From positions 930,001 through 994,000 of the forward strand of contig NZ_CP034234.1 of assembly GCF_003931795.1 (NCBI RefSeq): DNA of 64,000 bases, in the 5' to 3' direction. The notes beneath the pieces are model-generated. The model saw only the letters and a list, made by a program, of their open reading frames with translations. It was not told where the DNA came from and made no database searches. The translations under genes were made by a program, and so were the position numbers. The DNA is from Erysipelothrix piscisicarius. GTDB lineage: Bacteria; Bacillota_I; Bacilli_A; Erysipelotrichales; Erysipelotrichaceae. This document shows positions 1-64,000 of the stretch, piece after piece. Each line of letters opens with the position of its first letter. The first letter of the stretch is position 1.

Positions 1-1
1 A

Positions 2-280
2 ATTCTATCGCGTTGGTTAGCCAATAATCCTGACATTCTAATTTTAGATGAACCAACACGTGGTATTGATGTTGGTGCGAAGTTTGAGATTTACCAAATC
101 ATTAATGAGTTAGCTGCTGAAGGTAAGAGCATCATCATGATTTCTTCAGAGATGGCGGAACTTTTAGGGGTCTCAGATCGTATTATGGTAATGTGTGAGT
201 GTCGTGTTTCAGGCTTTTTAGATAAAGAAGAAGCAACACAAGAAAGTGTTATGACGCTTGCAACGAAGTTTATGGAATAA
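2..280 (+). CDS. mglA: Galactose/methylgalactoside ABC transporter ATPase, C-terminal end (partial)
   Basis: The open frame enters from the left edge and ends in TAA at 278-280, so only the last 92 residues are present. They hold the Walker B region of the second nucleotide-binding domain ([20 protein letters not shown]) and the H-loop neighbourhood ([18 protein letters not shown]). This pattern is typical of the double-ATPase subunits of sugar ABC importers, and the tail resembles MglA in particular. The subunit would power galactose or methylgalactoside import at the membrane. The permease mglC starts 12 bp downstream and galK and galM follow, which supports galactose as substrate. The N-terminal domain and the binding protein lie outside the window. 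Confidence 0.9.
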
Positions 281-292
281 GGGAGAAAAATT

Positions 293-1303
293 ATGACAAC
301 GCATTTATTTGAAAAAAAAGATAAAAAATTCGATCTTAAAGATTTTTTAACAAATTACTCTATGTATATCGTGGTTGCGGTTATGATTCTGTTTACAGGT
401 ATTACACAAGATAACTTCTTTACCGTCGGAAACGTTTCCAACATTCTTGCGAATACATCAGTACGCTTTATTATCGCTTTAGGGGTTTCAGGTACATTAA
501 TTATTCGAGGAACTGATTTATCGGCAGGACGTATCGTGGGATTATCCGCATTTATTACCGGAACACTTGTTCAAAAGCCGGACTTTATTGGTAAATTCTT
601 TCCAAATGTTCCAGATATGCCTTTAATTGTACCATTACTGATTGTATTGGTTGTATGTACGGTATTTGGGATTATCAATGGTCTCATTGTTGCTTATCTT
701 AATGTTCCACCGTTCCTAGCAACATTGGGTACACAAATTATGATTTATGGGATCAATATGCTTTACGGTCAAAATAAACCGATTGGTACGTTTAAAGATG
801 AGTTTATCCAAATTGGTCAAGGTAAAATTTTTGGCGCCATTCCATACTTAACGATTATCGCAATTTTTGTTGGGATCTTAATGTGGATCTTATTTAATAA
901 GACAAAACATGGTAAATATATGTATGCGATCGGTGGTAATGAAAATGCAGCTGAAGTATCAGGTGTGAACGTTCGCCGTTCTAAAGTACGTATCTTTGCA
1001 CTCGCAGGGTTCTTATATGGATTAGCTGGCTACTTACTCTCTGCTAAAACTGGATCTGTTGGACCATCAGCAGGACAAGGTTATGAACTTGAAGCGATTG
1101 CATCAGCAACAATCGGGGGTGTTTCAACAGCTGGAGGACAAGGTACAGTACCGGGAATCTTACTTGGGGTATTTGTATTTGAACTCTTAAAAGTTTGTCT
1201 TTCATACTTAGGTGTATCACCTGATATGACAAACGTAATTCAAGGTATTGTTATTATTATTGCCGTTGCACTTGATATCCGTAAAACGACACGTAAAAAA
1301 TAA
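293..1303 (+). CDS. mglC: Galactose/methylgalactoside ABC transporter permease
   Basis: This 336-residue polytopic membrane protein has the same length as the classical MglC permease. Family-typical stretches are visible: NILANTSVRFIIALGVSG, GTDLSAGRIVGLSAF, AYLNVPPFLATLGT, AIGGNENAAEVSGVN and IASATIGGVSTAGGQGT. It forms the channel through which the MglA ATPase drives galactoside uptake. Start ATG 293 follows GGGAGAAAA, a good ribosome binding site. Only 2 bp separate its stop from galK, so uptake and phosphorylation are probably co-transcribed. A cre-like palindrome lies inside the coding region at 427-440. Confidence 0.93.
   Translation: MTTHLFEKKDKKFDLKDFLTNYSMYIVVAVMILFTGITQDNFFTVGNVSNILANTSVRFIIALGVSGTLIIRGTDLSAGRIVGLSAFITGTLVQKPDFIGKFFPNVPDMPLIVPLLIVLVVCTVFGIINGLIVAYLNVPPFLATLGTQIMIYGINMLYGQNKPIGTFKDEFIQIGQGKIFGAIPYLTIIAIFVGILMWILFNKTKHGKYMYAIGGNENAAEVSGVNVRRSKVRIFALAGFLYGLAGYLLSAKTGSVGPSAGQGYELEAIASATIGGVSTAGGQGTVPGILLGVFVFELLKVCLSYLGVSPDMTNVIQGIVIIIAVALDIRKTTRKK
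427..440 (+). promoter_or_regulatory. Putative intragenic cre (CcpA) site
   Basis: The 14-mer CGGAAACGTTTCCA matches the usual catabolite-responsive-element pattern TGNAANCGNTNNCA at all fixed positions except the first. Its core GGAAACGTTTCC is a perfect palindrome. It lies 135 bp inside mglC. Intragenic cre sites that act as roadblocks are known in Firmicutes. Function here is inferred from the match only. Confidence 0.35.
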
Positions 1304-1305
1304 TT

Positions 1306-2469
1306 ATGGAAAAACAACTTGCACAACAATTTGAGACCGTATTTGGTGTAAATCATGAATTTGAATTTTTTGCACCAGGTCGTATTAATTTAATTGGGGA
1401 ACATATTGACTACAGCGGCGGTTCAGTATTTCCTTGCGCGATTACATACGGTACTTATGCGCTTGTTCGTAAGCGCAACGATAAACAACTCAATCTTTAT
1501 TCAGCCAATTTTGAGAATTTAGGCATTATCACTTCGGAAGTCGATCAACTTGTTTATGATGAAAAAGATGATTGGGCCAACTATCCCAAAGGTGTGATCA
1601 AAATGTTTGAGTTGGAAGGTCATGTATGTGACTTTGGCCTCGATATTCTCTATTATGGAAATATTCCAAATGGAGCGGGTCTTTCAAGCTCAGCTTCGAT
1701 TGAAGTTCTAACAGCTTGGATTGTCAATAAACTGTTTCATTTCAATGAAGATATGATTACATGTGTTAAATTATCACAGAAAGCAGAAAATCAATTTATT
1801 GGTGTAAACTGCGGTATTATGGATCAATTTGCTGTGGGGATGGGCCAGAAAGATCATGCAATTTTATTAAATACGAATACGCTTGCTTATGAATATGTTC
1901 CTGTTGAACTGGGGAATGCATCCATCGTCATTGCGAATACAAATAAACGTCGTGGATTAGCGGATTCTGCTTATAATGAACGCAGAGCTCAATGCGAAAA
2001 AGCGCTTGCTATTCTTAAAGAGGAATATAATATTGAACACCTCTGTGATCTCTCCTTGGATCAATTGATAGCAAAAGAATCTCTATTTGAAGACAAACTT
2101 GTATATCGTCGTGCTTATCATGCTGTAAGTGAAAATGAACGAACTCAGCGTGCTTCAGAAGTTCTTAAATCAGGGGATATTCATGCTTTCGGAATGCTCA
2201 TGAACGAAAGTCATCAATCACTTCGTGATGATTATGAGGTTACTGGAATTGAACTTGATACCCTTGTGGAAAGTGCATGGGGTCAAACAGGTACCATTGG
2301 TGCACGCGTCACAGGAGCTGGTTTTGGAGGCTGTGCGATTGCGATTGTTGAGAATCAACACGTTGATGCATTCATTCAAAATGTCGGCACAGAATATGCT
2401 GAAAAAATTGGTTATGACGCAACATTCTACGTTGCGTCCGTTGGTGAAGGCACACATCAAATTAAATAA
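1306..2469 (+). CDS. galK: Galactokinase
   Basis: This 387-residue GHMP kinase phosphorylates galactose to galactose-1-phosphate, the first Leloir step. The N-terminal galactokinase signature GRINLIGEHIDYSGG is present. It is followed by the phosphate-binding loop PNGAGLSSSAS and the C-terminal GHMP motif ARVTGAGFGGCAIA. The length is normal for the family. The ATG lies 2 bp after the mglC stop, and the sequence just upstream gives only a weak Shine-Dalgarno match, so translational coupling is likely. galM follows after a strong hairpin. galT and galE are not in this window. Confidence 0.95.
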   Translation: MEKQLAQQFETVFGVNHEFEFFAPGRINLIGEHIDYSGGSVFPCAITYGTYALVRKRNDKQLNLYSANFENLGIITSEVDQLVYDEKDDWANYPKGVIKMFELEGHVCDFGLDILYYGNIPNGAGLSSSASIEVLTAWIVNKLFHFNEDMITCVKLSQKAENQFIGVNCGIMDQFAVGMGQKDHAILLNTNTLAYEYVPVELGNASIVIANTNKRRGLADSAYNERRAQCEKALAILKEEYNIEHLCDLSLDQLIAKESLFEDKLVYRRAYHAVSENERTQRASEVLKSGDIHAFGMLMNESHQSLRDDYEVTGIELDTLVESAWGQTGTIGARVTGAGFGGCAIAIVENQHVDAFIQNVGTEYAEKIGYDATFYVASVGEGTHQIK

Positions 2470-2501
2470 TTGAAAAGGATGTGGCCTCACATCCTTTTCA
2501 A
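2470..2501 (+). terminator. Perfect 14-bp hairpin between galK and galM
   Basis: Arms 2470-2483 and 2488-2501 are perfectly complementary around the tetraloop GCCT. No T-run follows on the plus strand, because the sequence continues CATTCATAAAG. It may therefore be an RNA stability or processing element, or a weak attenuator, rather than a full intrinsic terminator. Confidence 0.6.
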
Positions 2502-2522
2502 CATTCATAAAGGGGAAACAGT

Positions 2523-3506
2523 ATGTTAAATGTGAAACAGGTGATGACACACCAAGAAAACGTCAAAGAAATTACATTAAAAACTGAAGAAGCCGAGGTA
2601 AAAATTTTAACTTTGGGTGGAACCATTACATCATTTAAATTGACGGATGATCTTAATGTGGTAACGTCATTTATGAATTATGAAGATTATCTCAATAATT
2701 CTGTTTACTTAGGGTCGTGTATTGGTCCTTTAGCAGGAAGAACACGTGATGGAGTGATTCATTCAGATGAAACCACTTTGAATCTAAGTCAAAATAATGG
2801 TAAAGCGCATTTACATGGTGGTTATGAAGGCTTATCTACTCGTAATTTAACCATTAAAAGTCTTTATGATGATGACGAACCGATTGTAGTACTTGAAGGG
2901 GATTTTAATCATGAACGTGATGGTTATCCAGGTAATGTACGTTATGAGATTATTTATCGTTTAGATGGTTCATCATTGTCGGTCAGCTATACTGTAACGC
3001 CTTCATGTTCAATGCCTTTAAATCTTACGAATCATATGTATTTTGATTTATTGGGCCATGGTGATTTATCACAGCATCATCTTCTTGTTGACGCGGATTG
3101 CGTTGCTTATCTTGATGAGGATTTATGTACGGATGGTACATTGATTGATGTAACGGATACAGTCTTTGATTTACGAGATAACCCATCGCTTGAATCTGTT
3201 TTACAAGGCTACCATCCACAATTTCAAAATACACGACATCTAGACCACAATTATCAATTAATCGGTGATAAACGCGTTATATTGTCCGCTATGAACAAAT
3301 CATTACTTATTGAAACATCGTCCCCGGCGGTTCAAATTTATTTTGCGAATTATTTCGATGAAAGTTTTAAGAACGGTCACGGTCAATTTGCCTTGAATCA
3401 CTCAGCCATCGCCATTGAACCGGAATATTTACCAGGAAGTTGTGTTCCTTGGTTTTCAGAAGAAAATCCATATCAAGAAATCACGACGTATACCCTTAAG
3501 AAATAA
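2523..3506 (+). CDS. galM: Aldose 1-epimerase (galactose mutarotase)
   Basis: The 327-residue protein belongs to the aldose 1-epimerase fold that interconverts alpha and beta anomers of galactose and supplies GalK. Visible family features are the GPLAGRTRDG stretch, the HGGYEG histidine motif near residue 98, the LTNHMYFDL stretch carrying the second histidine, and a late acidic motif AIEPEYLPGSC that holds the catalytic glutamate. Start ATG follows AAAGGGGAAACAGT. The gene closes the galactose cluster and an imperfect terminator follows. Sequence alone does not separate galactose from glucose preference; the context favours galactose. Confidence 0.9.
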   Translation: MLNVKQVMTHQENVKEITLKTEEAEVKILTLGGTITSFKLTDDLNVVTSFMNYEDYLNNSVYLGSCIGPLAGRTRDGVIHSDETTLNLSQNNGKAHLHGGYEGLSTRNLTIKSLYDDDEPIVVLEGDFNHERDGYPGNVRYEIIYRLDGSSLSVSYTVTPSCSMPLNLTNHMYFDLLGHGDLSQHHLLVDADCVAYLDEDLCTDGTLIDVTDTVFDLRDNPSLESVLQGYHPQFQNTRHLDHNYQLIGDKRVILSAMNKSLLIETSSPAVQIYFANYFDESFKNGHGQFALNHSAIAIEPEYLPGSCVPWFSEENPYQEITTYTLKK

Positions 3507-3530
3507 GAAAAGACGAAAGTCTTCTCTTTT
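3505..3530 (+). terminator. Intrinsic terminator after galM
   Basis: A 10-bp stem with one A-C mismatch (arms 3505-3514 and 3519-3528) closes a GAAA tetraloop and runs into TTTT. It overlaps the galM stop codon. Confidence 0.6.
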
Positions 3531-3540
3531 CATTGATGGG

Positions 3541-3592
3541 TGACATTTACATAAAGGAATTACCCTTACATTTGTAGATGTAAAAATTGTCA
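3541..3592 (+). promoter_or_regulatory. Competing inverted repeats with a TACAnnTGTA motif upstream of sbcD
   Basis: Arms TTTACAT (3546-3552) and ATGTAAA (3578-3584) pair, and TGACA (3541-3545) with TGTCA (3588-3592) extend the stem. The same right arm can instead pair with TTACAT at 3566-3571. Positions 3567-3576 read TACATTTGTA, which fits the TACAnnTGTA operator pattern of CopY/BlaI-type repressors. No such regulator is in the window. Confidence 0.3.
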
Positions 3593-3685
3593 TCAAAAGG
3601 TGTTCCATTTTTAATCATGGAGATACAATCATACACTAGATTCTAAGCGAGATATGATAAGATAAAGGAAGAAAAGAGGGATAGT

Positions 3686-4825
3686 GTGAAAATAGTTCAT
3701 TTAGCAGATTTACATATTGGAAGAAGGCTTAATGATTTGAGTCTTCTTGATGATCAACGGTATGTTTTAAATCAAATTATTGAGGCATTCGATACCATCA
3801 AACCGCATGTTTTGATTATTGCGGGGGATGTTTACGATAAAGCAAATCCTAGTTCAGAAGCATTTGAAGTTTGGAATGATTTTTTGACGCAGTTAGCGCA
3901 ACAAAGTATTCATGTTTTAATTATTTCAGGGAATCATGATTCTCAAGAACGGCTGGGTGTGGGGCGTGCTCTTTTTGAAGAACACGATATTTATTTAGCG
4001 TCTCATTATACAGGTGCGATTTCGTCGGTAACACTCCACGACGATTTCGGACCCGTTCATTTTTATCTGTTTCCTTATATAAAACCGTCCATGGTGCGCA
4101 ATTACCATCCGGAGTTTACGGGGAATACATTCCAGGAGGCATTTGAATTTATTTTCCAAGATTTAACGATAAATCAAGATGAGCGAAACGTCGCGATTGC
4201 GCATCAATTTGTAATTGGAAATGGTATGACGCCAATCTTATCCGACTCTGAAATCGGACCCTCTGTAGGCGGGTTGGATGCAATAGATGCATCTTTATTT
4301 AAAGCATTTGATTATGTAGCGTTAGGTCATATTCATCGACCTCTGGCAATTGGTCGTGAAACCATTCGATACGCCGGCTCACCGCTAAAGTATTCATTCT
4401 CAGAATGCATGCATTCGAAACAATTACCCATCATCGACCTTAATAACGATGTATCCCTTTCGTTTATAGATATTAAACCCCTTCGGGATGTACGCTTGAT
4501 AAAGGGGCCTTTAGAAAATCTTTATGAAATCGGAAAGGTTGAAGGAAGTGAAGATTATATTCATGCGGTGTTGACGGATGATATTATTCAAGGTGATGCG
4601 CTTCATAAATTAAGAAGTGTTTATCCAAACCTTGTGAGTTTGGATTTTGATAATACACGTACATCGACGGAAACTTCATTAGAACGTGCGACAACAATCT
4701 TAGAACAAAAACCTTTTGATCTTTTTAATACCTTTTTCACTGCACTCAATGGTCGTGATTTTAATCAGGAAGAATCAGATCTTGTGAAAGCAGTTATCGA
4801 TGAAATTCAGGAGGAAATCTTATGA
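3686..4825 (+). CDS. sbcD: Exonuclease subunit SbcD (Mre11 family)
   Basis: The 379-residue metallophosphoesterase is the nuclease half of the SbcCD complex, which opens hairpins and trims blocked DNA ends. The phosphoesterase motifs appear in order: DLHIG near residue 8, GDVYDKANPSSEAFE near residue 49, SGNHDSQERL near residue 82, AHQFV, and GHIHRP near residue 214. These supply the two-metal ligands. The start is GTG 3686 behind GAAAAGAGGGATA. Its stop overlaps the sbcC start (ATGA at 4822-4825), so the two subunits are translationally coupled. Confidence 0.95.
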   Translation: MKIVHLADLHIGRRLNDLSLLDDQRYVLNQIIEAFDTIKPHVLIIAGDVYDKANPSSEAFEVWNDFLTQLAQQSIHVLIISGNHDSQERLGVGRALFEEHDIYLASHYTGAISSVTLHDDFGPVHFYLFPYIKPSMVRNYHPEFTGNTFQEAFEFIFQDLTINQDERNVAIAHQFVIGNGMTPILSDSEIGPSVGGLDAIDASLFKAFDYVALGHIHRPLAIGRETIRYAGSPLKYSFSECMHSKQLPIIDLNNDVSLSFIDIKPLRDVRLIKGPLENLYEIGKVEGSEDYIHAVLTDDIIQGDALHKLRSVYPNLVSLDFDNTRTSTETSLERATTILEQKPFDLFNTFFTALNGRDFNQEESDLVKAVIDEIQEEIL

Positions 4826-7800
4826 AACCGATACTTCTTTCGATACGAGCATTCGGTCCGTATTTTGAAGAAACGACCGTAGACTTTACACAGTTTCACG
4901 AAGGTTTATTTTTAGTGACTGGCGATACAGGTGCAGGAAAAACCACTATTTTTGATGCCATATCTTTCGCGCTTTATGATGTAGCCAGTGGGAGCCAACG
5001 TCAATCAGAATCACTTCGAAGTGATTTCGCGGATCCCTCTGTTGAAACGTACGTTTCGTTAACCTTTAGTCATAGAAATGAGACTTATCGCATTATTCGA
5101 AAACCTCGCTATGAGCGTTTAAAAGCGCGTGGAGAAGGCACAACCGTGCAGAATGCAACGGTACAACTTTATCTTCCAAATGGTCAAGAAATGGACGACA
5201 TGAAAGCGGTGAATGCGAAGCTTATTGAAATTATTGGTTTGGATGCACAACAATTCAAACAAGTAGTCATGATTGCGCAAGGAGAGTTTTTAGAACTTCT
5301 AAATGCATCAAGTACGAAACGTTCCGAAATTTTTCGGACACTTTTTGATACGGAATTCTATCTTAAACTTCAAGAAAAATTAAAACAGAAAAATCTCAAT
5401 CTTAAACGGGAATTGGAACATACAAAACATGAAGTGCAAAGTGTGTTAGATGGACTTCCAGATTCCATCGAAACGATTGAATATACCGGATTTAATCTTG
5501 ACGATGTTAAGGATGATTTGGAACAAAAACAGGAGATAATGATAAAGCAACGCGCATCACAGCTTGAAACACAACAAAATTTCTCGATTAAACGGGATGT
5601 CCTTCTGGAATCAATTAAATCGTGGCAGTCGCATCAGCAAATCTTGAATTCTATTAAAGATAAAGAAATCGAAGCAGCTCAGTTGTATAAGCAAAAATCG
5701 GACTTTGAGGTCTTACGAAAAAATTTTGAAACTGAAACACTCATTGTGAACCACTTGATGCCGGTACATCACGCGCTTAAAGCTAATGAGGCAAAAATAG
5801 CGGCGCTAAATCTTCGTTACCAAGAAATTTGTGCCAAACTAAATACAGTTCAAAAAGAGTTCCAAGAAATTGAAGAACGTTATCTTCAACGAAATATACG
5901 TTTGGAACAGCTCGAACTCTTAAAACAACAAAAAACGATGTACACGAAAATGCTACCTCAATATAAGGCCTTGCAGACAGCTAACGATGCATACAAACAG
6001 GTAACAAGTGACCTTGATGCATTGAGTCAAAAAGAAAAGACGATGCTTAAACAGATTGAAAATAAAGAAACGTTGAACTCATCGATTTCATTGCTTATTG
6101 AACAAAAAAATGAACTTGAAAAACTCATTTTAATCCGATTGCATGAACTTGATACAGATTGCCAGCAATTAGAACTTAAACAAAAACACATTCATGACTT
6201 TGATCAAAAAAATATTCTTACAAGTCAATGGGAAAAGGCGTCTGATGAATACCGTGAAAAAGAACATGTTTATTTGCAAGCCAGAGATCAACTTGTGAAA
6301 CAAGAACTGCGCTATTACCAGGAACAAGCGGGTATGCTAGCACAAAATCTTGAAGAAGGATCCCCTTGTCCGGTCTGTGGTTCCTATGATCATCCAAACC
6401 CAGCCCAGGTTGTGGAATCGGTTCTAACTTATGATGAACTTCAAGTATTAAAAAACGAGGTTCAAAAGAAGCAAGAAGGGTGCCAAAAGCAGGTGTTGGT
6501 TTGTAATAATCTCAAATCAAAAATTGAAAACATATCAAAAGAAATTGGACCTATTGATGAGATAGCGCTACGCGAGGATTATCAATTGCATCTAGAACGG
6601 ATTGATGCGAAGCGAGCCCTAATTGATGAACACAAACGTAACCTTGAAACCCAAACTTCACAACTAAATGCACTCCAACAACAGCATCAAAATTTAGATA
6701 GTCTCAACAATGACTTAGAGAAACTGAAAGAGACCCAACATCAAATTCAAATGCGTAAAGTTTCGCTTGAAGCACAAATAAATATGATTCAAGCTGAATT
6801 AGAGTTCGAAAGTATCACGATATTGTCAGAGAAAATCGATCATTTAGATGTGCAAATTATAAGCGCGGAAGCCAAGGAACGTCACGAGTTGGAACGATAT
6901 CAAGCGACCGCTCGTCTTCTTGAACAGATCGGAATTCAACGAATTGAGACGTCAAAACAACTTGAAACAGAACGTGCTGAATGTTCGGAAAAACAACATC
7001 AGTTAGAAAAACTCAGTAAAAAATATGCCATTAACCTTGAAGCGGTTGACTGGAGTACGCTCAACGAAACACGTCTTAATGAGCAGGCGCAACAACTGAA
7101 AGATTATGACCATCGAATCATTCAACTGAGTTCTGAGATTAATCAGTTAAAAGCTCAATCGAAAGAAACACCGAAACAGAGCTTGGAACACTTAAGCGAA
7201 GAAAAGGATGACGTTGAGAAAACATTAGCCAATCTTAATACATCGATACAAGAGGTTTCAACCCATACTGCGAGCTTGGCAATGGTATTGAAGCGATTGG
7301 AAGTCATTCAAAAAAACAGTGCAACGCTGGAACGACAAGGTGCATTATTGGATGGCCTTTCGAAAACTGCGAACGGTCATTTAAGTGGTAAACAAAAAAT
7401 CGCACTTGAACATTATGTTCAATCAGCATATTTTGATTACATTGTGGAAGAAGCAAACAAACGGTTTACGCCAATGACTTCAAATCGATATGTTCTTTTA
7501 AGACAAGAAAAAGCTGAAAGACTTAACACAAAGTCGGGCTTAGATTTGGATGTTTATGATCAATACACGGGTAAGATACGCTCGGTTAAGTCTTTATCGG
7601 GAGGAGAGTCCTTTAAAGCATCGTTATCACTTGCTTTAGGATTATCAGATGTAGTACAACGGTTTTCAGGTTCAGTTCGTGTCGATGCTCTCTTTATTGA
7701 TGAAGGGTTTGGAACATTGGATGATACCTCACTCCAACAAGCCATGAAATCATTAACGGACCTTGCAGGCACTGCGGAATATGTCGGTATCATTTCTCAT

Positions 7801-7887
7801 GTACCGGAGCTGAAAACACTAATAGAACAACAAATTATGATCACGAAGACAGAAAAAGGCAGCACAATTAAGACACGTGTGCTTTAA
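4822..7887 (+). CDS. sbcC: Exonuclease subunit SbcC (Rad50-like ATPase)
   Basis: This 1021-residue SMC-like ATPase partners SbcD. The Walker A motif GDTGAGKTT sits near residue 34. A very long glutamine-rich coiled coil then runs to about residue 860, broken near residue 516 by the zinc-hook CPVCG that dimerises two complexes. The C-terminal domain has the signature LSGGESFKASLSLALGL and Walker B LFIDEGFG. Length and order match the family. It starts in the ATGA overlap with sbcD. An intrinsic terminator overlaps its stop codon. Confidence 0.96.
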   Translation: MKPILLSIRAFGPYFEETTVDFTQFHEGLFLVTGDTGAGKTTIFDAISFALYDVASGSQRQSESLRSDFADPSVETYVSLTFSHRNETYRIIRKPRYERLKARGEGTTVQNATVQLYLPNGQEMDDMKAVNAKLIEIIGLDAQQFKQVVMIAQGEFLELLNASSTKRSEIFRTLFDTEFYLKLQEKLKQKNLNLKRELEHTKHEVQSVLDGLPDSIETIEYTGFNLDDVKDDLEQKQEIMIKQRASQLETQQNFSIKRDVLLESIKSWQSHQQILNSIKDKEIEAAQLYKQKSDFEVLRKNFETETLIVNHLMPVHHALKANEAKIAALNLRYQEICAKLNTVQKEFQEIEERYLQRNIRLEQLELLKQQKTMYTKMLPQYKALQTANDAYKQVTSDLDALSQKEKTMLKQIENKETLNSSISLLIEQKNELEKLILIRLHELDTDCQQLELKQKHIHDFDQKNILTSQWEKASDEYREKEHVYLQARDQLVKQELRYYQEQAGMLAQNLEEGSPCPVCGSYDHPNPAQVVESVLTYDELQVLKNEVQKKQEGCQKQVLVCNNLKSKIENISKEIGPIDEIALREDYQLHLERIDAKRALIDEHKRNLETQTSQLNALQQQHQNLDSLNNDLEKLKETQHQIQMRKVSLEAQINMIQAELEFESITILSEKIDHLDVQIISAEAKERHELERYQATARLLEQIGIQRIETSKQLETERAECSEKQHQLEKLSKKYAINLEAVDWSTLNETRLNEQAQQLKDYDHRIIQLSSEINQLKAQSKETPKQSLEHLSEEKDDVEKTLANLNTSIQEVSTHTASLAMVLKRLEVIQKNSATLERQGALLDGLSKTANGHLSGKQKIALEHYVQSAYFDYIVEEANKRFTPMTSNRYVLLRQEKAERLNTKSGLDLDVYDQYTGKIRSVKSLSGGESFKASLSLALGLSDVVQRFSGSVRVDALFIDEGFGTLDDTSLQQAMKSLTDLAGTAEYVGIISHVPELKTLIEQQIMITKTEKGSTIKTRVL

Positions 7888-7904
7888 GCCACCTGTCTTT
7901 TTTA
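7870..7904 (+). terminator. Intrinsic terminator overlapping the sbcC stop
   Basis: AAGACA (7870-7875) pairs with TGTCTT before a T-run ending about 7903. The interior adds GTG/CAC and GCT/AGC pairs with small bulges. The sbcC TAA lies in the apical loop. Confidence 0.65.
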
Positions 7905-7933
7905 TTGACAAATTCTAGAGATTAGGATAATAT
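7905..7933 (+). promoter_or_regulatory. Consensus promoter for the small ORF-rpmE2 unit
   Basis: A perfect -35 TTGACA (7905-7910), a 17-bp spacer and -10 TAATAT (7928-7933) precede the small ORF by about 37 bp. An imperfect dyad, TGCGAAACATTTGCA, follows in the 5' leader around 7939-7953 and could be an operator. Confidence 0.75.
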
Positions 7934-7970
7934 CTAAATGCGAAACATTTGCAACAACAGGAGGTAAACC

Positions 7971-8078
7971 ATGAAACAAGATCGGTCAACTGCGCATCGG
8001 AATTTAAAATCACCCAACATTAAAACACGAAAACGCGCATTAAAAATAATCAAACAATTACGTAAAAAGGGGAAATAA
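7971..8078 (+). CDS. Small basic protein of 35 residues, putative metal homeostasis type
   Basis: ATG 7971 follows an ideal AGGAGGTAAACC site and opens a 35-codon frame. The product is strongly basic, with KSPNIKTRKRALKIIKQLRK as its core. From memory it resembles the short proteins annotated as putative metal homeostasis proteins in lactic acid bacteria; this was not checked. It ends 2 bp before rpmE2 and shares that gene's promoter. As type B L31 is the zinc-free paralogue, the pair could respond to zinc shortage. The strong promoter, strong SD and tight spacing argue that the ORF is real. Confidence 0.6.
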   Translation: MKQDRSTAHRNLKSPNIKTRKRALKIIKQLRKKGK

Positions 8079-8080
8079 AC

Positions 8081-8329
8081 ATGAAAAAAGAAATTCATCC
8101 AGAATATCGAAAAGTTGTCTTTATGGATATCAATACACAAGCTCAATTTATCATTGGTTCTACGATTCAAACAGATAAAACGATAACACTTGAAGATGGG
8201 CGTGTGATGCCACTTGTAAATCTTGATATATCGTCAACATCGCATCCATTTTATACCGGAAAACAACGAGAAACGCGTGTTGAAGGTCAAATTGCGAAAT
8301 TTAATCGTAAGTTTAAATCACAACAATAA
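8081..8329 (+). CDS. rpmE2: 50S ribosomal protein L31 type B
   Basis: This 82-residue protein fits the longer, cysteine-free type B form of L31 (RpmE2/YtiA). It has the starting MKKEIHPEYRKVVF, the internal DISSTSHPFYTGKQ and the basic tail AKFNRKFKSQQ. No CxxC zinc ribbon is present. Type B L31 replaces the zinc-binding form on the large subunit when zinc is scarce. It lies immediately after the small basic ORF under a consensus promoter. A perfect bidirectional terminator follows. Confidence 0.93.
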   Translation: MKKEIHPEYRKVVFMDINTQAQFIIGSTIQTDKTITLEDGRVMPLVNLDISSTSHPFYTGKQRETRVEGQIAKFNRKFKSQQ

Positions 8330-8330
8330 A

Positions 8331-8360
8331 AAAAGCCCTTTATCTAGATAAAGGGCTTTT
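8331..8360. terminator. Bidirectional terminator between rpmE2 and mgtA
   Basis: The 30 bp are a perfect palindrome with A-rich and T-rich ends on both strands (core GCCCTTTATCTAGATAAAGGGC is centred on 8345). It can end transcripts from rpmE2 on the plus strand and from mgtA on the minus strand. Confidence 0.85.
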
Positions 8361-8363
8361 CGT

Positions 8364-10951
8364 TTAATCTAAAGGTGTCCAAACAAATTTCTTAACAATT
8401 GCTGTTGTTACAAGATAGAGACCGACGATTCCAAGAACGTATGCTAGATGATTTAAACTTAAAACTTGAAGTTCAATTGACTGAGCAAGCGGAGTTAGAA
8501 CGAAGATTAATGTAATAAGTACAGCAAGTGCTGAGACGCCTACTAAGATCGAAGCAGGTTTGTTCTTGAATGAGAACGGTTTTTTAGCACGAATTACAAA
8601 GATAATGAGTGCTTGCGATAAGATTCCAAATGTAAACCAGAATGTTTGGAATAAGGTCGCTTGTTCGGCAGTATTTACGCCGAGCACATACCATAGTGTG
8701 ATAAAGCACAGGATATCAAATACTGAACTTAAAGGTCCAAATACGGACATAAAGTGTACCAATCGATCCGATTCAAGTTTGCGTGGTTTATCGAGATCTG
8801 ATTCGTCGCAATTATCAAATGGAATCCCTGTTTGAGCAAGATCACTGAGTAAGTTTTGAACAAGAATATGAACGGGTAACAGCGGTAAGAAAGGCAAGAA
8901 GATACTTGCAACGATTACGGAAATCATATTTCCGACATTACCACTAACAGCCATTTCTAAGTACTTAATCATATTAACAATTGTCTTTCGGCCTTCCATG
9001 ATTCCTTTTCTAAAACCGTTAGGTCTTTTTTAAGAAGAATAATGTCGGCACTTTCTTTGGCAATGTCAACCGCAGTATCAACTGAGATTCCAACATCAGC
9101 TTGTTTTAATGCAAGGGCATCGTTGATACCGTCGCCTAAGAAACCAACTGTATGATTGTTTGCCTGGAATGCTTCCACAATACGTTGTTTTTGAACGGGG
9201 GATATTTTAGCGAAGAGATGACATGTACCTACAACGGCTTGAAGTTGTTCATCACTCATTTCTTCAATATCTTTACCCATATATGTTACTTCTGTATCAA
9301 TCCCAACTTTACTACATACTTTCTTAGCTACACCTAAACTATCTCCGGTGATAACAACAACATCGACACCATGACGATTTAAACTCTCGATCGTTGGTTT
9401 TGCGCTTTCTTTAGGTGGATCAAGGAATCCAATAAAACCAATGAGTACGAGATCTTTTTCATCTTCGACACTGAATTCATGATCTGTTGGTAGTTCATTT
9501 TTTTGTGCAACGGCAATCATACGCAAACCATCATTATTATGTTGCATATAGACATCCATTGCTTCTTCACGTGTTTCATCATCGAGTGGGTATACTTTTC
9601 CATCACGATCGATATAGGAACACAATTTCATGATTTCTTCAACAGCACCCTTTGTAATAAGTTGTTTTTTACCGTTACTGTCTTCCAAAATAACACTCAT
9701 TCGACGACGTGCAAAATCAAATGGAATTTCATCAACAATTGTATAATAGTTAACTAAGTCATCCATGTTGTAACTTGTTGCACGTTCAATAATTGCAAGG
9801 TCAATTAAGTTTTTTAGTCCACTTTGGAAATACGAGTTAAGATAAGCATGTCGCAATACACGCATGTCATCTTCACCGGTTGTATCCATATAACGTTCTA
9901 AAATAATATCCTCCTGAGTAATCGTACCGGTTTTATCGGTACACAAGACATCCATTTCACCAAATGATGAAATTGAACTTTGTGATTTCACAATGGTTTG
10001 ATGTTTAGACATGTTTATCGCACCACGTGCCAAGCCACTGCTAAGGACTACAGGGAGCATTTCAGGTGTTAATCCGACTGCTACGGTGAGGGCAAAAACA
10101 AATGATTCAATAGGATTTGCCTTAAAGATCCAATTTAGGATGAAAATTGCGGGTAGCATAATGAGCATTAATTTCATAAGCAAGCGACTTACTGTTGAAA
10201 TACTGCTTTCGAAACTGTTTGGACGTTTTGAATTTTTTAATGATCGGTTCATTTGTCCAAGATAAGTATCGCTACCTGTTCGAATTACAACCGCACGCGC
10301 GGAACCGGAAACAACGTTTGTTCCCATTAAACATAAATTCGTAAAGTCACTGTCTGCATCCATTTGGGATTCGTCAAATTTAACAAATTTCTCAATAGGT
10401 TGAGATTCACCGGTTAGTGTGGCTTGTGAAATAAATAAATCTTTTGCGGAAATTACTCGCATATCTGCAGGAATAATATCTCCAGCAGATAGACGGACAA
10501 CATCCCCTAAGACAAGATCATCAATTGGAATTTCTATAAATTGACCATCGCGAAGCGCTGCCGTTGTATTAGAAACCATATTTAAAAGTTTCTCGCTGGC
10601 TGCACTGGATCGCTCATCTTGAATAAATGAAATCAGTGTAGAAATAATAATAATAATTGCTAAAATTGAAATGGTTAAATAATCTTTTTCCTGTGTTAAT
10701 AAAATATCCGTAATAAATGTAATTACGATAACGACCATTAAGACTAAATTAAATGGATTAATTAAAACGTTAACAAATCCAATAAGAGGGTTTTTCTTTT
10801 TTTGAGGCTTGATCTCATTAGGACCATATTCTTCGAGCTTTTCCTCTGCTCGATTGGATGTATAACCCTCTGGAGATGCATCCAATTGTTCAAACAATTC
10901 CTCTTGGTTAAGTTGGAGTGTTTGAATTAGCTCTTTGTTTGTTACTGACAT
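8364..10951 (-). pseudogene. mgtA: Mg2+-importing P-type ATPase, frameshifted
   Basis: Two overlapping frames together encode an MgtA/MgtB-type P3 ATPase of about 862 residues. The first part (10951 to 8969) carries the N-terminal domain, the TGESQPIEK actuator loop, the phosphorylation motif CTDKTGT and the hinge GDGINDALALKQADVGIS. It then runs out of frame after DLTVLEK near 9001-9010. The second part (from 8999) continues with MEGRKTIVNMIKYLEM and the C-terminal membrane helices. Adding one base in the AAAAGG run restores VLEKGIMEGRKT. The lesion removes the C-terminal transport helices unless it is bypassed or is a sequencing error. A leader ORF and a hairpin precede the gene. Confidence 0.85.
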
Positions 10952-10965
10952 AGTTATAAACTCCC

Positions 10966-10985
10966 TTCATACTGTCATGTATGAA
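10966..10985 (-). promoter_or_regulatory. Hairpin between the leader ORF stop and the mgtA ribosome binding site
   Basis: On the minus strand TTCATAC and GTATGAA form a perfect 7-bp stem with a 6-nt loop. The 3' arm abuts the mgtA Shine-Dalgarno (AAGGGAG), and the 5' arm begins 6 nt after the leader stop codon. The 5' arm region can alternatively pair with codons 7-9 of the leader ORF. Confidence 0.6.
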
Positions 10986-10991
10986 CAAAAT

Positions 10992-11081
10992 TTATCGATG
11001 ACTTTCTTGAGGTGTACCCAAGGGGTCATCATCCAAAGATCGTTCACTAATACTGTCGTTCATGCAACTCTGACCTTCCAT
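10992..11081 (-). CDS. mgtA leader peptide ORF, 29 residues
   Basis: ATG 11081 lies 8 nt behind a perfect AGGAGG and opens 29 codons that end in TAA at 10992-10994, 40 nt before the mgtA ATG. The peptide starts MEGQSCMNDSISERS and then has the acidic-proline run LDDDPLGTPQE. Acidic and proline-rich leader peptides such as MgtL destabilise ribosomes at low Mg2+ in enteric bacteria and control mgtA expression. Sequence homology to MgtL is not claimed; the resemblance is in composition and position. The promoter places the transcript start just before the SD, so the leader ORF begins the mRNA. No M-box Mg2+ riboswitch is visible. Confidence 0.6.
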   Translation of the reverse strand: MEGQSCMNDSISERSLDDDPLGTPQESHR

Positions 11082-11105
11082 TGGTTTTCACCTCCTCGCT
11101 TTAAA

Positions 11106-11134
11106 ACTATAACAAATTGAGGTTCATTAAGCAA
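11106..11134 (-). promoter_or_regulatory. Promoter of the leader ORF-mgtA transcript
   Basis: On the minus strand a -35 TTGCTT (11134-11129), a 17-bp spacer and a -10 TATAGT (11111-11106) predict a start near 11099. That is about 18 nt before the leader ATG, so the mRNA starts almost at the Shine-Dalgarno sequence. Confidence 0.6.
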
Positions 11135-11183
11135 TAAAATCGAGGAGACATTGAAACTTAATGGTAAGAATATTTAACAGTTA

Positions 11184-11192
11184 TGATATAAT
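11184..11192 (+). promoter_or_regulatory. Extended -10 promoter of the HAD-ald unit
   Basis: TGATATAAT is an extended -10 element (TGn plus TATAAT at 11187-11192). No good -35 is seen, which is usual for this promoter class. The gene starts 23 bp after the hexamer behind GGGAGG. Confidence 0.55.
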
Positions 11193-11214
11193 TCAAAAAA
11201 GTGGGAGGTAACAT

Positions 11215-11952
11215 ATGAAAAATGTAAACTTGAGCAATGAACTCGGAATTGATACAGTACTCTTTGATTTGGACGGTACAATTCTACCGCTTGATGGGGA
11301 TGACTTTGAACGAACATATTTAACATCGATTACACAAAAAGTCGCGCATATTATTGAACCGGAAGCAATGGCAAAAGCGTTGTGGAAATCAAGTGCGGCA
11401 ATGATTCAAAATACTGATATTTTTAAAACGAACGAACAGGTGTTTTATGATTGTTTTGAAACACTGGTTGGTACAGAAATTAAAACTCAAATTGATGCGA
11501 TATTAGATGATTATTACGAACATGAATATGACATCGTGGAGACGGTTACATCGATTTCAAAACCGATGGTTGATGCGGTTTATTATTTAAGAGAAAAAGG
11601 ATACAAAGTAATTCTAGCAACCAATCCGCTTTTCCCAAAACTTGCCACGGATAAACGAATTTGGTGGTCGGGTCTCGAATTAGATGATTTTGATGATATT
11701 ACTCGATTTGAGAAAAATCATCATTGTAAACCCAACCCAATGTATTATGAAGAAATAATAAGTGATAATAAGTTGGATCCGAATGCGTGTCTAATGATTG
11801 GGAATGATGTTGAAGAAGACATGATGGCATCACAATTTGGGATGAAGACGTGGTTATTAACGGATAATTTAATTCATCGTGGCTCAGATTATCATTGTGA
11901 CTGGATGGGTTCACGAGAGGAATTAATTAAGAAAATAAAGGAGTTGTTTTAA
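11215..11952 (+). CDS. HAD-superfamily hydrolase
   Basis: The 245-residue protein has the four haloacid-dehalogenase motifs: nucleophile FDLDGTILPLDG near residue 18, ATNPLFP with the motif II region near residue 126, a lysine in KPNPMYYEE, and IGNDVEEDMMASQFGMKTW with the metal-binding aspartates. It is probably a small-molecule phosphatase; the substrate cannot be read from sequence. ATG follows GTGGGAGGTAACAT. Its stop overlaps the ald start by one base, so the two are co-transcribed. Confidence 0.88.
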   Translation: MKNVNLSNELGIDTVLFDLDGTILPLDGDDFERTYLTSITQKVAHIIEPEAMAKALWKSSAAMIQNTDIFKTNEQVFYDCFETLVGTEIKTQIDAILDDYYEHEYDIVETVTSISKPMVDAVYYLREKGYKVILATNPLFPKLATDKRIWWSGLELDDFDDITRFEKNHHCKPNPMYYEEIISDNKLDPNACLMIGNDVEEDMMASQFGMKTWLLTDNLIHRGSDYHCDWMGSREELIKKIKELF

Positions 11953-13079
11953 TGCGTATAGGATCAGTAAAAGAACGAAAAGATTTTGAACAACGTGTAG
12001 GGATTATGCCTTCTCATGTTATTGAATATATTAAAAACGGTCATGAAGTCTATGTGGAGTCTGGGTTAGGCCTTGGGAGTGGCTTTACCGATGAAGAATA
12101 CCAACATAACGGTGCCATTCTTTGTGATGATGCTGCTTCTGTTTGGAAACAATCAGAAATGATCATTAAAGTAAAATAACCCATCGCAGAAGAATATGAT
12201 TTAATGCAACCCAATCAAATTCTTTTCACTTACTTGCATCTAGCCGATAATTTACCCTTAGCTAAAGCATTAATGGAACGGAATGTAATTGCCGTGGCCT
12301 ATGAGACTGTGACAGATGAATTAGGGCGCTTACCGCTATTAAAACCAATGTCTGAAGTAGCAGGGCGACTCTCGATTCAAGAGGGTGCGAAATATTTAGA
12401 AAAAACCTATGGTGGAAAGGGAATTTTATTATCTGGGGTTCCTGGTGTCCGTGGGGGTCATGTTGTCATTATTGGTGGTGGTGTTGTTGGTATGAGTGCA
12501 TGTAAAACGGCGTTAGGAACGGGAGCAACCTTGAGTGTAATGGATCGGAATTTAGATCGATTGGCTTATATTGAAGATGTTTTCGGAACTGCTGTCAATA
12601 CAATATATAGTGACTTAAAAAATATTGAAGATGAGCTCCGCCGTGCTGATGTTGTGATTGGAAGTGTCTTACTTCCTGGTGCTCGTGCCCCAAAATTGGT
12701 AACGCGTGACCATTTAAAAATTATGGAACCTGGAACCGTGTTAGTTGATGTAGCGATTGATCAAGGGGGATGCTTTGAGTCCAGTCACCCAACAACTCAC
12801 AGCAATCCGGTATTTGTTGACCAGGGAATTGTTCATTATTGTGTTACCAACATGCCTGGGGCGGTTCCCAAGACTTCAACCTATGCGTTGGGGAATGCGA
12901 CTTTACCATATGGTTTAAAAATTGCTAACAGTGGTATTCATGAAGCGGTAACCAATGATCCAGGGATTAAAAATGGTTTAAATATTTATCACGGACAGGT
13001 TGTGAATGACGCGGTTGCGGCTGCACTTGATTTAGAATATATTGAATATGAAAACTGTGTTAAAGTGGTGCAACTTTAG
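11952..13079 (+). pseudogene. ald: Alanine dehydrogenase interrupted by an in-frame stop
   Basis: The frame from 11952 to 13079 is colinear with alanine dehydrogenase (375 codons plus stop, normal length). Codon 76 (12177-12179) is TAA. The family has glutamate here (KVKEP), so GAA to TAA is the simplest change, one codon after the catalytic lysine. All later parts are intact and in phase: LFTYLHLA with the catalytic histidine, GVPGVRGGHVVIIGGGVVG for NAD binding, and NMPGAVPKTSTYAL. The enzyme would interconvert alanine and pyruvate. The good state of the rest suggests recent loss. Reinitiation at ATG 12204 would give an enzyme lacking the N-terminal catalytic lysine. Confidence 0.9.
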
Positions 13080-13108
13080 TGGTTATTTGTTAGAATGTAG
13101 TAAAGGAG

Positions 13109-14095
13109 GTGGCCGTCATACCAAATGTTATTACACATGGGCTGATGGCACTCGATGTTTATAATGAACTTGACGTGTCTACAGTCCAAAAAGCGATAAA
13201 AAAACATCCGCGAGCATATTTGCTTGGGAGCAATGGACCCGATATTTTGTTTTATTACAAAGTATTTCCATGGCAAGATCAAGAACTGAATAAAATTGTC
13301 GCTGATTATGGTGGGATTGTGCACCGAACTCATGTTAATGATTTTTATAATCAAGCGGTGAGTTTTATAAAGGAAATGAAAGATGAACGAAGAAAAACCA
13401 TTCTAATTGCGTTTATTGCCGGACATTTTCAACATTGGTCTTTGGATACCTTAGCGCATCCATTTGTATTTTATCGCGGAGGCGAAATTGCTGGATCAAC
13501 ACGTTACTGGCATTTTCGATATGAGTCAATGCTAGACTCACTCATGGTTACATATGTAAAACGACGGGATATGGCATCGTTAAAACCAAAACGATTTGTC
13601 GATGTCAATGAAGAAGAACGACGTGTTATTGCTTCGTTTTATCAAACAATGCTCGTTCAAGTTTTTGGAATCTATTTGGAACCCTTAGTAATTGAAGAAG
13701 CAATTAGTTCCTTTAAAAAGATTTTGAATTATTTATACGATCCGCACAATATTATGACTCCAGTGATTCAAAAACTGGAACGTAAAATGGCTTATCCGTG
13801 GGCGTTTTCAAGTCATATCGTAAATTCGAATATCGATGCGCGATACGACGTTCTTAACTTAAAGCGTGAAACATGGTCAAACCCAACAAATATCGATGAT
13901 ACATCGAACGAGACATTTATGGAACTCTATGAGTCATCCATTGTGCTAGGGAATGAATGCATCGGGGCTTTAAACGATGCATTAGAACACAATGAACCTG
14001 TAAATTTTGACGCACTTCTAGGAGATCGTCGCTATGATACAGGGCGTCCACCCGGACGTGAGATGAAATACTATGATAGTATTTATCAAAAGTAA
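13109..14095 (+). CDS. Zinc-dependent phospholipase C-like protein
   Basis: The 328-residue protein resembles the Zn_dep_PLPC (S1/P1-nuclease fold) family. Histidines and acidic residues expected for metal binding appear in NVITHGLMALDVY, LLGSNGPDILFYY, GGIVHRTHVNDFY, IAGHFQHWSLDTLAHPF and YWHFRYESMLDS. No signal peptide is visible, so it is probably cytoplasmic and unlike secreted phospholipase C toxins. GTG 13109 is the only standard start at this position but overlaps the Shine-Dalgarno AGGAGG. ATA 13118 sits at ideal spacing and would give the family-like N-terminus PNVITHG. ATG 13142 would cut the first conserved histidine. Confidence 0.8.
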   Translation: MAVIPNVITHGLMALDVYNELDVSTVQKAIKKHPRAYLLGSNGPDILFYYKVFPWQDQELNKIVADYGGIVHRTHVNDFYNQAVSFIKEMKDERRKTILIAFIAGHFQHWSLDTLAHPFVFYRGGEIAGSTRYWHFRYESMLDSLMVTYVKRRDMASLKPKRFVDVNEEERRVIASFYQTMLVQVFGIYLEPLVIEEAISSFKKILNYLYDPHNIMTPVIQKLERKMAYPWAFSSHIVNSNIDARYDVLNLKRETWSNPTNIDDTSNETFMELYESSIVLGNECIGALNDALEHNEPVNFDALLGDRRYDTGRPPGREMKYYDSIYQK

Positions 14096-14126
14096 AAAAC
14101 AATAACAATAATAGGGAGGGTTTTAT

Positions 14127-14669
14127 ATGTTAGTTTATATTCATGGAAAAAATGTGGAAATCACAGATGCAATGCAAGAAAAGGTGGAAGAAAAATTAGA
14201 ATTCTTACACAAATATTTCGAGGTAGATGACTCATGGCGTGCAAATGTGGTTGTCAATGTTTATCCTCAAGGTTCAAAAGTTGAAGTGACGATTACATCA
14301 AAAATTGGACCACTACGTGCCGAAGTTTTACATGAAGATTTCTATGCAGCACTCGATCGAGTTGTTGATAAATTAGAAGATCAAATTCGCCGTCATAAAA
14401 CAAAAATTTCACGTAAAAACCGTGAGGGCTTATCACAAGCATTCTTAAATATGATTGCGGAATCTGAGGCAAAAGAAGAATCTAAACTTGTTAAGACAAA
14501 ATCCATTGTGGCTGAAAAAATGAATCTTAATGATGCGATTGTAGATATGGAAATGTTGGGTCACTCATTCTTTATTTATACGGATGATGAAACATCAGAT
14601 GTTGCAGTTGTCTATAAACGTCTTGATGGCGATTATGGTTTACTCGAAGTCGATCGCGATAACGATTAA
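14127..14669 (+). CDS. hpf: Ribosome hibernation promoting factor, long form
   Basis: The 180-residue protein has the S30AE/YfiA N-terminal domain (IHGKNVEITDAMQEKVEEKL to about residue 100). A variable linker leads to the C-terminal dimerisation domain (MNLNDAIVDMEMLGHSFFIY to the end). The long form makes 100S ribosome dimers during stress in Firmicutes. It starts behind AGGGAGGG and stands alone between the phospholipase-like gene and sepF. Confidence 0.95.
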   Translation: MLVYIHGKNVEITDAMQEKVEEKLEFLHKYFEVDDSWRANVVVNVYPQGSKVEVTITSKIGPLRAEVLHEDFYAALDRVVDKLEDQIRRHKTKISRKNREGLSQAFLNMIAESEAKEESKLVKTKSIVAEKMNLNDAIVDMEMLGHSFFIYTDDETSDVAVVYKRLDGDYGLLEVDRDND

Positions 14670-14721
14670 TTTTCAACGATTAATATGATATGATATACTT
14701 ATCAAAACGGAGGTTTGAACA

Positions 14722-15126
14722 ATGAGCTTTAAAGATAAACTTAAAAATATTCTTACACCGGTTGAAGATGAATATCTTGAACTAACTGACGAGGAGGCTG
14801 AGAGCTTGAGCGAATATGAAACACCACGCGCATCTTCGGAAGCGCCTAAACTACCATCAGATACAAAAATGGTTTTATTTGAACCGCGATCATTTGAAGA
14901 ATCAGAGGAGGTTGCGCGTTATCTAAAAGAGAAACGTGCAGCAGTTGTAAACTTACATCGATTACAACGTGACTATGCACAACGTACGATTGATTTCTTA
15001 ACCGGAGTTGTGTTTGCACTTGATGGATCAATTCAAAAAATTGGCCACAATGTAATTCTTTGTACACCACGTACAATAGGAGTTCAAGGGGAAATTAGTA
15101 TGAACCTTGAAGATTTAGATCAATAG
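14722..15126 (+). CDS. sepF: Cell division protein SepF
   Basis: The 134-residue protein starts with an amphipathic membrane-binding helix (MSFKDKLKNILTP). An acidic linker follows, then the SepF core from KMVLFEPRSFEESEEVARYL to VQGEISMNLEDL, including VVNLHRLQRDYAQRTIDFLTG. SepF anchors FtsZ filaments to the membrane and shapes the septum. It is directly followed by divIVA and ileS. The usual ylmG and ylmH genes between them are absent here. Confidence 0.93.
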   Translation: MSFKDKLKNILTPVEDEYLELTDEEAESLSEYETPRASSEAPKLPSDTKMVLFEPRSFEESEEVARYLKEKRAAVVNLHRLQRDYAQRTIDFLTGVVFALDGSIQKIGHNVILCTPRTIGVQGEISMNLEDLDQ

Positions 15127-15135
15127 TAATTGAGT

Positions 15136-15618
15136 ATGTCTCATAAACCCAAATTTAGAGTGATGCGCCAAGGGTATGATCGCTTTGAAGTTGATCAAAT
15201 GATTGCGAATTTGGAACATGATAAAACGATATTAACAAAACAAATTGAACTTTATCAAAAACAAGTGGAGTCATTACAGGAACAACGTGATATAATCAAA
15301 AAGCGATATCAACAATTGGTAAGCGAAAGTGGTGTTCGTGAGAAAGCTGCAGAAGAAATGTCGCGGCTTGCCTTACGGGAAGCAAATTCAATTATCGATA
15401 CAGCCTATATGAATGCGGACATGATTGTTCGTGAGGCGATGTCTACATCGCGTCAAGTACTCGTTGAAATAGCTCGTATTTCAAATGAATCAAACGAACT
15501 CCGTGACGAATTAAAAGAAAAATTAATGGAATTAGAGGTGGCAATTGACGATTTAACCTTGCCAGATGCGCCCAATTCCAAACTTATTGGTGAAGATCAA
15601 GACACATTAAAACGATAA
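15136..15618 (+). CDS. divIVA: DivIVA-family septum/pole protein
   Basis: About 160 residues form a DivIVA-type coiled coil. The N-terminal membrane-targeting domain is recognisable in FRVMRQGYDRFEVDQMIANL. Heptad-rich helices follow to a short disordered tail. DivIVA senses membrane curvature at septa and poles. Start ATG 15136 is preferred because it gives a family-like N-terminus; TTG 15130 is in frame 6 bp earlier and neither has a strong Shine-Dalgarno. It follows sepF by a few bases. Confidence 0.88.
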   Translation: MSHKPKFRVMRQGYDRFEVDQMIANLEHDKTILTKQIELYQKQVESLQEQRDIIKKRYQQLVSESGVREKAAEEMSRLALREANSIIDTAYMNADMIVREAMSTSRQVLVEIARISNESNELRDELKEKLMELEVAIDDLTLPDAPNSKLIGEDQDTLKR

Positions 15619-15803
15619 ATTGTTTCAGAGAGCTTGTGGCTGGTGAAAACAAGTAACAATCCGTTTTAGTATCACTTGTGAACCTTACTTTTGAAATTAT
15701 AGTAGGAAGTACGTACTACGGCGTTAACGTATTGAGATTACAGATTACTCTGTAAATTAAGGTGGTACCGCGTTGAAGACGCCCTTATGAGGGCGTCTTT
15801 TTT
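15619..15803 (+). promoter_or_regulatory. Isoleucine T-box riboswitch of ileS
   Basis: The T-box sequence AAGGTGGTACCGCG lies at about 15759-15772. Upstream stem I has an ATC specifier (AGTATCACTTG), which matches isoleucine. The terminator has arms 15778-15785 and 15790-15797 with a TATG loop and a following T-run. Uncharged tRNA-Ile would stabilise the antiterminator and allow ileS transcription. Confidence 0.93.
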
Positions 15804-15822
15804 ATATGTTAGGAGCAAAAAT

Positions 15823-18543
15823 ATGAACTACAAAGACACACTGTTATTACCCAAAACAGATTTTGAAATGAGAGGAAATCTTAATAAAAAAGAACCTGGA
15901 ATTCAAGCAGATTGGGATAAAATGAACTTGTATGAACGAATGCAAGAAGTGCGCGAGGGCGCACCACTTTTTACCGTGCATGATGGTCCTCCTTATGCAA
16001 ATGGAAACATCCATATTGGTCATGCTTTGAATGGTATTCAAAAAGATTTAATTATTCGTACCAAATTTATGGCAGGTTATCAAACACCATTTAGACCAGG
16101 TTGGGATACACACGGGTTGCCTATTGAAAACGCAATTCAAAAATTAGGTGTCAATCGCAAAGAAATGCCGATTTATGAATTCAGAGCACTTTGTGAGAAG
16201 TATGCTCATGAACAAGTGGCGATTCAAATGGCTGATTTTAAATCGTTGGGTAAAATTGGTGATTATAAGAACCCTTATTTGACCCTTAATAAGGATTTCG
16301 AAGCAACACAAATTCGTGTATTTGCGGAAATGGCGATGAAAGGGATGATTTATAAAGGATTAAAACCGGTATATTGGTCACCATCCAGTGAATCAGCACT
16401 CGCTGAAGCGGAAATTGAATACCGTGAACGTCGTGACGCTGCAATTTTTGTCGCATTTGACGTTGTTGATGGCAAAGGCGTATTGGATGCAGGCGATAAG
16501 ATGGTTATTTGGACAACGACGCCTTGGACCATTCCAGCAAACCTTGCAATCTCTGTTAATGCAAACATGGATTATGTTCTAGTTAAAACTGAGAAGGGTA
16601 ATATGGTGTTTATGGAAACACTTATGGAATCCGCACTTAAAGAATTAGAACTTGAACAGGGCGAAATTTTAAAACGTTTTAAAGGACGCGATATTGAAGG
16701 TGTAACAACACAGCATCCGCTTTATGACCGTTTGTCACCTGTATTAAATGGTGATCATGTAACGGATGAAGCGGGTACCGGTTGTGTTCATACAGCGCCT
16801 GACCATGGGGTTGATGACTTTAATGTTTGTGCACTTTACGGTATTAAACCAATCAGTCCTGTCAACGAACAAGGTGTTTTAACTGAAGTTACTGGTGAAT
16901 TTGCGGAATTGTTCTTTGAAGATGCAAATAAAGCCGTAACCATGAAACTTGAATCCTTGGGTGCTTTATTAAAAATGGGATGGATTAAACATAGTTATGC
17001 ACATGATTGGAGAACAAAAAAACCAATTATCTATCGTGCAACAACACAATGGTTTGCATCCATTGACTCCGTACGTCAAAATGTATTGGATGAAATTGAA
17101 AAGGTGGAATGGACACCTAAATGGGGTCAAAAACGCATGCATAATATGATTGCAGACCGTGGTGACTGGTGTATTTCACGTCAACGTGTTTGGGGCGTTC
17201 CAATTCCAATTTTCTACGCTGAAGATGGAACACCAATTATTGAACAAGATGTTTTTGATCATGTAGCAGACTTAGTTGAACAATTTGGTACCAATGTATG
17301 GTTTGAGCGTGAAGCAATTGATTTACTGCCAGAAGGTTATACTCATCCAAATTCACCTAATGGTACATTTAAGAAAGAAACGGATATCATGGATGTTTGG
17401 TTTGATTCTGGATCTTCACATACGGCAGCACTAAATCACTGTAAAACACCACTTCCTGTTGATGTTTATGCAGAAGGTTCTGATCAATACCGAGGTTGGT
17501 TTAATTCATCACTTATTATTTCAGTGGCCCTCTATGGTTTTGCCCCATACAAACAAGTTGTAAGTCATGGATTTATTATGCATGATGACGGTGAAAAAAT
17601 GAGTAAATCAAAAGGGAATGCTTTAAGTCCTCAAGCAATTACAGAGACTTTAGGAGCAGATATTTTACGCCTTTGGGTTGCAAGTGTAGATTACCATTCT
17701 GATATCAAAATGTCCCAAGACTTATTGAAACAAGTATCTGAATCTTACCGTAAGATTCGAAATACATTTAGATTTATGCACGGAAACCTTGCGAACTTTG
17801 ATATTGAGACAGATGGTATTGCCATCGAAGAATTGTCACTGTTAAACCGTTATGTTCTAAACGAAGTAATTCGTGTTAATAAAGAAGCACAAGAGGCATA
17901 TAAAGCCTTTGACTATCAAAAAGTTACAACAGCAGTTGTTAGTTCATTAACAAATATGATGTCATCCTATTATCTAGACTATACCAAAGATATTCTTTAT
18001 ATTGAAAAAGAAGACGACCGTGCTCGCCGTGAAATCCAAACTGTTATTTACCACGCATTGATGATTTATTCACGCATTATGGCACCGATTCTTGTTCATA
18101 CAACTGAAGAATTGAATCGTGTCTTTAGACCTGAGGATGAGAGTATTCACCTTCAAGCTTTTAGTCAATTGGTTGATCCAGTTCTTTCAAGTGAAGAGGT
18201 TGTGGAAATGGATTCGCTCTTAAAATTACGTGAAGCTGTTTTCAAAGCACTTGAAGAAAAACGGGCAGAGAAGATTATTGGTAAATCCTTGGAAGCCCAT
18301 GTGCGTCTTCATCTTGATGATGAAAACGCAGGTCGTGTGCGAGATATTCTCGGCAAACATGATGCACAATGGTTTATCGTGTCAAAACTAGAACTTGTAG
18401 AAGATGCATTAACTGACGTTATGGGATTTGAAATCGCTGTTGATAAAGTGGAAGGTCATACATGTCCACGCTGTTGGAATATTGTTGATGTTGTGGGTGA
18501 AGATGAACTTTGTCTTCGTTGTCATAATGTTGTCAAGGTGTAG
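15823..18543 (+). CDS. ileS: Isoleucyl-tRNA synthetase
   Basis: This class I synthetase of 906 residues charges tRNA-Ile. Key motifs are GPPYANGNIHIGHALN (HIGH), GWDTHGLPIE, the CP1 editing domain with TTTPWTIPANLAI, KMSKSKGN (KMSKS) and a C-terminal zinc motif CPRCWN...CLRCHN. ATG 15823 follows TTAGGAGC at normal distance. An in-frame ATG at 15787 lies inside the T-box terminator and is not used. It is controlled by the Ile T-box. Confidence 0.97.
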   Translation: MNYKDTLLLPKTDFEMRGNLNKKEPGIQADWDKMNLYERMQEVREGAPLFTVHDGPPYANGNIHIGHALNGIQKDLIIRTKFMAGYQTPFRPGWDTHGLPIENAIQKLGVNRKEMPIYEFRALCEKYAHEQVAIQMADFKSLGKIGDYKNPYLTLNKDFEATQIRVFAEMAMKGMIYKGLKPVYWSPSSESALAEAEIEYRERRDAAIFVAFDVVDGKGVLDAGDKMVIWTTTPWTIPANLAISVNANMDYVLVKTEKGNMVFMETLMESALKELELEQGEILKRFKGRDIEGVTTQHPLYDRLSPVLNGDHVTDEAGTGCVHTAPDHGVDDFNVCALYGIKPISPVNEQGVLTEVTGEFAELFFEDANKAVTMKLESLGALLKMGWIKHSYAHDWRTKKPIIYRATTQWFASIDSVRQNVLDEIEKVEWTPKWGQKRMHNMIADRGDWCISRQRVWGVPIPIFYAEDGTPIIEQDVFDHVADLVEQFGTNVWFEREAIDLLPEGYTHPNSPNGTFKKETDIMDVWFDSGSSHTAALNHCKTPLPVDVYAEGSDQYRGWFNSSLIISVALYGFAPYKQVVSHGFIMHDDGEKMSKSKGNALSPQAITETLGADILRLWVASVDYHSDIKMSQDLLKQVSESYRKIRNTFRFMHGNLANFDIETDGIAIEELSLLNRYVLNEVIRVNKEAQEAYKAFDYQKVTTAVVSSLTNMMSSYYLDYTKDILYIEKEDDRARREIQTVIYHALMIYSRIMAPILVHTTEELNRVFRPEDESIHLQAFSQLVDPVLSSEEVVEMDSLLKLREAVFKALEEKRAEKIIGKSLEAHVRLHLDDENAGRVRDILGKHDAQWFIVSKLELVEDALTDVMGFEIAVDKVEGHTCPRCWNIVDVVGEDELCLRCHNVVKV

Positions 18544-18545
18544 AT

Positions 18546-19253
18546 ATGATCATTACATCACTTCAAAATGATTTCATCAAACACTGTGCTAAATTGAATA
18601 AGAAGAAGTATCGGGATGAATATAATGAAGTATTGATCGAGGGAGAGCATCTTATACAAGAGGCTGAAACGGCTGGAATTGTAAAGAAAACAGTAGGATT
18701 ATCTGAAAATAATGATATTCAAATTACGGAACACATCGCTCATAAGCTCTCCAATACGGTATCGGGATCTTCGCAATTTGCGGTGATTTCGAAACCTCAT
18801 TATGAATTAAAAAAATCTGAACGCTATTTAATTTGTGATGGCATTCAAGATCCGGGAAATCTTGGTACGATTATTCGCACAGCGCACAGTTTTGGGTTCG
18901 ACGCAGTTATTGTGTCTGAAACCTGCGTCGATGAATTTAATCATAAAGTGATTCGTTCAACTCAAGGATCGATATTTCATATTCCAGTCATTCGAATGTC
19001 CTTGGCAATGGCAATCACTCAAATAAAATCGTGGGAGGTACCTGTATTTGCAAGTTATCTCGGCGAGAATACGCACAATTTACAAGATATCCAAACCCAT
19101 CCAATTGCGGTTGTGATGGGTTCCGAAGGAAGCGGTGTATCTGATTCAATCGTGGACTTGTGTGATGGTACGGTTAAAATTGAAACATCACAGTTTGAAT
19201 CATTAAACGTTGCGATTGCAACAGCAATAATCTGTTACACGCTTCGAAAATAG
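18546..19253 (+). CDS. SpoU/TrmH-family RNA methyltransferase
   Basis: The 235-residue protein has an N-terminal RNA-binding SpoU substrate domain (about 1-90). The SPOUT methyltransferase domain follows with motif 1 DGIQDPGNLGTIIRTAHSFG, motif 2 VVMGSEGSGVSD and motif 3 ESLNVAIATAIICY. These form the SAM-binding knot. The likely role is 2'-O-methylation of 23S rRNA; the exact nucleotide is not predictable. ATG starts 2 bp after the ileS stop. Confidence 0.9.
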   Translation: MIITSLQNDFIKHCAKLNKKKYRDEYNEVLIEGEHLIQEAETAGIVKKTVGLSENNDIQITEHIAHKLSNTVSGSSQFAVISKPHYELKKSERYLICDGIQDPGNLGTIIRTAHSFGFDAVIVSETCVDEFNHKVIRSTQGSIFHIPVIRMSLAMAITQIKSWEVPVFASYLGENTHNLQDIQTHPIAVVMGSEGSGVSDSIVDLCDGTVKIETSQFESLNVAIATAIICYTLRK

Positions 19254-19262
19254 GGAGGAACC

Positions 19263-19700
19263 ATGGAATTAAGATCGTTTACGGATTCTGATTTACCATT
19301 ATATGCAGAACTTGCAACCAAATTTCTTACAAGTCCCGCATGTTTTGGAGAACCAGATTTTGAATTGTTTACGCGAAACTTTAAGCACATCATTAAAGAA
19401 AACGACTGCTTTGGCTGGTTTTTAGTCGAAGATGGTAAAGTCTGGGGATACCTCTTAAGCTCAATTATGTTCTCAACTGAAGTTGGGGGCTTGCAGTTGT
19501 GGGTGGAAGAGTTGTCTGTTGAAGATGCATATCGGGGTCAAGGTCTTGGAACTGAGGCGTTACCCATTTTGATGGATGCGTTTCCCGATGTAGTTCGCTT
19601 TAGACTTGAGGTAACGCCAAGCAATAAAGGCGCGAAAAAATTATATGAACGTTTAGGATTTGAGTTTTTGGGATACGAACAAATGATTCTAGACCGATAA
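19263..19700 (+). CDS. GNAT-family N-acetyltransferase
   Basis: The 145-residue protein shows the GNAT fold, with the acetyl-CoA pyrophosphate loop DAYRGQGLGTEAL near residue 100 and the C-terminal NKGAKKLYERLGFEFLGYEQM. The substrate is unknown. It starts behind GGGAGGAACC shortly after the methyltransferase, so both may share a transcript. A strong terminator follows. Confidence 0.88.
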   Translation: MELRSFTDSDLPLYAELATKFLTSPACFGEPDFELFTRNFKHIIKENDCFGWFLVEDGKVWGYLLSSIMFSTEVGGLQLWVEELSVEDAYRGQGLGTEALPILMDAFPDVVRFRLEVTPSNKGAKKLYERLGFEFLGYEQMILDR

Positions 19701-19754
19701 AAAAAACTGCAGGAACGGAGATCTTATTGATTCTCTCAATTCCTGCAGTTTTTT
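19701..19754 (+). terminator. Intrinsic terminator after the GNAT gene
   Basis: Arms 19701-19715 and 19740-19754 are perfectly complementary, with A-run and T-run ends and an inner GAGA/TCTC extension. It works best on the plus strand and may also act on the minus strand. Confidence 0.85.
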
Positions 19755-19756
19755 AT

Positions 19757-19794
19757 AAAAGCACCACACATTGAGTCGTTTGTGTGGTGCTTTT
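19757..19794. terminator. Bidirectional terminator, mainly for sodA
   Basis: AAAAGCACCACACA (19757-19770) pairs perfectly with 19781-19794 around a 10-nt loop. A/T tracts on both sides allow termination of sodA transcripts from the minus strand. Confidence 0.85.
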
Positions 19795-19801
19795 AGTAAG
19801 C

Positions 19802-20413
19802 TTATTTATTGTCTGTGTACAATTGATTTACTTTTTCCCAATTAATAATTTCAAAGAAACTATTGATATAATCAGGACGACGGTTTTGATAATTAAGATA
19901 ATATGCATGTTCCCAAACATCAAGACCTAAAATAGGTGTTAACCCTTCTGAAATAGGGTTATCTTGATTTGCCGTTGAAACGACTTTAAGTGATTTGGTT
20001 TCATCCAACACTAACCAAGCCCATCCACTACCGAAGCGTGTTTTTGCCGCATTTGAAAATGATTCTTTAAATGCTTCAAACGAACCAAAATCTTTATTAA
20101 TTGCATTCATGAGCGCTTCACCAGGTTCTTGACCTTTTTGAGGGGATAAGAATTCCCAAAACATTGTATGGTTTAAATGACCACCACCATTGTTTTGAAC
20201 CGCTGTACGAATGTCTGCTGGGACATTGTTTAAGTTCTCAATTAGGCTTGTTAATGATTCTTGCTCCAATTCTGGGTGCTTCTCAAGTGCTGTATTTAAG
20301 TTTGTAATATATGTTTGATGATGCTTTGTGTAATGAATTTCCATTGTTTTTGCATCGATTTGTGGTTCTAATGCATTAAATTCATATGAAAGTTCGGGTA
20401 ATTTATAAGTCAT
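19802..20413 (-). CDS. sodA: Superoxide dismutase, Mn/Fe family
   Basis: The 203-residue protein detoxifies superoxide. Metal ligands are in the expected places: histidine in [12 protein letters not shown], histidine in [16 protein letters not shown], and aspartate and histidine in [19 protein letters not shown]. The NQDNP stretch after GSGWAWLV resembles manganese-preferring enzymes, but metal choice is not certain from sequence. There is no signal peptide. It starts behind AGGAGGAC and stands alone between terminators and the M32 remnant. Confidence 0.95.
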
Positions 20414-20470
20414 CGTAAGTCCTCCTCTATTTATAAGTAAATTGTAACAAAGATGAAGGGGATGGTCTAA

Positions 20471-21227
20471 CTAAATGCCTAGAAGTGCAGAATACTTTTC
20501 GATGAGATAATCAATGTAGTAATCAGGGTTGAAGGGTTCGTTGGTTACGTTCTTTATTATTGTTTGTGTATCGTACATACCGCCGTATTGATGAATGTGG
20601 TCACGTAGCCATTGGAATATAAGGTCCATTCTACCGTCTAACAGTGCCTCATCAACATTTACGTCCTCTTGCATTTTCTTCATGAATTGAGCAGCGTATG
20701 CTGTACCAAGTGCGTAGGTTGGGAAATACCCAAATGAGGCATCGCTCCAATGTACATCTTGAAGAATTCCATTGCTTGGATTTTCAGGGGTAATTCCAAG
20801 TAATTGTGTCATTTGATCTGCGAAATATTGATCAAGTCCCTCAGCGCTGTGATTATGATTGAAAATCTCTTTTTCGGTATTATAGCGAACCATGATGTGA
20901 AGCGGGTAAGTGAGTTCATCAGCTTCTACTCGGATAAAGCCTTTTTCTACATAATTAATCCTTTTTATAAATGTATCGAGGTCAACATCGTAATTGTGTT
21001 TTTGCACTTTCAGCGATAATTGGGTTATCATGATTTTCATTTTCCTTCAAAATCTGATAGGTTGTTGGATCGGTAAGTAGCTCAAAATATTCGCCCGAGA
21101 GAATCGATAGGGCCTTATTTCGAAAAGCTGCACCATTTCTTGGAGCAATGGTGAGTGCGTCAAAACTCATTGTTGTTATTGCAAGGTTTAAACTATTCAA
21201 TTTATCGAGTAATACTTCATATGTCAT
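20471..21227 (-). pseudogene. M32 (Taq-type) metallocarboxypeptidase remnant with internal deletion
   Basis: The first 75 or so codons (from ATG 21227 behind AGGAGGTC) match the M32 N-terminus (LNLAITTMSFDALTIAPRNG). The last 175 codons, in another frame, match the C-terminus (NYVEKGFIRVEADELTYPLH, DASFGYFPTYALGTAYAAQF and HIHQYGGMYDTQTII). About 240 middle residues are missing, including the HExxH zinc site. The junction is near 20985-21000 and changes frame. M32 enzymes are normally about 500 residues, so this product cannot be a peptidase. The good quality of both ends suggests a fairly recent deletion. Confidence 0.88.
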
Positions 21228-21317
21228 ATAGTGACCTCCTAATTATTCCTTATATTGTACCGCAAGCAGTGATAAAATGAAATAAATAACAAAGCTTGCA
21301 TCCATTTCTGTTTTTTT

Positions 21318-21338
21318 ATGACAAAAGTCATGTATAAT
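21318..21338 (+). promoter_or_regulatory. -10 element with adjacent dyad upstream of the PgpA-like gene
   Basis: ATGAC (21318-21322) and GTCAT (21327-21331) flank AAAA and directly abut TATAAT (21333-21338). The dyad is positioned to act as an operator over the -35 region. No regulator is identified. Confidence 0.4.
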
Positions 21339-21363
21339 AAATCTATATATGGGAGGGTTCATT

Positions 21364-21852
21364 ATGTATGATAAATGCGTTGAAATGTTAAACAGTCGTG
21401 GCGTTGAAATTTCAGATATTATCGAATGTGTTGTTTTTCTCCAAAAGGACTATGTCGAAGATATCGATTCGGTTGACATCCACTCGATAGTGAACAGTGT
21501 TTTGAATAAGCGAGAAGTTCAGCATGCGTTAATAACAGGTATTAATATTGATATTTCCGTCGAAAATAAAAACTTCGGTGGTGAAACGATTGAGGACATC
21601 ATACATCGTGATGAAGGTCTCTACGGCATCGATGAAGTACTCGCCTATGGAATTTGTAACCTTTATGGATCAATTGCACTCACGAATTATGGCTATATTG
21701 ATAAAGTAAAACCTGGAATAATTGGTGCACTCAATGATCACAACAATGGGCAGTGTAATACATGTTTAGATGATATTGTAGGAGCAATTGCTGCATCAGC
21801 TGCGAGCAAATTAGCTCACAGTCAACATCAAGAAAGTAATACAAAGCAATAA
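21364..21852 (+). CDS. Phosphatidylglycerophosphatase A-related protein (YutG-like)
   Basis: The 162-residue protein resembles the short Firmicute PgpA relatives such as YutG. It has ECVVFLQKDYV, VLNKREVQHALITGINID, DEGLYGIDEVLAYGICNLYG, TNYGYIDKVKPGII and a C-terminal LDDIVGAIAASAASKLAH. Unlike E. coli PgpA it has few clear membrane helices. A role in phosphatidylglycerol synthesis is a family-level inference. ATG 21364 follows GGGAGGG; an upstream in-frame ATG at 21349 precedes that SD and is unlikely. Confidence 0.8.
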   Translation: MYDKCVEMLNSRGVEISDIIECVVFLQKDYVEDIDSVDIHSIVNSVLNKREVQHALITGINIDISVENKNFGGETIEDIIHRDEGLYGIDEVLAYGICNLYGSIALTNYGYIDKVKPGIIGALNDHNNGQCNTCLDDIVGAIAASAASKLAHSQHQESNTKQ

Positions 21853-21887
21853 CGTAATAACTCATAAAAGAAAAGGTGGTGTTATCT

Positions 21888-22577
21888 GTGTATTCTTCAA
21901 ATGACGTTGCTCTAACTGTAGAAAAACTTTTAAAACGCTTGGAAGTAGAGAAAGATGGACTGGTTCTTGTTCATGAAAGCGATGGATTTGACCCGTTTTA
22001 CTCAAAAATTATTCTGGATAGAATCCAAAGTCATATGAAAGATGGAACTGTTTGTGTATTTGGTGATTGCGAGTTCAATTCGGATGTACTTGTTAAGGAT
22101 ATGGTTCCCTACATCTCAAATCAAGAACGACTTGTTCTCTCAAGTGGGAAAATGATGCAACTCATGACACTTCAACAAGAATGCATTTATGCAACACACC
22201 CGAGTTTGATGATAGCGACTGCCGGTAAATTTAGTCGTTATTTCGGAAGACCGACGGATTTAGATTTTCCTTATGGAACCCATTCTGTATTCACCGATTT
22301 TTATGATCTAAATGCTACCTTAATTTTAGTCGGCGATGTCTTAGAATTATTTGAGGCCAAGTTTGCGTATGCTACACTTGACCATCATGTTATTCGAAAG
22401 ACTGCCTGTCTAAAGGATAAGTCGGTGATGACGTATCTGGATATTGTCCCCAATTATACTCGTATTTATGATTTGGTATTTAATTCTAAACTGCTTCTTT
22501 ATGAGCAATTGGATGGGCAGACACTTTACGGGGTCAAATACCGAGATTTTATTGATTATTTAAGAGAGGGACTTTAA
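21888..22577 (+). CDS. AAC(3)-fold (antibiotic N-acetyltransferase family) protein
   Basis: About 229 residues resemble the aminoglycoside 3-N-acetyltransferase family. Visible matches are GLVLVHES near the N-terminus, the THPSLMIATAGKFSRYFGRP stretch that carries the family histidine, FPYGTHSVFTDFY, and LILVGDVLELF. It is shorter than most AAC(3) enzymes and lacks their usual SPF triplet after the YG motif. The substrate is unknown and resistance should not be assumed. GTG 21888 has ideal spacing to AAGGTGG; GTG 21876 is an alternative. It lies between lipid and thiamine-uptake genes. Confidence 0.65.
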   Translation: MYSSNDVALTVEKLLKRLEVEKDGLVLVHESDGFDPFYSKIILDRIQSHMKDGTVCVFGDCEFNSDVLVKDMVPYISNQERLVLSSGKMMQLMTLQQECIYATHPSLMIATAGKFSRYFGRPTDLDFPYGTHSVFTDFYDLNATLILVGDVLELFEAKFAYATLDHHVIRKTACLKDKSVMTYLDIVPNYTRIYDLVFNSKLLLYEQLDGQTLYGVKYRDFIDYLREGL

Positions 22578-22659
22578 CCTCTTTTTTATTTTGCTTGTAA
22601 AATATATAATAAGAAAGGATGTTTTAATTCAACGATTCTAAAGTATTGAGGTGACTTAA

Positions 22660-23211
22660 ATGAAAACTAAAGATCTTGTAACAATATCAATGTATGCAGC
22701 ACTTTTCTCAGTTTTGGAGTATATTACGGTTACGTTTGATGTTTTGAAATTGCCACAAGGTGGCTCTATTTCTCTAAGTATCATTGTTTTAATAATCGCA
22801 AGTTATCAATTAGGGTTTAAAAAATCGCTCTGTGTAGCAATTTTATCTTTTGTCGTAAAATTTATGATCAAAACGCCCATGGTGGTTCACTGGATTCAAT
22901 TTCTATTTGATTACATTTTTGCGTATTCTGCCTACTCAATCGCCGGTCTCATTCCGAATCTCAAAGTCCACGATCTATCCCTACCGTTTGGTGTCATCGT
23001 TTCAAATATATTAAGATTCATAATCCATACAATTTCAGGGCTTTTATTCTATGCTGAGTTTTATCGTGGGAATGTCCTACTCGGTGTTGTTTCATATAAC
23101 GCAACTTATATGGTTCCAACTACAATCATATCATTCGCATTCATTTTAGCGATTCTACCTAAAATGAATGCTTTGTTAACGCCACGAACTTCAATTAAGA
23201 ATAGAAATTAG
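22660..23211 (+). CDS. thiT: ThiT-like thiamine ECF transporter S component
   Basis: The 183-residue protein has about six membrane helices and the ThiT pattern: FDVLKLPQGGSISLSIIVL, the glycine- and lysine-containing loop YQLGFKKSL, WIQFLFDYIFAYSAYSIAGL, and a late YNATYMVPTTIIS. ThiT binds thiamine with picomolar to nanomolar affinity and works with the shared EcfAA'T module, which is not in this window. No TPP riboswitch is visible in the 82 bp upstream. The window also contains thiN, so the organism probably salvages thiamine. Confidence 0.82.
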   Translation: MKTKDLVTISMYAALFSVLEYITVTFDVLKLPQGGSISLSIIVLIIASYQLGFKKSLCVAILSFVVKFMIKTPMVVHWIQFLFDYIFAYSAYSIAGLIPNLKVHDLSLPFGVIVSNILRFIIHTISGLLFYAEFYRGNVLLGVVSYNATYMVPTTIISFAFILAILPKMNALLTPRTSIKNRN

Positions 23212-23252
23212 GATAATATTGTGTATAATGTTAAAGGATGGGGAGTGTTGTT

Positions 23253-23786
23253 ATGTTACCAAAAATTGGAGAAGTAATTTATATTCAAAGTTATAAACAC
23301 GATGGATCACTCCATCGAACATGGTCAAGTGGAACGGTGCTCGATGTCGATTCAGAAAAAATTGTGCTAATAACATACAAAACCTGGGTTGTTGAGTCTG
23401 ATGGAAGAAGATGGTTTACCCGTGAACCAGCAATTTGTTTCTATTACTTAAATCGTTGGTATAATGTTATGTCGATGATTCGTAATAAGGGTGTATATTA
23501 TTATTGTAATCTTGCTTCACCAAGTGTGTTCGATGAAGAGGGTCTTAAGAATATAGACTACGATCTGGATGTTAAGGTTTTTCCAGATGGAAAATATATT
23601 GTTCTAGATGAAGATGAGTTTGAAGAGCATCAAGTATTAATGAATTATTCGCAAGAAATTATTGATGTTGTAGTCGAAGAGAAAGACCGTTTGGTCGAAC
23701 AGGTAAAGAGCAAAAGTTATCCATTTAACGAAGAAGAAATCTATAGATATTTCGATAAATATTTAACGGTAAAAGAATTTAAATGA
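23253..23786 (+). CDS. Nucleoside tri-/diphosphatase, Ntdp/DUF402 family (YgaC-like)
   Basis: The 177-residue protein fits the DUF402 Ntdp family of Firmicutes. It has IQSYKHDGSLHRTWSSGTVL, TREPAICFYYLNRWYNVM, YYYCNLASPSVFDEEG with YDLDVKVFPDG, and VLDEDEFEEH. The acidic residues in the last two stretches bind the metal in characterised members, which hydrolyse nucleoside tri- and diphosphates. ATG 23253 follows GGGGAG. It lies directly upstream of the rRNA operon promoter. Confidence 0.85.
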   Translation: MLPKIGEVIYIQSYKHDGSLHRTWSSGTVLDVDSEKIVLITYKTWVVESDGRRWFTREPAICFYYLNRWYNVMSMIRNKGVYYYCNLASPSVFDEEGLKNIDYDLDVKVFPDGKYIVLDEDEFEEHQVLMNYSQEIIDVVVEEKDRLVEQVKSKSYPFNEEEIYRYFDKYLTVKEFK

Positions 23787-23801
23787 AAATCCATAAAACA
23801 T

Positions 23802-23830
23802 TTGACAAATCTATAGATGTGGGATATTAT
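23802..23830 (+). promoter_or_regulatory. rRNA operon promoter
   Basis: A consensus -35 TTGACA (23802-23807), a 17-bp spacer and a -10 TATTAT (23825-23830) lie about 125 bp before the 16S gene. Confidence 0.85.
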
Positions 23831-23872
23831 ATAGAAGCGCTAAGGGAAACCGAGTGCAGAAAATGGTCTTTG

Positions 23873-23889
23873 AAAACTAAACAGGAAAC
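23873..23889 (+). other. 5' arm of the 16S rRNA processing stem
   Basis: These 17 nt are perfectly complementary to 25510-25526 after the 16S gene. Together they form the long stem that RNase III cuts to release the 16S precursor. Confidence 0.8.
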
Positions 23890-23955
23890 GTCAATTTCAA
23901 AAAGAAATACGGATAAATAAATAAACAAAACTCGTCAGAGTTAAAAAGAGAAAGA

Positions 23956-25472
<1,517 letters not shown>

Positions 25473-25776
25473 AAGGAGTAATTAGAAAGACGTGAAGTTG
25501 ACACCTAAAGTTTCCTGTTTAGTTTTGAGAGTCCGTTGGAATCTCAAGAAAAATGATCTTTGAAAACTGAATAACAGAAAAGAAAAAGAGATAGACAAAG
25601 AAATAAATGTTATCAACATGATCTTTTCGAATAGTTGTATAAAACTAGATTTACATCAAGTTAAACAAAAACAGTAACTTAAGCAATTAAGTAAGCAATC
25701 AAAGCAAACACACAGCTTATCAAGCGATAAGCGTAAAAAAACCTGATTTTAAGAATTAGGGCGCGAAATTACATGT
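25473..25776 (+). other. 16S-23S internal transcribed spacer, no tRNA
   Basis: The 304 bp hold the 3' arm of the 16S processing stem (25510-25526) and the 5' arm of the 23S stem (25563-25580). A boxA-like tract (ATCTTTGAAAACTGAATAAC) near 25555 repeats one in the 16S leader. No tRNA gene or ORF is seen. Confidence 0.8.
25563..25580 (+). other. 5' arm of the 23S rRNA processing stem
   Basis: These 18 nt are perfectly complementary to 28702-28719 downstream of 23S, and form its RNase III processing stem. Confidence 0.8.
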
Positions 25777-28670
<2,894 letters not shown>

Positions 28671-28745
28671 CAAAAGATACAACGATTCGAAAAAGATCAA
28701 ATTTCTGTTATTCAGTTTTGAGAGTTCATCTCTCTAAAGCACTAA

Positions 28746-28861
28746 GATCTGGTGGTTTTAGCGAAGTGGTCACACCTGTTCCCATCTCGAACACAGAAGT
28801 TAAGCACTTTAGCGGCGACAATATCTAGCCAAGCGCTAGTGAAGATAGTTCATCGCCAGGT
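28746..28861 (+). rRNA. rrf: 5S ribosomal RNA
   Basis: About 116 nt show the 5S consensus GTGGTTTTAGCGAAGTGGTC, CACCTGTTCCCATCTCGAAC and AGAAGTTAAGC with a closing CGCCAGG. Ends are set by terminal-stem pairing and are approximate. Confidence 0.95.
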
Positions 28862-28866
28862 AATTT

Positions 28867-28893
28867 GACACTCTATTTAGAGTGTCTTTTTTT
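28867..28893 (+). terminator. rRNA operon terminator
   Basis: GACACTCT and AGAGTGTC form a perfect 8-bp stem around ATTT, followed by seven T residues. Confidence 0.92.
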
Positions 28894-28939
28894 ATATTTG
28901 TGTAAGAAGTGTGATATAATTATTCGGATGGTGATGAAA

Positions 28940-29359
28940 ATGAAAAAACAAATAAAAACATACTCAGTAACTGAGACAATGCAATTAGGAGAGCAATTTG
29001 GACAAAGTCTGTCAAAGGGTTGCCTTATATCTTTAGCAGGTGATCTAGGCGTTGGAAAAACTGCGTTTACAAAAGGCCTTGCGAAGGGTTTAAATATTTC
29101 TGAGACAATTAGTAGTCCGACATTTACGATTCTAAAGGAATACGACGGTCGACTGAATTTAAAACATATTGATGCATATCGATTAGAAGGTGTTTCTTCG
29201 GATGCGATTGGTTTATTTGATTTGTTAGACGATGAAAATGTTGTCGTACTCGAATGGGGAAAATATCTGGATGACTTGGATTTCAAAATAGACTATCTAA
29301 TAACTCTTGATTATGATGATGAAAATGAGAGAACAATTACAATTGAGGAGCTGAATTAA
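28940..29359 (+). CDS. tsaE: tRNA t6A synthesis ATPase TsaE
   Basis: About 139 residues form the TsaE P-loop ATPase of the t6A37 tRNA-modification complex. The Walker A motif is LAGDLGVGKTAFTKGLAKGL, followed by ISSPTFTILKEY, HIDAYRLEG and VVVLEWGKYLDD. ATG 28940 has GGTG 6 nt upstream. ATG 28928 and 28934 are also in frame. An extended -10 (TGATATAAT, hexamer 28915-28920) predicts a start at about 28926-28928, so the mRNA has almost no leader. It ends at the start of tsaB. Confidence 0.92.
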   Translation: MKKQIKTYSVTETMQLGEQFGQSLSKGCLISLAGDLGVGKTAFTKGLAKGLNISETISSPTFTILKEYDGRLNLKHIDAYRLEGVSSDAIGLFDLLDDENVVVLEWGKYLDDLDFKIDYLITLDYDDENERTITIEELN

Positions 29360-29922
29360 TGAATACACTAATTATTGATACATCGCATAAATTTCTTGCT
29401 GTTGGCTTGGAGGTTGATGGGACCTTGAAAGTAAATAAACAATCTCTTATGGATAAAAAGCAATCTGAATTTTTATTAACTTATGTGGATGAAGCAATTC
29501 GAGAAGCTAAATTGGTTCCTATGGATATCGACCAAGTCGTAATTACAAGTGGACCAGGAAGTTACACTGGTTTAAGAATTGGGATGACTTTCGCTAAAAC
29601 ATTTGCACTGACTAATCATAAACTAAAGGTTTATAAAGTTAATACATTGCTTTCTTTATCTGGAAATAATAATGGTTTCTCATTCATTGATGCGCGATCA
29701 GGTCGTGTATTCGGTGCTTATGTATCAAATGGTATAGTTAATGATGAGCGTATATATATGATGGATGAATTAAAGGATATTGATCTTGATTTATTTGGTG
29801 ATCTGGATTTGTTGGATCAAAAATCAGAAAACCCACGCATTATACAGAATATTCTTGATGTAAAGGACTCTTGGGAAGTAGAAACAAATATTGATTTACT
29901 TGTTCCGAATTACATCAAATAA
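29359..29922 (+). CDS. tsaB: tRNA t6A synthesis protein TsaB
   Basis: The 187-residue ASKHA-fold protein is the non-catalytic partner of TsaD. It has the phosphate-1 loop LIIDTSHKFLAVGLE, TSGPGSYTGLRIGMTFAKTF and FIDARSGRVFGA. It is somewhat short compared with the roughly 230 residues usual for the family; the C-terminal lobe is reduced. It overlaps its neighbours by one base on both sides, which indicates translational coupling in tsaE-tsaB-rimI-tsaD. Confidence 0.9.
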   Translation: MNTLIIDTSHKFLAVGLEVDGTLKVNKQSLMDKKQSEFLLTYVDEAIREAKLVPMDIDQVVITSGPGSYTGLRIGMTFAKTFALTNHKLKVYKVNTLLSLSGNNNGFSFIDARSGRVFGAYVSNGIVNDERIYMMDELKDIDLDLFGDLDLLDQKSENPRIIQNILDVKDSWEVETNIDLLVPNYIK

Positions 29923-30350
29923 TGATTCGTAACGCAACAATTGATGATGTTCAAGCAATTATTCAAATTGATCAACTTACACTTGCTTCGCATTGGACTG
30001 AAAAACAATATTTGGATGAACTATCAAACACAAATTCCGTGGTGGATGTCATTGAAACGAATCATAGCGTGATTGGTTTTTATAGTCTTAGGTTGATTGG
30101 AGATACATGTGATATACTCCAAATTGCAATTCATCCAGATTATCAATCCCAAGGTTATGGAAAGAAACTTATGAATCATCTATGTAGTGTTTCCACAAAT
30201 TACAAGGTAAAAGAAATCTTCTTAGAAGTTGAAGAAAACAATACAAATGCACTCCAATTCTATCTAAAATTTAATTTTGAAATGATATCAATTCGTCAAA
30301 ATTATTATGGTACAAACAGAAATGCAATTGTGATGAGAAAGGTGTTATAA
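29922..30350 (+). CDS. rimI: Ribosomal-protein S18 alanine acetyltransferase (RimI-like)
   Basis: The 142-residue GNAT enzyme has the acetyl-CoA loop IHPDYQSQGYGKKLMNHL and the C-terminal NTNALQFYLKFNFEMISIRQNYY. Position between tsaB and tsaD is the standard one for RimI in Firmicutes and is the main reason for the name. It shares one base with tsaB and abuts tsaD. Confidence 0.87.
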   Translation: MIRNATIDDVQAIIQIDQLTLASHWTEKQYLDELSNTNSVVDVIETNHSVIGFYSLRLIGDTCDILQIAIHPDYQSQGYGKKLMNHLCSVSTNYKVKEIFLEVEENNTNALQFYLKFNFEMISIRQNYYGTNRNAIVMRKVL

Positions 30351-31361
30351 ATGTTAATATTAGCTATAGAGTCAAGTTGTGATGAAACATCTTGCGCAAT
30401 AATTAAAGACGGTATTGAGGTTTTAAGTAACTCGGTATCAACTCAAATTGAAATTCATAAACAATATGGTGGTGTTTTTCCAGAAGTCGCTTCAAGACTT
30501 CATGTAGAAAACATCAACATCGTAATTAAGGATGCTTTAAACAAAGCAGATATAAAAATTGAAAACGTGGATGCGATTGCTGTTACACAAGGACCCGGTT
30601 TAATTGGGTCTTTACACGTAGGTGTTATGGCAGCCAAAATAATTGCCTGGAGTTTAGGAAAACCTTTGGTACCAGTACACCATATTGCGGGTCATATTTA
30701 TGCCAATAAATTGGTTGGAGATTTGAAATTTCCATTGCTTGCTCTTGTTATTTCGGGAGGTCATACTGAGCTCGTCTCAATGATCGATGAATATCAATTT
30801 GAAGTAATTGGTAAGACTCAGGATGATGCGGTAGGAGAGGCATTTGATAAGGTTTCACGTCTACTTGGATTAGGCTATCCCGGCGGACCGGTAATTGACA
30901 AACTCGCACAGACAGGAAAAACGAATTATCAATTACCAAAAGTAAAAACAGAAAATCCACTGGATTTCTCTTTTAGCGGACTAAAATCAGCAGTGAGACA
31001 ATTAACGCTTCGTGAGGAGCGCAATGGTCGTGAGGTTATTGTAGAAGATGTTGCATATGCATTCCAGCATGCAGCGGTTAGAGAGCTCATGTCACGTGTT
31101 GAATACGCTCTTGAGAACTCAAAAATTCAATATAAATCGCTTGTGTTGGCAGGCGGGGTCGCTGCTAACTCAGAGGTACGTAAACAAATTGTAGATTTAA
31201 ATATAAAATATCCAAACTTAAATATTTTAGTTCCGCCACTTTGGGCATGTATGGATCAAGCGGCCATGATCGGATTAGCAGGTCAAATCGCTTATGATAA
31301 AGGTGTGCGCGGAGATTGTGAAATATCAGCGCTTTCTAACAAACAACTAATTTCTTATTAA
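30351..31361 (+). CDS. tsaD: tRNA N6-adenosine threonylcarbamoyltransferase TsaD
   Basis: The 336-residue Kae1/Gcp protein transfers the threonylcarbamoyl group to A37 of ANN-decoding tRNAs. It has AIESSCDETSCAII, VEVASRLH-type histidine SRLHVENI, VHHIAGHIYANKL (metal-binding HxxxH), SGGHTELV, DDAVGEAFDKVSRLLGLGYP and AGGVAANSEVR. Length is normal. It is the last gene of the t6A cluster. Confidence 0.97.
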   Translation: MLILAIESSCDETSCAIIKDGIEVLSNSVSTQIEIHKQYGGVFPEVASRLHVENINIVIKDALNKADIKIENVDAIAVTQGPGLIGSLHVGVMAAKIIAWSLGKPLVPVHHIAGHIYANKLVGDLKFPLLALVISGGHTELVSMIDEYQFEVIGKTQDDAVGEAFDKVSRLLGLGYPGGPVIDKLAQTGKTNYQLPKVKTENPLDFSFSGLKSAVRQLTLREERNGREVIVEDVAYAFQHAAVRELMSRVEYALENSKIQYKSLVLAGGVAANSEVRKQIVDLNIKYPNLNILVPPLWACMDQAAMIGLAGQIAYDKGVRGDCEISALSNKQLISY

Positions 31362-31388
31362 AGTTTTCACATTTAATATAGGAAGACT

Positions 31389-31406
31389 TTGTGATATGAT
31401 TTACAC
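31389..31406 (+). promoter_or_regulatory. Extended -10 promoter of rex overlapped by a Rex-like operator
   Basis: TTGTGATATGATTTACAC matches the Rex consensus left half TTGTGA exactly and the right half TCACAA at four of six positions, with the usual 6-bp gap. The gap itself is the -10 TATGAT, preceded by TGA as an extended -10. Bound Rex would block RNA polymerase. Confidence 0.55.
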
Positions 31407-31418
31407 GGTGGTGATATC

Positions 31419-32042
31419 ATGAGTAATATATCTAATGTACCAAAGGCAACTATGCAAAGGTACCCTATATATTTAAAGGCATTAAGAAAACTCTATAATA
31501 TGGGAGTTGAACGTATTTTATCGCGAGAATTATCTTTATTTGTAGATATTGAATCTACTACAATTCGGCGTGATTTTTCGTTTATTGGTTCTCTCGGTAA
31601 GCAAGGATATGGTTATGATGTGAAAACGTTAATTGAAACGTTTGATAATCTTTTAGGTGTGAGTTTTGAAGAAGAGTTGATTTTAGTGGGTGCCGGTAAT
31701 TTAGGGCGTGCTATTCTAAATTATAATCGTTGGAATCACGTAGTTGGAGAAATTGCGTGTGCATTTGATATTGATCCTAATAAATTAGGGGAGGCATCGG
31801 ACATTCCGATTTACCATATGAGTGAGTTGGAAGAGCGAATGCCTAAAGGATGTCGCATTGCTATCGTAACGGTTTCAAAAAATGTGCAAGAAACAATCGA
31901 TAAACTTGTGGATTTAGGAATTGTAGGAATTGTTGACTTTTCGAGTGAACATATTCAAGTTCCAAAACATGTAATCGTAAAAACTGTAGATGTCGTATCT
32001 ACGGTTCAGGAATTAATTTTCCAAACTAATAATATTCGTTAA
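31419..32042 (+). CDS. rex: Redox-sensing transcriptional repressor Rex
   Basis: The 207-residue NADH sensor has an N-terminal winged helix (RYPIYLKALRKLYNMG through TTIRRDFSFIGSLGKQGYGY). The Rossmann domain follows with LVGAGNLGRAILNY and ACAFDIDPNKLG, then a domain-swap helix at the C-terminus. Rex represses fermentative and respiratory genes when NADH is low. ATG follows GGTGGTGATATC. A Rex-like site overlaps the promoter, so it probably regulates itself. Confidence 0.95.
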   Translation: MSNISNVPKATMQRYPIYLKALRKLYNMGVERILSRELSLFVDIESTTIRRDFSFIGSLGKQGYGYDVKTLIETFDNLLGVSFEEELILVGAGNLGRAILNYNRWNHVVGEIACAFDIDPNKLGEASDIPIYHMSELEERMPKGCRIAIVTVSKNVQETIDKLVDLGIVGIVDFSSEHIQVPKHVIVKTVDVVSTVQELIFQTNNIR

Positions 32043-32061
32043 AAATAGTTGAGGTGTAAAG

Positions 32062-33444
32062 ATGATTTCATATTTAACAATACGAGAGTGCTATGACTTA
32101 TTAGCATATGGATCGGAAATTGAAGTAGATGCAATTGAGTTTGTTCAATTGCAAGGTTGGGTTCGAACCAACCGCAAAGGGAAAAATGTTGGGTTTATAG
32201 AACTGAACGACGGAACCTATTTTAGAAGTGCTCAATGTGTATATGCAGCAAATCTTGAAAATTATGATGAAATTGGTAAATATAATACAGGAACAGCCAT
32301 TACCGTAACAGGTTTGTTTAAAGTAACACCTGATGGTAAACAACCTTTTGAAATTGAAGTTAAAGAAGTCAAGTTGGAAGGTGAATGCAGTTCAGACTAT
32401 CCGTTACAGAAAAAACGCCATAGCTACGAGTATTTACGTGAGATTGCTCATTTACGCGTTCGTACCAACTCATTCATGGCAGTTTTCCGTGTTCGATCGG
32501 TGCTTTCAATGGCAATTCATGAATTTTTCCAAAACCAAGGATTTGTTTACGTTCATACCCCAGTTATTACTGGAAATGATGCTGAAGGCGCAGGAGAAGC
32601 GTTTGTTGTTACAACACGTGATGATGCAAAATATGAAAAGGATTTCTTCGGAAAAAAGGCAAGCCTTACGGTATCTGGACAATTGCATGCAGAAGCTTTC
32701 GCACTTGCATTTAGGGATGTGTATACATTTGGTCCAACTTTCCGTGCAGAAAACTCAAATACAGCCCGCCATGCAAGTGAATTTTGGATGGTTGAGCCAG
32801 AGATTGCGTTTGCAGATCTCGAAGACAATATGAATTTAATCGAAGACCTTGTAAAATATTGTATTGAATATGTCCTTGAAAATGCACCTGAGGAAATGAA
32901 ATTCTTCAATGAACGTATTGATACATCATTGTTAGAGCGACTCAATCAATTACTCTCAAGTGAATTCAAGCGAATGACTTATACTGAAGCAGTCGAGTTA
33001 CTTCAAAAAGAGAATGACCGCTTTGAATATAAAGTTGAATGGGGAACGGACTTGCAGTCAGAACACGAACGTTTTATTAGTGAAGAAGTTGTTAAAGGAC
33101 CTGTATTCATTACGGACTACCCTAAAGAAATTAAGTCATTCTATATGCGTCTCAACGATGATTGTAAAACCGTAGCAGCTTGTGATTTACTCGTTCCGCA
33201 CGTTGGTGAACTCGTAGGTGGATCACAGCGTGAAGAGCGTCTTGATGTCCTTGAAAAACGTATGGAAGAACTTGATATACCAAAAGAGAGTCTTGAATGG
33301 TATCTTGATTTAAGACGTTATGGTGGTGTCAAGCATGCAGGATTTGGAATTGGATTCGAGCGTTTCTTAATGTATATTACTTCAATGACTAATATTCGTG
33401 ATGTGCTTCCATTTGCACGGACACCACGTCATTTAGATTACTAG
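32062..33444 (+). CDS. asnS: Asparaginyl-tRNA synthetase
   Basis: The 460-residue class IIb synthetase has an N-terminal OB-fold anticodon-binding domain ([20 protein letters not shown]). The catalytic core has motif 1 [20 protein letters not shown], motif 2 [20 protein letters not shown] and motif 3 [15 protein letters not shown]. The residues distinguish AsnS from AspS. It starts behind TTGAGGTGTAAAG, 20 bp after rex. Confidence 0.96.
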
Positions 33445-33453
33445 GAGTAGGAC

Positions 33454-34749
33454 ATGGATTTTAAATCAAATTATGTTCCAAAAGAAAGAAAAAGAGCGAA
33501 CTACAAAATTGTAGTTCCTTTTATTCTATTAGTAGGGCTGCTAGTTTATGCTGTTTATGACCTTTATAAGCCTGCAAATCAAGAAATGGATCCTCATTTT
33601 TCGATATGTAAGACGGATTTTGTTCAAACACAAGAAATCCTTGCACATTTAGAACATCAACCGCCCATTGATTTGAATGATTATGGTATCTATGGACAAA
33701 CGTTAGGATTGTATAATAAATCATACACAGTTCATGAACAAGATCCTTTTGATGGCAAAACTGTGTTTTTGAATAACCTTTGTAAAAATGAAGAAAGTGT
33801 CTATATGATGAACGTTGATTTGGACAATAAAATTCCAATGGAGATGCTTGAAGATGGTTTTTATCAAATTAAAATACTAGAAGGGCTCAAGCAGTTGTCA
33901 CTTCGATCAGACAATAAAATTGATGACGTCTTTTATTCCGTATCCAAGGATGGCTATTCTAAAAAAATTCGAATTATCGCGGATAAGGATTTGTTTAATG
34001 ACGATCAAGAAGTTATGAATGATAATTATGTATTTTTAGAGGTTTCATCAGTAGAAACACCGAAAGAAAATATTGATATCGTTATTGATCCAGCAGCATT
34101 TATTGAAGATGAGAATGGAAATATTGATTATGGTGGTCAACGCTCGGATCTAATCGAAAGTCAAGAAATGTATCGTACCGCTGAAGGAATCAAAACTCAG
34201 TTAGAGGCTAAGGGACTGACGGTAATGATTGCACGTGATGATAAGCTTCCGAAGTCATTAAATGGTCCGGATGGACGTCTAAAGACTGCTTACGATGTTG
34301 GTGCGAAGTATTATATTCAATTGCGTTTTCCGAACAGTCCATATGAAGGTGATAAGGGTGCAACGATTATGTACTCTAACTTTACCTCTAATAAGCTCGC
34401 TACAAATATTATGAAAAACATTATGAATACAACGTCCTTAAAACCATCGATTTGGTCTTCAGGGAGAAGTATGGATGGTGTGTATCATCCAGAACAAGTT
34501 GATGGGTATGATTCCATTGATTCTATACGTGAAGCAGGTGGTCGTTTTACTGGGGCGGGAAGTATGAATGAAACATATCTCGAATTAAATCAATTTGCGT
34601 CGTCTAGTAACAAGGGTATGCAATCGATTGTAATTGAATATGGGTTCATGAATGATGATGAAACATTTAAGACATGGAAACAAGAACATTCGAAAATTGT
34701 TGATGCAACGGTAGCAGGAATTCTTGCAGAATTAGGGTACTCAAAATAA
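33454..34749 (+). CDS. Membrane-anchored amidase_3-fold protein lacking zinc histidines
   Basis: The 431-residue protein has one N-terminal membrane anchor (about residues 19-37). A long extracellular region follows, then a C-terminal domain with the layout of N-acetylmuramoyl-L-alanine amidase_3: DIVIDPAAF, DLIESQEMYRTAEGIKTQLE, VMIARDDK, YYIQLRFPNS and SIVIEYGFMND. In active enzymes DPGHGG and SIHAN supply zinc histidines. Here the first is A214-A215 and the second R291. Two glutamates remain (DLIES and E395). It is therefore probably inactive and may bind cell wall or regulate a real amidase. It lies 9 bp after asnS and 14 bp before the ABC-F gene. Confidence 0.72.
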   Translation: MDFKSNYVPKERKRANYKIVVPFILLVGLLVYAVYDLYKPANQEMDPHFSICKTDFVQTQEILAHLEHQPPIDLNDYGIYGQTLGLYNKSYTVHEQDPFDGKTVFLNNLCKNEESVYMMNVDLDNKIPMEMLEDGFYQIKILEGLKQLSLRSDNKIDDVFYSVSKDGYSKKIRIIADKDLFNDDQEVMNDNYVFLEVSSVETPKENIDIVIDPAAFIEDENGNIDYGGQRSDLIESQEMYRTAEGIKTQLEAKGLTVMIARDDKLPKSLNGPDGRLKTAYDVGAKYYIQLRFPNSPYEGDKGATIMYSNFTSNKLATNIMKNIMNTTSLKPSIWSSGRSMDGVYHPEQVDGYDSIDSIREAGGRFTGAGSMNETYLELNQFASSSNKGMQSIVIEYGFMNDDETFKTWKQEHSKIVDATVAGILAELGYSK

Positions 34750-34763
34750 TTAGGTGAAAGTAT

Positions 34764-36614
34764 ATGTTAGTTCAAGTTAAAAGTGCATTTAAATCTTTTG
34801 GAAGTCAGGAGCTTTTTAGAGATTTAAATTTAATTATACAAGAGAATGAAAAAGTTGCGCTTATTGGAGCCAACGGTGTTGGGAAAACAACATTATTCAA
34901 TGTTCTCTCAGGTAATGAAATTTTAGATAAAGGGAGTGTGTTTTGGAAGTCAGGTATCCGGACTGGATTTCTAGAGCAAATCCATATAACGCAAGATCAA
35001 GTGATCCTCAAAGATTTTTTCGCAGAGGCATACAGTGACATAACTCAACTTCAGGCTCAACTTCATGATTTAGAGCAAATTATGAAGACGGATCATAGTG
35101 AAAAGGTTCTAAAATCATATGACCGTATTCAAACTGAATTTTTAAGACGTGGTGTATACTCGATTGAGACAGAAGTTCATACGCTTCTTACAAAATTTAA
35201 TTTTTCTGTAGAAGATTTGAATCGACCATTGAATACATTTTCCGGAGGTCAAATCACACGTTTAGCGTTCGTAAGACTCTTATTAAGCAAGCCAGATATT
35301 CTATTTCTTGATGAACCGACAAACCACCTCGATATTTCAACGATTGAATGGCTTGAAGGGTATCTTAATGCATACGATGGTTCTGTCGTTGTGGTATCGC
35401 ACGACCGATTATTTTTAGATCGTGTATGTAATGTTGTTGTGGAGATTGAAGATTACATTGCGACACGATATTCGAGTAATTACTCAGGATATCAAGTTCT
35501 AAAAGAAAAAGATATTGAGCGTCATAATATTAAAGTTCGAAATCAACAAAAAGAAATTGAACGTATTGAATGTCTAATTGAAAAATTTAGATATAAAAAA
35601 AATAAAGCAGCTTTTGCTCAATCAAAGATTAAGTATCTCGAGCGTATTGATCGACTTGAGACAAAGGATTCGAAAACAAAAGAGTTTAAAGCAGAATTTA
35701 AATCCCAAGTAAGAGGTGGAAAGGATGTTTTAACCTTAAGTGATTTTGTTATTGGTTATGATAAACCTTTAACAACCGTGACACAAACCTTTACGAGGGG
35801 GCGTCGTTATGCAATTGTCGGTGATAATGGTACGGGAAAATCAACGCTTCTAAAATCTTTAGCGGGACGTTTAGAACCGCTCAGTGGTGACATTTTACTC
35901 GGACATCAAATTGAAATGGGATATTTTGACCAAAATCTTCTAGACTTTTCTATGGAAAAAACTGTTTTAGAAGAAGTATGGGATGACTTCCCTCAGTTAG
36001 ATCATACAGAAATTCGGACTGCTTTAGGCCAATTTCTTTTTAAGGGTGAAGAGGTTTTTAAATCTGTTTCGGTTCTTTCTGGGGGTGAACGTGTTCGTTT
36101 GTCTTTAATTAAATTAATGCTCAGTCACGATAATCTTCTAGTTCTTGATGAACCAACCAATCATCTTGATATCCAAGGTAAAGAAGCACTGGAAAAATCA
36201 TTAAGTCATTATGATGGTACTATGATTTTTGTTTCGCATGATCGGTATTTTATTGAAAAACTTGCGACGGATATATTGCTCTTAAAAGATGGTGTTCTTG
36301 AACACACAGAAAAGAGTATGAATGAGATTGTAAGTGAAAACAAACAAAAGTCCATGGAGCAAAAGGAATCGAACAAAAAAGAATATGTTAATCTAAAAAA
36401 ATATAAAAATAGACAAAAGAAACTTGAAGAAGAACTGATTGAGTATTATGAAGATTTAGAAATCCATCGTGAACTTCGGTTCAATCCCGATTATTATCAT
36501 GATTATGAAAAAATGAATGAATTAAATCAAACGATAGATGAAATTCATAATGAAATTAAGAACCGAGAAAATGAATGGGCTGAGGTTTCTGAAATCTTAG
36601 AAGAAAACGCTTAG
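34764..36614 (+). CDS. ABC-F family ATPase
   Basis: The 616-residue soluble protein has two ABC domains and no membrane segment. Domain 1 has GANGVGKTT, FSGGQITRLAFVRLLLSKPD and FLDEPTNHLD; domain 2 has GDNGTGKST, LSGGERVRLSLIKLML and VLDEPTNHLD. A lysine-rich linker lies between them and a C-terminal coiled coil (about 530-616) follows. ABC-F proteins act at the ribosomal E-site and modulate translation or antibiotic protection. The subgroup resembles YdiF/Uup; a resistance role is not implied. Confidence 0.9.
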   Translation: MLVQVKSAFKSFGSQELFRDLNLIIQENEKVALIGANGVGKTTLFNVLSGNEILDKGSVFWKSGIRTGFLEQIHITQDQVILKDFFAEAYSDITQLQAQLHDLEQIMKTDHSEKVLKSYDRIQTEFLRRGVYSIETEVHTLLTKFNFSVEDLNRPLNTFSGGQITRLAFVRLLLSKPDILFLDEPTNHLDISTIEWLEGYLNAYDGSVVVVSHDRLFLDRVCNVVVEIEDYIATRYSSNYSGYQVLKEKDIERHNIKVRNQQKEIERIECLIEKFRYKKNKAAFAQSKIKYLERIDRLETKDSKTKEFKAEFKSQVRGGKDVLTLSDFVIGYDKPLTTVTQTFTRGRRYAIVGDNGTGKSTLLKSLAGRLEPLSGDILLGHQIEMGYFDQNLLDFSMEKTVLEEVWDDFPQLDHTEIRTALGQFLFKGEEVFKSVSVLSGGERVRLSLIKLMLSHDNLLVLDEPTNHLDIQGKEALEKSLSHYDGTMIFVSHDRYFIEKLATDILLLKDGVLEHTEKSMNEIVSENKQKSMEQKESNKKEYVNLKKYKNRQKKLEEELIEYYEDLEIHRELRFNPDYYHDYEKMNELNQTIDEIHNEIKNRENEWAEVSEILEENA

Positions 36615-36629
36615 AAATTGCTTTCTTAT

Positions 36630-36658
36630 TTGGCTATTTTGATATTATTGTGTATAAT
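36630..36658 (+). promoter_or_regulatory. Promoter of the phosphofructokinase gene
   Basis: TTGGCT (36630-36635), a 17-bp spacer and a perfect TATAAT (36653-36658) stand 35 bp before the ATG. Confidence 0.75.
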
Positions 36659-36693
36659 AGGAATTGGTAAAAAATAAAGGAGTAGATTACTAT

Positions 36694-37905
36694 ATGGCTA
36701 AATGTTTAGTGGCTCAATCAGGTGGGCCAACATCAGTAATTAACGCTACTGTTGCAGGTATCGTTAAAGCAAACCAACTGAACCCAATTTATGATGTGGT
36801 TTTAGGTGGTCTTCACGGAATTGAGGGAATTCTTGAAGAAAAATTTGTGGATTTAACACACATGAGTGAAGACGAAAACAATGTTTTACGTCAAACACCT
36901 TCAAGTGCTTTAGGTTCATGTCGTTATAAGTTAAAACGCGAGAACGTTGCAGATTTCGAAAAATTGTTTACAATTTTAGAAAAACATGATATCCGTACAA
37001 TGTTCTACGTTGGTGGAAACGACTCAATGGATACAGTGTATGCATTGTCACAATATGCAGAAGCAAATGGACATACAGAATTCCAGTTTGTTGGTTGTCC
37101 AAAAACTGTTGATAATGACCTTATGGTTATCGATCACTGTCCAGGATTTGCAAGTGCAGCGAAATTTATTGCTACAACTGCTTACCAAACATGGTTGGAT
37201 AGTACAGTTTATACACGTCAAGATGTATTCATTCTTGAAACAATGGGACGCGATGCTGGTTGGTTAGCAGCAAGTGCATGTGTTTCAGGTGTTGTTGATA
37301 TGGTAGTTCTTCCTGAACTAGCGTTCGATAAAGAAGCATTCTTGAAAACAGTTCAAAAACACATTGATGAAAAAAATAAATGCTATATCGTTGTAAGTGA
37401 AGGTGTTCGTTATGAAGATGGAACTTACTTAGCTGCTGGTGAATCAAAAAATGATACATTTGGCCATGCAGTTCTTGGTGGAGCAGGAAATGCTTTACGT
37501 GAAATGATTCTTGAAGCAGGTATTTCAGAACGAGCTAAAGTTCAAGATTTAAGTAACGCTCAACGTTCACACGCTACAGAACAATCAAAAGTAGATGTTG
37601 ATGAGTCATTCAAACTTGGTATGTCAGCACACATGCGTTCAATGGAACCATCATTTACAGGTAAAATGGTAGCTCTTAAACGTGTTGAAGGTGTAGAAGA
37701 ATACGATGTTGAATTCTTTGCAACAGATGCAAGCAATGTAGCAAACCATGTTAAGAACTTCCCAGTTGAGTGGATCTTACCAGAATTTGCAGGTATCACT
37801 CAAGAAGCACATGACTACATCGCACCTCTATTAGTAGGACGTCCAGTAGTTATGTTTGACGAAAAAGGTTTACCTCGTCAAGTAAAACCATTCTACATGC
37901 GTTAA
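36694..37905 (+). CDS. Pyrophosphate-type 6-phosphofructokinase
   Basis: About 403 residues resemble the PPi-dependent phosphofructokinases. The substrate-discriminating positions read GGNDSMDT (aspartate where ATP enzymes have glycine) and PKTVDNDL (lysine where ATP enzymes have glycine). Both changes favour pyrophosphate as phosphoryl donor. Further motifs are VAQSGGPTSVINA, IFILETMGRDAGWLAA-like FILETMGRDAGW and a late AHMRSMEPS. ATG 36694 follows AAAGGAG; an upstream ATG at 36664 precedes the SD and is rejected. Its terminator was later split by the IS. Confidence 0.88.
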   Translation: MAKCLVAQSGGPTSVINATVAGIVKANQLNPIYDVVLGGLHGIEGILEEKFVDLTHMSEDENNVLRQTPSSALGSCRYKLKRENVADFEKLFTILEKHDIRTMFYVGGNDSMDTVYALSQYAEANGHTEFQFVGCPKTVDNDLMVIDHCPGFASAAKFIATTAYQTWLDSTVYTRQDVFILETMGRDAGWLAASACVSGVVDMVVLPELAFDKEAFLKTVQKHIDEKNKCYIVVSEGVRYEDGTYLAAGESKNDTFGHAVLGGAGNALREMILEAGISERAKVQDLSNAQRSHATEQSKVDVDESFKLGMSAHMRSMEPSFTGKMVALKRVEGVEEYDVEFFATDASNVANHVKNFPVEWILPEFAGITQEAHDYIAPLLVGRPVVMFDEKGLPRQVKPFYMR

Positions 37906-37914
37906 TTCAAAAGA

Positions 37915-37942
37915 GGAACTGACCTAGTTCCGTGGGACTAAA
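37915..37942 (+). repeat. Left terminal inverted repeat of the IS
   Basis: It starts GGAACTGACCTAGTTCC and differs from the right repeat at one base (position 18, G against T). Confidence 0.92.
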
Positions 37943-37998
37943 AAAAAACCTCTTGTATGAGAATTATTGTAAAATAGTTTAATATAGGAGGTTTTTAT

Positions 37999-38312
37999 AT
38001 GGGAACACGAACTATGCATAGCTATGAGACAAAGATGAAAGTTATAGAAATGAAATTGGCAGGCTACTCAAGCAGGTTTATTCAGACTGAACTTGGAATA
38101 AAAAATGTAACACAAGTCAAAACATGGTGGAGATGGTATCGAAATGGTGAACACTATCGATTTTCTCAACCTGTAGGCAAGCAATATACTTTTGAAAAGG
38201 GCCGGAAGGAGACACGGTCGAAGAAACACAAAGACTTAGAATTAAATCTTTGGAGCAACAAATTGAACTATTAAAAGTATTTGAAAGAGAAAGGATGTGG
38301 TTCCTGAAATAA
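37999..38312 (+). pseudogene. IS3-family orfA, frameshifted
   Basis: The N-terminus has a helix-turn-helix (MKVIEMKLAGYSSRFIQTEL) and the KTWWRWYRNGEHYRFSQP stretch typical of IS150 orfA. The first frame reads to 38274. Adding one A at the GAAAAGGG tract near 38196 restores KGPEGDTVEETQRLRIKSLE and the coiled-coil end to 38312. ATG 37999 follows AGGAGGTTTTTAT. Confidence 0.85.
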
Positions 38313-39142
38313 TCATCAAGCTCGTTGAAGAGTATCGCAACACTGTATCTCTTAAAGATATCTTGAATCTTTTGGGGACCTAAGTCAACGTATTACCGTT
38401 GGACTAAAAGAGCAACTAGAGTCTAATAATTATTCTGTCAATGAAGCATTAGTAATTGAACTTTGTAAAGAAAATAAATTTCGTTATGGATATCGAAAAT
38501 AACTGCATTAATTCGAAAGAAAGAATTATCAATAAGAACACTGTTCAAAAGATAATGCAGAAACACCAATGTCAATGCCGTGTTAAGGTCAAACGGTATC
38601 GAAAAAACAAAAATCCGAAGATCATTATGCCCAATATCATTAATCGCGACTTTAAATCACTACGTCCTCTAGAGAAATTGGTGACAGATATCACTTACAT
38701 CCCTTATGGCCATAAGATGCTCTATTTATCTACGATCATGGATTTATATAATGGTGAGATTATTGCGTCTACATTGAGTGACAGACAAAACCTAGAATGT
38801 GTGGTTGATACATTAAATCAACTTCCGGATATCGTTCAGCCATGTATTCTTCATTCTGATCAAGGGAGTGTCTATACATCAAAAGAGTATCAACTCAAAG
38901 TAAAAAATAAAAGCATTACCATGAGTATGTCCCGTAAGGGTACACCCGCTGATAATGCTCCTATCGAATCGTTTCATGCCTCGCTAAAGTGTGAAACATT
39001 CGAATTAAACCCAGAACTAAAGGGTTCTACTGAAATTGTATCACAAACTGTGATAAACTATTTAAAATATTACAATGAAAATCGAATACAAGAAAAGCTA
39101 GGATATCAATCTCCCGTAAATTATCGGTTAACTTCATCCTAA
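38297..39142 (+). pseudogene. IS3-family orfB transposase, several frameshifts
   Basis: The N-terminal half (VVPEIIIKLVEEYRNTVSL, then PKSTYYRWTK and NEALVIELCKENKFRYGYRK) is split over several frames. The integrase core is open from 38456 and holds the DDE residues in LVTDITYIPYG, LHSDQGSVYTS and ADNAPIESFHASLKCE. At least three one-base changes are needed to restore the whole. The element cannot make its own transposase unless these are sequencing errors. Confidence 0.88.
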
Positions 39143-39154
39143 CTTGGTTTTTTC

Positions 39155-39182
39155 TTTAGTCCCAAGGAACTAGGTCAGTTCC
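39155..39182 (-). repeat. Right terminal inverted repeat of the IS
   Basis: The reverse complement starts GGAACTGACCTAGTTCC and matches the left repeat at 27 of 28 positions. Confidence 0.92.
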
Positions 39183-39211
39183 AGACTCCAAACGGAGTCT
39201 TTTTTCTTTAT
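39183..39211 (+). terminator. Phosphofructokinase terminator displaced by the IS
   Basis: AGACTCC (39183-39189), AAAC loop and GGAGTCT followed by six T residues form a good terminator. The first three bases are the IS target duplication, so insertion regenerated the stem base. Confidence 0.8.
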
Positions 39212-39290
39212 AATCAAGAACACATCGCGTAAGTTGTTGATTTAAAATCAATAAAGTGGTTAAATGTGGATATACATGCTAATAAAAAAA

Positions 39291-39310
39291 CAATCACTAC
39301 AAAGTGATTG
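39291..39310 (-). terminator. Terminator of tRNA-Ser
   Basis: On the minus strand CAATCACT pairs with AGTGATTG around TTGT, followed by seven T residues, 15 nt after the tRNA CCA end. Confidence 0.85.
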
Positions 39311-39324
39311 TTGAAATTTTATTA

Positions 39325-39413
39325 TGGCGGAGAAAGAGGGATTTGAACCCTCGCGAGCTTTCACTCCTATCGGTTTTCGAGACCGACCCCTTCAGCCTCT
39401 TGGGTATTTCTCC
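39325..39413 (-). tRNA. tRNA-Ser(CGA)
   Basis: The 89-nt class II tRNA has acceptor GGAGAAA pairing with TTTCTCC, discriminator G and an encoded CCA. The anticodon stem TCGGT/ACCGA encloses the loop CTCGAAA, giving anticodon CGA for UCG codons. A long variable arm and T arm GGTTCAAATCC are present. An extended -10 (TGGTATAAT) lies just upstream on the minus strand. Confidence 0.95.
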
Positions 39414-39459
39414 AACAATGTGTATTATACCAAGTTTTAATAAAAAAAGGAATATTTTA

Positions 39460-39488
39460 TTGAAATTTATTTTTGATAGGAGTATTAT
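39460..39488 (+). promoter_or_regulatory. Promoter of the V-type ATPase operon
   Basis: TTGAAA (39460-39465), a 17-bp spacer and TATTAT (39483-39488) precede the first subunit gene by about 30 bp. Confidence 0.7.
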
Positions 39489-39517
39489 AGGTTTTGTCTT
39501 TTTAAGGAGGGCAAATT

Positions 39518-39838
39518 ATGGATGAACATATTCTTCGAATATTGAAAGCAAATCAAAGTGCAAAGCAGTTGGTTCATGAACATGAGTTGACGAATGAATT
39601 TGATCAAGAACACTTTGAAGAATTAAAAAAATCGATAGATAATGCGTTATCAGAAGTATTTGAACACGAATCTGCAAAGATTCGAGAAGAGTCTAATGCA
39701 CGCTACGAACGCCTTAAGCCTATGTCAGATCATGAATATAACGAACGTGTCAAGGACTTGGACGAGCGGTTTAATGTAGCCAAAAAAGAATGGGAGCAAA
39801 TTCTTTTTAAAAGAATTACTACATTAGATGGCAAGTGA
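39518..39838 (+). CDS. V-type ATPase small peripheral-stalk-like subunit
   Basis: The 106-residue protein is highly charged and helical throughout, with no membrane segment. As first gene of the operon it occupies the place of the G/H-type (NtpF-like) stator subunit, which forms a coiled-coil dimer with subunit E. Sequence similarity is too low to name it firmly. It starts behind AAGGAGGGCAAATT and overlaps the subunit C gene by 11 bp. Confidence 0.65.
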   Translation: MDEHILRILKANQSAKQLVHEHELTNEFDQEHFEELKKSIDNALSEVFEHESAKIREESNARYERLKPMSDHEYNERVKDLDERFNVAKKEWEQILFKRITTLDGK

Positions 39839-40838
39839 TTATGCAATGTCTACAAAGGCACGTTCGTTTTATAGTCAACATTTGACGGCTGCACACTATC
39901 GATCGATGCTAGAAATGCCTGATATTCCGGGAATTGCAAGTTTCTTGAAGAATGAAACACGATACGAGGATGTATTAGAAGGCATTAATGAAAAAGGGAT
40001 TCACCGTGGTTTTTTTGAACAGCGTATTCGTTTAAAATCACATTTAGAGTTCTTAAGTCTTATGCGGTTTATTCAAACTAGTAAGCATCATTTTTATGAG
40101 TTCTATGTTCGCGAAGTCGAAATCTCGCAAATAATATTTATTCTGCATGCGATTGATGCAGGAACAAGTCATTTTGTAGAGGACTTTGTTGAAGATCTTA
40201 ATCATCTTATGTCATTTGATGTATATGGTTTAGCGCAATGCACAACATTTGAAGCGGTTTATAAGTATTTAGAACATACGTCTTATAATAAACCACTCGC
40301 GTTCCTTACAGATAGTGTTGTTGATATTTCAAAGTGCGAAGATAGCTTAAAAATATTCTATAACCAACGTATGTTGGATCTAATTCGCCATGAACCAAAC
40401 AACAAAGAATTACTCGAAGTTTTTCGAATTAATATTGAACTTGAAAATATTTCGAACGTTTACCGAATGAAAAAGTATTTTAATATGACATCGAATGAGA
40501 TTCTAAAACGCGTTCATTATGAACCATACTATATCTCAGAAAATAGACTTCAAGATTGGATTTTTAACTGCGACGCAGACAGTTTTTTAGAAGCATTTAA
40601 AGAGACACCTTATGGTAAGTATGAGGATTTTGAAGGAGACCGTCACATCGAATATTACTTTGATATGATTCGTTATAGTATCATGAAACGAAAAATTCGT
40701 TTTTCAACAAATTCAGATGTGATTTTGTTCTCTTATATGTTTCTAGTGAAAATAGAAATCGAGAATATTATTGATGTTGTTGAGGGAGTTCGATACCAGA
40801 TGAGCCCCGAAGAAATTGTTAAGTTGCTGATTATTTAG
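39828..40838 (+). CDS. ntpC: V-type ATP synthase subunit C
   Basis: The 336-residue all-helical protein matches subunit C (AC39/NtpC type), which couples the central stalk to the membrane ring. Recognisable parts are TAHYRSMLEMPDIPGIASFL, INIELENISNVYRMKKYF and the late VKIEIENIIDVVEGVRY. It is a little shorter than the E. hirae protein. The gene overlaps its upstream neighbour by 11 bp. Confidence 0.85.
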   Translation: MASDYAMSTKARSFYSQHLTAAHYRSMLEMPDIPGIASFLKNETRYEDVLEGINEKGIHRGFFEQRIRLKSHLEFLSLMRFIQTSKHHFYEFYVREVEISQIIFILHAIDAGTSHFVEDFVEDLNHLMSFDVYGLAQCTTFEAVYKYLEHTSYNKPLAFLTDSVVDISKCEDSLKIFYNQRMLDLIRHEPNNKELLEVFRINIELENISNVYRMKKYFNMTSNEILKRVHYEPYYISENRLQDWIFNCDADSFLEAFKETPYGKYEDFEGDRHIEYYFDMIRYSIMKRKIRFSTNSDVILFSYMFLVKIEIENIIDVVEGVRYQMSPEEIVKLLII

Positions 40839-40849
40839 GAGGTGGTTTA

Positions 40850-42640
40850 GTGGCAATAGAAAAAATGAGACTTGTTATGGTATCAACGGAACCTGAAAAT
40901 GTGTTATCGATGATTGACAATATTATGACTTGTCCAAACTTTCATCCTGAACTTGCGACGGAAGTTGTAAAGGATGGAGACGGTGGGTTGTTATATCCCA
41001 ACGATCGAATTTATGACAGTTATCTTTCACGATGTGAGCGTATTATTACAGATTTACATTTAACGCTAAGTGATAACCATGATCGCAGTTATTCAGTGGA
41101 ACAAATTGAAAATGCTCTACAAGAAGCTGAGCAACGATATAATACACTTCACCGACAAGAATCGTCTTTATCAAGTTTAAATGATGACGACAAAATAGCA
41201 TTAAGTAAGTTGCGAGAGTATCCTTTAGATCAAGTAGAGGAGGGCTTTATCCGTGTACATTTCGGAAGAATTCCTACTAATTCATTATCTAAAATTACAC
41301 TGCATAATGATGAACGATTTGTATTCACAGAATTGCATCGAACGAAGCAGTATGGTTGGATTGTTTGGATTTGTTTGGAAGAAGATGAAAATCATCTTGT
41401 CCCAATGTTTGAGACCTTATTTTTTGAACCGCTCGCGATACCGATTGGTGCGGATGATAGTTTAAGAAAAGAATGTGCCGATTTGTTAGAGAATATGTAT
41501 GGATATATTAAAGAACAATCGATGAAAGAGGCATACTATAAATATATAACAATCTACAATCAAGAAGCGGTAATTGTTGGATTTATTCCAGAAACAAGAC
41601 TTTCGGTTTTTGAGTCGTTATTTCCAAAAGAAATGAAGGTTTTAAACTTTGATGCATCAACGCAAGAAGGTTTATTACCGCCAACACGATTGAAGAATGG
41701 TTGGTTCTCTCGACCGTTTGAGACTTTTGTTGAAATGTACAGTTTGCCTAAATATGGCGAATTTGATCCAACTACATTTTTTGCAATAACATATTGCTTG
41801 CTGTTTGGGATTATGTTTGGCGATTTAGGTCAAGGGTTTGTAATCGCATTAGGCGGGTATTATTTATCTAAGAAAAAAGGGATTAAGCTTGGAGATGTTG
41901 CGGTCCGAATTGGAATGTTCTCCATGTTCTTTGGATTAATTTATGGTTCGTTTTTTGGAAACGAAGAAATTTTGAAACCAATTCTAGCGCCATTTGGATT
42001 ACCGATTCATGTTACAAGTCCTGATTTCACGATGACGTTGCTCTTAACAACAGTCACACTTGGAGTTGTCTTGATTTTAATGTCAATAGTGCTCAATATC
42101 TTTTTATCGTTAAAGAAAAAAGATTTCACGAACGCAATTTACAGTCAAAACGGTATTGCGGGCTTGATGTTTTACGGGTTTATTATGGTGGCCGTCGCAT
42201 TAAATTCTCAAGGAATCAATGCTGTCAATCCACTAACAATTTTCCTGTTTATTGTTTTACCGTTAGTCATGATTTTATTTAAAGAACCGTTATCGAATCT
42301 TATGAATAAAATGAGTGCTTCTCCCCATGAAGGTTGGGGTGGTTACTTAGTCGAAAGTTTCTTCGAATTATTTGAAGTTTTATTAAGTTTTATCGCCAAC
42401 ACGATGTCATTTCTTCGTGTTGGAGGGTTTGTCCTTTCACATGCTGGAATGATGAGTGTTGTTATGACTCTCAATGAGATGGCGGGAAATGCGGGTATTT
42501 TAATCTTAATATTCGGTAATATTTTCGTTATCGGTTTAGAAGGACTTATTGTGGGTATTCAAACATTACGTTTGGAATATTATGAAATGTTTAGTCGTTA
42601 TTACGACGGTGGTGGAAAGCCATTTAAATCAGTTTACTAA
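40850..42640 (+). CDS. ntpI: V-type ATP synthase subunit I (a subunit)
   Basis: The 596-residue stator protein has a soluble N-terminal half (to about 305) and about seven to eight membrane helices. The proton or sodium half-channel region is seen in NTMSFLRVGGFVLSHAGMMS, including the essential arginine of this helix. PTTFFAITYCLLFGIMFGDLGQG opens the membrane part. GTG 40850 follows TTAGGAGGTGGTTTA. The N-terminal half is shorter than in many relatives. Confidence 0.93.
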   Translation: MAIEKMRLVMVSTEPENVLSMIDNIMTCPNFHPELATEVVKDGDGGLLYPNDRIYDSYLSRCERIITDLHLTLSDNHDRSYSVEQIENALQEAEQRYNTLHRQESSLSSLNDDDKIALSKLREYPLDQVEEGFIRVHFGRIPTNSLSKITLHNDERFVFTELHRTKQYGWIVWICLEEDENHLVPMFETLFFEPLAIPIGADDSLRKECADLLENMYGYIKEQSMKEAYYKYITIYNQEAVIVGFIPETRLSVFESLFPKEMKVLNFDASTQEGLLPPTRLKNGWFSRPFETFVEMYSLPKYGEFDPTTFFAITYCLLFGIMFGDLGQGFVIALGGYYLSKKKGIKLGDVAVRIGMFSMFFGLIYGSFFGNEEILKPILAPFGLPIHVTSPDFTMTLLLTTVTLGVVLILMSIVLNIFLSLKKKDFTNAIYSQNGIAGLMFYGFIMVAVALNSQGINAVNPLTIFLFIVLPLVMILFKEPLSNLMNKMSASPHEGWGGYLVESFFELFEVLLSFIANTMSFLRVGGFVLSHAGMMSVVMTLNEMAGNAGILILIFGNIFVIGLEGLIVGIQTLRLEYYEMFSRYYDGGGKPFKSVY

Positions 42641-42653
42641 GGAGGAAATATTT

Positions 42654-43088
42654 ATGTCATTATCATTATTTGAAATTCTCGGACCAATGCTTTTAATTGG
42701 TCTTATCACGTTACCACTTATACCGGTATATAAGAAAAAAGTGGATCCACAAAATGCGAAGTTCCGAGTTTGGTTCCAAGTATCATGTTTCTTTGCAGCA
42801 TTAATTGGTGTTGTTTTGATTAGTGGTTATACACATGCTGATGAAGCTGTCTCAAATGCGTTTCAAGGAAGTAATGCACAGGGAATGGCTTATTTAGCTG
42901 CTTCGATTGCTGTAGGCTGTTCTGTACTTGGTGCTGGATATGCTGTTGGTCAAGCGGCACCTGCTGCAATTGGTGCTATTTCTGAGAAGGGTGAAAACTT
43001 TGGTAAAGCAATGATTTTCGTTGCACTTGCTGAAGGGGTTGCGATTTATGGGCTCTTAATCGCTATTCTTATTATTAATAAATTATGA
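42654..43088 (+). CDS. ntpK: V-type ATP synthase subunit K (rotor ring proteolipid)
   Basis: About 144 residues form four membrane helices (two hairpins). The first hairpin lacks a membrane carboxylate. The second has the glycine-rich helix GCSVLGAGYAVGQAAPAAIG and the ion-binding glutamate in FVALAEGVAIYGLLIAILI, so there is one ion site per four-helix protein. The residue after the glutamate is glycine rather than threonine or serine. ATG 42654 follows AAGGAGGAAATATTT. Confidence 0.92.
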   Translation: MSLSLFEILGPMLLIGLITLPLIPVYKKKVDPQNAKFRVWFQVSCFFAALIGVVLISGYTHADEAVSNAFQGSNAQGMAYLAASIAVGCSVLGAGYAVGQAAPAAIGAISEKGENFGKAMIFVALAEGVAIYGLLIAILIINKL

Positions 43089-43393
43089 AAATGTATCTTA
43101 TCAGTGACAACATCGATACCCAAATGGGACTACGTTTAGCTGGTATTGAGGGTGTGGTTGTTCACGAAAAAGAGGAACTTAAAAAAGAACTTGAAACTGC
43201 AATTCACAGTGCTGATATTGGAATTGTTTTACTTACAACTAAAATTTTCGATTTAGATCGTGAGTATATTCAAGATTTAAAATTAAATCTGTCGAGTCCT
43301 TTAATTGTTGAAATATCAGACCGACATAAATCTCATGAAGTTCAATCGATGCTTGATGAAACAATTTCTAAAATTATCGGAGAGGTGGTATAA
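43085..43393 (+). CDS. ntpG: V-type ATP synthase subunit F
   Basis: The 102-residue protein has the CheY-like fold of subunit F (named NtpG in E. hirae). It has MKMYLISDNIDTQMGLRLAG at the start and IGIVLLTTKIFD and SPLIVEISDRH in the middle. It sits in the central stalk with subunit D. It overlaps subunit K by 4 bp and ends 1 bp before subunit E. Confidence 0.9.
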   Translation: MKMYLISDNIDTQMGLRLAGIEGVVVHEKEELKKELETAIHSADIGIVLLTTKIFDLDREYIQDLKLNLSSPLIVEISDRHKSHEVQSMLDETISKIIGEVV

Positions 43394-43960
43394 ATGGCTG
43401 GAGAAAAAGCTAAGGTTTCAAAAGAAATCGTTAATATTATTGATGAAGAAGCACGAAATTATACAGAAATGAGTCAACGTGCTCAAAAAGAAAAAGTAGA
43501 TTCAGAACTTTCAGCATATAAAATTCAAGTTGAATATTCAATTAAATCACGTATTCGAAGTATTAAAGATCGCGAAGAAAAAAAACGCAGTCGCGTCGAA
43601 TCGGAATTAAGATTCAGTGTGCAAAAGCGTCTTAGAATGCGTCGTCAAGAATTGCTTGATTCATTTGGAAATGAAATTAAGGAGAAAGTAGTTCATTTTC
43701 GAAAATCGGAGGACTATAAAAATTATCTCGATCAATGTCTTGATGGTTTAAATCTTGATCCAACACTGCCGGTAGTGATTTCGATTTGCAGAGAAGATCA
43801 GTTATTATTTGATGTAAAAAATGCAACAATCGAGTTTATTGAACTTGAACTTGGCGGGTTTTTATGTGAAGTTGGCAATGTTGTTTATGATTACACATTG
43901 GATTCTAGATTTAATGATGCAATGAAATATTTTGTTCAGGAAAGTCAATTATGGATATAG
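43394..43960 (+). CDS. ntpE: V-type ATP synthase subunit E
   Basis: The 188-residue protein has a long charged N-terminal helix (about 1-105) and a small globular C-terminal domain. This layout fits the peripheral-stalk subunit E. Sequence similarity in the family is low and the operon position supports the call. It overlaps the subunit A gene region. Confidence 0.82.
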   Translation: MAGEKAKVSKEIVNIIDEEARNYTEMSQRAQKEKVDSELSAYKIQVEYSIKSRIRSIKDREEKKRSRVESELRFSVQKRLRMRRQELLDSFGNEIKEKVVHFRKSEDYKNYLDQCLDGLNLDPTLPVVISICREDQLLFDVKNATIEFIELELGGFLCEVGNVVYDYTLDSRFNDAMKYFVQESQLWI

Positions 43961-43971
43961 AGGTGATCAAT

Positions 43972-45696
43972 ATGAGTACAATTTATTGGATTAATGGTCC
44001 AATTATTAAGAGTCAAGATGTTGATAACTTCACAATGTCTGAGATGGTGTATGTTGGACATCAAAAATTATTAGGAGAAGTTATTGGAATCGATGATGAT
44101 TTCGTGACCATTCAGGTTTATGAATCAACATCTTCTATGAAAGTTGGAGAACCCATTGAACATACGGGCCAATCCTTAAGTATTGAGTTAGGACCTGGAC
44201 TTTTGGGTAGTATTTATGATGGTATTGGGCGTCCTCTCCAAGGATTGTCTGAAAAATATGGTTCCTATCTCGATGTGGGTCAAAGTATGCGTACATTGTC
44301 CGAAGATCGTGAGTGGCACGTGAATTTTTCCGTTTCAAAAGGTGATTTTGTTGAGTTAGGTCAGATTTACGCAACATTTGAAGAAACAGGTTCAATCGAG
44401 CATCGTTTGATGGCTACGACGGCTGGAATTATTGTATCGGAGTGTCAAGATGGACTTTATAAACTTGATGATACGCTGTTAACATTAGAAGATGGAACCG
44501 TGGTTACACTTTCTGTAATGTGGCCAATTCGCCATGAACGCCCTGTCGCGCGTCGTATTGATGCGAAGCAACCATTGATTACGGGACAACGAGTTATTGA
44601 CACGTTGTTTCCAATTGTAAAGGGCGGTAGTGCCGCAATTCCAGGTGGTTTTGGCGCAGGTAAAACAATGCTTCAACATCAACTTGCAAAATGGTGTGAT
44701 GCCGATATTATTGTCTATATTGGATGTGGCGAACGTGGGAATGAAATGGCTCAGGTTCTTGAAGAATTTTCAGAATTAATTGATCCAAAAACGGGACGTA
44801 CGCTAATGGAACGAACCATTTTAATTGCAAATACATCTAACATGCCTGTAGCAGCGCGTGAGGCCTCTATCTATACGGGTATTACCTTTGCAGAGTATTA
44901 CCGTGATATGGGCTATCATGTAGCCCTTATGGCTGATTCGACGTCACGCTGGGCAGAAGCATTGCGAGAGTTATCAGGACGCCTTGAAGAAATGCCAGCA
45001 GAAGAAGGATTTCCAGCTTATCTTGCATCAAGGTTAGCGGCCTTTTATGAAAGAAGTTCGTTTGTTGATACGCTCAATGGTGATGTGGGTTCAATTAGTA
45101 TTATTGGTGCGATATCACCTCAAGGTGCTGATTTTTCGGAGCCTGTAACACAAAATACGCAACGTTTTATTGGTTGTTTCTGGGCTTTAGATAAAGCTTT
45201 AGCGTACATTCGTCATTTCCCATCTATAAACTATAATTTATCCTATAGTGAGTATCTTGTTCAATTAGATGGATGGTATGATCAACATATTGCACCTGAG
45301 TTTTTGGAGTATCGACAAATGATTCTATCTATTCTTAATGAAGAAACAAGTCTGATGGAGATTGTCAAATTAATTGGTCAGGATGTCTTGGCAGATAGAC
45401 AAAAATTAACGCTTGAAATGGGACGTGTGATTCGTGTCGGATACCTACAACAAAATGCATTTCACGAGTACGACAGTTCTGTTTCGCTCCAAAAGCAATT
45501 TGAAATGTTGAAGCTCATTAACTATACATATCAACAATGCCAATTGGTGCTACATGATAAAAAACCTATGAACGCAATCACAAACACCCATATTTTTGAT
45601 GAAATTGTGGGAATTAAATATGCCATTGATGAAGATTTATCAAAGTTTGATGCATACTATAAAAAAGTAGACGACGCACTTGCGTCCATTCAATAG
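43972..45696 (+). CDS. ntpA: V-type ATP synthase catalytic subunit A
   Basis: About 574 residues form the catalytic subunit. Motifs are PGGFGAGKTMLQHQLAKW (P-loop), YIGCGERGNEMAQVL with the catalytic glutamate, LMADSTSRWAEALRELSGRL and the long non-homologous insertion typical of A/V-type A subunits. ATG 43972 follows GAGGTGATCAAT; ATG 43951 is in frame but lies before the SD. Confidence 0.97.
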   Translation: MSTIYWINGPIIKSQDVDNFTMSEMVYVGHQKLLGEVIGIDDDFVTIQVYESTSSMKVGEPIEHTGQSLSIELGPGLLGSIYDGIGRPLQGLSEKYGSYLDVGQSMRTLSEDREWHVNFSVSKGDFVELGQIYATFEETGSIEHRLMATTAGIIVSECQDGLYKLDDTLLTLEDGTVVTLSVMWPIRHERPVARRIDAKQPLITGQRVIDTLFPIVKGGSAAIPGGFGAGKTMLQHQLAKWCDADIIVYIGCGERGNEMAQVLEEFSELIDPKTGRTLMERTILIANTSNMPVAAREASIYTGITFAEYYRDMGYHVALMADSTSRWAEALRELSGRLEEMPAEEGFPAYLASRLAAFYERSSFVDTLNGDVGSISIIGAISPQGADFSEPVTQNTQRFIGCFWALDKALAYIRHFPSINYNLSYSEYLVQLDGWYDQHIAPEFLEYRQMILSILNEETSLMEIVKLIGQDVLADRQKLTLEMGRVIRVGYLQQNAFHEYDSSVSLQKQFEMLKLINYTYQQCQLVLHDKKPMNAITNTHIFDEIVGIKYAIDEDLSKFDAYYKKVDDALASIQ

Positions 45697-45708
45697 GAGG
45701 AGATCGAT

Positions 45709-47154
45709 ATGAGTATATTATTTAAAGGATTATCGCGTATTAATGGTCCTCTAGTAGCAATTGAAGGTGTTAAAAACGCATCCTTTGATGAACTCGTGGA
45801 ACTTGTAGATGATGACAATCATAGACGTCTTGGACGCATTATTGAATTGCAAGGTGAGCGAGCATTAATTCAAGTTTTTGAAAATACTGAGGGCATGTCG
45901 AAGAAAAACATGTTAACACGATTAACTGGAAAGCCTATTGAGATTGGTCTTTCTGAAGAAATATTAGGTCGAAGTTTTAGTGGCTCTGGAGTTCCAATCG
46001 ACGGATTAGGACCCGTGTTTACTGAGAAATTCTCGGATATTAATGGACGAGTTATTAATCCTGTATCTAGAATTTATCCTCGAGATTATATTAATACAGG
46101 CGTTTCCGCTATGGACGGGTTAAACACACTTATTCGTGGACAAAAATTACCGATTTTCTCAGGGAGTGGGTTATCCCATAATGAGCTTGCTGCACAGATT
46201 GTTCGTCAAGCGAAGTTGCATGGAGATAGTAATGAAGATTTTGCTATTGTCTTTGCTGCGATGGGAGTAAAACATGATGTTGCGGCATTCTTTAAACAGA
46301 CATTTATGGAACACGGTGTAATGGATCACGTAACCATGTTCTTAAACCTTGCCAATGATCCAATCATTGAGCGAATTTTAACACCACGATTTGCACTTAC
46401 TGCGGCTGAATATCTTGCGTTTGAAAAAAATATGCATATTCTTGTTGTGATGACAGACATTACATCATATTGCGAAGCATTGCGTGAATATAGTTCTTCC
46501 AAAGAAGAAGTTCCAGGTCGAAAGGGATATCCAGGGTATCTCTATTCAGATCTTGCAAGCATGTATGAGCGAGCAGGATGTGTTGAAGGAAGTACTGGAT
46601 CATTAACTCAAATTCCTATTTTAACAATGCCTAATGATGATATATCACACCCGATTGCGGACTGTACAGGTTATATTACAGAAGGTCAAATTGTACTGGA
46701 TCGAGGCATGACGCAAAAAGGAATCTATCCACCCATAAACGTTTTACCGTCCCTCTCACGTCTAATGAAAGACGGGATTGGAGAGGGTTTAACTCGGGGC
46801 GATCATTCAAGTGTTTCGTCACAACTCTTTGCTGCCTATGCAAAAGTAATTGATGTTCGAAATTTAGCCTCAGTTATCGGGTTGGATGAACTTTCGAAAG
46901 CGGATCAAAAATACCTATCTTTCGGTAAGATTTTTGAAAACTATTTTGTTGGTCAAGGCGATGGAACAAACCGCGGTGTCGCTGAAACCTTAGATATTGG
47001 TTGGCATTTGTTATCATTGCTACCAATTCATGATCTTGACCGCCTTGATTCAAAATTACTTGAAGCGCATTATGATCATGCTGCTGCAGTGGTATATTTT
47101 AAAGAAAATAGCCCCGAACTTGTTGATGCAGTCTTGTTAGAAGGAATGCACTAA
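45709..47154 (+). CDS. ntpB: V-type ATP synthase subunit B
   Basis: The 481-residue non-catalytic nucleotide-binding subunit alternates with subunit A. The P-loop is degenerate ([17 protein letters not shown]), as in all B subunits. Other motifs are [20 protein letters not shown] and the C-terminal [13 protein letters not shown]. It starts behind AGGAGGAGATCGAT after subunit A. Confidence 0.97.
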
Positions 47155-47155
47155 C

Positions 47156-47746
47156 GTGTTAATTACTAAAGGAAATTTACTTGCATGTAAAGAGTCGTTA
47201 CGATTAGCAAAGTTGGGCTACGAGCTAATGGATCGAAAACGAGTTATTCTCATGCAAGAGTTATCCAAAATGATGGATGACGTTAAAGAATTGCGTGATG
47301 TGATCGACGAAACTTACGATAAAGCATATCTTTCTTTACAACGTGCAAATGTTTCATTAGGTGTAATTGATCGCATTGCAAAATTAATGCCTGTTGAAGA
47401 AGAAATTAAAATAGTCTATCGATCTGTTATGGGGATTGAAATACCTAAAGTAACCATCGAGGAAAAGGAAGTTAAAATTCCATATGCGCTTAGTGTAAGT
47501 AATTCGAGACTTGATGAAGTTTTTTTGCAAATGCGTCAGGTTAAGCTCTATACCGCAAAACTAGCTGAACTGGACAACGGTATGTACCGACTTGCAAAAG
47601 CAATTGAGAAAAGTCGAAAACGAGCTAATGCACTTGAACAAATTGTTATTCCAGATCTTGAGATTAAAATCAAAACAATTTCAGATGCACTCGAAGAAAA
47701 AGAGCGTGAAGAATTTATTCGAATGAAATTAGTAAAAAAAATGTAA
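47156..47746 (+). CDS. ntpD: V-type ATP synthase subunit D
   Basis: The 196-residue protein is a long antiparallel coiled coil (residues about 5-75 and 125-196), the rotating central shaft. The C-terminal stretch RRKRANALEQIVIP-like KRANALEQIVIPDLEIKIK is the family signature. GTG 47156 starts directly after the subunit B stop. A terminator ends the operon. Confidence 0.94.
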   Translation: MLITKGNLLACKESLRLAKLGYELMDRKRVILMQELSKMMDDVKELRDVIDETYDKAYLSLQRANVSLGVIDRIAKLMPVEEEIKIVYRSVMGIEIPKVTIEEKEVKIPYALSVSNSRLDEVFLQMRQVKLYTAKLAELDNGMYRLAKAIEKSRKRANALEQIVIPDLEIKIKTISDALEEKEREEFIRMKLVKKM

Positions 47747-47756
47747 TTGAGAAATG

Positions 47757-47782
47757 ACAGACGGTTATCGTCTGTTTTTTTT
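47757..47782 (+). terminator. Terminator of the V-type ATPase operon
   Basis: ACAGACG and CGTCTGT form a 7-bp stem around GTTAT, followed by a run of T residues. Confidence 0.9.
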
Positions 47783-47870
47783 ATAACTAAGATAAAGCAG
47801 ATGGCTGAAAAAGATATAATAAAAATTGGAAATTGCGTATAAGAGCAACTCTGTAATAGAGATGGAATGT

Positions 47871-47960
47871 TTGGAATGTGATTATTCCAATATTGAGCAT
47901 CAAAGTTTCATACTAACTTTTACTAAAAACTTTGATTACGCTAGTAAAAAGTGCTAAAAT
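47871..47960 (+). promoter_or_regulatory. ptsI promoter and upstream inverted repeats
   Basis: TTGATT (47932-47937), a 17-bp spacer and TAAAAT (47955-47960) form the likely promoter. Upstream, TTGGAAT/ATTCCAA (47871-47890) and a 10-bp ATCAAAGTTT/AAACTTTGAT repeat (47899-47936) stand close together. The second overlaps the -35. They may be operators. Confidence 0.5.
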
Positions 47961-47995
47961 GACAATGATGAATTAGGGAAAAAGGAGATTATTCT

Positions 47996-49699
47996 ATGAT
48001 TAAAGGTATTGCTGCTTCAGCAGGTGTTTCAGTATCAAAGGTTTTTAAACTTCAACATCCAGTTTTAGAAATTGAAAAACGTGATGCAAACGCCGAAGAG
48101 GAAATCAAAAAATTACAAGATGCTGTTCTTGCTACTCAAAAGGATATTACAGCGATTAAAGAAAATGCAGTTGGACGTCTTGCTGATGAAGAACTCGCAA
48201 TTTTCGATGCTCACTTAATGGTTACTCAAGATCCAGAATTTGTGGGTCAGATTGAAGAGATGATCAAAAATGATGCTGTTAATGCAGAATTTGCAATTAA
48301 CGAAATTGGTAATATGTTTATTGGTATGTTTGAAAGTATGGATGATCCTTACTTCCGTGAACGTGCTGCAGATATTAAAGATGTGACGTATCGTATGAAG
48401 TGTCATGCTTGTGGCTTAAACATTCCTGATTTAACAACAATTAGTGAAGAAGTTGTAATAGTTGCAGAAGATTTAACACCATCCGATACAGCACAATTGG
48501 ACCGTAATTTTGTTAAAGGTTTTGCTACCGAAATCGGTGGACGTACATCTCACTCAGCAATTATGGCTCGTAGTTTAGAGATTCCAGCAGTTGTGGGTGC
48601 AGGAAGTCTTTTAGACCAATGTGAACATGGTGATGAAGTGATTCTTGATGCTTTAGAAGGGGTTATCATTTTTAAACCATCTGAAGAAGAAAAAGCTTCG
48701 TACTCTAAAAAAGCTGCAGAATATGCAGAACACCGTAAGAGTCTTCTAGCGTTAAAAGATGCTGAATCTGTATCAAAAGATGGACGTCACGTTGAACTTG
48801 CCGGAAATATTGGTACACCTAATGATGGAGAGGGTGTCGTTAATAATGGTGGAGAAGCTGTTGGACTTTATCGAACAGAATTCCTTTACATGGATGCTTC
48901 TGAATTACCAAATGAAGAAGAACAATTTGAAGCATACAAGACTGTTCTTGAAAACATGGCACCTGGTCGTGTAGTCGTTCGAACGCTTGATATTGGTGGA
49001 GATAAGGAATTATCATACCTTAAATTTCCACATGAGATGAATCCATTCTTAGGTTATCGAGCAATTCGTTTATGCCTTGACCGATTAGATATTTTCCGTG
49101 TTCAAATTCGTGCACTTCTTCGTGCAAGTGTTTATGGAAAATTAGCAATCATGTTCCCAATGATTGCAACAATTCAAGAATTCCGTGATGCTAAAGCGAT
49201 TGTGGAAGAAGAAAAGAAAAACCTATCAAAAGAAGGTATTGCATATAGTGATGAGATTGAACTTGGAATGATGGTAGAAATTCCTGCAGCAGCGATGCTT
49301 GCAGATCAATTTGCTAAAGAAGCAGACTTCTTCAGTATCGGAACAAATGATTTAATCCAATACTCAATGGCTGCTGACCGTATGAATGAAAAAGTATCAT
49401 ACCTCTACCAACCATATAATCCTTCCATTTTACGTCTTGTAAAAATGACGATTGATGGTGCCCATAAAGAAGGTAAATGGTGTGGAATGTGTGGTGAAAT
49501 GGCAGGGGATGAGAAGGCAATTCCTTTATTATTAGGACTTGGTCTTGATGAATTCTCGATGTCAGCCTCATCAATTTTAGAAGCACGTCGTATTATCCGT
49601 GATTTAAGTTACGAAGATATGAAAGAATTAACAGATAAAGCGCTAAACTGTGCAACAACAGAAGAAGTGCTTGAACTCTTGGATAATGCTATCCAATAA
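47996..49699 (+). CDS. ptsI: Phosphotransferase system enzyme I
   Basis: The 567-residue enzyme transfers phosphate from phosphoenolpyruvate to HPr, the first step of PTS sugar uptake. The active-site histidine lies in [21 protein letters not shown] near residue 185. The PEP-binding barrel shows [20 protein letters not shown]-like [15 protein letters not shown], and [23 protein letters not shown] follows AAAGGAGATTATTCT. ptsH is not next to it. Confidence 0.96.
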
Positions 49700-50342
49700 T
49701 CAAATTTCTATTTTAAATAATCTTGATCAAAATATTTTTGAGATGATGTCTGCGGACAAATCAGGTCATGATTATTATCATATTAAGCGTGTTGTGAATC
49801 TCACTTCACGCTTAATTTCTGAAACGGATAATGAGTTCGTAATAAAATCAATTGCTTATTTACATGATGTGTTTGATGATAAAACATTGAAAACAGACAA
49901 TCTCGAGTTATCACTACAAAATCTTTTTAAGAAATGGAATCTTGATTTTGAGGGCTTTGAGGATGAAATTATTCTCGGTGTATCTCAAATTGGATATAAA
50001 GGTGGATTTGGAGTTCAAAATAAAATTCGATCTGCACAAATCGTATCGGATGCGGATTATCTCGATGCAATGGGTGCTATTGGGATCGCGCGAACATTTT
50101 ATTATGCTGGAAGTAAGGGGACACCGCTCTATGATCCGACACTAAAAAGTGTTGAGATCGATTCCTTATCAGCTTATCGCACATCAAAACGAAACGCGAT
50201 TGAACATCTCGATGAAAAATTAGTCAAGCTCTATGATTTACTCGAGACAGAAAAAGCCAAACGTATAGGTAAAGCAAGGCATCAGCGTTTATTAGATTTT
50301 TACCAAGATTTTTACGATGAAATGAACGAATCGGAAATGTAA
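49686..50342 (+). CDS. HD-domain phosphohydrolase (YpgQ/YedJ-like)
   Basis: About 218 residues contain the HD metal site: [31 protein letters not shown] with the HD pair, and the late [20 protein letters not shown] aspartate. The layout fits YpgQ-type nucleotide pyrophosphohydrolases. ATG 49686 lies inside the last codons of ptsI, 14 bp before its stop ends, so translation is coupled. A terminator follows. Confidence 0.88.
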
Positions 50343-50367
50343 AAAAGACAGGAAACTGTCTTTTTTT
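50343..50367 (+). terminator. Terminator after the HD-domain gene
   Basis: AAAAGACAG pairs with CTGTCTTTT around GAAA and runs into T residues. It lies between convergent genes. Confidence 0.88.
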
Positions 50368-50764
50368 AGAGTGCAAGAAAGAATCCAATACTAATAATTG
50401 GTACAAACGGGTAATGTTCTTCTAGGGATTGACGTCTCAGTATCAATGAACATAAGAAAAAAAACGCAACGAATCCCATATAATAGATGCCCATTATACT
50501 TTTTTGCATTCCAGAGTAGAAACAAAGGGCCTCGATGAGTAGGACATCTCCGTATCCTATACTAGCTCTAAATCGATAGCAAAGATAAAAAGGGAGTCCA
50601 AAAACAATCGAACTTATAAAGTTATCGATTGTGATGGGTATTGGACAGATGATTCGTAAAATGTAGATTAGGTAAATAAAACATTTTGGTATTTTAAGTA
50701 ATTTAAAGTCAAAATAAGATAAGAGCACCAGGATGACGACTAATAATGTGTTCGTGGTTTCAAT
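50366..50764 (-). CDS. A24-type prepilin peptidase domain protein with probable ATT start
   Basis: The 132-residue membrane protein has the two catalytic aspartate regions of A24 peptidases, SYFDFKLLKIPK in the first helix end and IGYGDVLLIEALCFYSG in a later loop, and a C-terminal PFVPIISIGFFLA. It lacks the cysteine-rich methyltransferase domain, as do short archaeal-like or Firmicute forms. ATT 50764 sits 6 nt after AAGGGGGG and gives a complete first helix. GTG 50728 would cut that helix and lies about 40 nt beyond the SD. No pilin gene is seen. Confidence 0.72.
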   Translation of the reverse strand: METTNTLLVVILVLLSYFDFKLLKIPKCFIYLIYILRIICPIPITIDNFISSIVFGLPFYLCYRFRASIGYGDVLLIEALCFYSGMQKSIMGIYYMGFVAFFFLCSLILRRQSLEEHYPFVPIISIGFFLAL

Positions 50765-50811
50765 AACAATCCCCCCTTATTAGATAATCTTCATATCAAG
50801 GTAACCATAAA

Positions 50812-50834
50812 AAAAGAGCTTACGCTCTTATTTT
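50812..50834 (-). terminator. Terminator after the acidic membrane protein gene
   Basis: On the minus strand AAGAGC and GCTCTT form a stem around GTAA followed by T residues. Confidence 0.75.
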
Positions 50835-51715
50835 GAAAAGATTGTGATTGAAGCAATAAAAGGAAGTTCACCGTGTTTGCATTGGCCATCTGCTTTCCAA
50901 TTTCGATAATGACCACCGGTAATCTTTCCACGGATATGATAGATTGAATTGAAAGATTTGTGGACTTCTACGAGATGTTTTGTGGGGATGTAACCAATAA
51001 GAACAAGATCATCATCAGAAACACCTGCCATAACTTTAATATGAGTAAGTGTTTCTTTACGATTACGCTCCTTAACAAGACTGATTGAAGGAATGTCGTT
51101 GAAGATGGTTTCAAAGATATACTTATCCAGTAATTTATGATTTTTTATTTGATCATAGTTCATTTTGTATGCAACGGATTCTTTGAGGAGTCCTCGTGCA
51201 TTCATTTTGTGTAATAATTGATAGATATTCTCTTGGTTTTCATCACTTCGCACAAGCGTTAAGGTAATTCTTGATGATTCGTCCGTTGGATTTGTGCTTT
51301 CCAGTGCTGGGTTAGACGCTTCTTTTGGTACGAAAGACGTAGCATTCTTCAGCGGATCATCAAAATTTGAAGGGTTGAAGATACGTGTTGAATTTGTTTC
51401 TTCAAATGCTTGCGAATTAGAATCGCTTGATTTATTTTTTTGATTGGTTAGAGCAATATCGAAATCTTCTTCATCTTGATTGTCGAATACGGGCTCTAAG
51501 GGCTCATCTTCTTCCTCATCATCGGTTAAGTCTTCATAATCCTGTCCCTTATGAATGGAGATTACAATAATACTTATGATTACGAAAAATAATGATGTAC
51601 CACAAGCTAAAGCTGCATAGAGACGGTAACCTTCTTGATTCAGAATGTAAGCACCACCAAGACATCCGAGTCCAATTAAAATTAATAATGTTGGTAATAT
51701 ATTTCGTTTTTTCAT
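50828..51715 (-). CDS. Membrane protein with acidic linker, unknown function
   Basis: The 295-residue protein is not recognised. Two helices (about 8-25 and 30-52) are followed by an acidic, probably disordered stretch (about 58-150, with DDEEEDEPLEP). A globular C-terminal half of about 140 residues contains LVLIGYIPTKHLVEVHKSF. The topology suggests that the globular domain is cytoplasmic. ATG 51715 follows AGAGAGGGTGTTTAG. It lies between two other small membrane-protein genes on the minus strand. Confidence 0.75.
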   Translation of the reverse strand: MKKRNILPTLLILIGLGCLGGAYILNQEGYRLYAALACGTSLFFVIISIIVISIHKGQDYEDLTDDEEEDEPLEPVFDNQDEEDFDIALTNQKNKSSDSNSQAFEETNSTRIFNPSNFDDPLKNATSFVPKEASNPALESTNPTDESSRITLTLVRSDENQENIYQLLHKMNARGLLKESVAYKMNYDQIKNHKLLDKYIFETIFNDIPSISLVKERNRKETLTHIKVMAGVSDDDLVLIGYIPTKHLVEVHKSFNSIYHIRGKITGGHYRNWKADGQCKHGELPFIASITIFSK

Positions 51716-51799
51716 CTAAACACCCTCTCTTTACGACTACATTAAGTGTAACCTATCCCTCTGTCAGAAGGCAAGTAAATAACCAATGTGTTTTCAAAT

Positions 51800-51826
51800 A
51801 AAAACAGTAGATAATCTACTGTTTTT
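51800..51826. terminator. Bidirectional terminator near the four-helix membrane protein
   Basis: AAAAACAGTAGAT and ATCTACTGTTTTT form an almost perfect palindrome with one central A. It can serve the minus-strand gene upstream. Confidence 0.8.
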
Positions 51827-52376
51827 ATTTATCTTCAAGCGATTTAATATCTTTTCGTAACTTCAAATATTGTAGTGAAAAGTATCCACTCATAAGAACT
51901 AATAATACAATTCCAATATACATAATCCATAAGTCAAACTCTGATGGATTAAAGCGTCCGTCTGCATTTCGTGTAACAAGGATAATAATTACAAGCAAAG
52001 GCACGATTACATAGGATCCAGTATCGGTTTTTTTGGATTTTAAAGCACTGAGAGAATTGAGTTTCGCATAGTCTTCATCTGATATCTTAATTATGTTGCG
52101 ATCTTTTAAAAAGATGTATTTTTCATAAAGATAAAAGCCGATAAACACTACGACTGACACGATAACTGAAACGAGAAGGGATTGTCTTAATAATCCATAA
52201 GACAATACGAATCCAAGCAGAACCCAAAGATTTCGTCCTGTAATAATATTCATAATCTTCATTTCACGTTCAAGGATATGGTAACCTTCTTGTTTTCCCT
52301 TGATGACATAAAGTAAACGACGACGTTTATCTTTTAGCATGTCCATCTTAAATAATTCTTCATCTGTAAAATTCAT
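51825..52376 (-). CDS. Four-helix membrane protein, unknown function
   Basis: The 183-residue protein is not recognised. A charged helical N-terminus (1-45) leads to two adjacent membrane helices (about 50-85), a basic loop, and a second pair (about 120-170), with a charged tail. It starts behind TAGGAGCGAATT. The Cof-type HAD gene ends 13 bp upstream, so both could be on one transcript. Confidence 0.75.
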   Translation of the reverse strand: MNFTDEELFKMDMLKDKRRRLLYVIKGKQEGYHILEREMKIMNIITGRNLWVLLGFVLSYGLLRQSLLVSVIVSVVVFIGFYLYEKYIFLKDRNIIKISDEDYAKLNSLSALKSKKTDTGSYVIVPLLVIIILVTRNADGRFNPSEFDLWIMYIGIVLLVLMSGYFSLQYLKLRKDIKSLEDK

Positions 52377-52389
52377 AATTCGCTCCTAC

Positions 52390-53160
52390 CTACAGTACAC
52401 CATGATATTTTAAAGCATACATAATGCCGTCTTGATCAACGTCATGTGTAATAAAATCAGCGACTTCTTTTGCGGTATCACACGCATTTCCCAGTGCAAC
52501 TGAATAATTCGCATTTTTTAAGAAATCCACATCATTGTCACCGTCTCCAAAACCTACATAACGTGTTACATTGAGGTGTTGGTTTAAGGTTCTTAATCCG
52601 TTGTATTTCCCACCCTGAGATGGGATTACTTCGAGATTTCCAAGTTGATCAAAAGCGGTGTTTTTATCACCGATAAGTCTATTATAATCATCTTTTGAGA
52701 GTGTGTCGATATCATAACTAATTAAATTATAGATTTTTTCATTTTGATAGGGCACAACAGGATACGCAGCAGGGATTCCAAAATGCTTCAAAGAATCCAA
52801 TAAACGTTTATTGGCCTCACTTGTAAGCGTGTTTCGCGCTCCTTCTAAAAGCAAGGGTCCTTTATTAACTGCAATAAGATCATGTATAAATTCTGGTTCA
52901 AAATATATTTCAGAAATAACACGTTGCTCCGAATCTAAAATAAGCGAACCATTTGAAAGAACATAGCCATCCCATGGAAAGATATTATCGACTCCAGCCT
53001 CATGAATACCTAATAAACTCCGACCCGTACATAAAGCAACTAAGTATCCTTTTTCTTTTAACAGGTACAATGCATCAAGTGTACTTTGTGGAACTGTATG
53101 AGTGGTATTATCCAATAACGTTCCATCAACATCAAAATAGAATATTTCATTGTTTTTCAT
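52390..53160 (-). CDS. Cof-type HAD phosphatase
   Basis: The 256-residue protein belongs to the Cof/HAD-IIB group. It has the nucleophile motif FYFDVDGTLLDNTTH near residue 9, the TGRS motif ALCTGRSLLGIHEAG, a IIB cap (about 85-185), and GDGDNDVDFLKNANYSVALG for metal binding. It probably removes phosphate from sugar phosphates or cofactors. It starts behind AAGGTG. Its extended -10 promoter faces away from, and nearly touches, that of the plus-strand metallopeptidase gene. Confidence 0.9.
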   Translation of the reverse strand: MKNNEIFYFDVDGTLLDNTTHTVPQSTLDALYLLKEKGYLVALCTGRSLLGIHEAGVDNIFPWDGYVLSNGSLILDSEQRVISEIYFEPEFIHDLIAVNKGPLLLEGARNTLTSEANKRLLDSLKHFGIPAAYPVVPYQNEKIYNLISYDIDTLSKDDYNRLIGDKNTAFDQLGNLEVIPSQGGKYNGLRTLNQHLNVTRYVGFGDGDNDVDFLKNANYSVALGNACDTAKEVADFITHDVDQDGIMYALKYHGVL

Positions 53161-53175
53161 TTTATCACCTTAGAT

Positions 53176-53199
53176 AGTATAGCATGAATGTGCTATGAT
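53176..53199. promoter_or_regulatory. Overlapping divergent extended -10 promoters
   Basis: The minus strand has TGCTATACT (hexamer 53181-53176) and the plus strand TGCTATGAT (hexamer 53194-53199). Only 12 bp separate the hexamers, and ATAGCA/TGCTAT form an inverted repeat. The plus start is predicted at about 53206, the first base of the ATG. Confidence 0.55.
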
Positions 53200-53205
53200 A
53201 CCCTT

Positions 53206-53865
53206 ATGAATATTGAAATCAGTAGAAGTAAACGCAAGACGATGGCAATTTTAGTTCAAGATGGACGCGTTATCGTGAAGGCTCCCTATGGGACATCTGA
53301 TACCGTAATCGAGTCGTTTGTTGCGCAAAAGACATCGTGGATTGAAAAACATTTACAAGCCTATGCACCCCTTGGATACCATCATAAGAGCATCGATCGG
53401 CTTCGTGTTTTTGGTGTGTACAAACACATAATATCGCTTGAAGGAAGCCCCTTTAAGATTATGGAGTCAGCAGATAGCATAGAAATTACGATTCCGCCTT
53501 CGCTGTCTGAATCCCGTATCAATCAAAGGGTGGATGATTATTTCAAAGAACAACTTGAATTACGATTAGATGCACTTGTGTGTTTGTATGCATGGCGATT
53601 GAAATTAAAAACGCCTCCCTATAAGGTGAGACGTTATAAACGCTTATATGGTCGCTGCAATCAAAATCACGAACTAGCGTTTAATACATATTTATATCAT
53701 GAGAGCCTTCCATTTATTCATTACGTAGTCCTTCATGAATGTGCTCACATTATTGAATTTAATCATAGTGATCGATTTTATAACGTCATATCATCTATTA
53801 TGCCAACTTATAAGGCGGTCATTCGTTCAAATAAGATAAGACCAACGTCTCATCTGGATCAATAA
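53206..53865 (+). CDS. YgjP-like M48-related metallopeptidase domain protein
   Basis: About 219 residues match the YgjP/DUF45 family. It has a beta-rich N-terminus (ISRSKRKTMAILVQDGRVIV), YKRLYGRCNQN, and the zinc site VVLHECAHIIEFNHSDRFY (HExxH and a downstream histidine). Some members have been reported as UTP pyrophosphatases; activity here is unknown. ATG 53206 has no Shine-Dalgarno and coincides with the predicted transcription start. Its last 47 bp overlap the end of the convergent rqcH. Confidence 0.85.
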   Translation: MNIEISRSKRKTMAILVQDGRVIVKAPYGTSDTVIESFVAQKTSWIEKHLQAYAPLGYHHKSIDRLRVFGVYKHIISLEGSPFKIMESADSIEITIPPSLSESRINQRVDDYFKEQLELRLDALVCLYAWRLKLKTPPYKVRRYKRLYGRCNQNHELAFNTYLYHESLPFIHYVVLHECAHIIEFNHSDRFYNVISSIMPTYKAVIRSNKIRPTSHLDQ

Positions 53866-55441
53866 AGATGCTCTTTTGTGTCGAAATATTTACCAATCCA
53901 GGGTTTGCACCCGGGATTTTTTTTATATTTTTTGCTTGTGTGTAGTATACCTCAACACTGCTTCCATGTCGGGCCTTGGAATAATATGCTGCAAGATGTG
54001 CACAGAGACGAATCTTGGATTCATCCAATTCAGATGATTTAATGATGACATGAGCGCCAAATGTATTGGCAGCATGAAACCACATATCATCTTTTCGTGC
54101 GAGTTTAAAGGTTAAATAGTCGTTTTGAAGATTGTTTTTACCAATGAAGATTGTTGTTTCATCATCATAAACAATTGTTGAATAGTTCGGCTTTTTCTTT
54201 TTCTTTATGGTTTGTTTCCCGATTCGCTTTTGATTAATAATTCCAAGAGAAATTAGCTCGTCACTAATTTCTTGAGCATCCTCAACAGTGGCTTGCTCAG
54301 CTTGGGTTTGAAGTTGTTCAAAATAATGGATTCGTGCCTCTGTTTTATGAATTTGATCCTCAAGATAGAACAAACTGGTCTTTGCCTTTTGATAACGTTT
54401 AAAATAGCGCTTCGCATTGTCTTTGCCATTAAATCGTGGATCCAGTTCAATGGTCACATCATTGCCTTCGAAATCTTTTACGGTAATCTCACGGTGCCCG
54501 CTAGGTAAGGTGCTTGCGAAAGCAAAGAGGAGGTCACCTTTTTCTCTCAAATAATCACTGTCTTGTGCTTGATCATAATCATCATACAATTTAGGAAGTT
54601 TAATGCGACTACGTTTTAACTCGCGTTTGATTAGTTTTAAAAGATCTCCGGTATGGGCTTTAATGCGATCTTTCTGCTGTAAATCCTTAAAGTATAAGTC
54701 AAGACCTTCCATGATTGGCTCTTTTTTAAAATCCTGTTTTAGGTGGGTTAACTCAAGAATATGAAAACCACGTTCATACAAATAGATGTTTTGGGACTCA
54801 GATAAGCATCGAATGATTGCTTCTGGAGTTTGAGTTTTTAAACGGAATGTAATTTCACGTTCTAAAAGGGGAGAAATCCCATTAAATTGATTTTTTAATG
54901 CGTCTTCAGGATTATAAGAGGCAAGTTCCAAAAATGATTTCTTATCAAATTGAGGGGGATATTCATAGAGACCTCCGCTCACGATTGCTCGCGAAGCATT
55001 TTCAAAAGGCGCGATGCGCTTGAGTGCATCAATAATCACACCATCCTCATCGACAATGATAATGTTTGCATATTTCCCGAGAAGTTCGACTACGAGACGG
55101 TAAGGTCTTATCACTCCCATGTTGTCACGGTGCTCAATATGGATCTCGAGAACTCGATCAAAACCATATTGGGTAATTTGTGTAATAATACCGCCTTCGA
55201 GATGTTTTCGCATTAGGGTTAACAAATGTGTCTGATCGAGATTTGCAGTCGGTTTTTCTTTTGTCCATTGAACTCGACTAAACACAGGGTGTGTTGAGAT
55301 AAACATATTCAATTTTTTACCTGCAAAACAATGAAGCATAAATTCATGATTCGAAGGTTGAGTAATTTTATTAATTTTAACAGGACAATCTTCATTCATC
55401 ATCCTCACAATTCGATTTAACAGTACGCCATCTATAGCCAT
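53819..55441 (-). CDS. rqcH: Ribosome quality control factor RqcH (NFACT/FbpA family)
   Basis: The 540-residue protein has the NFACT order: NFACT-N (about 1-180) with the conserved DR pair in QYGFDRVLEIHIE, two HhH/coiled-coil parts (about 180-400), and NFACT-R (about 420-530) with IFIGKNNLQNDYLTFKLARK and DMWFHAANTFGAHVIIKS. In Bacillus RqcH adds alanine tails to stalled peptides on 50S subunits. It was earlier called fibronectin-binding protein, but no secretion signal is present. Its 3' end overlaps the plus-strand metallopeptidase gene by 47 bp. Confidence 0.92.
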   Translation of the reverse strand: MAIDGVLLNRIVRMMNEDCPVKINKITQPSNHEFMLHCFAGKKLNMFISTHPVFSRVQWTKEKPTANLDQTHLLTLMRKHLEGGIITQITQYGFDRVLEIHIEHRDNMGVIRPYRLVVELLGKYANIIIVDEDGVIIDALKRIAPFENASRAIVSGGLYEYPPQFDKKSFLELASYNPEDALKNQFNGISPLLEREITFRLKTQTPEAIIRCLSESQNIYLYERGFHILELTHLKQDFKKEPIMEGLDLYFKDLQQKDRIKAHTGDLLKLIKRELKRSRIKLPKLYDDYDQAQDSDYLREKGDLLFAFASTLPSGHREITVKDFEGNDVTIELDPRFNGKDNAKRYFKRYQKAKTSLFYLEDQIHKTEARIHYFEQLQTQAEQATVEDAQEISDELISLGIINQKRIGKQTIKKKKKPNYSTIVYDDETTIFIGKNNLQNDYLTFKLARKDDMWFHAANTFGAHVIIKSSELDESKIRLCAHLAAYYSKARHGSSVEVYYTQAKNIKKIPGANPGLVNISTQKSIFIDPDETLVLSYLNE

Positions 55442-55556
55442 TTAATCTACCTCTCAATACTAATATTTAATATTATACCATTAAGTATGCATGGTTTATA
55501 AAATTGTTTGACTTGTTATGGTATAATAAGTAAAATTATTAAAAGGGATGGTGTTT

Positions 55557-56129
55557 ATGAGACGAGGATTATTAATTATTTTTTCAGGTCCTAGTGGGGT
55601 AGGAAAAGGAACAGTTCGTAAATTGTTTTTTGATCGTGAAGAGTTGAACCTAGCGTTTTCTATTTCAATGACAACACGCAAACCACGAAATGGTGAAGTA
55701 GATGGACAAGACTACTATTTTGTTACTCAGGAGCGTTTTGATGAAGCACTCGCAAATAATGAGTTGCTTGAGCATGCTGAGTTTGTTGGGAATCATTATG
55801 GAACGTTGTTAGCGGAAGTGGACCGATTACGAGATTTAGGTAAAAATGTATTACTTGAAATTGAAGTTCAAGGTGCACTCCAAGTGATTGATCGAGTTCC
55901 AGATTCACTCAGTATTTTTTTAGTTCCGCCAAGTATGGAAGAACTCAAACGTCGCATTGAGGGAAGACAAACGGAATCCCAAGATGTCATTAATGAACGA
56001 CTTGAAAAAGCAGCAAAGGAAATGGAATTAATGAATCATTACCGCTATGTAATTTGTAATGAGGATCCACAGAAAGCTGCAGACTCTGTTGCTTTAATTA
56101 TTAAACGAAACATTGAAACAACTCTATAA
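55557..56129 (+). CDS. gmk: Guanylate kinase
   Basis: The 190-residue enzyme phosphorylates GMP to GDP. It has the P-loop IFSGPSGVGKGTVRKLFF, the GMP-binding SMTTRKPRNGEVDGQDYYFV and ERLEKAAKEMELMNHYRYVI. ATG 55557 follows AAGGGATGGTGTTT; an earlier in-frame ATG at 55548 is less likely. An extended -10 (TGGTATAAT) lies about 40 bp upstream. A hairpin overlaps its stop codon before priA. Confidence 0.95.
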   Translation: MRRGLLIIFSGPSGVGKGTVRKLFFDREELNLAFSISMTTRKPRNGEVDGQDYYFVTQERFDEALANNELLEHAEFVGNHYGTLLAEVDRLRDLGKNVLLEIEVQGALQVIDRVPDSLSIFLVPPSMEELKRRIEGRQTESQDVINERLEKAAKEMELMNHYRYVICNEDPQKAADSVALIIKRNIETTL

Positions 56130-56139
56130 GAGTTGTTTT
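56116..56139 (+). terminator. Terminator or attenuator overlapping the gmk stop
   Basis: AAACAACTCT (56116-56125) and AGAGTTGTTT (56129-56138) form a perfect 10-bp stem around ATA, followed by only a short T-run. Partial read-through into priA is likely. Confidence 0.65.
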
Positions 56140-56161
56140 CAGTCTATAGGAGGTGAAGTCA

Positions 56162-58302
56162 TTGAAATACTTAGAGGTTTATATTGAAGAGAGTTTCTTA
56201 AATAATCAAACACTTACATACTCAAATAATGGTTTTAATGTCTCACCCGGTGTTAGGGTTATGGTTCGCGTTCGAAATCGCTTAATGGTTGCCTTTGTGC
56301 ACTCTGTAAAAGAACCGTATGAAACAACATATAGAGTCGCGCCCATTGATTCAGTTTTGGATGATGTTCCGATTTTAAGTGAGGAGCTCTACGATCTTGC
56401 ATCATGGATGAGTTATGAGTACATGACACCCATGATACGCTGCTTACAAACGATACTACCAAATAAATTAAAACCAAAGCGTTCTGCAGGTACGATTAAA
56501 ACAGAACGTATTTTGACCGTTAAGTCTCAAAAAGATTGGTCAGTACTCACACCGAAACAACGTGCTTTTCTAAAGTACCTGCAAGAACATTCAACGCTCA
56601 CATTAAAAGATGCGCGAGCATATTATTCCGACTATCGAAAACTCATTGATCGAGGTTTTGTGGAGGAATTTGAACGTGAAGTAGCTTATCAGCCTCAATT
56701 TGTGAATGCAAATTATCAAAACCTATTCTGACACAAGACCAAAGGAGTGCACTCCAAAAAATTGAATTTGGTGTGTCCCATACCTACTTATTACACGGTG
56801 TAACAGGAAGTGGCAAAACAGAAATATACCTTAATGCTGCTGCAAAGGTATTGAAAGATGATAAGCAAGTATTAATTATGGTGCCGGAAATTTCGCTCAC
56901 ACCTCAAATGATTGAAAGGGTTTCGAAACGATTTGGTGAAGATGTTGCGATTTACCATTCTGCATTAAACGATCAAGAAAAATATGAACAATATGTTAGG
57001 GTGCAAAAACAAGAAGTTAAAATTGTTGTCGGGACACGTTCTTCGATTTTTATGCCTTTTGATCATTTAGGGTTAATTGTCATGGATGAGGAACATGATT
57101 CAAGTTATAAACAAGATCAAATCCCGATGTATAATACTCGAGACATCGCCATCAAACGCAGTCAATATCATCAGTGCCCCTTAGTTTTAGGGAGTGCATC
57201 CCCAGCTTTGGAAAGTTATGCACGCGCCCTTAGGGGAAAGTATCAACTGTTAGAACTCAATGATCGCATCAATCATATGTTTCCCAGTGTTACGCTTGTT
57301 GATACGCGAACAGCGCTTTATGATAAACAGTCGCCTTATCTCACTCAAACACTTATAAATGGCATTCATAAACGGCTAAGTCAGGGAGAGCAAGTGATTT
57401 TGCTGCTTAATCGAAGAGGGTATAATACCCTTCTGAAAAACGCTAATACAGATGAGGTATTGCTTTGCGAACATTGTGATGTTGCTTTAAATTATCATAA
57501 AGATGACCAAACAATTCGCTGTCATATGTGCGGAGAAATCTACCACCAATTACCACTGGTTGATGGAAGACCACCCAAAATAATCGGAAGTGGTGTTGGA
57601 ACACAACGCTTGGTTGAGGAGTTGGAAAGTATTTTTCCTCAAGCACGCATTGCGCGGATGGATGCTGATACGACTTCAAAGAAAAATGCGCATCAACGCA
57701 TCCTCAATGATTTTATTGATCATCAATCGGATATTCTTGTAGGAACACAGATGATTGCTAAGGGATTGGATGTCGAAAATGTAACGTTAGTCGGAATCGT
57801 TAATGCCGATGCAACACTTGCGTACGCTGACTATCGCTCAGTTGAGTTGACCTTCAATATGTTGTTACAAGCTTCAGGCCGAAGTGGTAGGGGTCAGTAC
57901 CGAGGGGAAGTCATAATTCAAACAAGTAATCCAGATCATTATGCAATTGTGTGTGCAGTAACCCAAAAATATAAACATTTTTTCAAACAAGAAATGGAAT
58001 ACCGAAAAATTGCGGGCTACCCACCTTACAATTACTTAATTTCACTTGTTTTTTTAGATGAGGATCCTTTGAAATCGTGGCAAGCTGCCGAAGATTTCCA
58101 AAAATTATTAAGTGACCAAAAATTTCAAATATTAGGTCCAACTGAACTTCGAAAGCTTCAACGAAAATATCGAACGCGCATGATCCTAAAAGGAAAAGAT
58201 TTAGATTCAATGATTAACATCTGTAATCAAGCATTGCAGTTATACCGAAAAATTAATGGAACAGGAGTTGTCGTGGACGTTAATCCCATGACGTTAGAAT
58301 AA
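56162..58302 (+). pseudogene. priA: Primosomal helicase PriA, frameshifted and missing one zinc site
   Basis: Two frames together encode PriA of about 713 residues. The first (to 56731) holds the DNA-binding N-terminal domain. The second (open from before 56773) holds LLHGVTGSGKTEIYL (Walker A), VPEISLTPQM, IVMDEEHDSSYK (DEEH), LVLGSASPALES, the zinc region, GTQMIAKGLDVENV and QASGRSGRG. One added A in the CAAAACC tract near 56718 restores YQKPILTQDQRSAL. The start is TTG 56162 at ideal distance from AGGAGG. Zinc pairs CEHC and CHMC remain, but the outer two CxxC pairs are absent. A true frameshift would be costly because PriA restarts stalled replication. Confidence 0.87.
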
Positions 58303-58304
58303 GT

Positions 58305-59519
58305 ATGAGAAGATTAGAGACTTATAAAGTACTAAGTGAAGTGTATTTCAAAGGCAGACACGCACACCTTGTGCTCAAAGAACTGGATTTGCCAGTGCAA
58401 GATCAAGCATTTGTGAGTGCTTTTGTTTACGCTACGCTGCAGAATAGCTTATTTTTAGATTATCAATACGAAGATTTGGTGGATGCAAAGTTGCCTAAAG
58501 AAGTACGCCTTGTAATTAAAATGGGATGTGCTCAATATTTCAAAATGGATAAAATCCCTGATTACGCATTAGTGAGCGAGACGGTTGATCTTTGTAAAAC
58601 CATTGGGAAACACCGTTACGCTGGTGTTGTTAATGCGGTTTTGAAAAAAGTGATTGCACGTAATGAACGCCCTTTATTGGGCAATGACCTTGAAGTCGCA
58701 TCGATTCAATACAGTATGCCACTTTGGATCATGAAACTTCTCTCAAAACAATACAGTGAATCGTTTTCAATAGACTATGCGAAGTACTGTCAGGCGATAA
58801 AGCCAACCTACGTTCGTTTTAACACTTTAAAACCAACAACTGATGATTTATCAAATTATATCCTAAAGGATAATGAAACCATACAAGCAAAGCCAGCACT
58901 GTTTAAAAGTGAATATTTACAAGAAGGTTATGTTCTTGTTCAAGATCGAAACAGTCAAGAAGTGGTGCGTTGGATGGATTTAGAACCTTCGTTATCGGTC
59001 CTTGATTGCTGTTGTGGTCCTGGAACGAAAACCGTTCAAATTGCTAATTATCTTGAAAATACAGGGTCAATTACAGGTGTTGAGCTTCATGAATCACGTG
59101 CGCAAGCAACAAAGTCTCTTTTAGAACGCTGTAATGTAATCAATACACAAGTTGTAACAAGTGATGTACTTGAATTTCAAACAAATCAAGAATATGATCG
59201 CATTCTTGTTGATGCACCTTGCTCAGGTTTAGGTGTTTTATCGCATAAGCATGACTTGCGCTATCATATATTTCCACAAGACTTGGATGAATTGGTTAAA
59301 ATCCAACAAAAAATGTTAATTCATACGTCGCAATTCGTAAAAAAACAGGGACTTCTTGTCTATTCCACGTGCACCCTGAATCGAAAAGAAAATGAGAAAC
59401 AAGTCCAAACATTCTTAGAAAATCACTCAAATTTTGAACTTGTTCAAGAAGTCACCCTTAACCCGGTTGAGACAAAGGGTGATGGGTTTTATATCGCCAA
59501 ATTGAAGAGAACATGTTAA
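58305..59519 (+). CDS. rsmB: 16S rRNA m5C967 methyltransferase RsmB
   Basis: The 404-residue protein has a NusB-like N-terminal RNA-binding domain (about 1-140). The SAM domain has LDCCCGPGTKTVQIANYL, VDAPCSGLGVLSHK with the PC cysteine, and LVYSTCTLNRKENE with the catalytic TC cysteine. It methylates C967 of 16S rRNA. ATG lies 2 bp after the priA stop. The fmt gene that usually precedes it is absent here. Confidence 0.95.
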   Translation: MRRLETYKVLSEVYFKGRHAHLVLKELDLPVQDQAFVSAFVYATLQNSLFLDYQYEDLVDAKLPKEVRLVIKMGCAQYFKMDKIPDYALVSETVDLCKTIGKHRYAGVVNAVLKKVIARNERPLLGNDLEVASIQYSMPLWIMKLLSKQYSESFSIDYAKYCQAIKPTYVRFNTLKPTTDDLSNYILKDNETIQAKPALFKSEYLQEGYVLVQDRNSQEVVRWMDLEPSLSVLDCCCGPGTKTVQIANYLENTGSITGVELHESRAQATKSLLERCNVINTQVVTSDVLEFQTNQEYDRILVDAPCSGLGVLSHKHDLRYHIFPQDLDELVKIQQKMLIHTSQFVKKQGLLVYSTCTLNRKENEKQVQTFLENHSNFELVQEVTLNPVETKGDGFYIAKLKRTC

Positions 59520-59550
59520 TATAAATAAATAGAATAAGTGAGGGTTTCGC

Positions 59551-60282
59551 GTGAAGTATACAAGTATCAGTGAAATCGGATTAATCCGCAAAGAAAATCA
59601 AGACTACGTTGCTGTAGTTGAAAATGACAATGCACTTTTAGCTGTTGTATGTGATGGTATTGGGGGCGCGAATGCAGGATCTGTTGCAAGTCAAATGGTT
59701 GTAAAACTACTTCGTGAAGCTTTTATTGATAAGCGTGAATTTTCAAATCTAAAGGATATTCGTGCTTGGTTTGATAAATCAATTACATCCATTAATCGTG
59801 CGACCTACCATGAATCTTTAGTCGTGCGCGAGTATTCGGGCATGGGAACGACACTTGTTGCAGTTGTTGTCTTGGGTGATGATGTGATTGGTTTCAATAT
59901 TGGTGATAGCAGAATTTATAGTGTGAACCAAAATCAATTAACATGTTTGAGTCATGATCACACGTATGCATATGAAATGTATAAACGTAATGAAATTTCG
60001 AAAGAAGAAATGTATAACCATCCTAAACGTAATATTTTAATGAATGCCGTTGGAATTGATGAAAATGTTGATTTTGAAGTCATTGACATAACGTCACAAT
60101 GGGAATATTTATTGCTTTGTTCGGATGGACTTCATGGTTATGTTCCGCAAGAACACATTGAAGCAACCTTTAAAATTAATGGCCTTCTTGCTCAGCGGAA
60201 TCATTTAATGGAAATGGCATATAAAGCGGGAGGATATGATAATATTTCAATTATTCTCCTCGAGGCAGATCGTCATGAATAG
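59551..60282 (+). CDS. prpC: PP2C-type Ser/Thr phosphatase PrpC
   Basis: The 243-residue PPM phosphatase reverses PrkC phosphorylation. It has RKENQDYVAV, VVCDGIGGANAG, SGMGTTLVAVVV, FNIGDSRIY, LSHDHTYAYE and LLLCSDGLHGYV, with the metal-binding aspartates in place. GTG 59551 follows GTGAGGGTTTCGC. It overlaps prkC by 8 bp, as usual for the pair. Confidence 0.95.
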   Translation: MKYTSISEIGLIRKENQDYVAVVENDNALLAVVCDGIGGANAGSVASQMVVKLLREAFIDKREFSNLKDIRAWFDKSITSINRATYHESLVVREYSGMGTTLVAVVVLGDDVIGFNIGDSRIYSVNQNQLTCLSHDHTYAYEMYKRNEISKEEMYNHPKRNILMNAVGIDENVDFEVIDITSQWEYLLLCSDGLHGYVPQEHIEATFKINGLLAQRNHLMEMAYKAGGYDNISIILLEADRHE

Positions 60283-62026
60283 TAGTATTATTGGATCACG
60301 TTATCGTATTGTTAAGAAGATTGGTACCGGAGGGATGGCGGATGTCTACTTAGCACTCGATACTGTTTTAAATCGTGAGGTCGCACTCAAAGTTTTAAGA
60401 GGTGATTTATCACATGACCCGGTAGCGCTTTTGAGATTTCAACGAGAGGCAAATGCAGCCTCTGGATTGAATCATCCAAGTATTGTTGAGGTATATGATG
60501 TCGGTGAGGATGAAGGTCAACATTACATCGTCATGGAGATGATTCGAGGAACTACACTTAAACAACTCGTTCATCGCCGAGGTGCTTTAGATAAATATGA
60601 ATCGGTAGCAATTATGCAACAACTCGCATCTGCATTACAACATGCTCATGCAGCACAGGTAATCCACCGAGATATTAAACCGCAAAATATTCTCGTGAAG
60701 GATGATGGAACGGTAAAAATTACGGATTTTGGTATCGCACTTGCCGGTGACGCAATCCAATTAACCAAATCAGATTCCGTATTAGGTTCAGTGCATTATA
60801 TGGCTCCAGAGTGTTCTCGGGGTGAAGGTGCAGGAGAACAATCGGATGTGTATTCTCTTGGTGTTGTTTTTTATGAATTACTCACAGGGGATGTTCCTTA
60901 TCGGGGAGAGACACCGGTTGAAATTGCTATGAAACATATGAGGGAACCATTTCCTTCTGTAATGAAGTTTAATCCTACACTGCCCAATTCAATTGCGAAT
61001 ATTATTGCACGTGCTACGCATAAAAACCGTACGCATCGTTATGCAAACATGAAAGAGTTTGTAGAGGATTTAGACACATGTCTCCTTGAATCTCGTGCGG
61101 ATGAACCTTTATGGGAAGCAACGATGGAAAGTGATGATGGAACGAAATTAATTGAGAAACTTAATGGGGTAACGGAAACGGTCCCCAATCAAGACAAACC
61201 TAAAAAGAAAAAAACGATGATTATTGGTGCAAGTTTACTGGCTATTATTATTGTAATTTTTGGTATTTGGATGATCTTCGCCCCGAAAAAACCAAATGAT
61301 GTAGAAATTCCAGACTTAGCAGGACTAAGTGTATCAGAAGCGAAAGAACATCTTGCAAGTTTAGGTCTTAATTATTCCCCGTCATATTTATACGAGATTT
61401 CCGATAAATATGAAGATGGCAAATTAATTGGTACAAAACCCGAAAAGGGAACGAGAGTTCTTAAAGGAGACCAAATTAAACTTATCGTATCGCAAGGAAA
61501 GATTTACACTGTAGAAGATTTTTCTGGGAAATCCGTAAATGATGTTAAGGCAACTTTATCTGATAAAAATATAAATATTAAAACGACTTCAGAATATTCA
61601 GCATCAGTTCCAACGGGTCATATTATCCGTCAGGAAGGATTGATGCCAGGTGATAAAATTAAGCTAGAACAACGTTATGATATTATTTTGGTTGTTAGTT
61701 CCGACAAAGAACTTGTGTTACCTGGGGACTTAATTGGTAAATCCATTGATGAAGCGAAAGCACAATTAGAAGAATTGGGTGTTGAGGTGACCACTTCAGA
61801 ATTACCAACGCAAAACCTTAGTATTTCAGAGTTAAACAGTCTGAGCTTTGGCACGGTAATTCGGTCAAATCCAATGCCTGGAAGTTATTATATCCAAAAT
61901 TCAGGGAATTCTGTGACATTGTATTACTATAGTGAGAGCAGTCGTCCCAAAGAAGAAGACGAAAAAGAAGAAAAGCCAAGTGATTCTGATGAGCAATCTG
62001 AAGGGAATCACGACAGGGAGGCATAA
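60275..62026 (+). CDS. prkC: PASTA-domain Ser/Thr kinase PrkC
   Basis: About 583 residues encode a Hanks-type kinase domain (about 1-270) with IGTGGMADVYLA, VALKVLRG, VIHRDIKPQNILV, KITDFGIA and APE in MAPECSRGEG. A single membrane helix follows (about 310-330, IIGASLLAIIIVIFGIWMIF), then three extracellular PASTA repeats (about 340-560) and a very acidic tail (PKEEDEKEEKPSD). It senses muropeptides or lipid II and controls growth. ATG 60275 lies inside the end of prpC. Confidence 0.95.
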   Translation: MNSSIIGSRYRIVKKIGTGGMADVYLALDTVLNREVALKVLRGDLSHDPVALLRFQREANAASGLNHPSIVEVYDVGEDEGQHYIVMEMIRGTTLKQLVHRRGALDKYESVAIMQQLASALQHAHAAQVIHRDIKPQNILVKDDGTVKITDFGIALAGDAIQLTKSDSVLGSVHYMAPECSRGEGAGEQSDVYSLGVVFYELLTGDVPYRGETPVEIAMKHMREPFPSVMKFNPTLPNSIANIIARATHKNRTHRYANMKEFVEDLDTCLLESRADEPLWEATMESDDGTKLIEKLNGVTETVPNQDKPKKKKTMIIGASLLAIIIVIFGIWMIFAPKKPNDVEIPDLAGLSVSEAKEHLASLGLNYSPSYLYEISDKYEDGKLIGTKPEKGTRVLKGDQIKLIVSQGKIYTVEDFSGKSVNDVKATLSDKNINIKTTSEYSASVPTGHIIRQEGLMPGDKIKLEQRYDIILVVSSDKELVLPGDLIGKSIDEAKAQLEELGVEVTTSELPTQNLSISELNSLSFGTVIRSNPMPGSYYIQNSGNSVTLYYYSESSRPKEEDEKEEKPSDSDEQSEGNHDREA

Positions 62027-62880
62027 TGAAAGAAGCTGTTATCACACGAATTGTATCCAACCGATATTCCGTTTATTTTGAAGGGGAGTTTATTATCGCG
62101 ACTGCAATGGGGAAATTGAGGCTCGGTGATAAGCCAATTGTCGGAGATCATGTACATATCGAGGAGTTAGAGGGGAAATGGGTCATCCAACGCGTTCTTC
62201 CCCGCCGAAATCAATTGATTCGTCCACTTGTGGCAAATGTTGATCAAGCTCTTATTGTGATGTCTGCGAAAGAACCTGATTTTTCCTTTACTCTGGTCAA
62301 TCGTCTTATTTTTCTTGTATCCCTTCAAAACATTAATCCTATTATTATAGTCTCAAAGAGTGATTTAGCGGATGAAGCACTCAAACAAAATATTCTTGAT
62401 GAATATGAAAAATATGGTTATCAAGTCATCATGAGTGGAAGTAATTTACCAACCGATCCGCTTGAAGCGATTATGAAGGGAAAAATATCTGTCTTAGCAG
62501 GTCAAAGTGGTGTTGGGAAGTCAAGTATTCTCAATCGCATTAGCGACGATCTAGAACTTAATACACAAGAAATATCTAAGGCATTAGGACGGGGTAGACA
62601 TACGACGCGCCACAATCAAATTTATCCTTTATGCGGTGGATGGATTGCGGACACACCGGGCTTTTCTTCATTAGATTTTAGTACTGTAGATCCGCTCGAG
62701 TTATCGCAAGCAATCCCTGATTTTGCGCCTTATATCGGAAATTGTAAGTACCGTGATTGTATGCATATAAAAGAACCGGGTTGCATTATTAAAGAAAACG
62801 TTGAAAGTGGAGCAATCTCAAAACAACGATATCAAGATTATCTTGATTGCTTAACATTAATTAAGGAGGAGTCACGATGA
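62026..62880 (+). CDS. rsgA: Small ribosomal subunit GTPase RsgA
   Basis: The 284-residue circularly permuted GTPase helps 30S maturation. It has an N-terminal OB fold, ANVDQALIVMSAKEPDFSF, the G4-like IIIVSKSDLAD, G1 VLAGQSGVGKSSILNRI, G3 IADTPGFSSLDF and a C-terminal zinc knuckle CKYRDCMHIKEPGC. Its ATG overlaps the prkC stop by one base. It ends in a 4-bp overlap with rpe. Confidence 0.95.
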   Translation: MKEAVITRIVSNRYSVYFEGEFIIATAMGKLRLGDKPIVGDHVHIEELEGKWVIQRVLPRRNQLIRPLVANVDQALIVMSAKEPDFSFTLVNRLIFLVSLQNINPIIIVSKSDLADEALKQNILDEYEKYGYQVIMSGSNLPTDPLEAIMKGKISVLAGQSGVGKSSILNRISDDLELNTQEISKALGRGRHTTRHNQIYPLCGGWIADTPGFSSLDFSTVDPLELSQAIPDFAPYIGNCKYRDCMHIKEPGCIIKENVESGAISKQRYQDYLDCLTLIKEESR

Positions 62881-63527
62881 GTAAAATCGTATCACCATCT
62901 TTATTATCCTTGGATTTTAAAGATATGAAAACACAATTGAAACGTGTAGAAGTAGCAGGTGCAACGTGGTTGCATTACGATGTAATGGATGGAGTTTTTG
63001 TGGACAATATAAGTTTTGGTCCAGCAATAATGAAACAAATTGGTCAAGTTTCAGATTTATTGATGGATGTCCACCTTATGATTGTAAATCCTGAAAAGTA
63101 CTTTGATATGTTTATTGAAAATGGCGCTGATGCAATAACCTTTCATACAGAATGTTATGGTGACCCAACTCAAGGCATTGAAGCTGTTAAGTATTTGAAG
63201 AAAAAGGGGATTAAGTCGGGGATTACATTAAGACCAGGAACAGATCTTGATAAAATTGTCCCTTACTTAAAACATGTAGATCTGGTTTTAGTGATGAGTG
63301 TTGAACCGGGATTTGGAGGACAAGCGTTTATGCCTGAAATGCTTGAACGAATCAAGCAACTTGATGAAATGCGAAAACTAAATAATTATGAATATCTTAT
63401 TTCGGTAGATGGGGGCATTAATGGTGAAACCGGTCCTCGTGCACGTCTTGCGGGCGCAGATATCCTTGTTGCGGGTAGCTATGTATTTGGGGATGATATT
63501 GAAAAGGCGGTTTCGTCTTTACTATGA
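62877..63527 (+). CDS. rpe: Ribulose-phosphate 3-epimerase
   Basis: The 216-residue TIM-barrel enzyme interconverts ribulose-5-phosphate and xylulose-5-phosphate. Motifs are SLLSLDFKDM, HYDVMDGVFVDNISFGP, DVHLMIVNPEKY, MSVEPGFGGQAF and ISVDGGINGETG, which carry the metal ligands and phosphate site. It overlaps rsgA and thiN by 4 bp each. Confidence 0.96.
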   Translation: MSKIVSPSLLSLDFKDMKTQLKRVEVAGATWLHYDVMDGVFVDNISFGPAIMKQIGQVSDLLMDVHLMIVNPEKYFDMFIENGADAITFHTECYGDPTQGIEAVKYLKKKGIKSGITLRPGTDLDKIVPYLKHVDLVLVMSVEPGFGGQAFMPEMLERIKQLDEMRKLNNYEYLISVDGGINGETGPRARLAGADILVAGSYVFGDDIEKAVSSLL

Positions 63528-64000
63528 AAACCGTCACAATCGTTTTAGGAGAGCATCACGAAACTATTATAGGAGATGTCATTGGTGTGGATTTTGGTGC
63601 TTATGTATGTGCTCGCGATGGTGTAGCGATGACATTAGCCTGTGGCGATTTTGATTCTGTAACAACAGTGCAATTCAAGGAGATTGAGTTGCACTGTTCG
63701 CATATTCATAAATTAAACCCCATCAAAGATGAGACTGATTTTAAGTATGCATATTCTCTTTGTGATGATTATGATATTATTCGCGTTCTTGGCGGTTTGG
63801 GACGTCGAAAGGATCACGAGTTCATAAATATTATGACAGCGATGAAGGACTCAAGAATCGAGTTATATGATGGCTTAAACAAAATAAAACGATATGGCTC
63901 AGGGAGCCATATCGTAGATAAGTTAAATTATAAGTATTTTTCGGTTGTTGTACTTAAACAAGGTTATATTACCCTGAAGGGTTTTAAATATCCTCTTACT
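63524..64000 (+). CDS. thiN: Thiamine pyrophosphokinase (partial, runs off the window)
   Basis: From ATG 63524, in the ATGA overlap with rpe, 159 codons stay open to the window end. The protein has GVDFGAYVCARDGV, the substrate-binding ACGDFDSVTTV, the metal-binding DETDFKYAYSL and LGGLGRRKDHEFINIMTAM, in the usual order. It makes thiamine pyrophosphate from thiamine and ATP. Together with ThiT it forms a salvage route. The last part of the C-terminal domain is missing from the window. Confidence 0.92.
   Translation, partial: MKTVTIVLGEHHETIIGDVIGVDFGAYVCARDGVAMTLACGDFDSVTTVQFKEIELHCSHIHKLNPIKDETDFKYAYSLCDDYDIIRVLGGLGRRKDHEFINIMTAMKDSRIELYDGLNKIKRYGSGSHIVDKLNYKYFSVVVLKQGYITLKGFKYPLT

Follow-up and report, generated by a model that had tools for sequence, protein, structure and literature searches.

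An acidic-proline leader peptide gene in front of mgtA in Erysipelothrix, and acidic leaders before mgtA in other bacteria

The window analysed here is a stretch of 64,000 nucleotides from Erysipelothrix piscisicarius (contig NZ_CP034234.1, positions 930,001 to 994,000). It carries the gene mgtA, preceded by a short leader ORF with its own Shine-Dalgarno sequence (SD1) and promoter elements (Table 1). The product of mgtA scored 760 bits against the NCBIfam equivalog TIGR01524 (Mg-translocating P-type ATPase), for which the cut-off is 611. The spacing of the promoter elements (TTGCTT-17-TATAGT) predicts a transcription start near 11099 and a leader 5' UTR of 18 nt, and the leader is the first ORF on the predicted mgtA mRNA. 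This promoter is absent from the list of a generic promoter scan because its -35 element fits the consensus at only 3 of 6 positions. An earlier note on this DNA had described a 29-codon ORF with a perfect AGGAGG, a 5' UTR of about 18 nt and a stop 40 nt before mgtA (ATG at 10951), all of which hold on direct reading, the transcription start being a prediction. The leader DNA is present in a single copy in the window genome.

Table 1. Positions, within the window, of mgtA and of the features found upstream of it
Feature	Position	Strand	Remarks
mgtA promoter -35, TTGCTT	11129..11134	-	From the sequence; TTG-N3 and 17 nt to TANNNT in 11/11 genus copies
mgtA promoter -10, TATAGT, with TGT upstream (extended -10)	11106..11111	-	
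Leader Shine-Dalgarno SD1, AGGAGG	11091..11096	-	9 nt 5' of the leader ATG
Leader ORF, MEGQSCMNDSISERSLDDDPLGTPQESHR	10992..11081	-	29 codons and TAA; direct reading
Segment R1, GTGAACGA, codons 12-14	11040..11047	-	Predicted to form R1:R2 in place of the SD hairpin
DDDPLG acidic-proline motif	11016..11033	-	Proposed sensing element; codons 17-22; D17, D19 and P20 invariant (alignment), codons vary synonymously
CACCTC, 3' side of P1	11009..11014	-	Directly after the DDDPLG motif; complementary to SD1; suggestive
Hairpin P2	10956..10995	-	Starts at the leader stop codon, with the mgtA SD in its 3' arm; predicted folds
Segment R2, TTGTTCAT	10981..10988	-	Forms the 5' side of P2, or pairs with R1; predicted
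mgtA Shine-Dalgarno SD2, GGGAG	10961..10965	-	9 nt 5' of the mgtA ATG
mgtA, Mg2+ P-type ATPase	8969..10951	-	Open for 660 aa here, then a frameshift; about 860-868 aa in most relatives

The mgtA ORF ends at 660 aa instead of about 862 through a frameshift (8969-9010, reverse strand), where the A-run at 9009-9006 lacks one base compared with a close relative (L004); a sequencing error in the homopolymer and a real lesion are both possible. An alanine dehydrogenase-like gene (11952-13079, forward strand) is split by an in-frame TAA at 12177-12179 into ORFs of 75 and 291 aa, which makes two broken genes close together. The convergent neighbour of mgtA is a bL31-like (type B) gene (8082-8329, forward strand), with an apparent shared terminator. 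A meaningful link between bL31 and mgtA was considered because in E. coli bL31 counteracts acidic drop-off, but the arrangement is treated as a coincidence since only close relatives (L004, L006) showed this neighbourhood.

The genus was sampled with 13 genomes, which hold 12 mgtA orthologues of 73-100% identity. A profile of the leader matched 12 of the 13 genomes (E 1e-5 to 1e-17), in one of them at a contig edge (E 1.4e-5), and from the remaining genome (G012, locus L008) the ORF is gone. Directly before mgtA the start, the frame and the DDDP run, on whose conservation the earlier note had made its reading depend, are kept in 11 of the 12 orthologues. The consensus of the peptide is M-E-x-[QR]-S-C ... 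D-[DE]-D-P-(L-G), and M1 and S5, together with D17, D19 and P20, are invariant in the nine distinct peptides. The aspartates are encoded in several ways (GAT GAT GAC, GAC GAT GAT, GAT GAC GAT and GAC GAT GAC), and most substitutions within the conserved blocks are silent, codons changing chiefly at their third positions. In all ten pairs among five diverged copies amino-acid changes were fewer than expected from neutral placement of the same substitutions (p 0.0002-0.02). This signal comes from codons 1-6 and 15-22, while codons 7-14 look unconstrained as protein. The promoter lies at the same position in all 11 copies examined.

Judged from these substitution patterns, the leader ORF is under purifying selection as a protein, and it is almost certainly a real and translated gene. 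That it is a chance ORF, and that promoter or RNA structure alone accounts for its conservation, is barely conceivable. RNA constraint does overlap the ORF, and some of the nucleotide conservation may be structural, but in 11 copies start and frame align and the stop stays near mgtA, every copy has a strong SD before the leader, and substitutions are biased to synonymous sites.

It is very probable that the leader acts in cis on mgtA. In enteric bacteria the small proteins MgtR and MgtS act on Mg2+ transporters, and conservation at the protein level would also suit a peptide working in trans in a similar way, for example on MgtA itself. We consider this highly improbable, given that the peptide is hydrophilic and has no membrane segment, that its C-terminus is conserved neither in sequence nor in length, and that its stop codon forms part of the hairpin containing the mgtA SD. 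Classical attenuation, with ribosomes stalling at the QSC or the proline codons when charged Cys or Pro tRNA is scarce, is very unlikely as well. Cys6 is conserved in all copies but one, some copies have several cysteines, and proline codons have been linked to enteric mgtL; against this, the peptide has only one invariant proline and one nearly invariant cysteine, with no stretch of repeated codons, mgtA is not connected with Cys or Pro metabolism, and it is the acidic residues that are common across lineages (see below).

The M-box Mg2+ riboswitch (ykoK, RF00380) also controls Mg2+ transporter genes, but it is a direct Mg2+-binding aptamer, and its covariance model found no match in the window or in the whole window genome. 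M-box control of the window mgtA was therefore rejected; the leader has no match to any Rfam family either. Seven genomes of the genus have one M-box each, and in six of them it precedes a paralogue of mgtA that shares about 46-48% identity with the window gene. Leader-controlled and riboswitch-controlled copies of mgtA thus coexist in the genus; of the two, the window genome carries the leader-controlled copy alone. The earlier note's remark that no M-box is visible for this gene holds. Since an M-box sits on an mgtA paralogue in this genus, Mg2+ control of the gene family is to be expected, and Mg2+, acting through ribosome stability, is rather likely to be the signal for the leader. In several of the six M-box loci (L016-L021) a further short SD-led ORF lies between the M-box and the gene, and some of these ORFs are acidic, as in L020 (MQETTDAIDDDDWIYTHNF...).

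Two other outputs known from bacterial leaders were rejected for the window. There is no recognisable Rho in any genome of the genus (best matches at most 45 bits, against an equivalog cut-off of 509), and the window contains no intrinsic terminator between 10900 and 11260. With neither a terminator nor Rho, the output of the leader is probably translational.

In hairpin P2 the mgtA ribosome-binding site is predicted to lie in a stem-loop open to change by translation of the leader, a feature of the MgtQ type. The mean accessibility of the mgtA SD was 0.24, versus 0.45 with shuffled spacers, and each of the seven distinct leaders fell below the shuffled mean. When a ribosome was simulated by masking, the SD clearly opened only with the ribosome on the last codons or the stop (8 of 9 leaders), and a ribosome masked at DDDP left it closed. 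These static folds of the genus leaders weigh against the earlier note's inference, by analogy with MgtL, that drop-off would turn on mgtA here. They can be accommodated by positive translational coupling, in which ribosomes finishing the leader melt P2 at the stop and hand over to mgtA; the position of the leader stop inside P2 and a 40-nt spacing suited to re-initiation agree with this. Full translation of the leader would then turn mgtA on, and the acidic-proline motif would be a brake, or would sense something other than low Mg2+ by drop-off. Such coupling is the main rival to drop-off, fitting the static folds better and the physiology worse, and we consider it possible and yet doubtful. 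Drop-off at DDDP at low Mg2+ would give it the wrong sign for a Mg2+ importer, and coupling would not explain why DDDP and the N-terminus are conserved.

Drop-off in the proposed sense calls for an alternative partner of R2. Codons of about 12-14 (R1) are the main partner of R2 within the ORF in five of the seven leaders and this pairing is absent in the other two. In the folds of these five, R1:R2 forms around the DDDPLG region before the SD is transcribed or when the SD is held open. The paired sequences differ by species (GUGAACGA/UUGUUCAU, GUGAGCGA/UCGUUCAU, GAAUGUU/AACAUUC and GCACU/AGUGC). A tighter test of the pairing in the genus gave a Fisher p of 0.014 and a permutation p of 0.068, and a less strict duplex test gave no significance (p 0.1 and 0.34), so that these folds are only suggestive of R1:R2 as an alternative pairing. 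At equilibrium freeing the mgtA SD otherwise costs 3.4-7.2 kcal/mol in favour of P2, and the R1:R2 switch would therefore need a co-transcriptional, kinetic decision. A further pairing, P1, could join SD1 to the codons after DDDPLG; by eye it resembled covariation, but a cross-species permutation test gave p 0.09, and P1 is only suggestive of sequestration of the leader's own SD.

The mechanism that we infer joins translation of the leader, instability of the ribosome at DDDP, Mg2+ as the signal, and a switch between R1:R2 and P2 together with its sign. At low cytosolic Mg2+, ribosomes making D-D-D-P would be destabilised or paused; with few ribosomes on the second half of the ORF, R2 would pair with R1 and not with the mgtA SD, and mgtA would be translated. 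With ample Mg2+ ribosomes would reach the stop and prevent R1:R2, and after their release there R2 would close over the mgtA SD, leaving mgtA off. We give an even chance to the core of this proposal, namely that the leader peptide gene works in cis and tunes mgtA expression through the behaviour of ribosomes on the acidic-proline nascent chain. Drop-off with the proposed sign (drop-off leading to mgtA on) appears just as finely balanced, and the sign of the R1:R2/P2 switch is the weakest step of the mechanism. Other facts also speak against the proposal: the conserved MExQSC start is not accounted for, one genome (G012) lacks the leader, the window mgtA is frameshifted in this assembly, and the acidic run comes as late as codons 17-20, a position at which the greater length of the nascent chain should make destabilisation weaker. 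In E. coli, moving the motif by 10 residues left the acidic effect strong, a shift of 20 made it weak and one of 30 abolished it (PMC11282234), and by these data a DDDP at codons 17-20 would still be in range.

Sister genera carry RNA arrangements on the same plan, and these switches are cleaner test objects than the window copy. In one sister genus, g20 (leader MEAxE[VI]PLSC), a GGCGGCU in the ORF follows the acidic-proline motif, an AGCCGCC lies in the spacer, and the mgtA SD is GGAGGCUUUUU. The spacer can pair either with the ORF segment (R1:R2) or with the SD (R2:R3); the two pairings are mutually exclusive and both exceed shuffles (Fisher p 2.7e-12 and 2.2e-12). The ORF segment keeps its nucleotides while its amino acids differ (IRRL, SGGF, LAAL, KAAR), which points to selection on the RNA. 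In several g20 leaders an early masked ribosome left the mgtA SD more accessible than a later one, and in others there was little or no difference; in L082 accessibility was 0.7-0.8 with the ribosome at codons 4-8 and then 0.2. According to these folds the RNA logic of g20 agrees with mgtA being translated once a ribosome has dropped off at the acidic motif, opposite to what coupling would require. Genera g52/g55 (leader DDYHSR ... GGHAA) follow the same three-segment plan with other sequences, the alternative pairings again exceeding shuffles (Fisher p 1e-5 to 1e-6). The compact switches, made of a leader segment, a spacer and an mgtA SD followed by a U-run, occur behind N-terminal acidic leaders in L079-L098, L090, L102, L103 and L116.

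The best known relative in function is MgtL of E. coli and Salmonella, whose ribosomes drop off at EPDP at low Mg2+ (PMC11282234), EttA or bL31 counteracting this (PMC11282234, PMC11552253). MgtL shares with the present leader a short ORF with its own SD upstream of mgtA on the mRNA, an acidic-proline motif under selection and a stem able to sequester the leader SD, namely stem A of enteric mgtA/corA (PMC11552253), of which P1 would be the suggestive counterpart. The two differ in that EPDP occupies codons 2-5 and DDDP codons 17-20; N-terminal acidic motifs occur in the leaders of other genera. By eye, MDPDPTPLPKWRTPSFR and the window peptide are alike only in their acidic and proline content. 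Moreover, the leader stop lies about 260 nt before mgtA in the enteric loci seen, against 40 nt here, and MgtL works through Rho-dependent termination. Of the analogy to MgtL drawn in the earlier note, a conserved acidic-proline leader before a true mgtA without an M-box stands, and the sister-genus switches lend it support by analogy in fitting drop-off that turns the gene on; the Rho-dependent output of MgtL cannot apply in a genus with no recognisable Rho, and the acidic run is not at the N-terminus.

A translational output has been described for MgtQ, the leader of Salmonella mgtB, which has Asp2 and Glu5 and releases the mgtB ribosome-binding site from a stem-loop (PMC8092293). Acidic codons, an AGGAGG and the freeing of a transporter SD from an inhibitory stem-loop are shared with the window leader, where the last is predicted. 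However, MgtQ has 8 codons and lies between two genes of an operon, whereas the present leader has 29 and comes first on its mRNA, and the two have no sequence similarity. CorL, the leader of enteric corA, is also a uORF whose translation efficiency sets the expression of a Mg2+ transporter, but the transporter is another one, the peptide has few acidic or proline residues and the output is Rho-dependent (PMC11552253). We read the Erysipelothrix leader as a translational variant of the MgtL/MgtQ kind.

A search of the family (273 genomes) with the leader profile gave no credible match in its 59 other genera (best E 0.015), and the leader family therefore cannot be widened by homology alone. 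In a wider survey the regions upstream of mgtA were read without a peptide query, 149 regions being covered outside the leader-bearing copies of the genus. They contain 77 SD-led short ORFs, and 43 of the 149 regions hold one with Asp or Glu at residue 2. This feature is present in 46 of the 77 ORFs (60%), and 43 (56%) have at least two acidic residues in positions 2-6. The corresponding values were 13% and 8% in a dinucleotide-shuffled control, and 8% and 5% in SD-led genes of at least 100 aa in the fetched loci; on the reverse strand none of 12 ORFs had an acidic residue 2. The surveyed loci are partly related and the counts are not independent, yet the contrast with the controls is still large.

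The peptides recovered are diverse. Leaders of sister genera begin with MEASEVPLSC..., MEDPLS..., MEDSPRR... or MTHTDDYHSR..., and other families of the class have MEEPQSR... and MEDSQSR.... In Clostridia, Lactobacillales and Spirochaetes we found MDSNPRSRLC..., MDDSYRSRRC..., MEAGSSSG..., MDEGSSTG... and MDPDGRD..., and the enteric MDPDPTPLP leader was recovered in the same survey. Two TGA-reading Mycoplasmatales-type genomes (L136 and L139) share a 26-codon leader, MSPLSSFNDEVPI..., located some 177 to 96 nt upstream of the mgtA match, with the acidic-proline motif inside the peptide. What the earlier note had taken for an independent or very diverged case is thus one of many acidic leaders before mgtA in other lineages. 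We found no description of acidic mgtA leaders outside enterics, Erysipelothrix included, in the openly licensed full-text literature, which is a weak sign of novelty given the partial coverage of that literature.

It is tempting to suggest that acidic leaders are a general and largely unrecognised ribosome-based Mg2+ control of mgtA in Bacillota and beyond, a generalisation that could equally prove right or wrong. Under it, and with the same balance of confidence, DDDPLG, MEAxEVPLSC, DDYHSR, MEDPLS, MDSNPRSRLC, MDEGSS and the enteric MDPDPTP would be unrelated peptide families forming the same nascent-chain sensor. The outputs would differ, being SD sequestration, an intrinsic terminator or Rho, and lineages without Rho would be included; for this part too the case is about evenly poised. 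An intrinsic terminator lies between leader and mgtA in some Oscillospiraceae-type leaders and in L162. In L157, L159, L164 and L162 the acidic leader ORF is separated from mgtA by a strong hairpin that resembles a terminator and has a U-run, which suggests that the output may instead be attenuation of transcription.

Intrinsic destabilisation of the ribosome as a gauge of Mg2+ has so far been described for a few enteric leaders. The present data suggest that many unrelated bacteria guard this pump by the same principle, with the peptide sequence and the output machinery swapped. If this is true, the ribosome itself would be a Mg2+ sensor both ancient and widespread, and every lineage would supply an independent set of sequences for finding which part of the nascent chain does the sensing.

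Two RNA elements elsewhere in the window were also recorded. One is a T-box leader (15584-15789, forward strand, 119.7 bits), which begins at the end of a 162-aa ORF (15130-15618). The other is an Rfam match to rli23, a Listeria antisense RNA, which lies at 38946-39045 on the reverse strand and is above the gathering score, far from Listeria.
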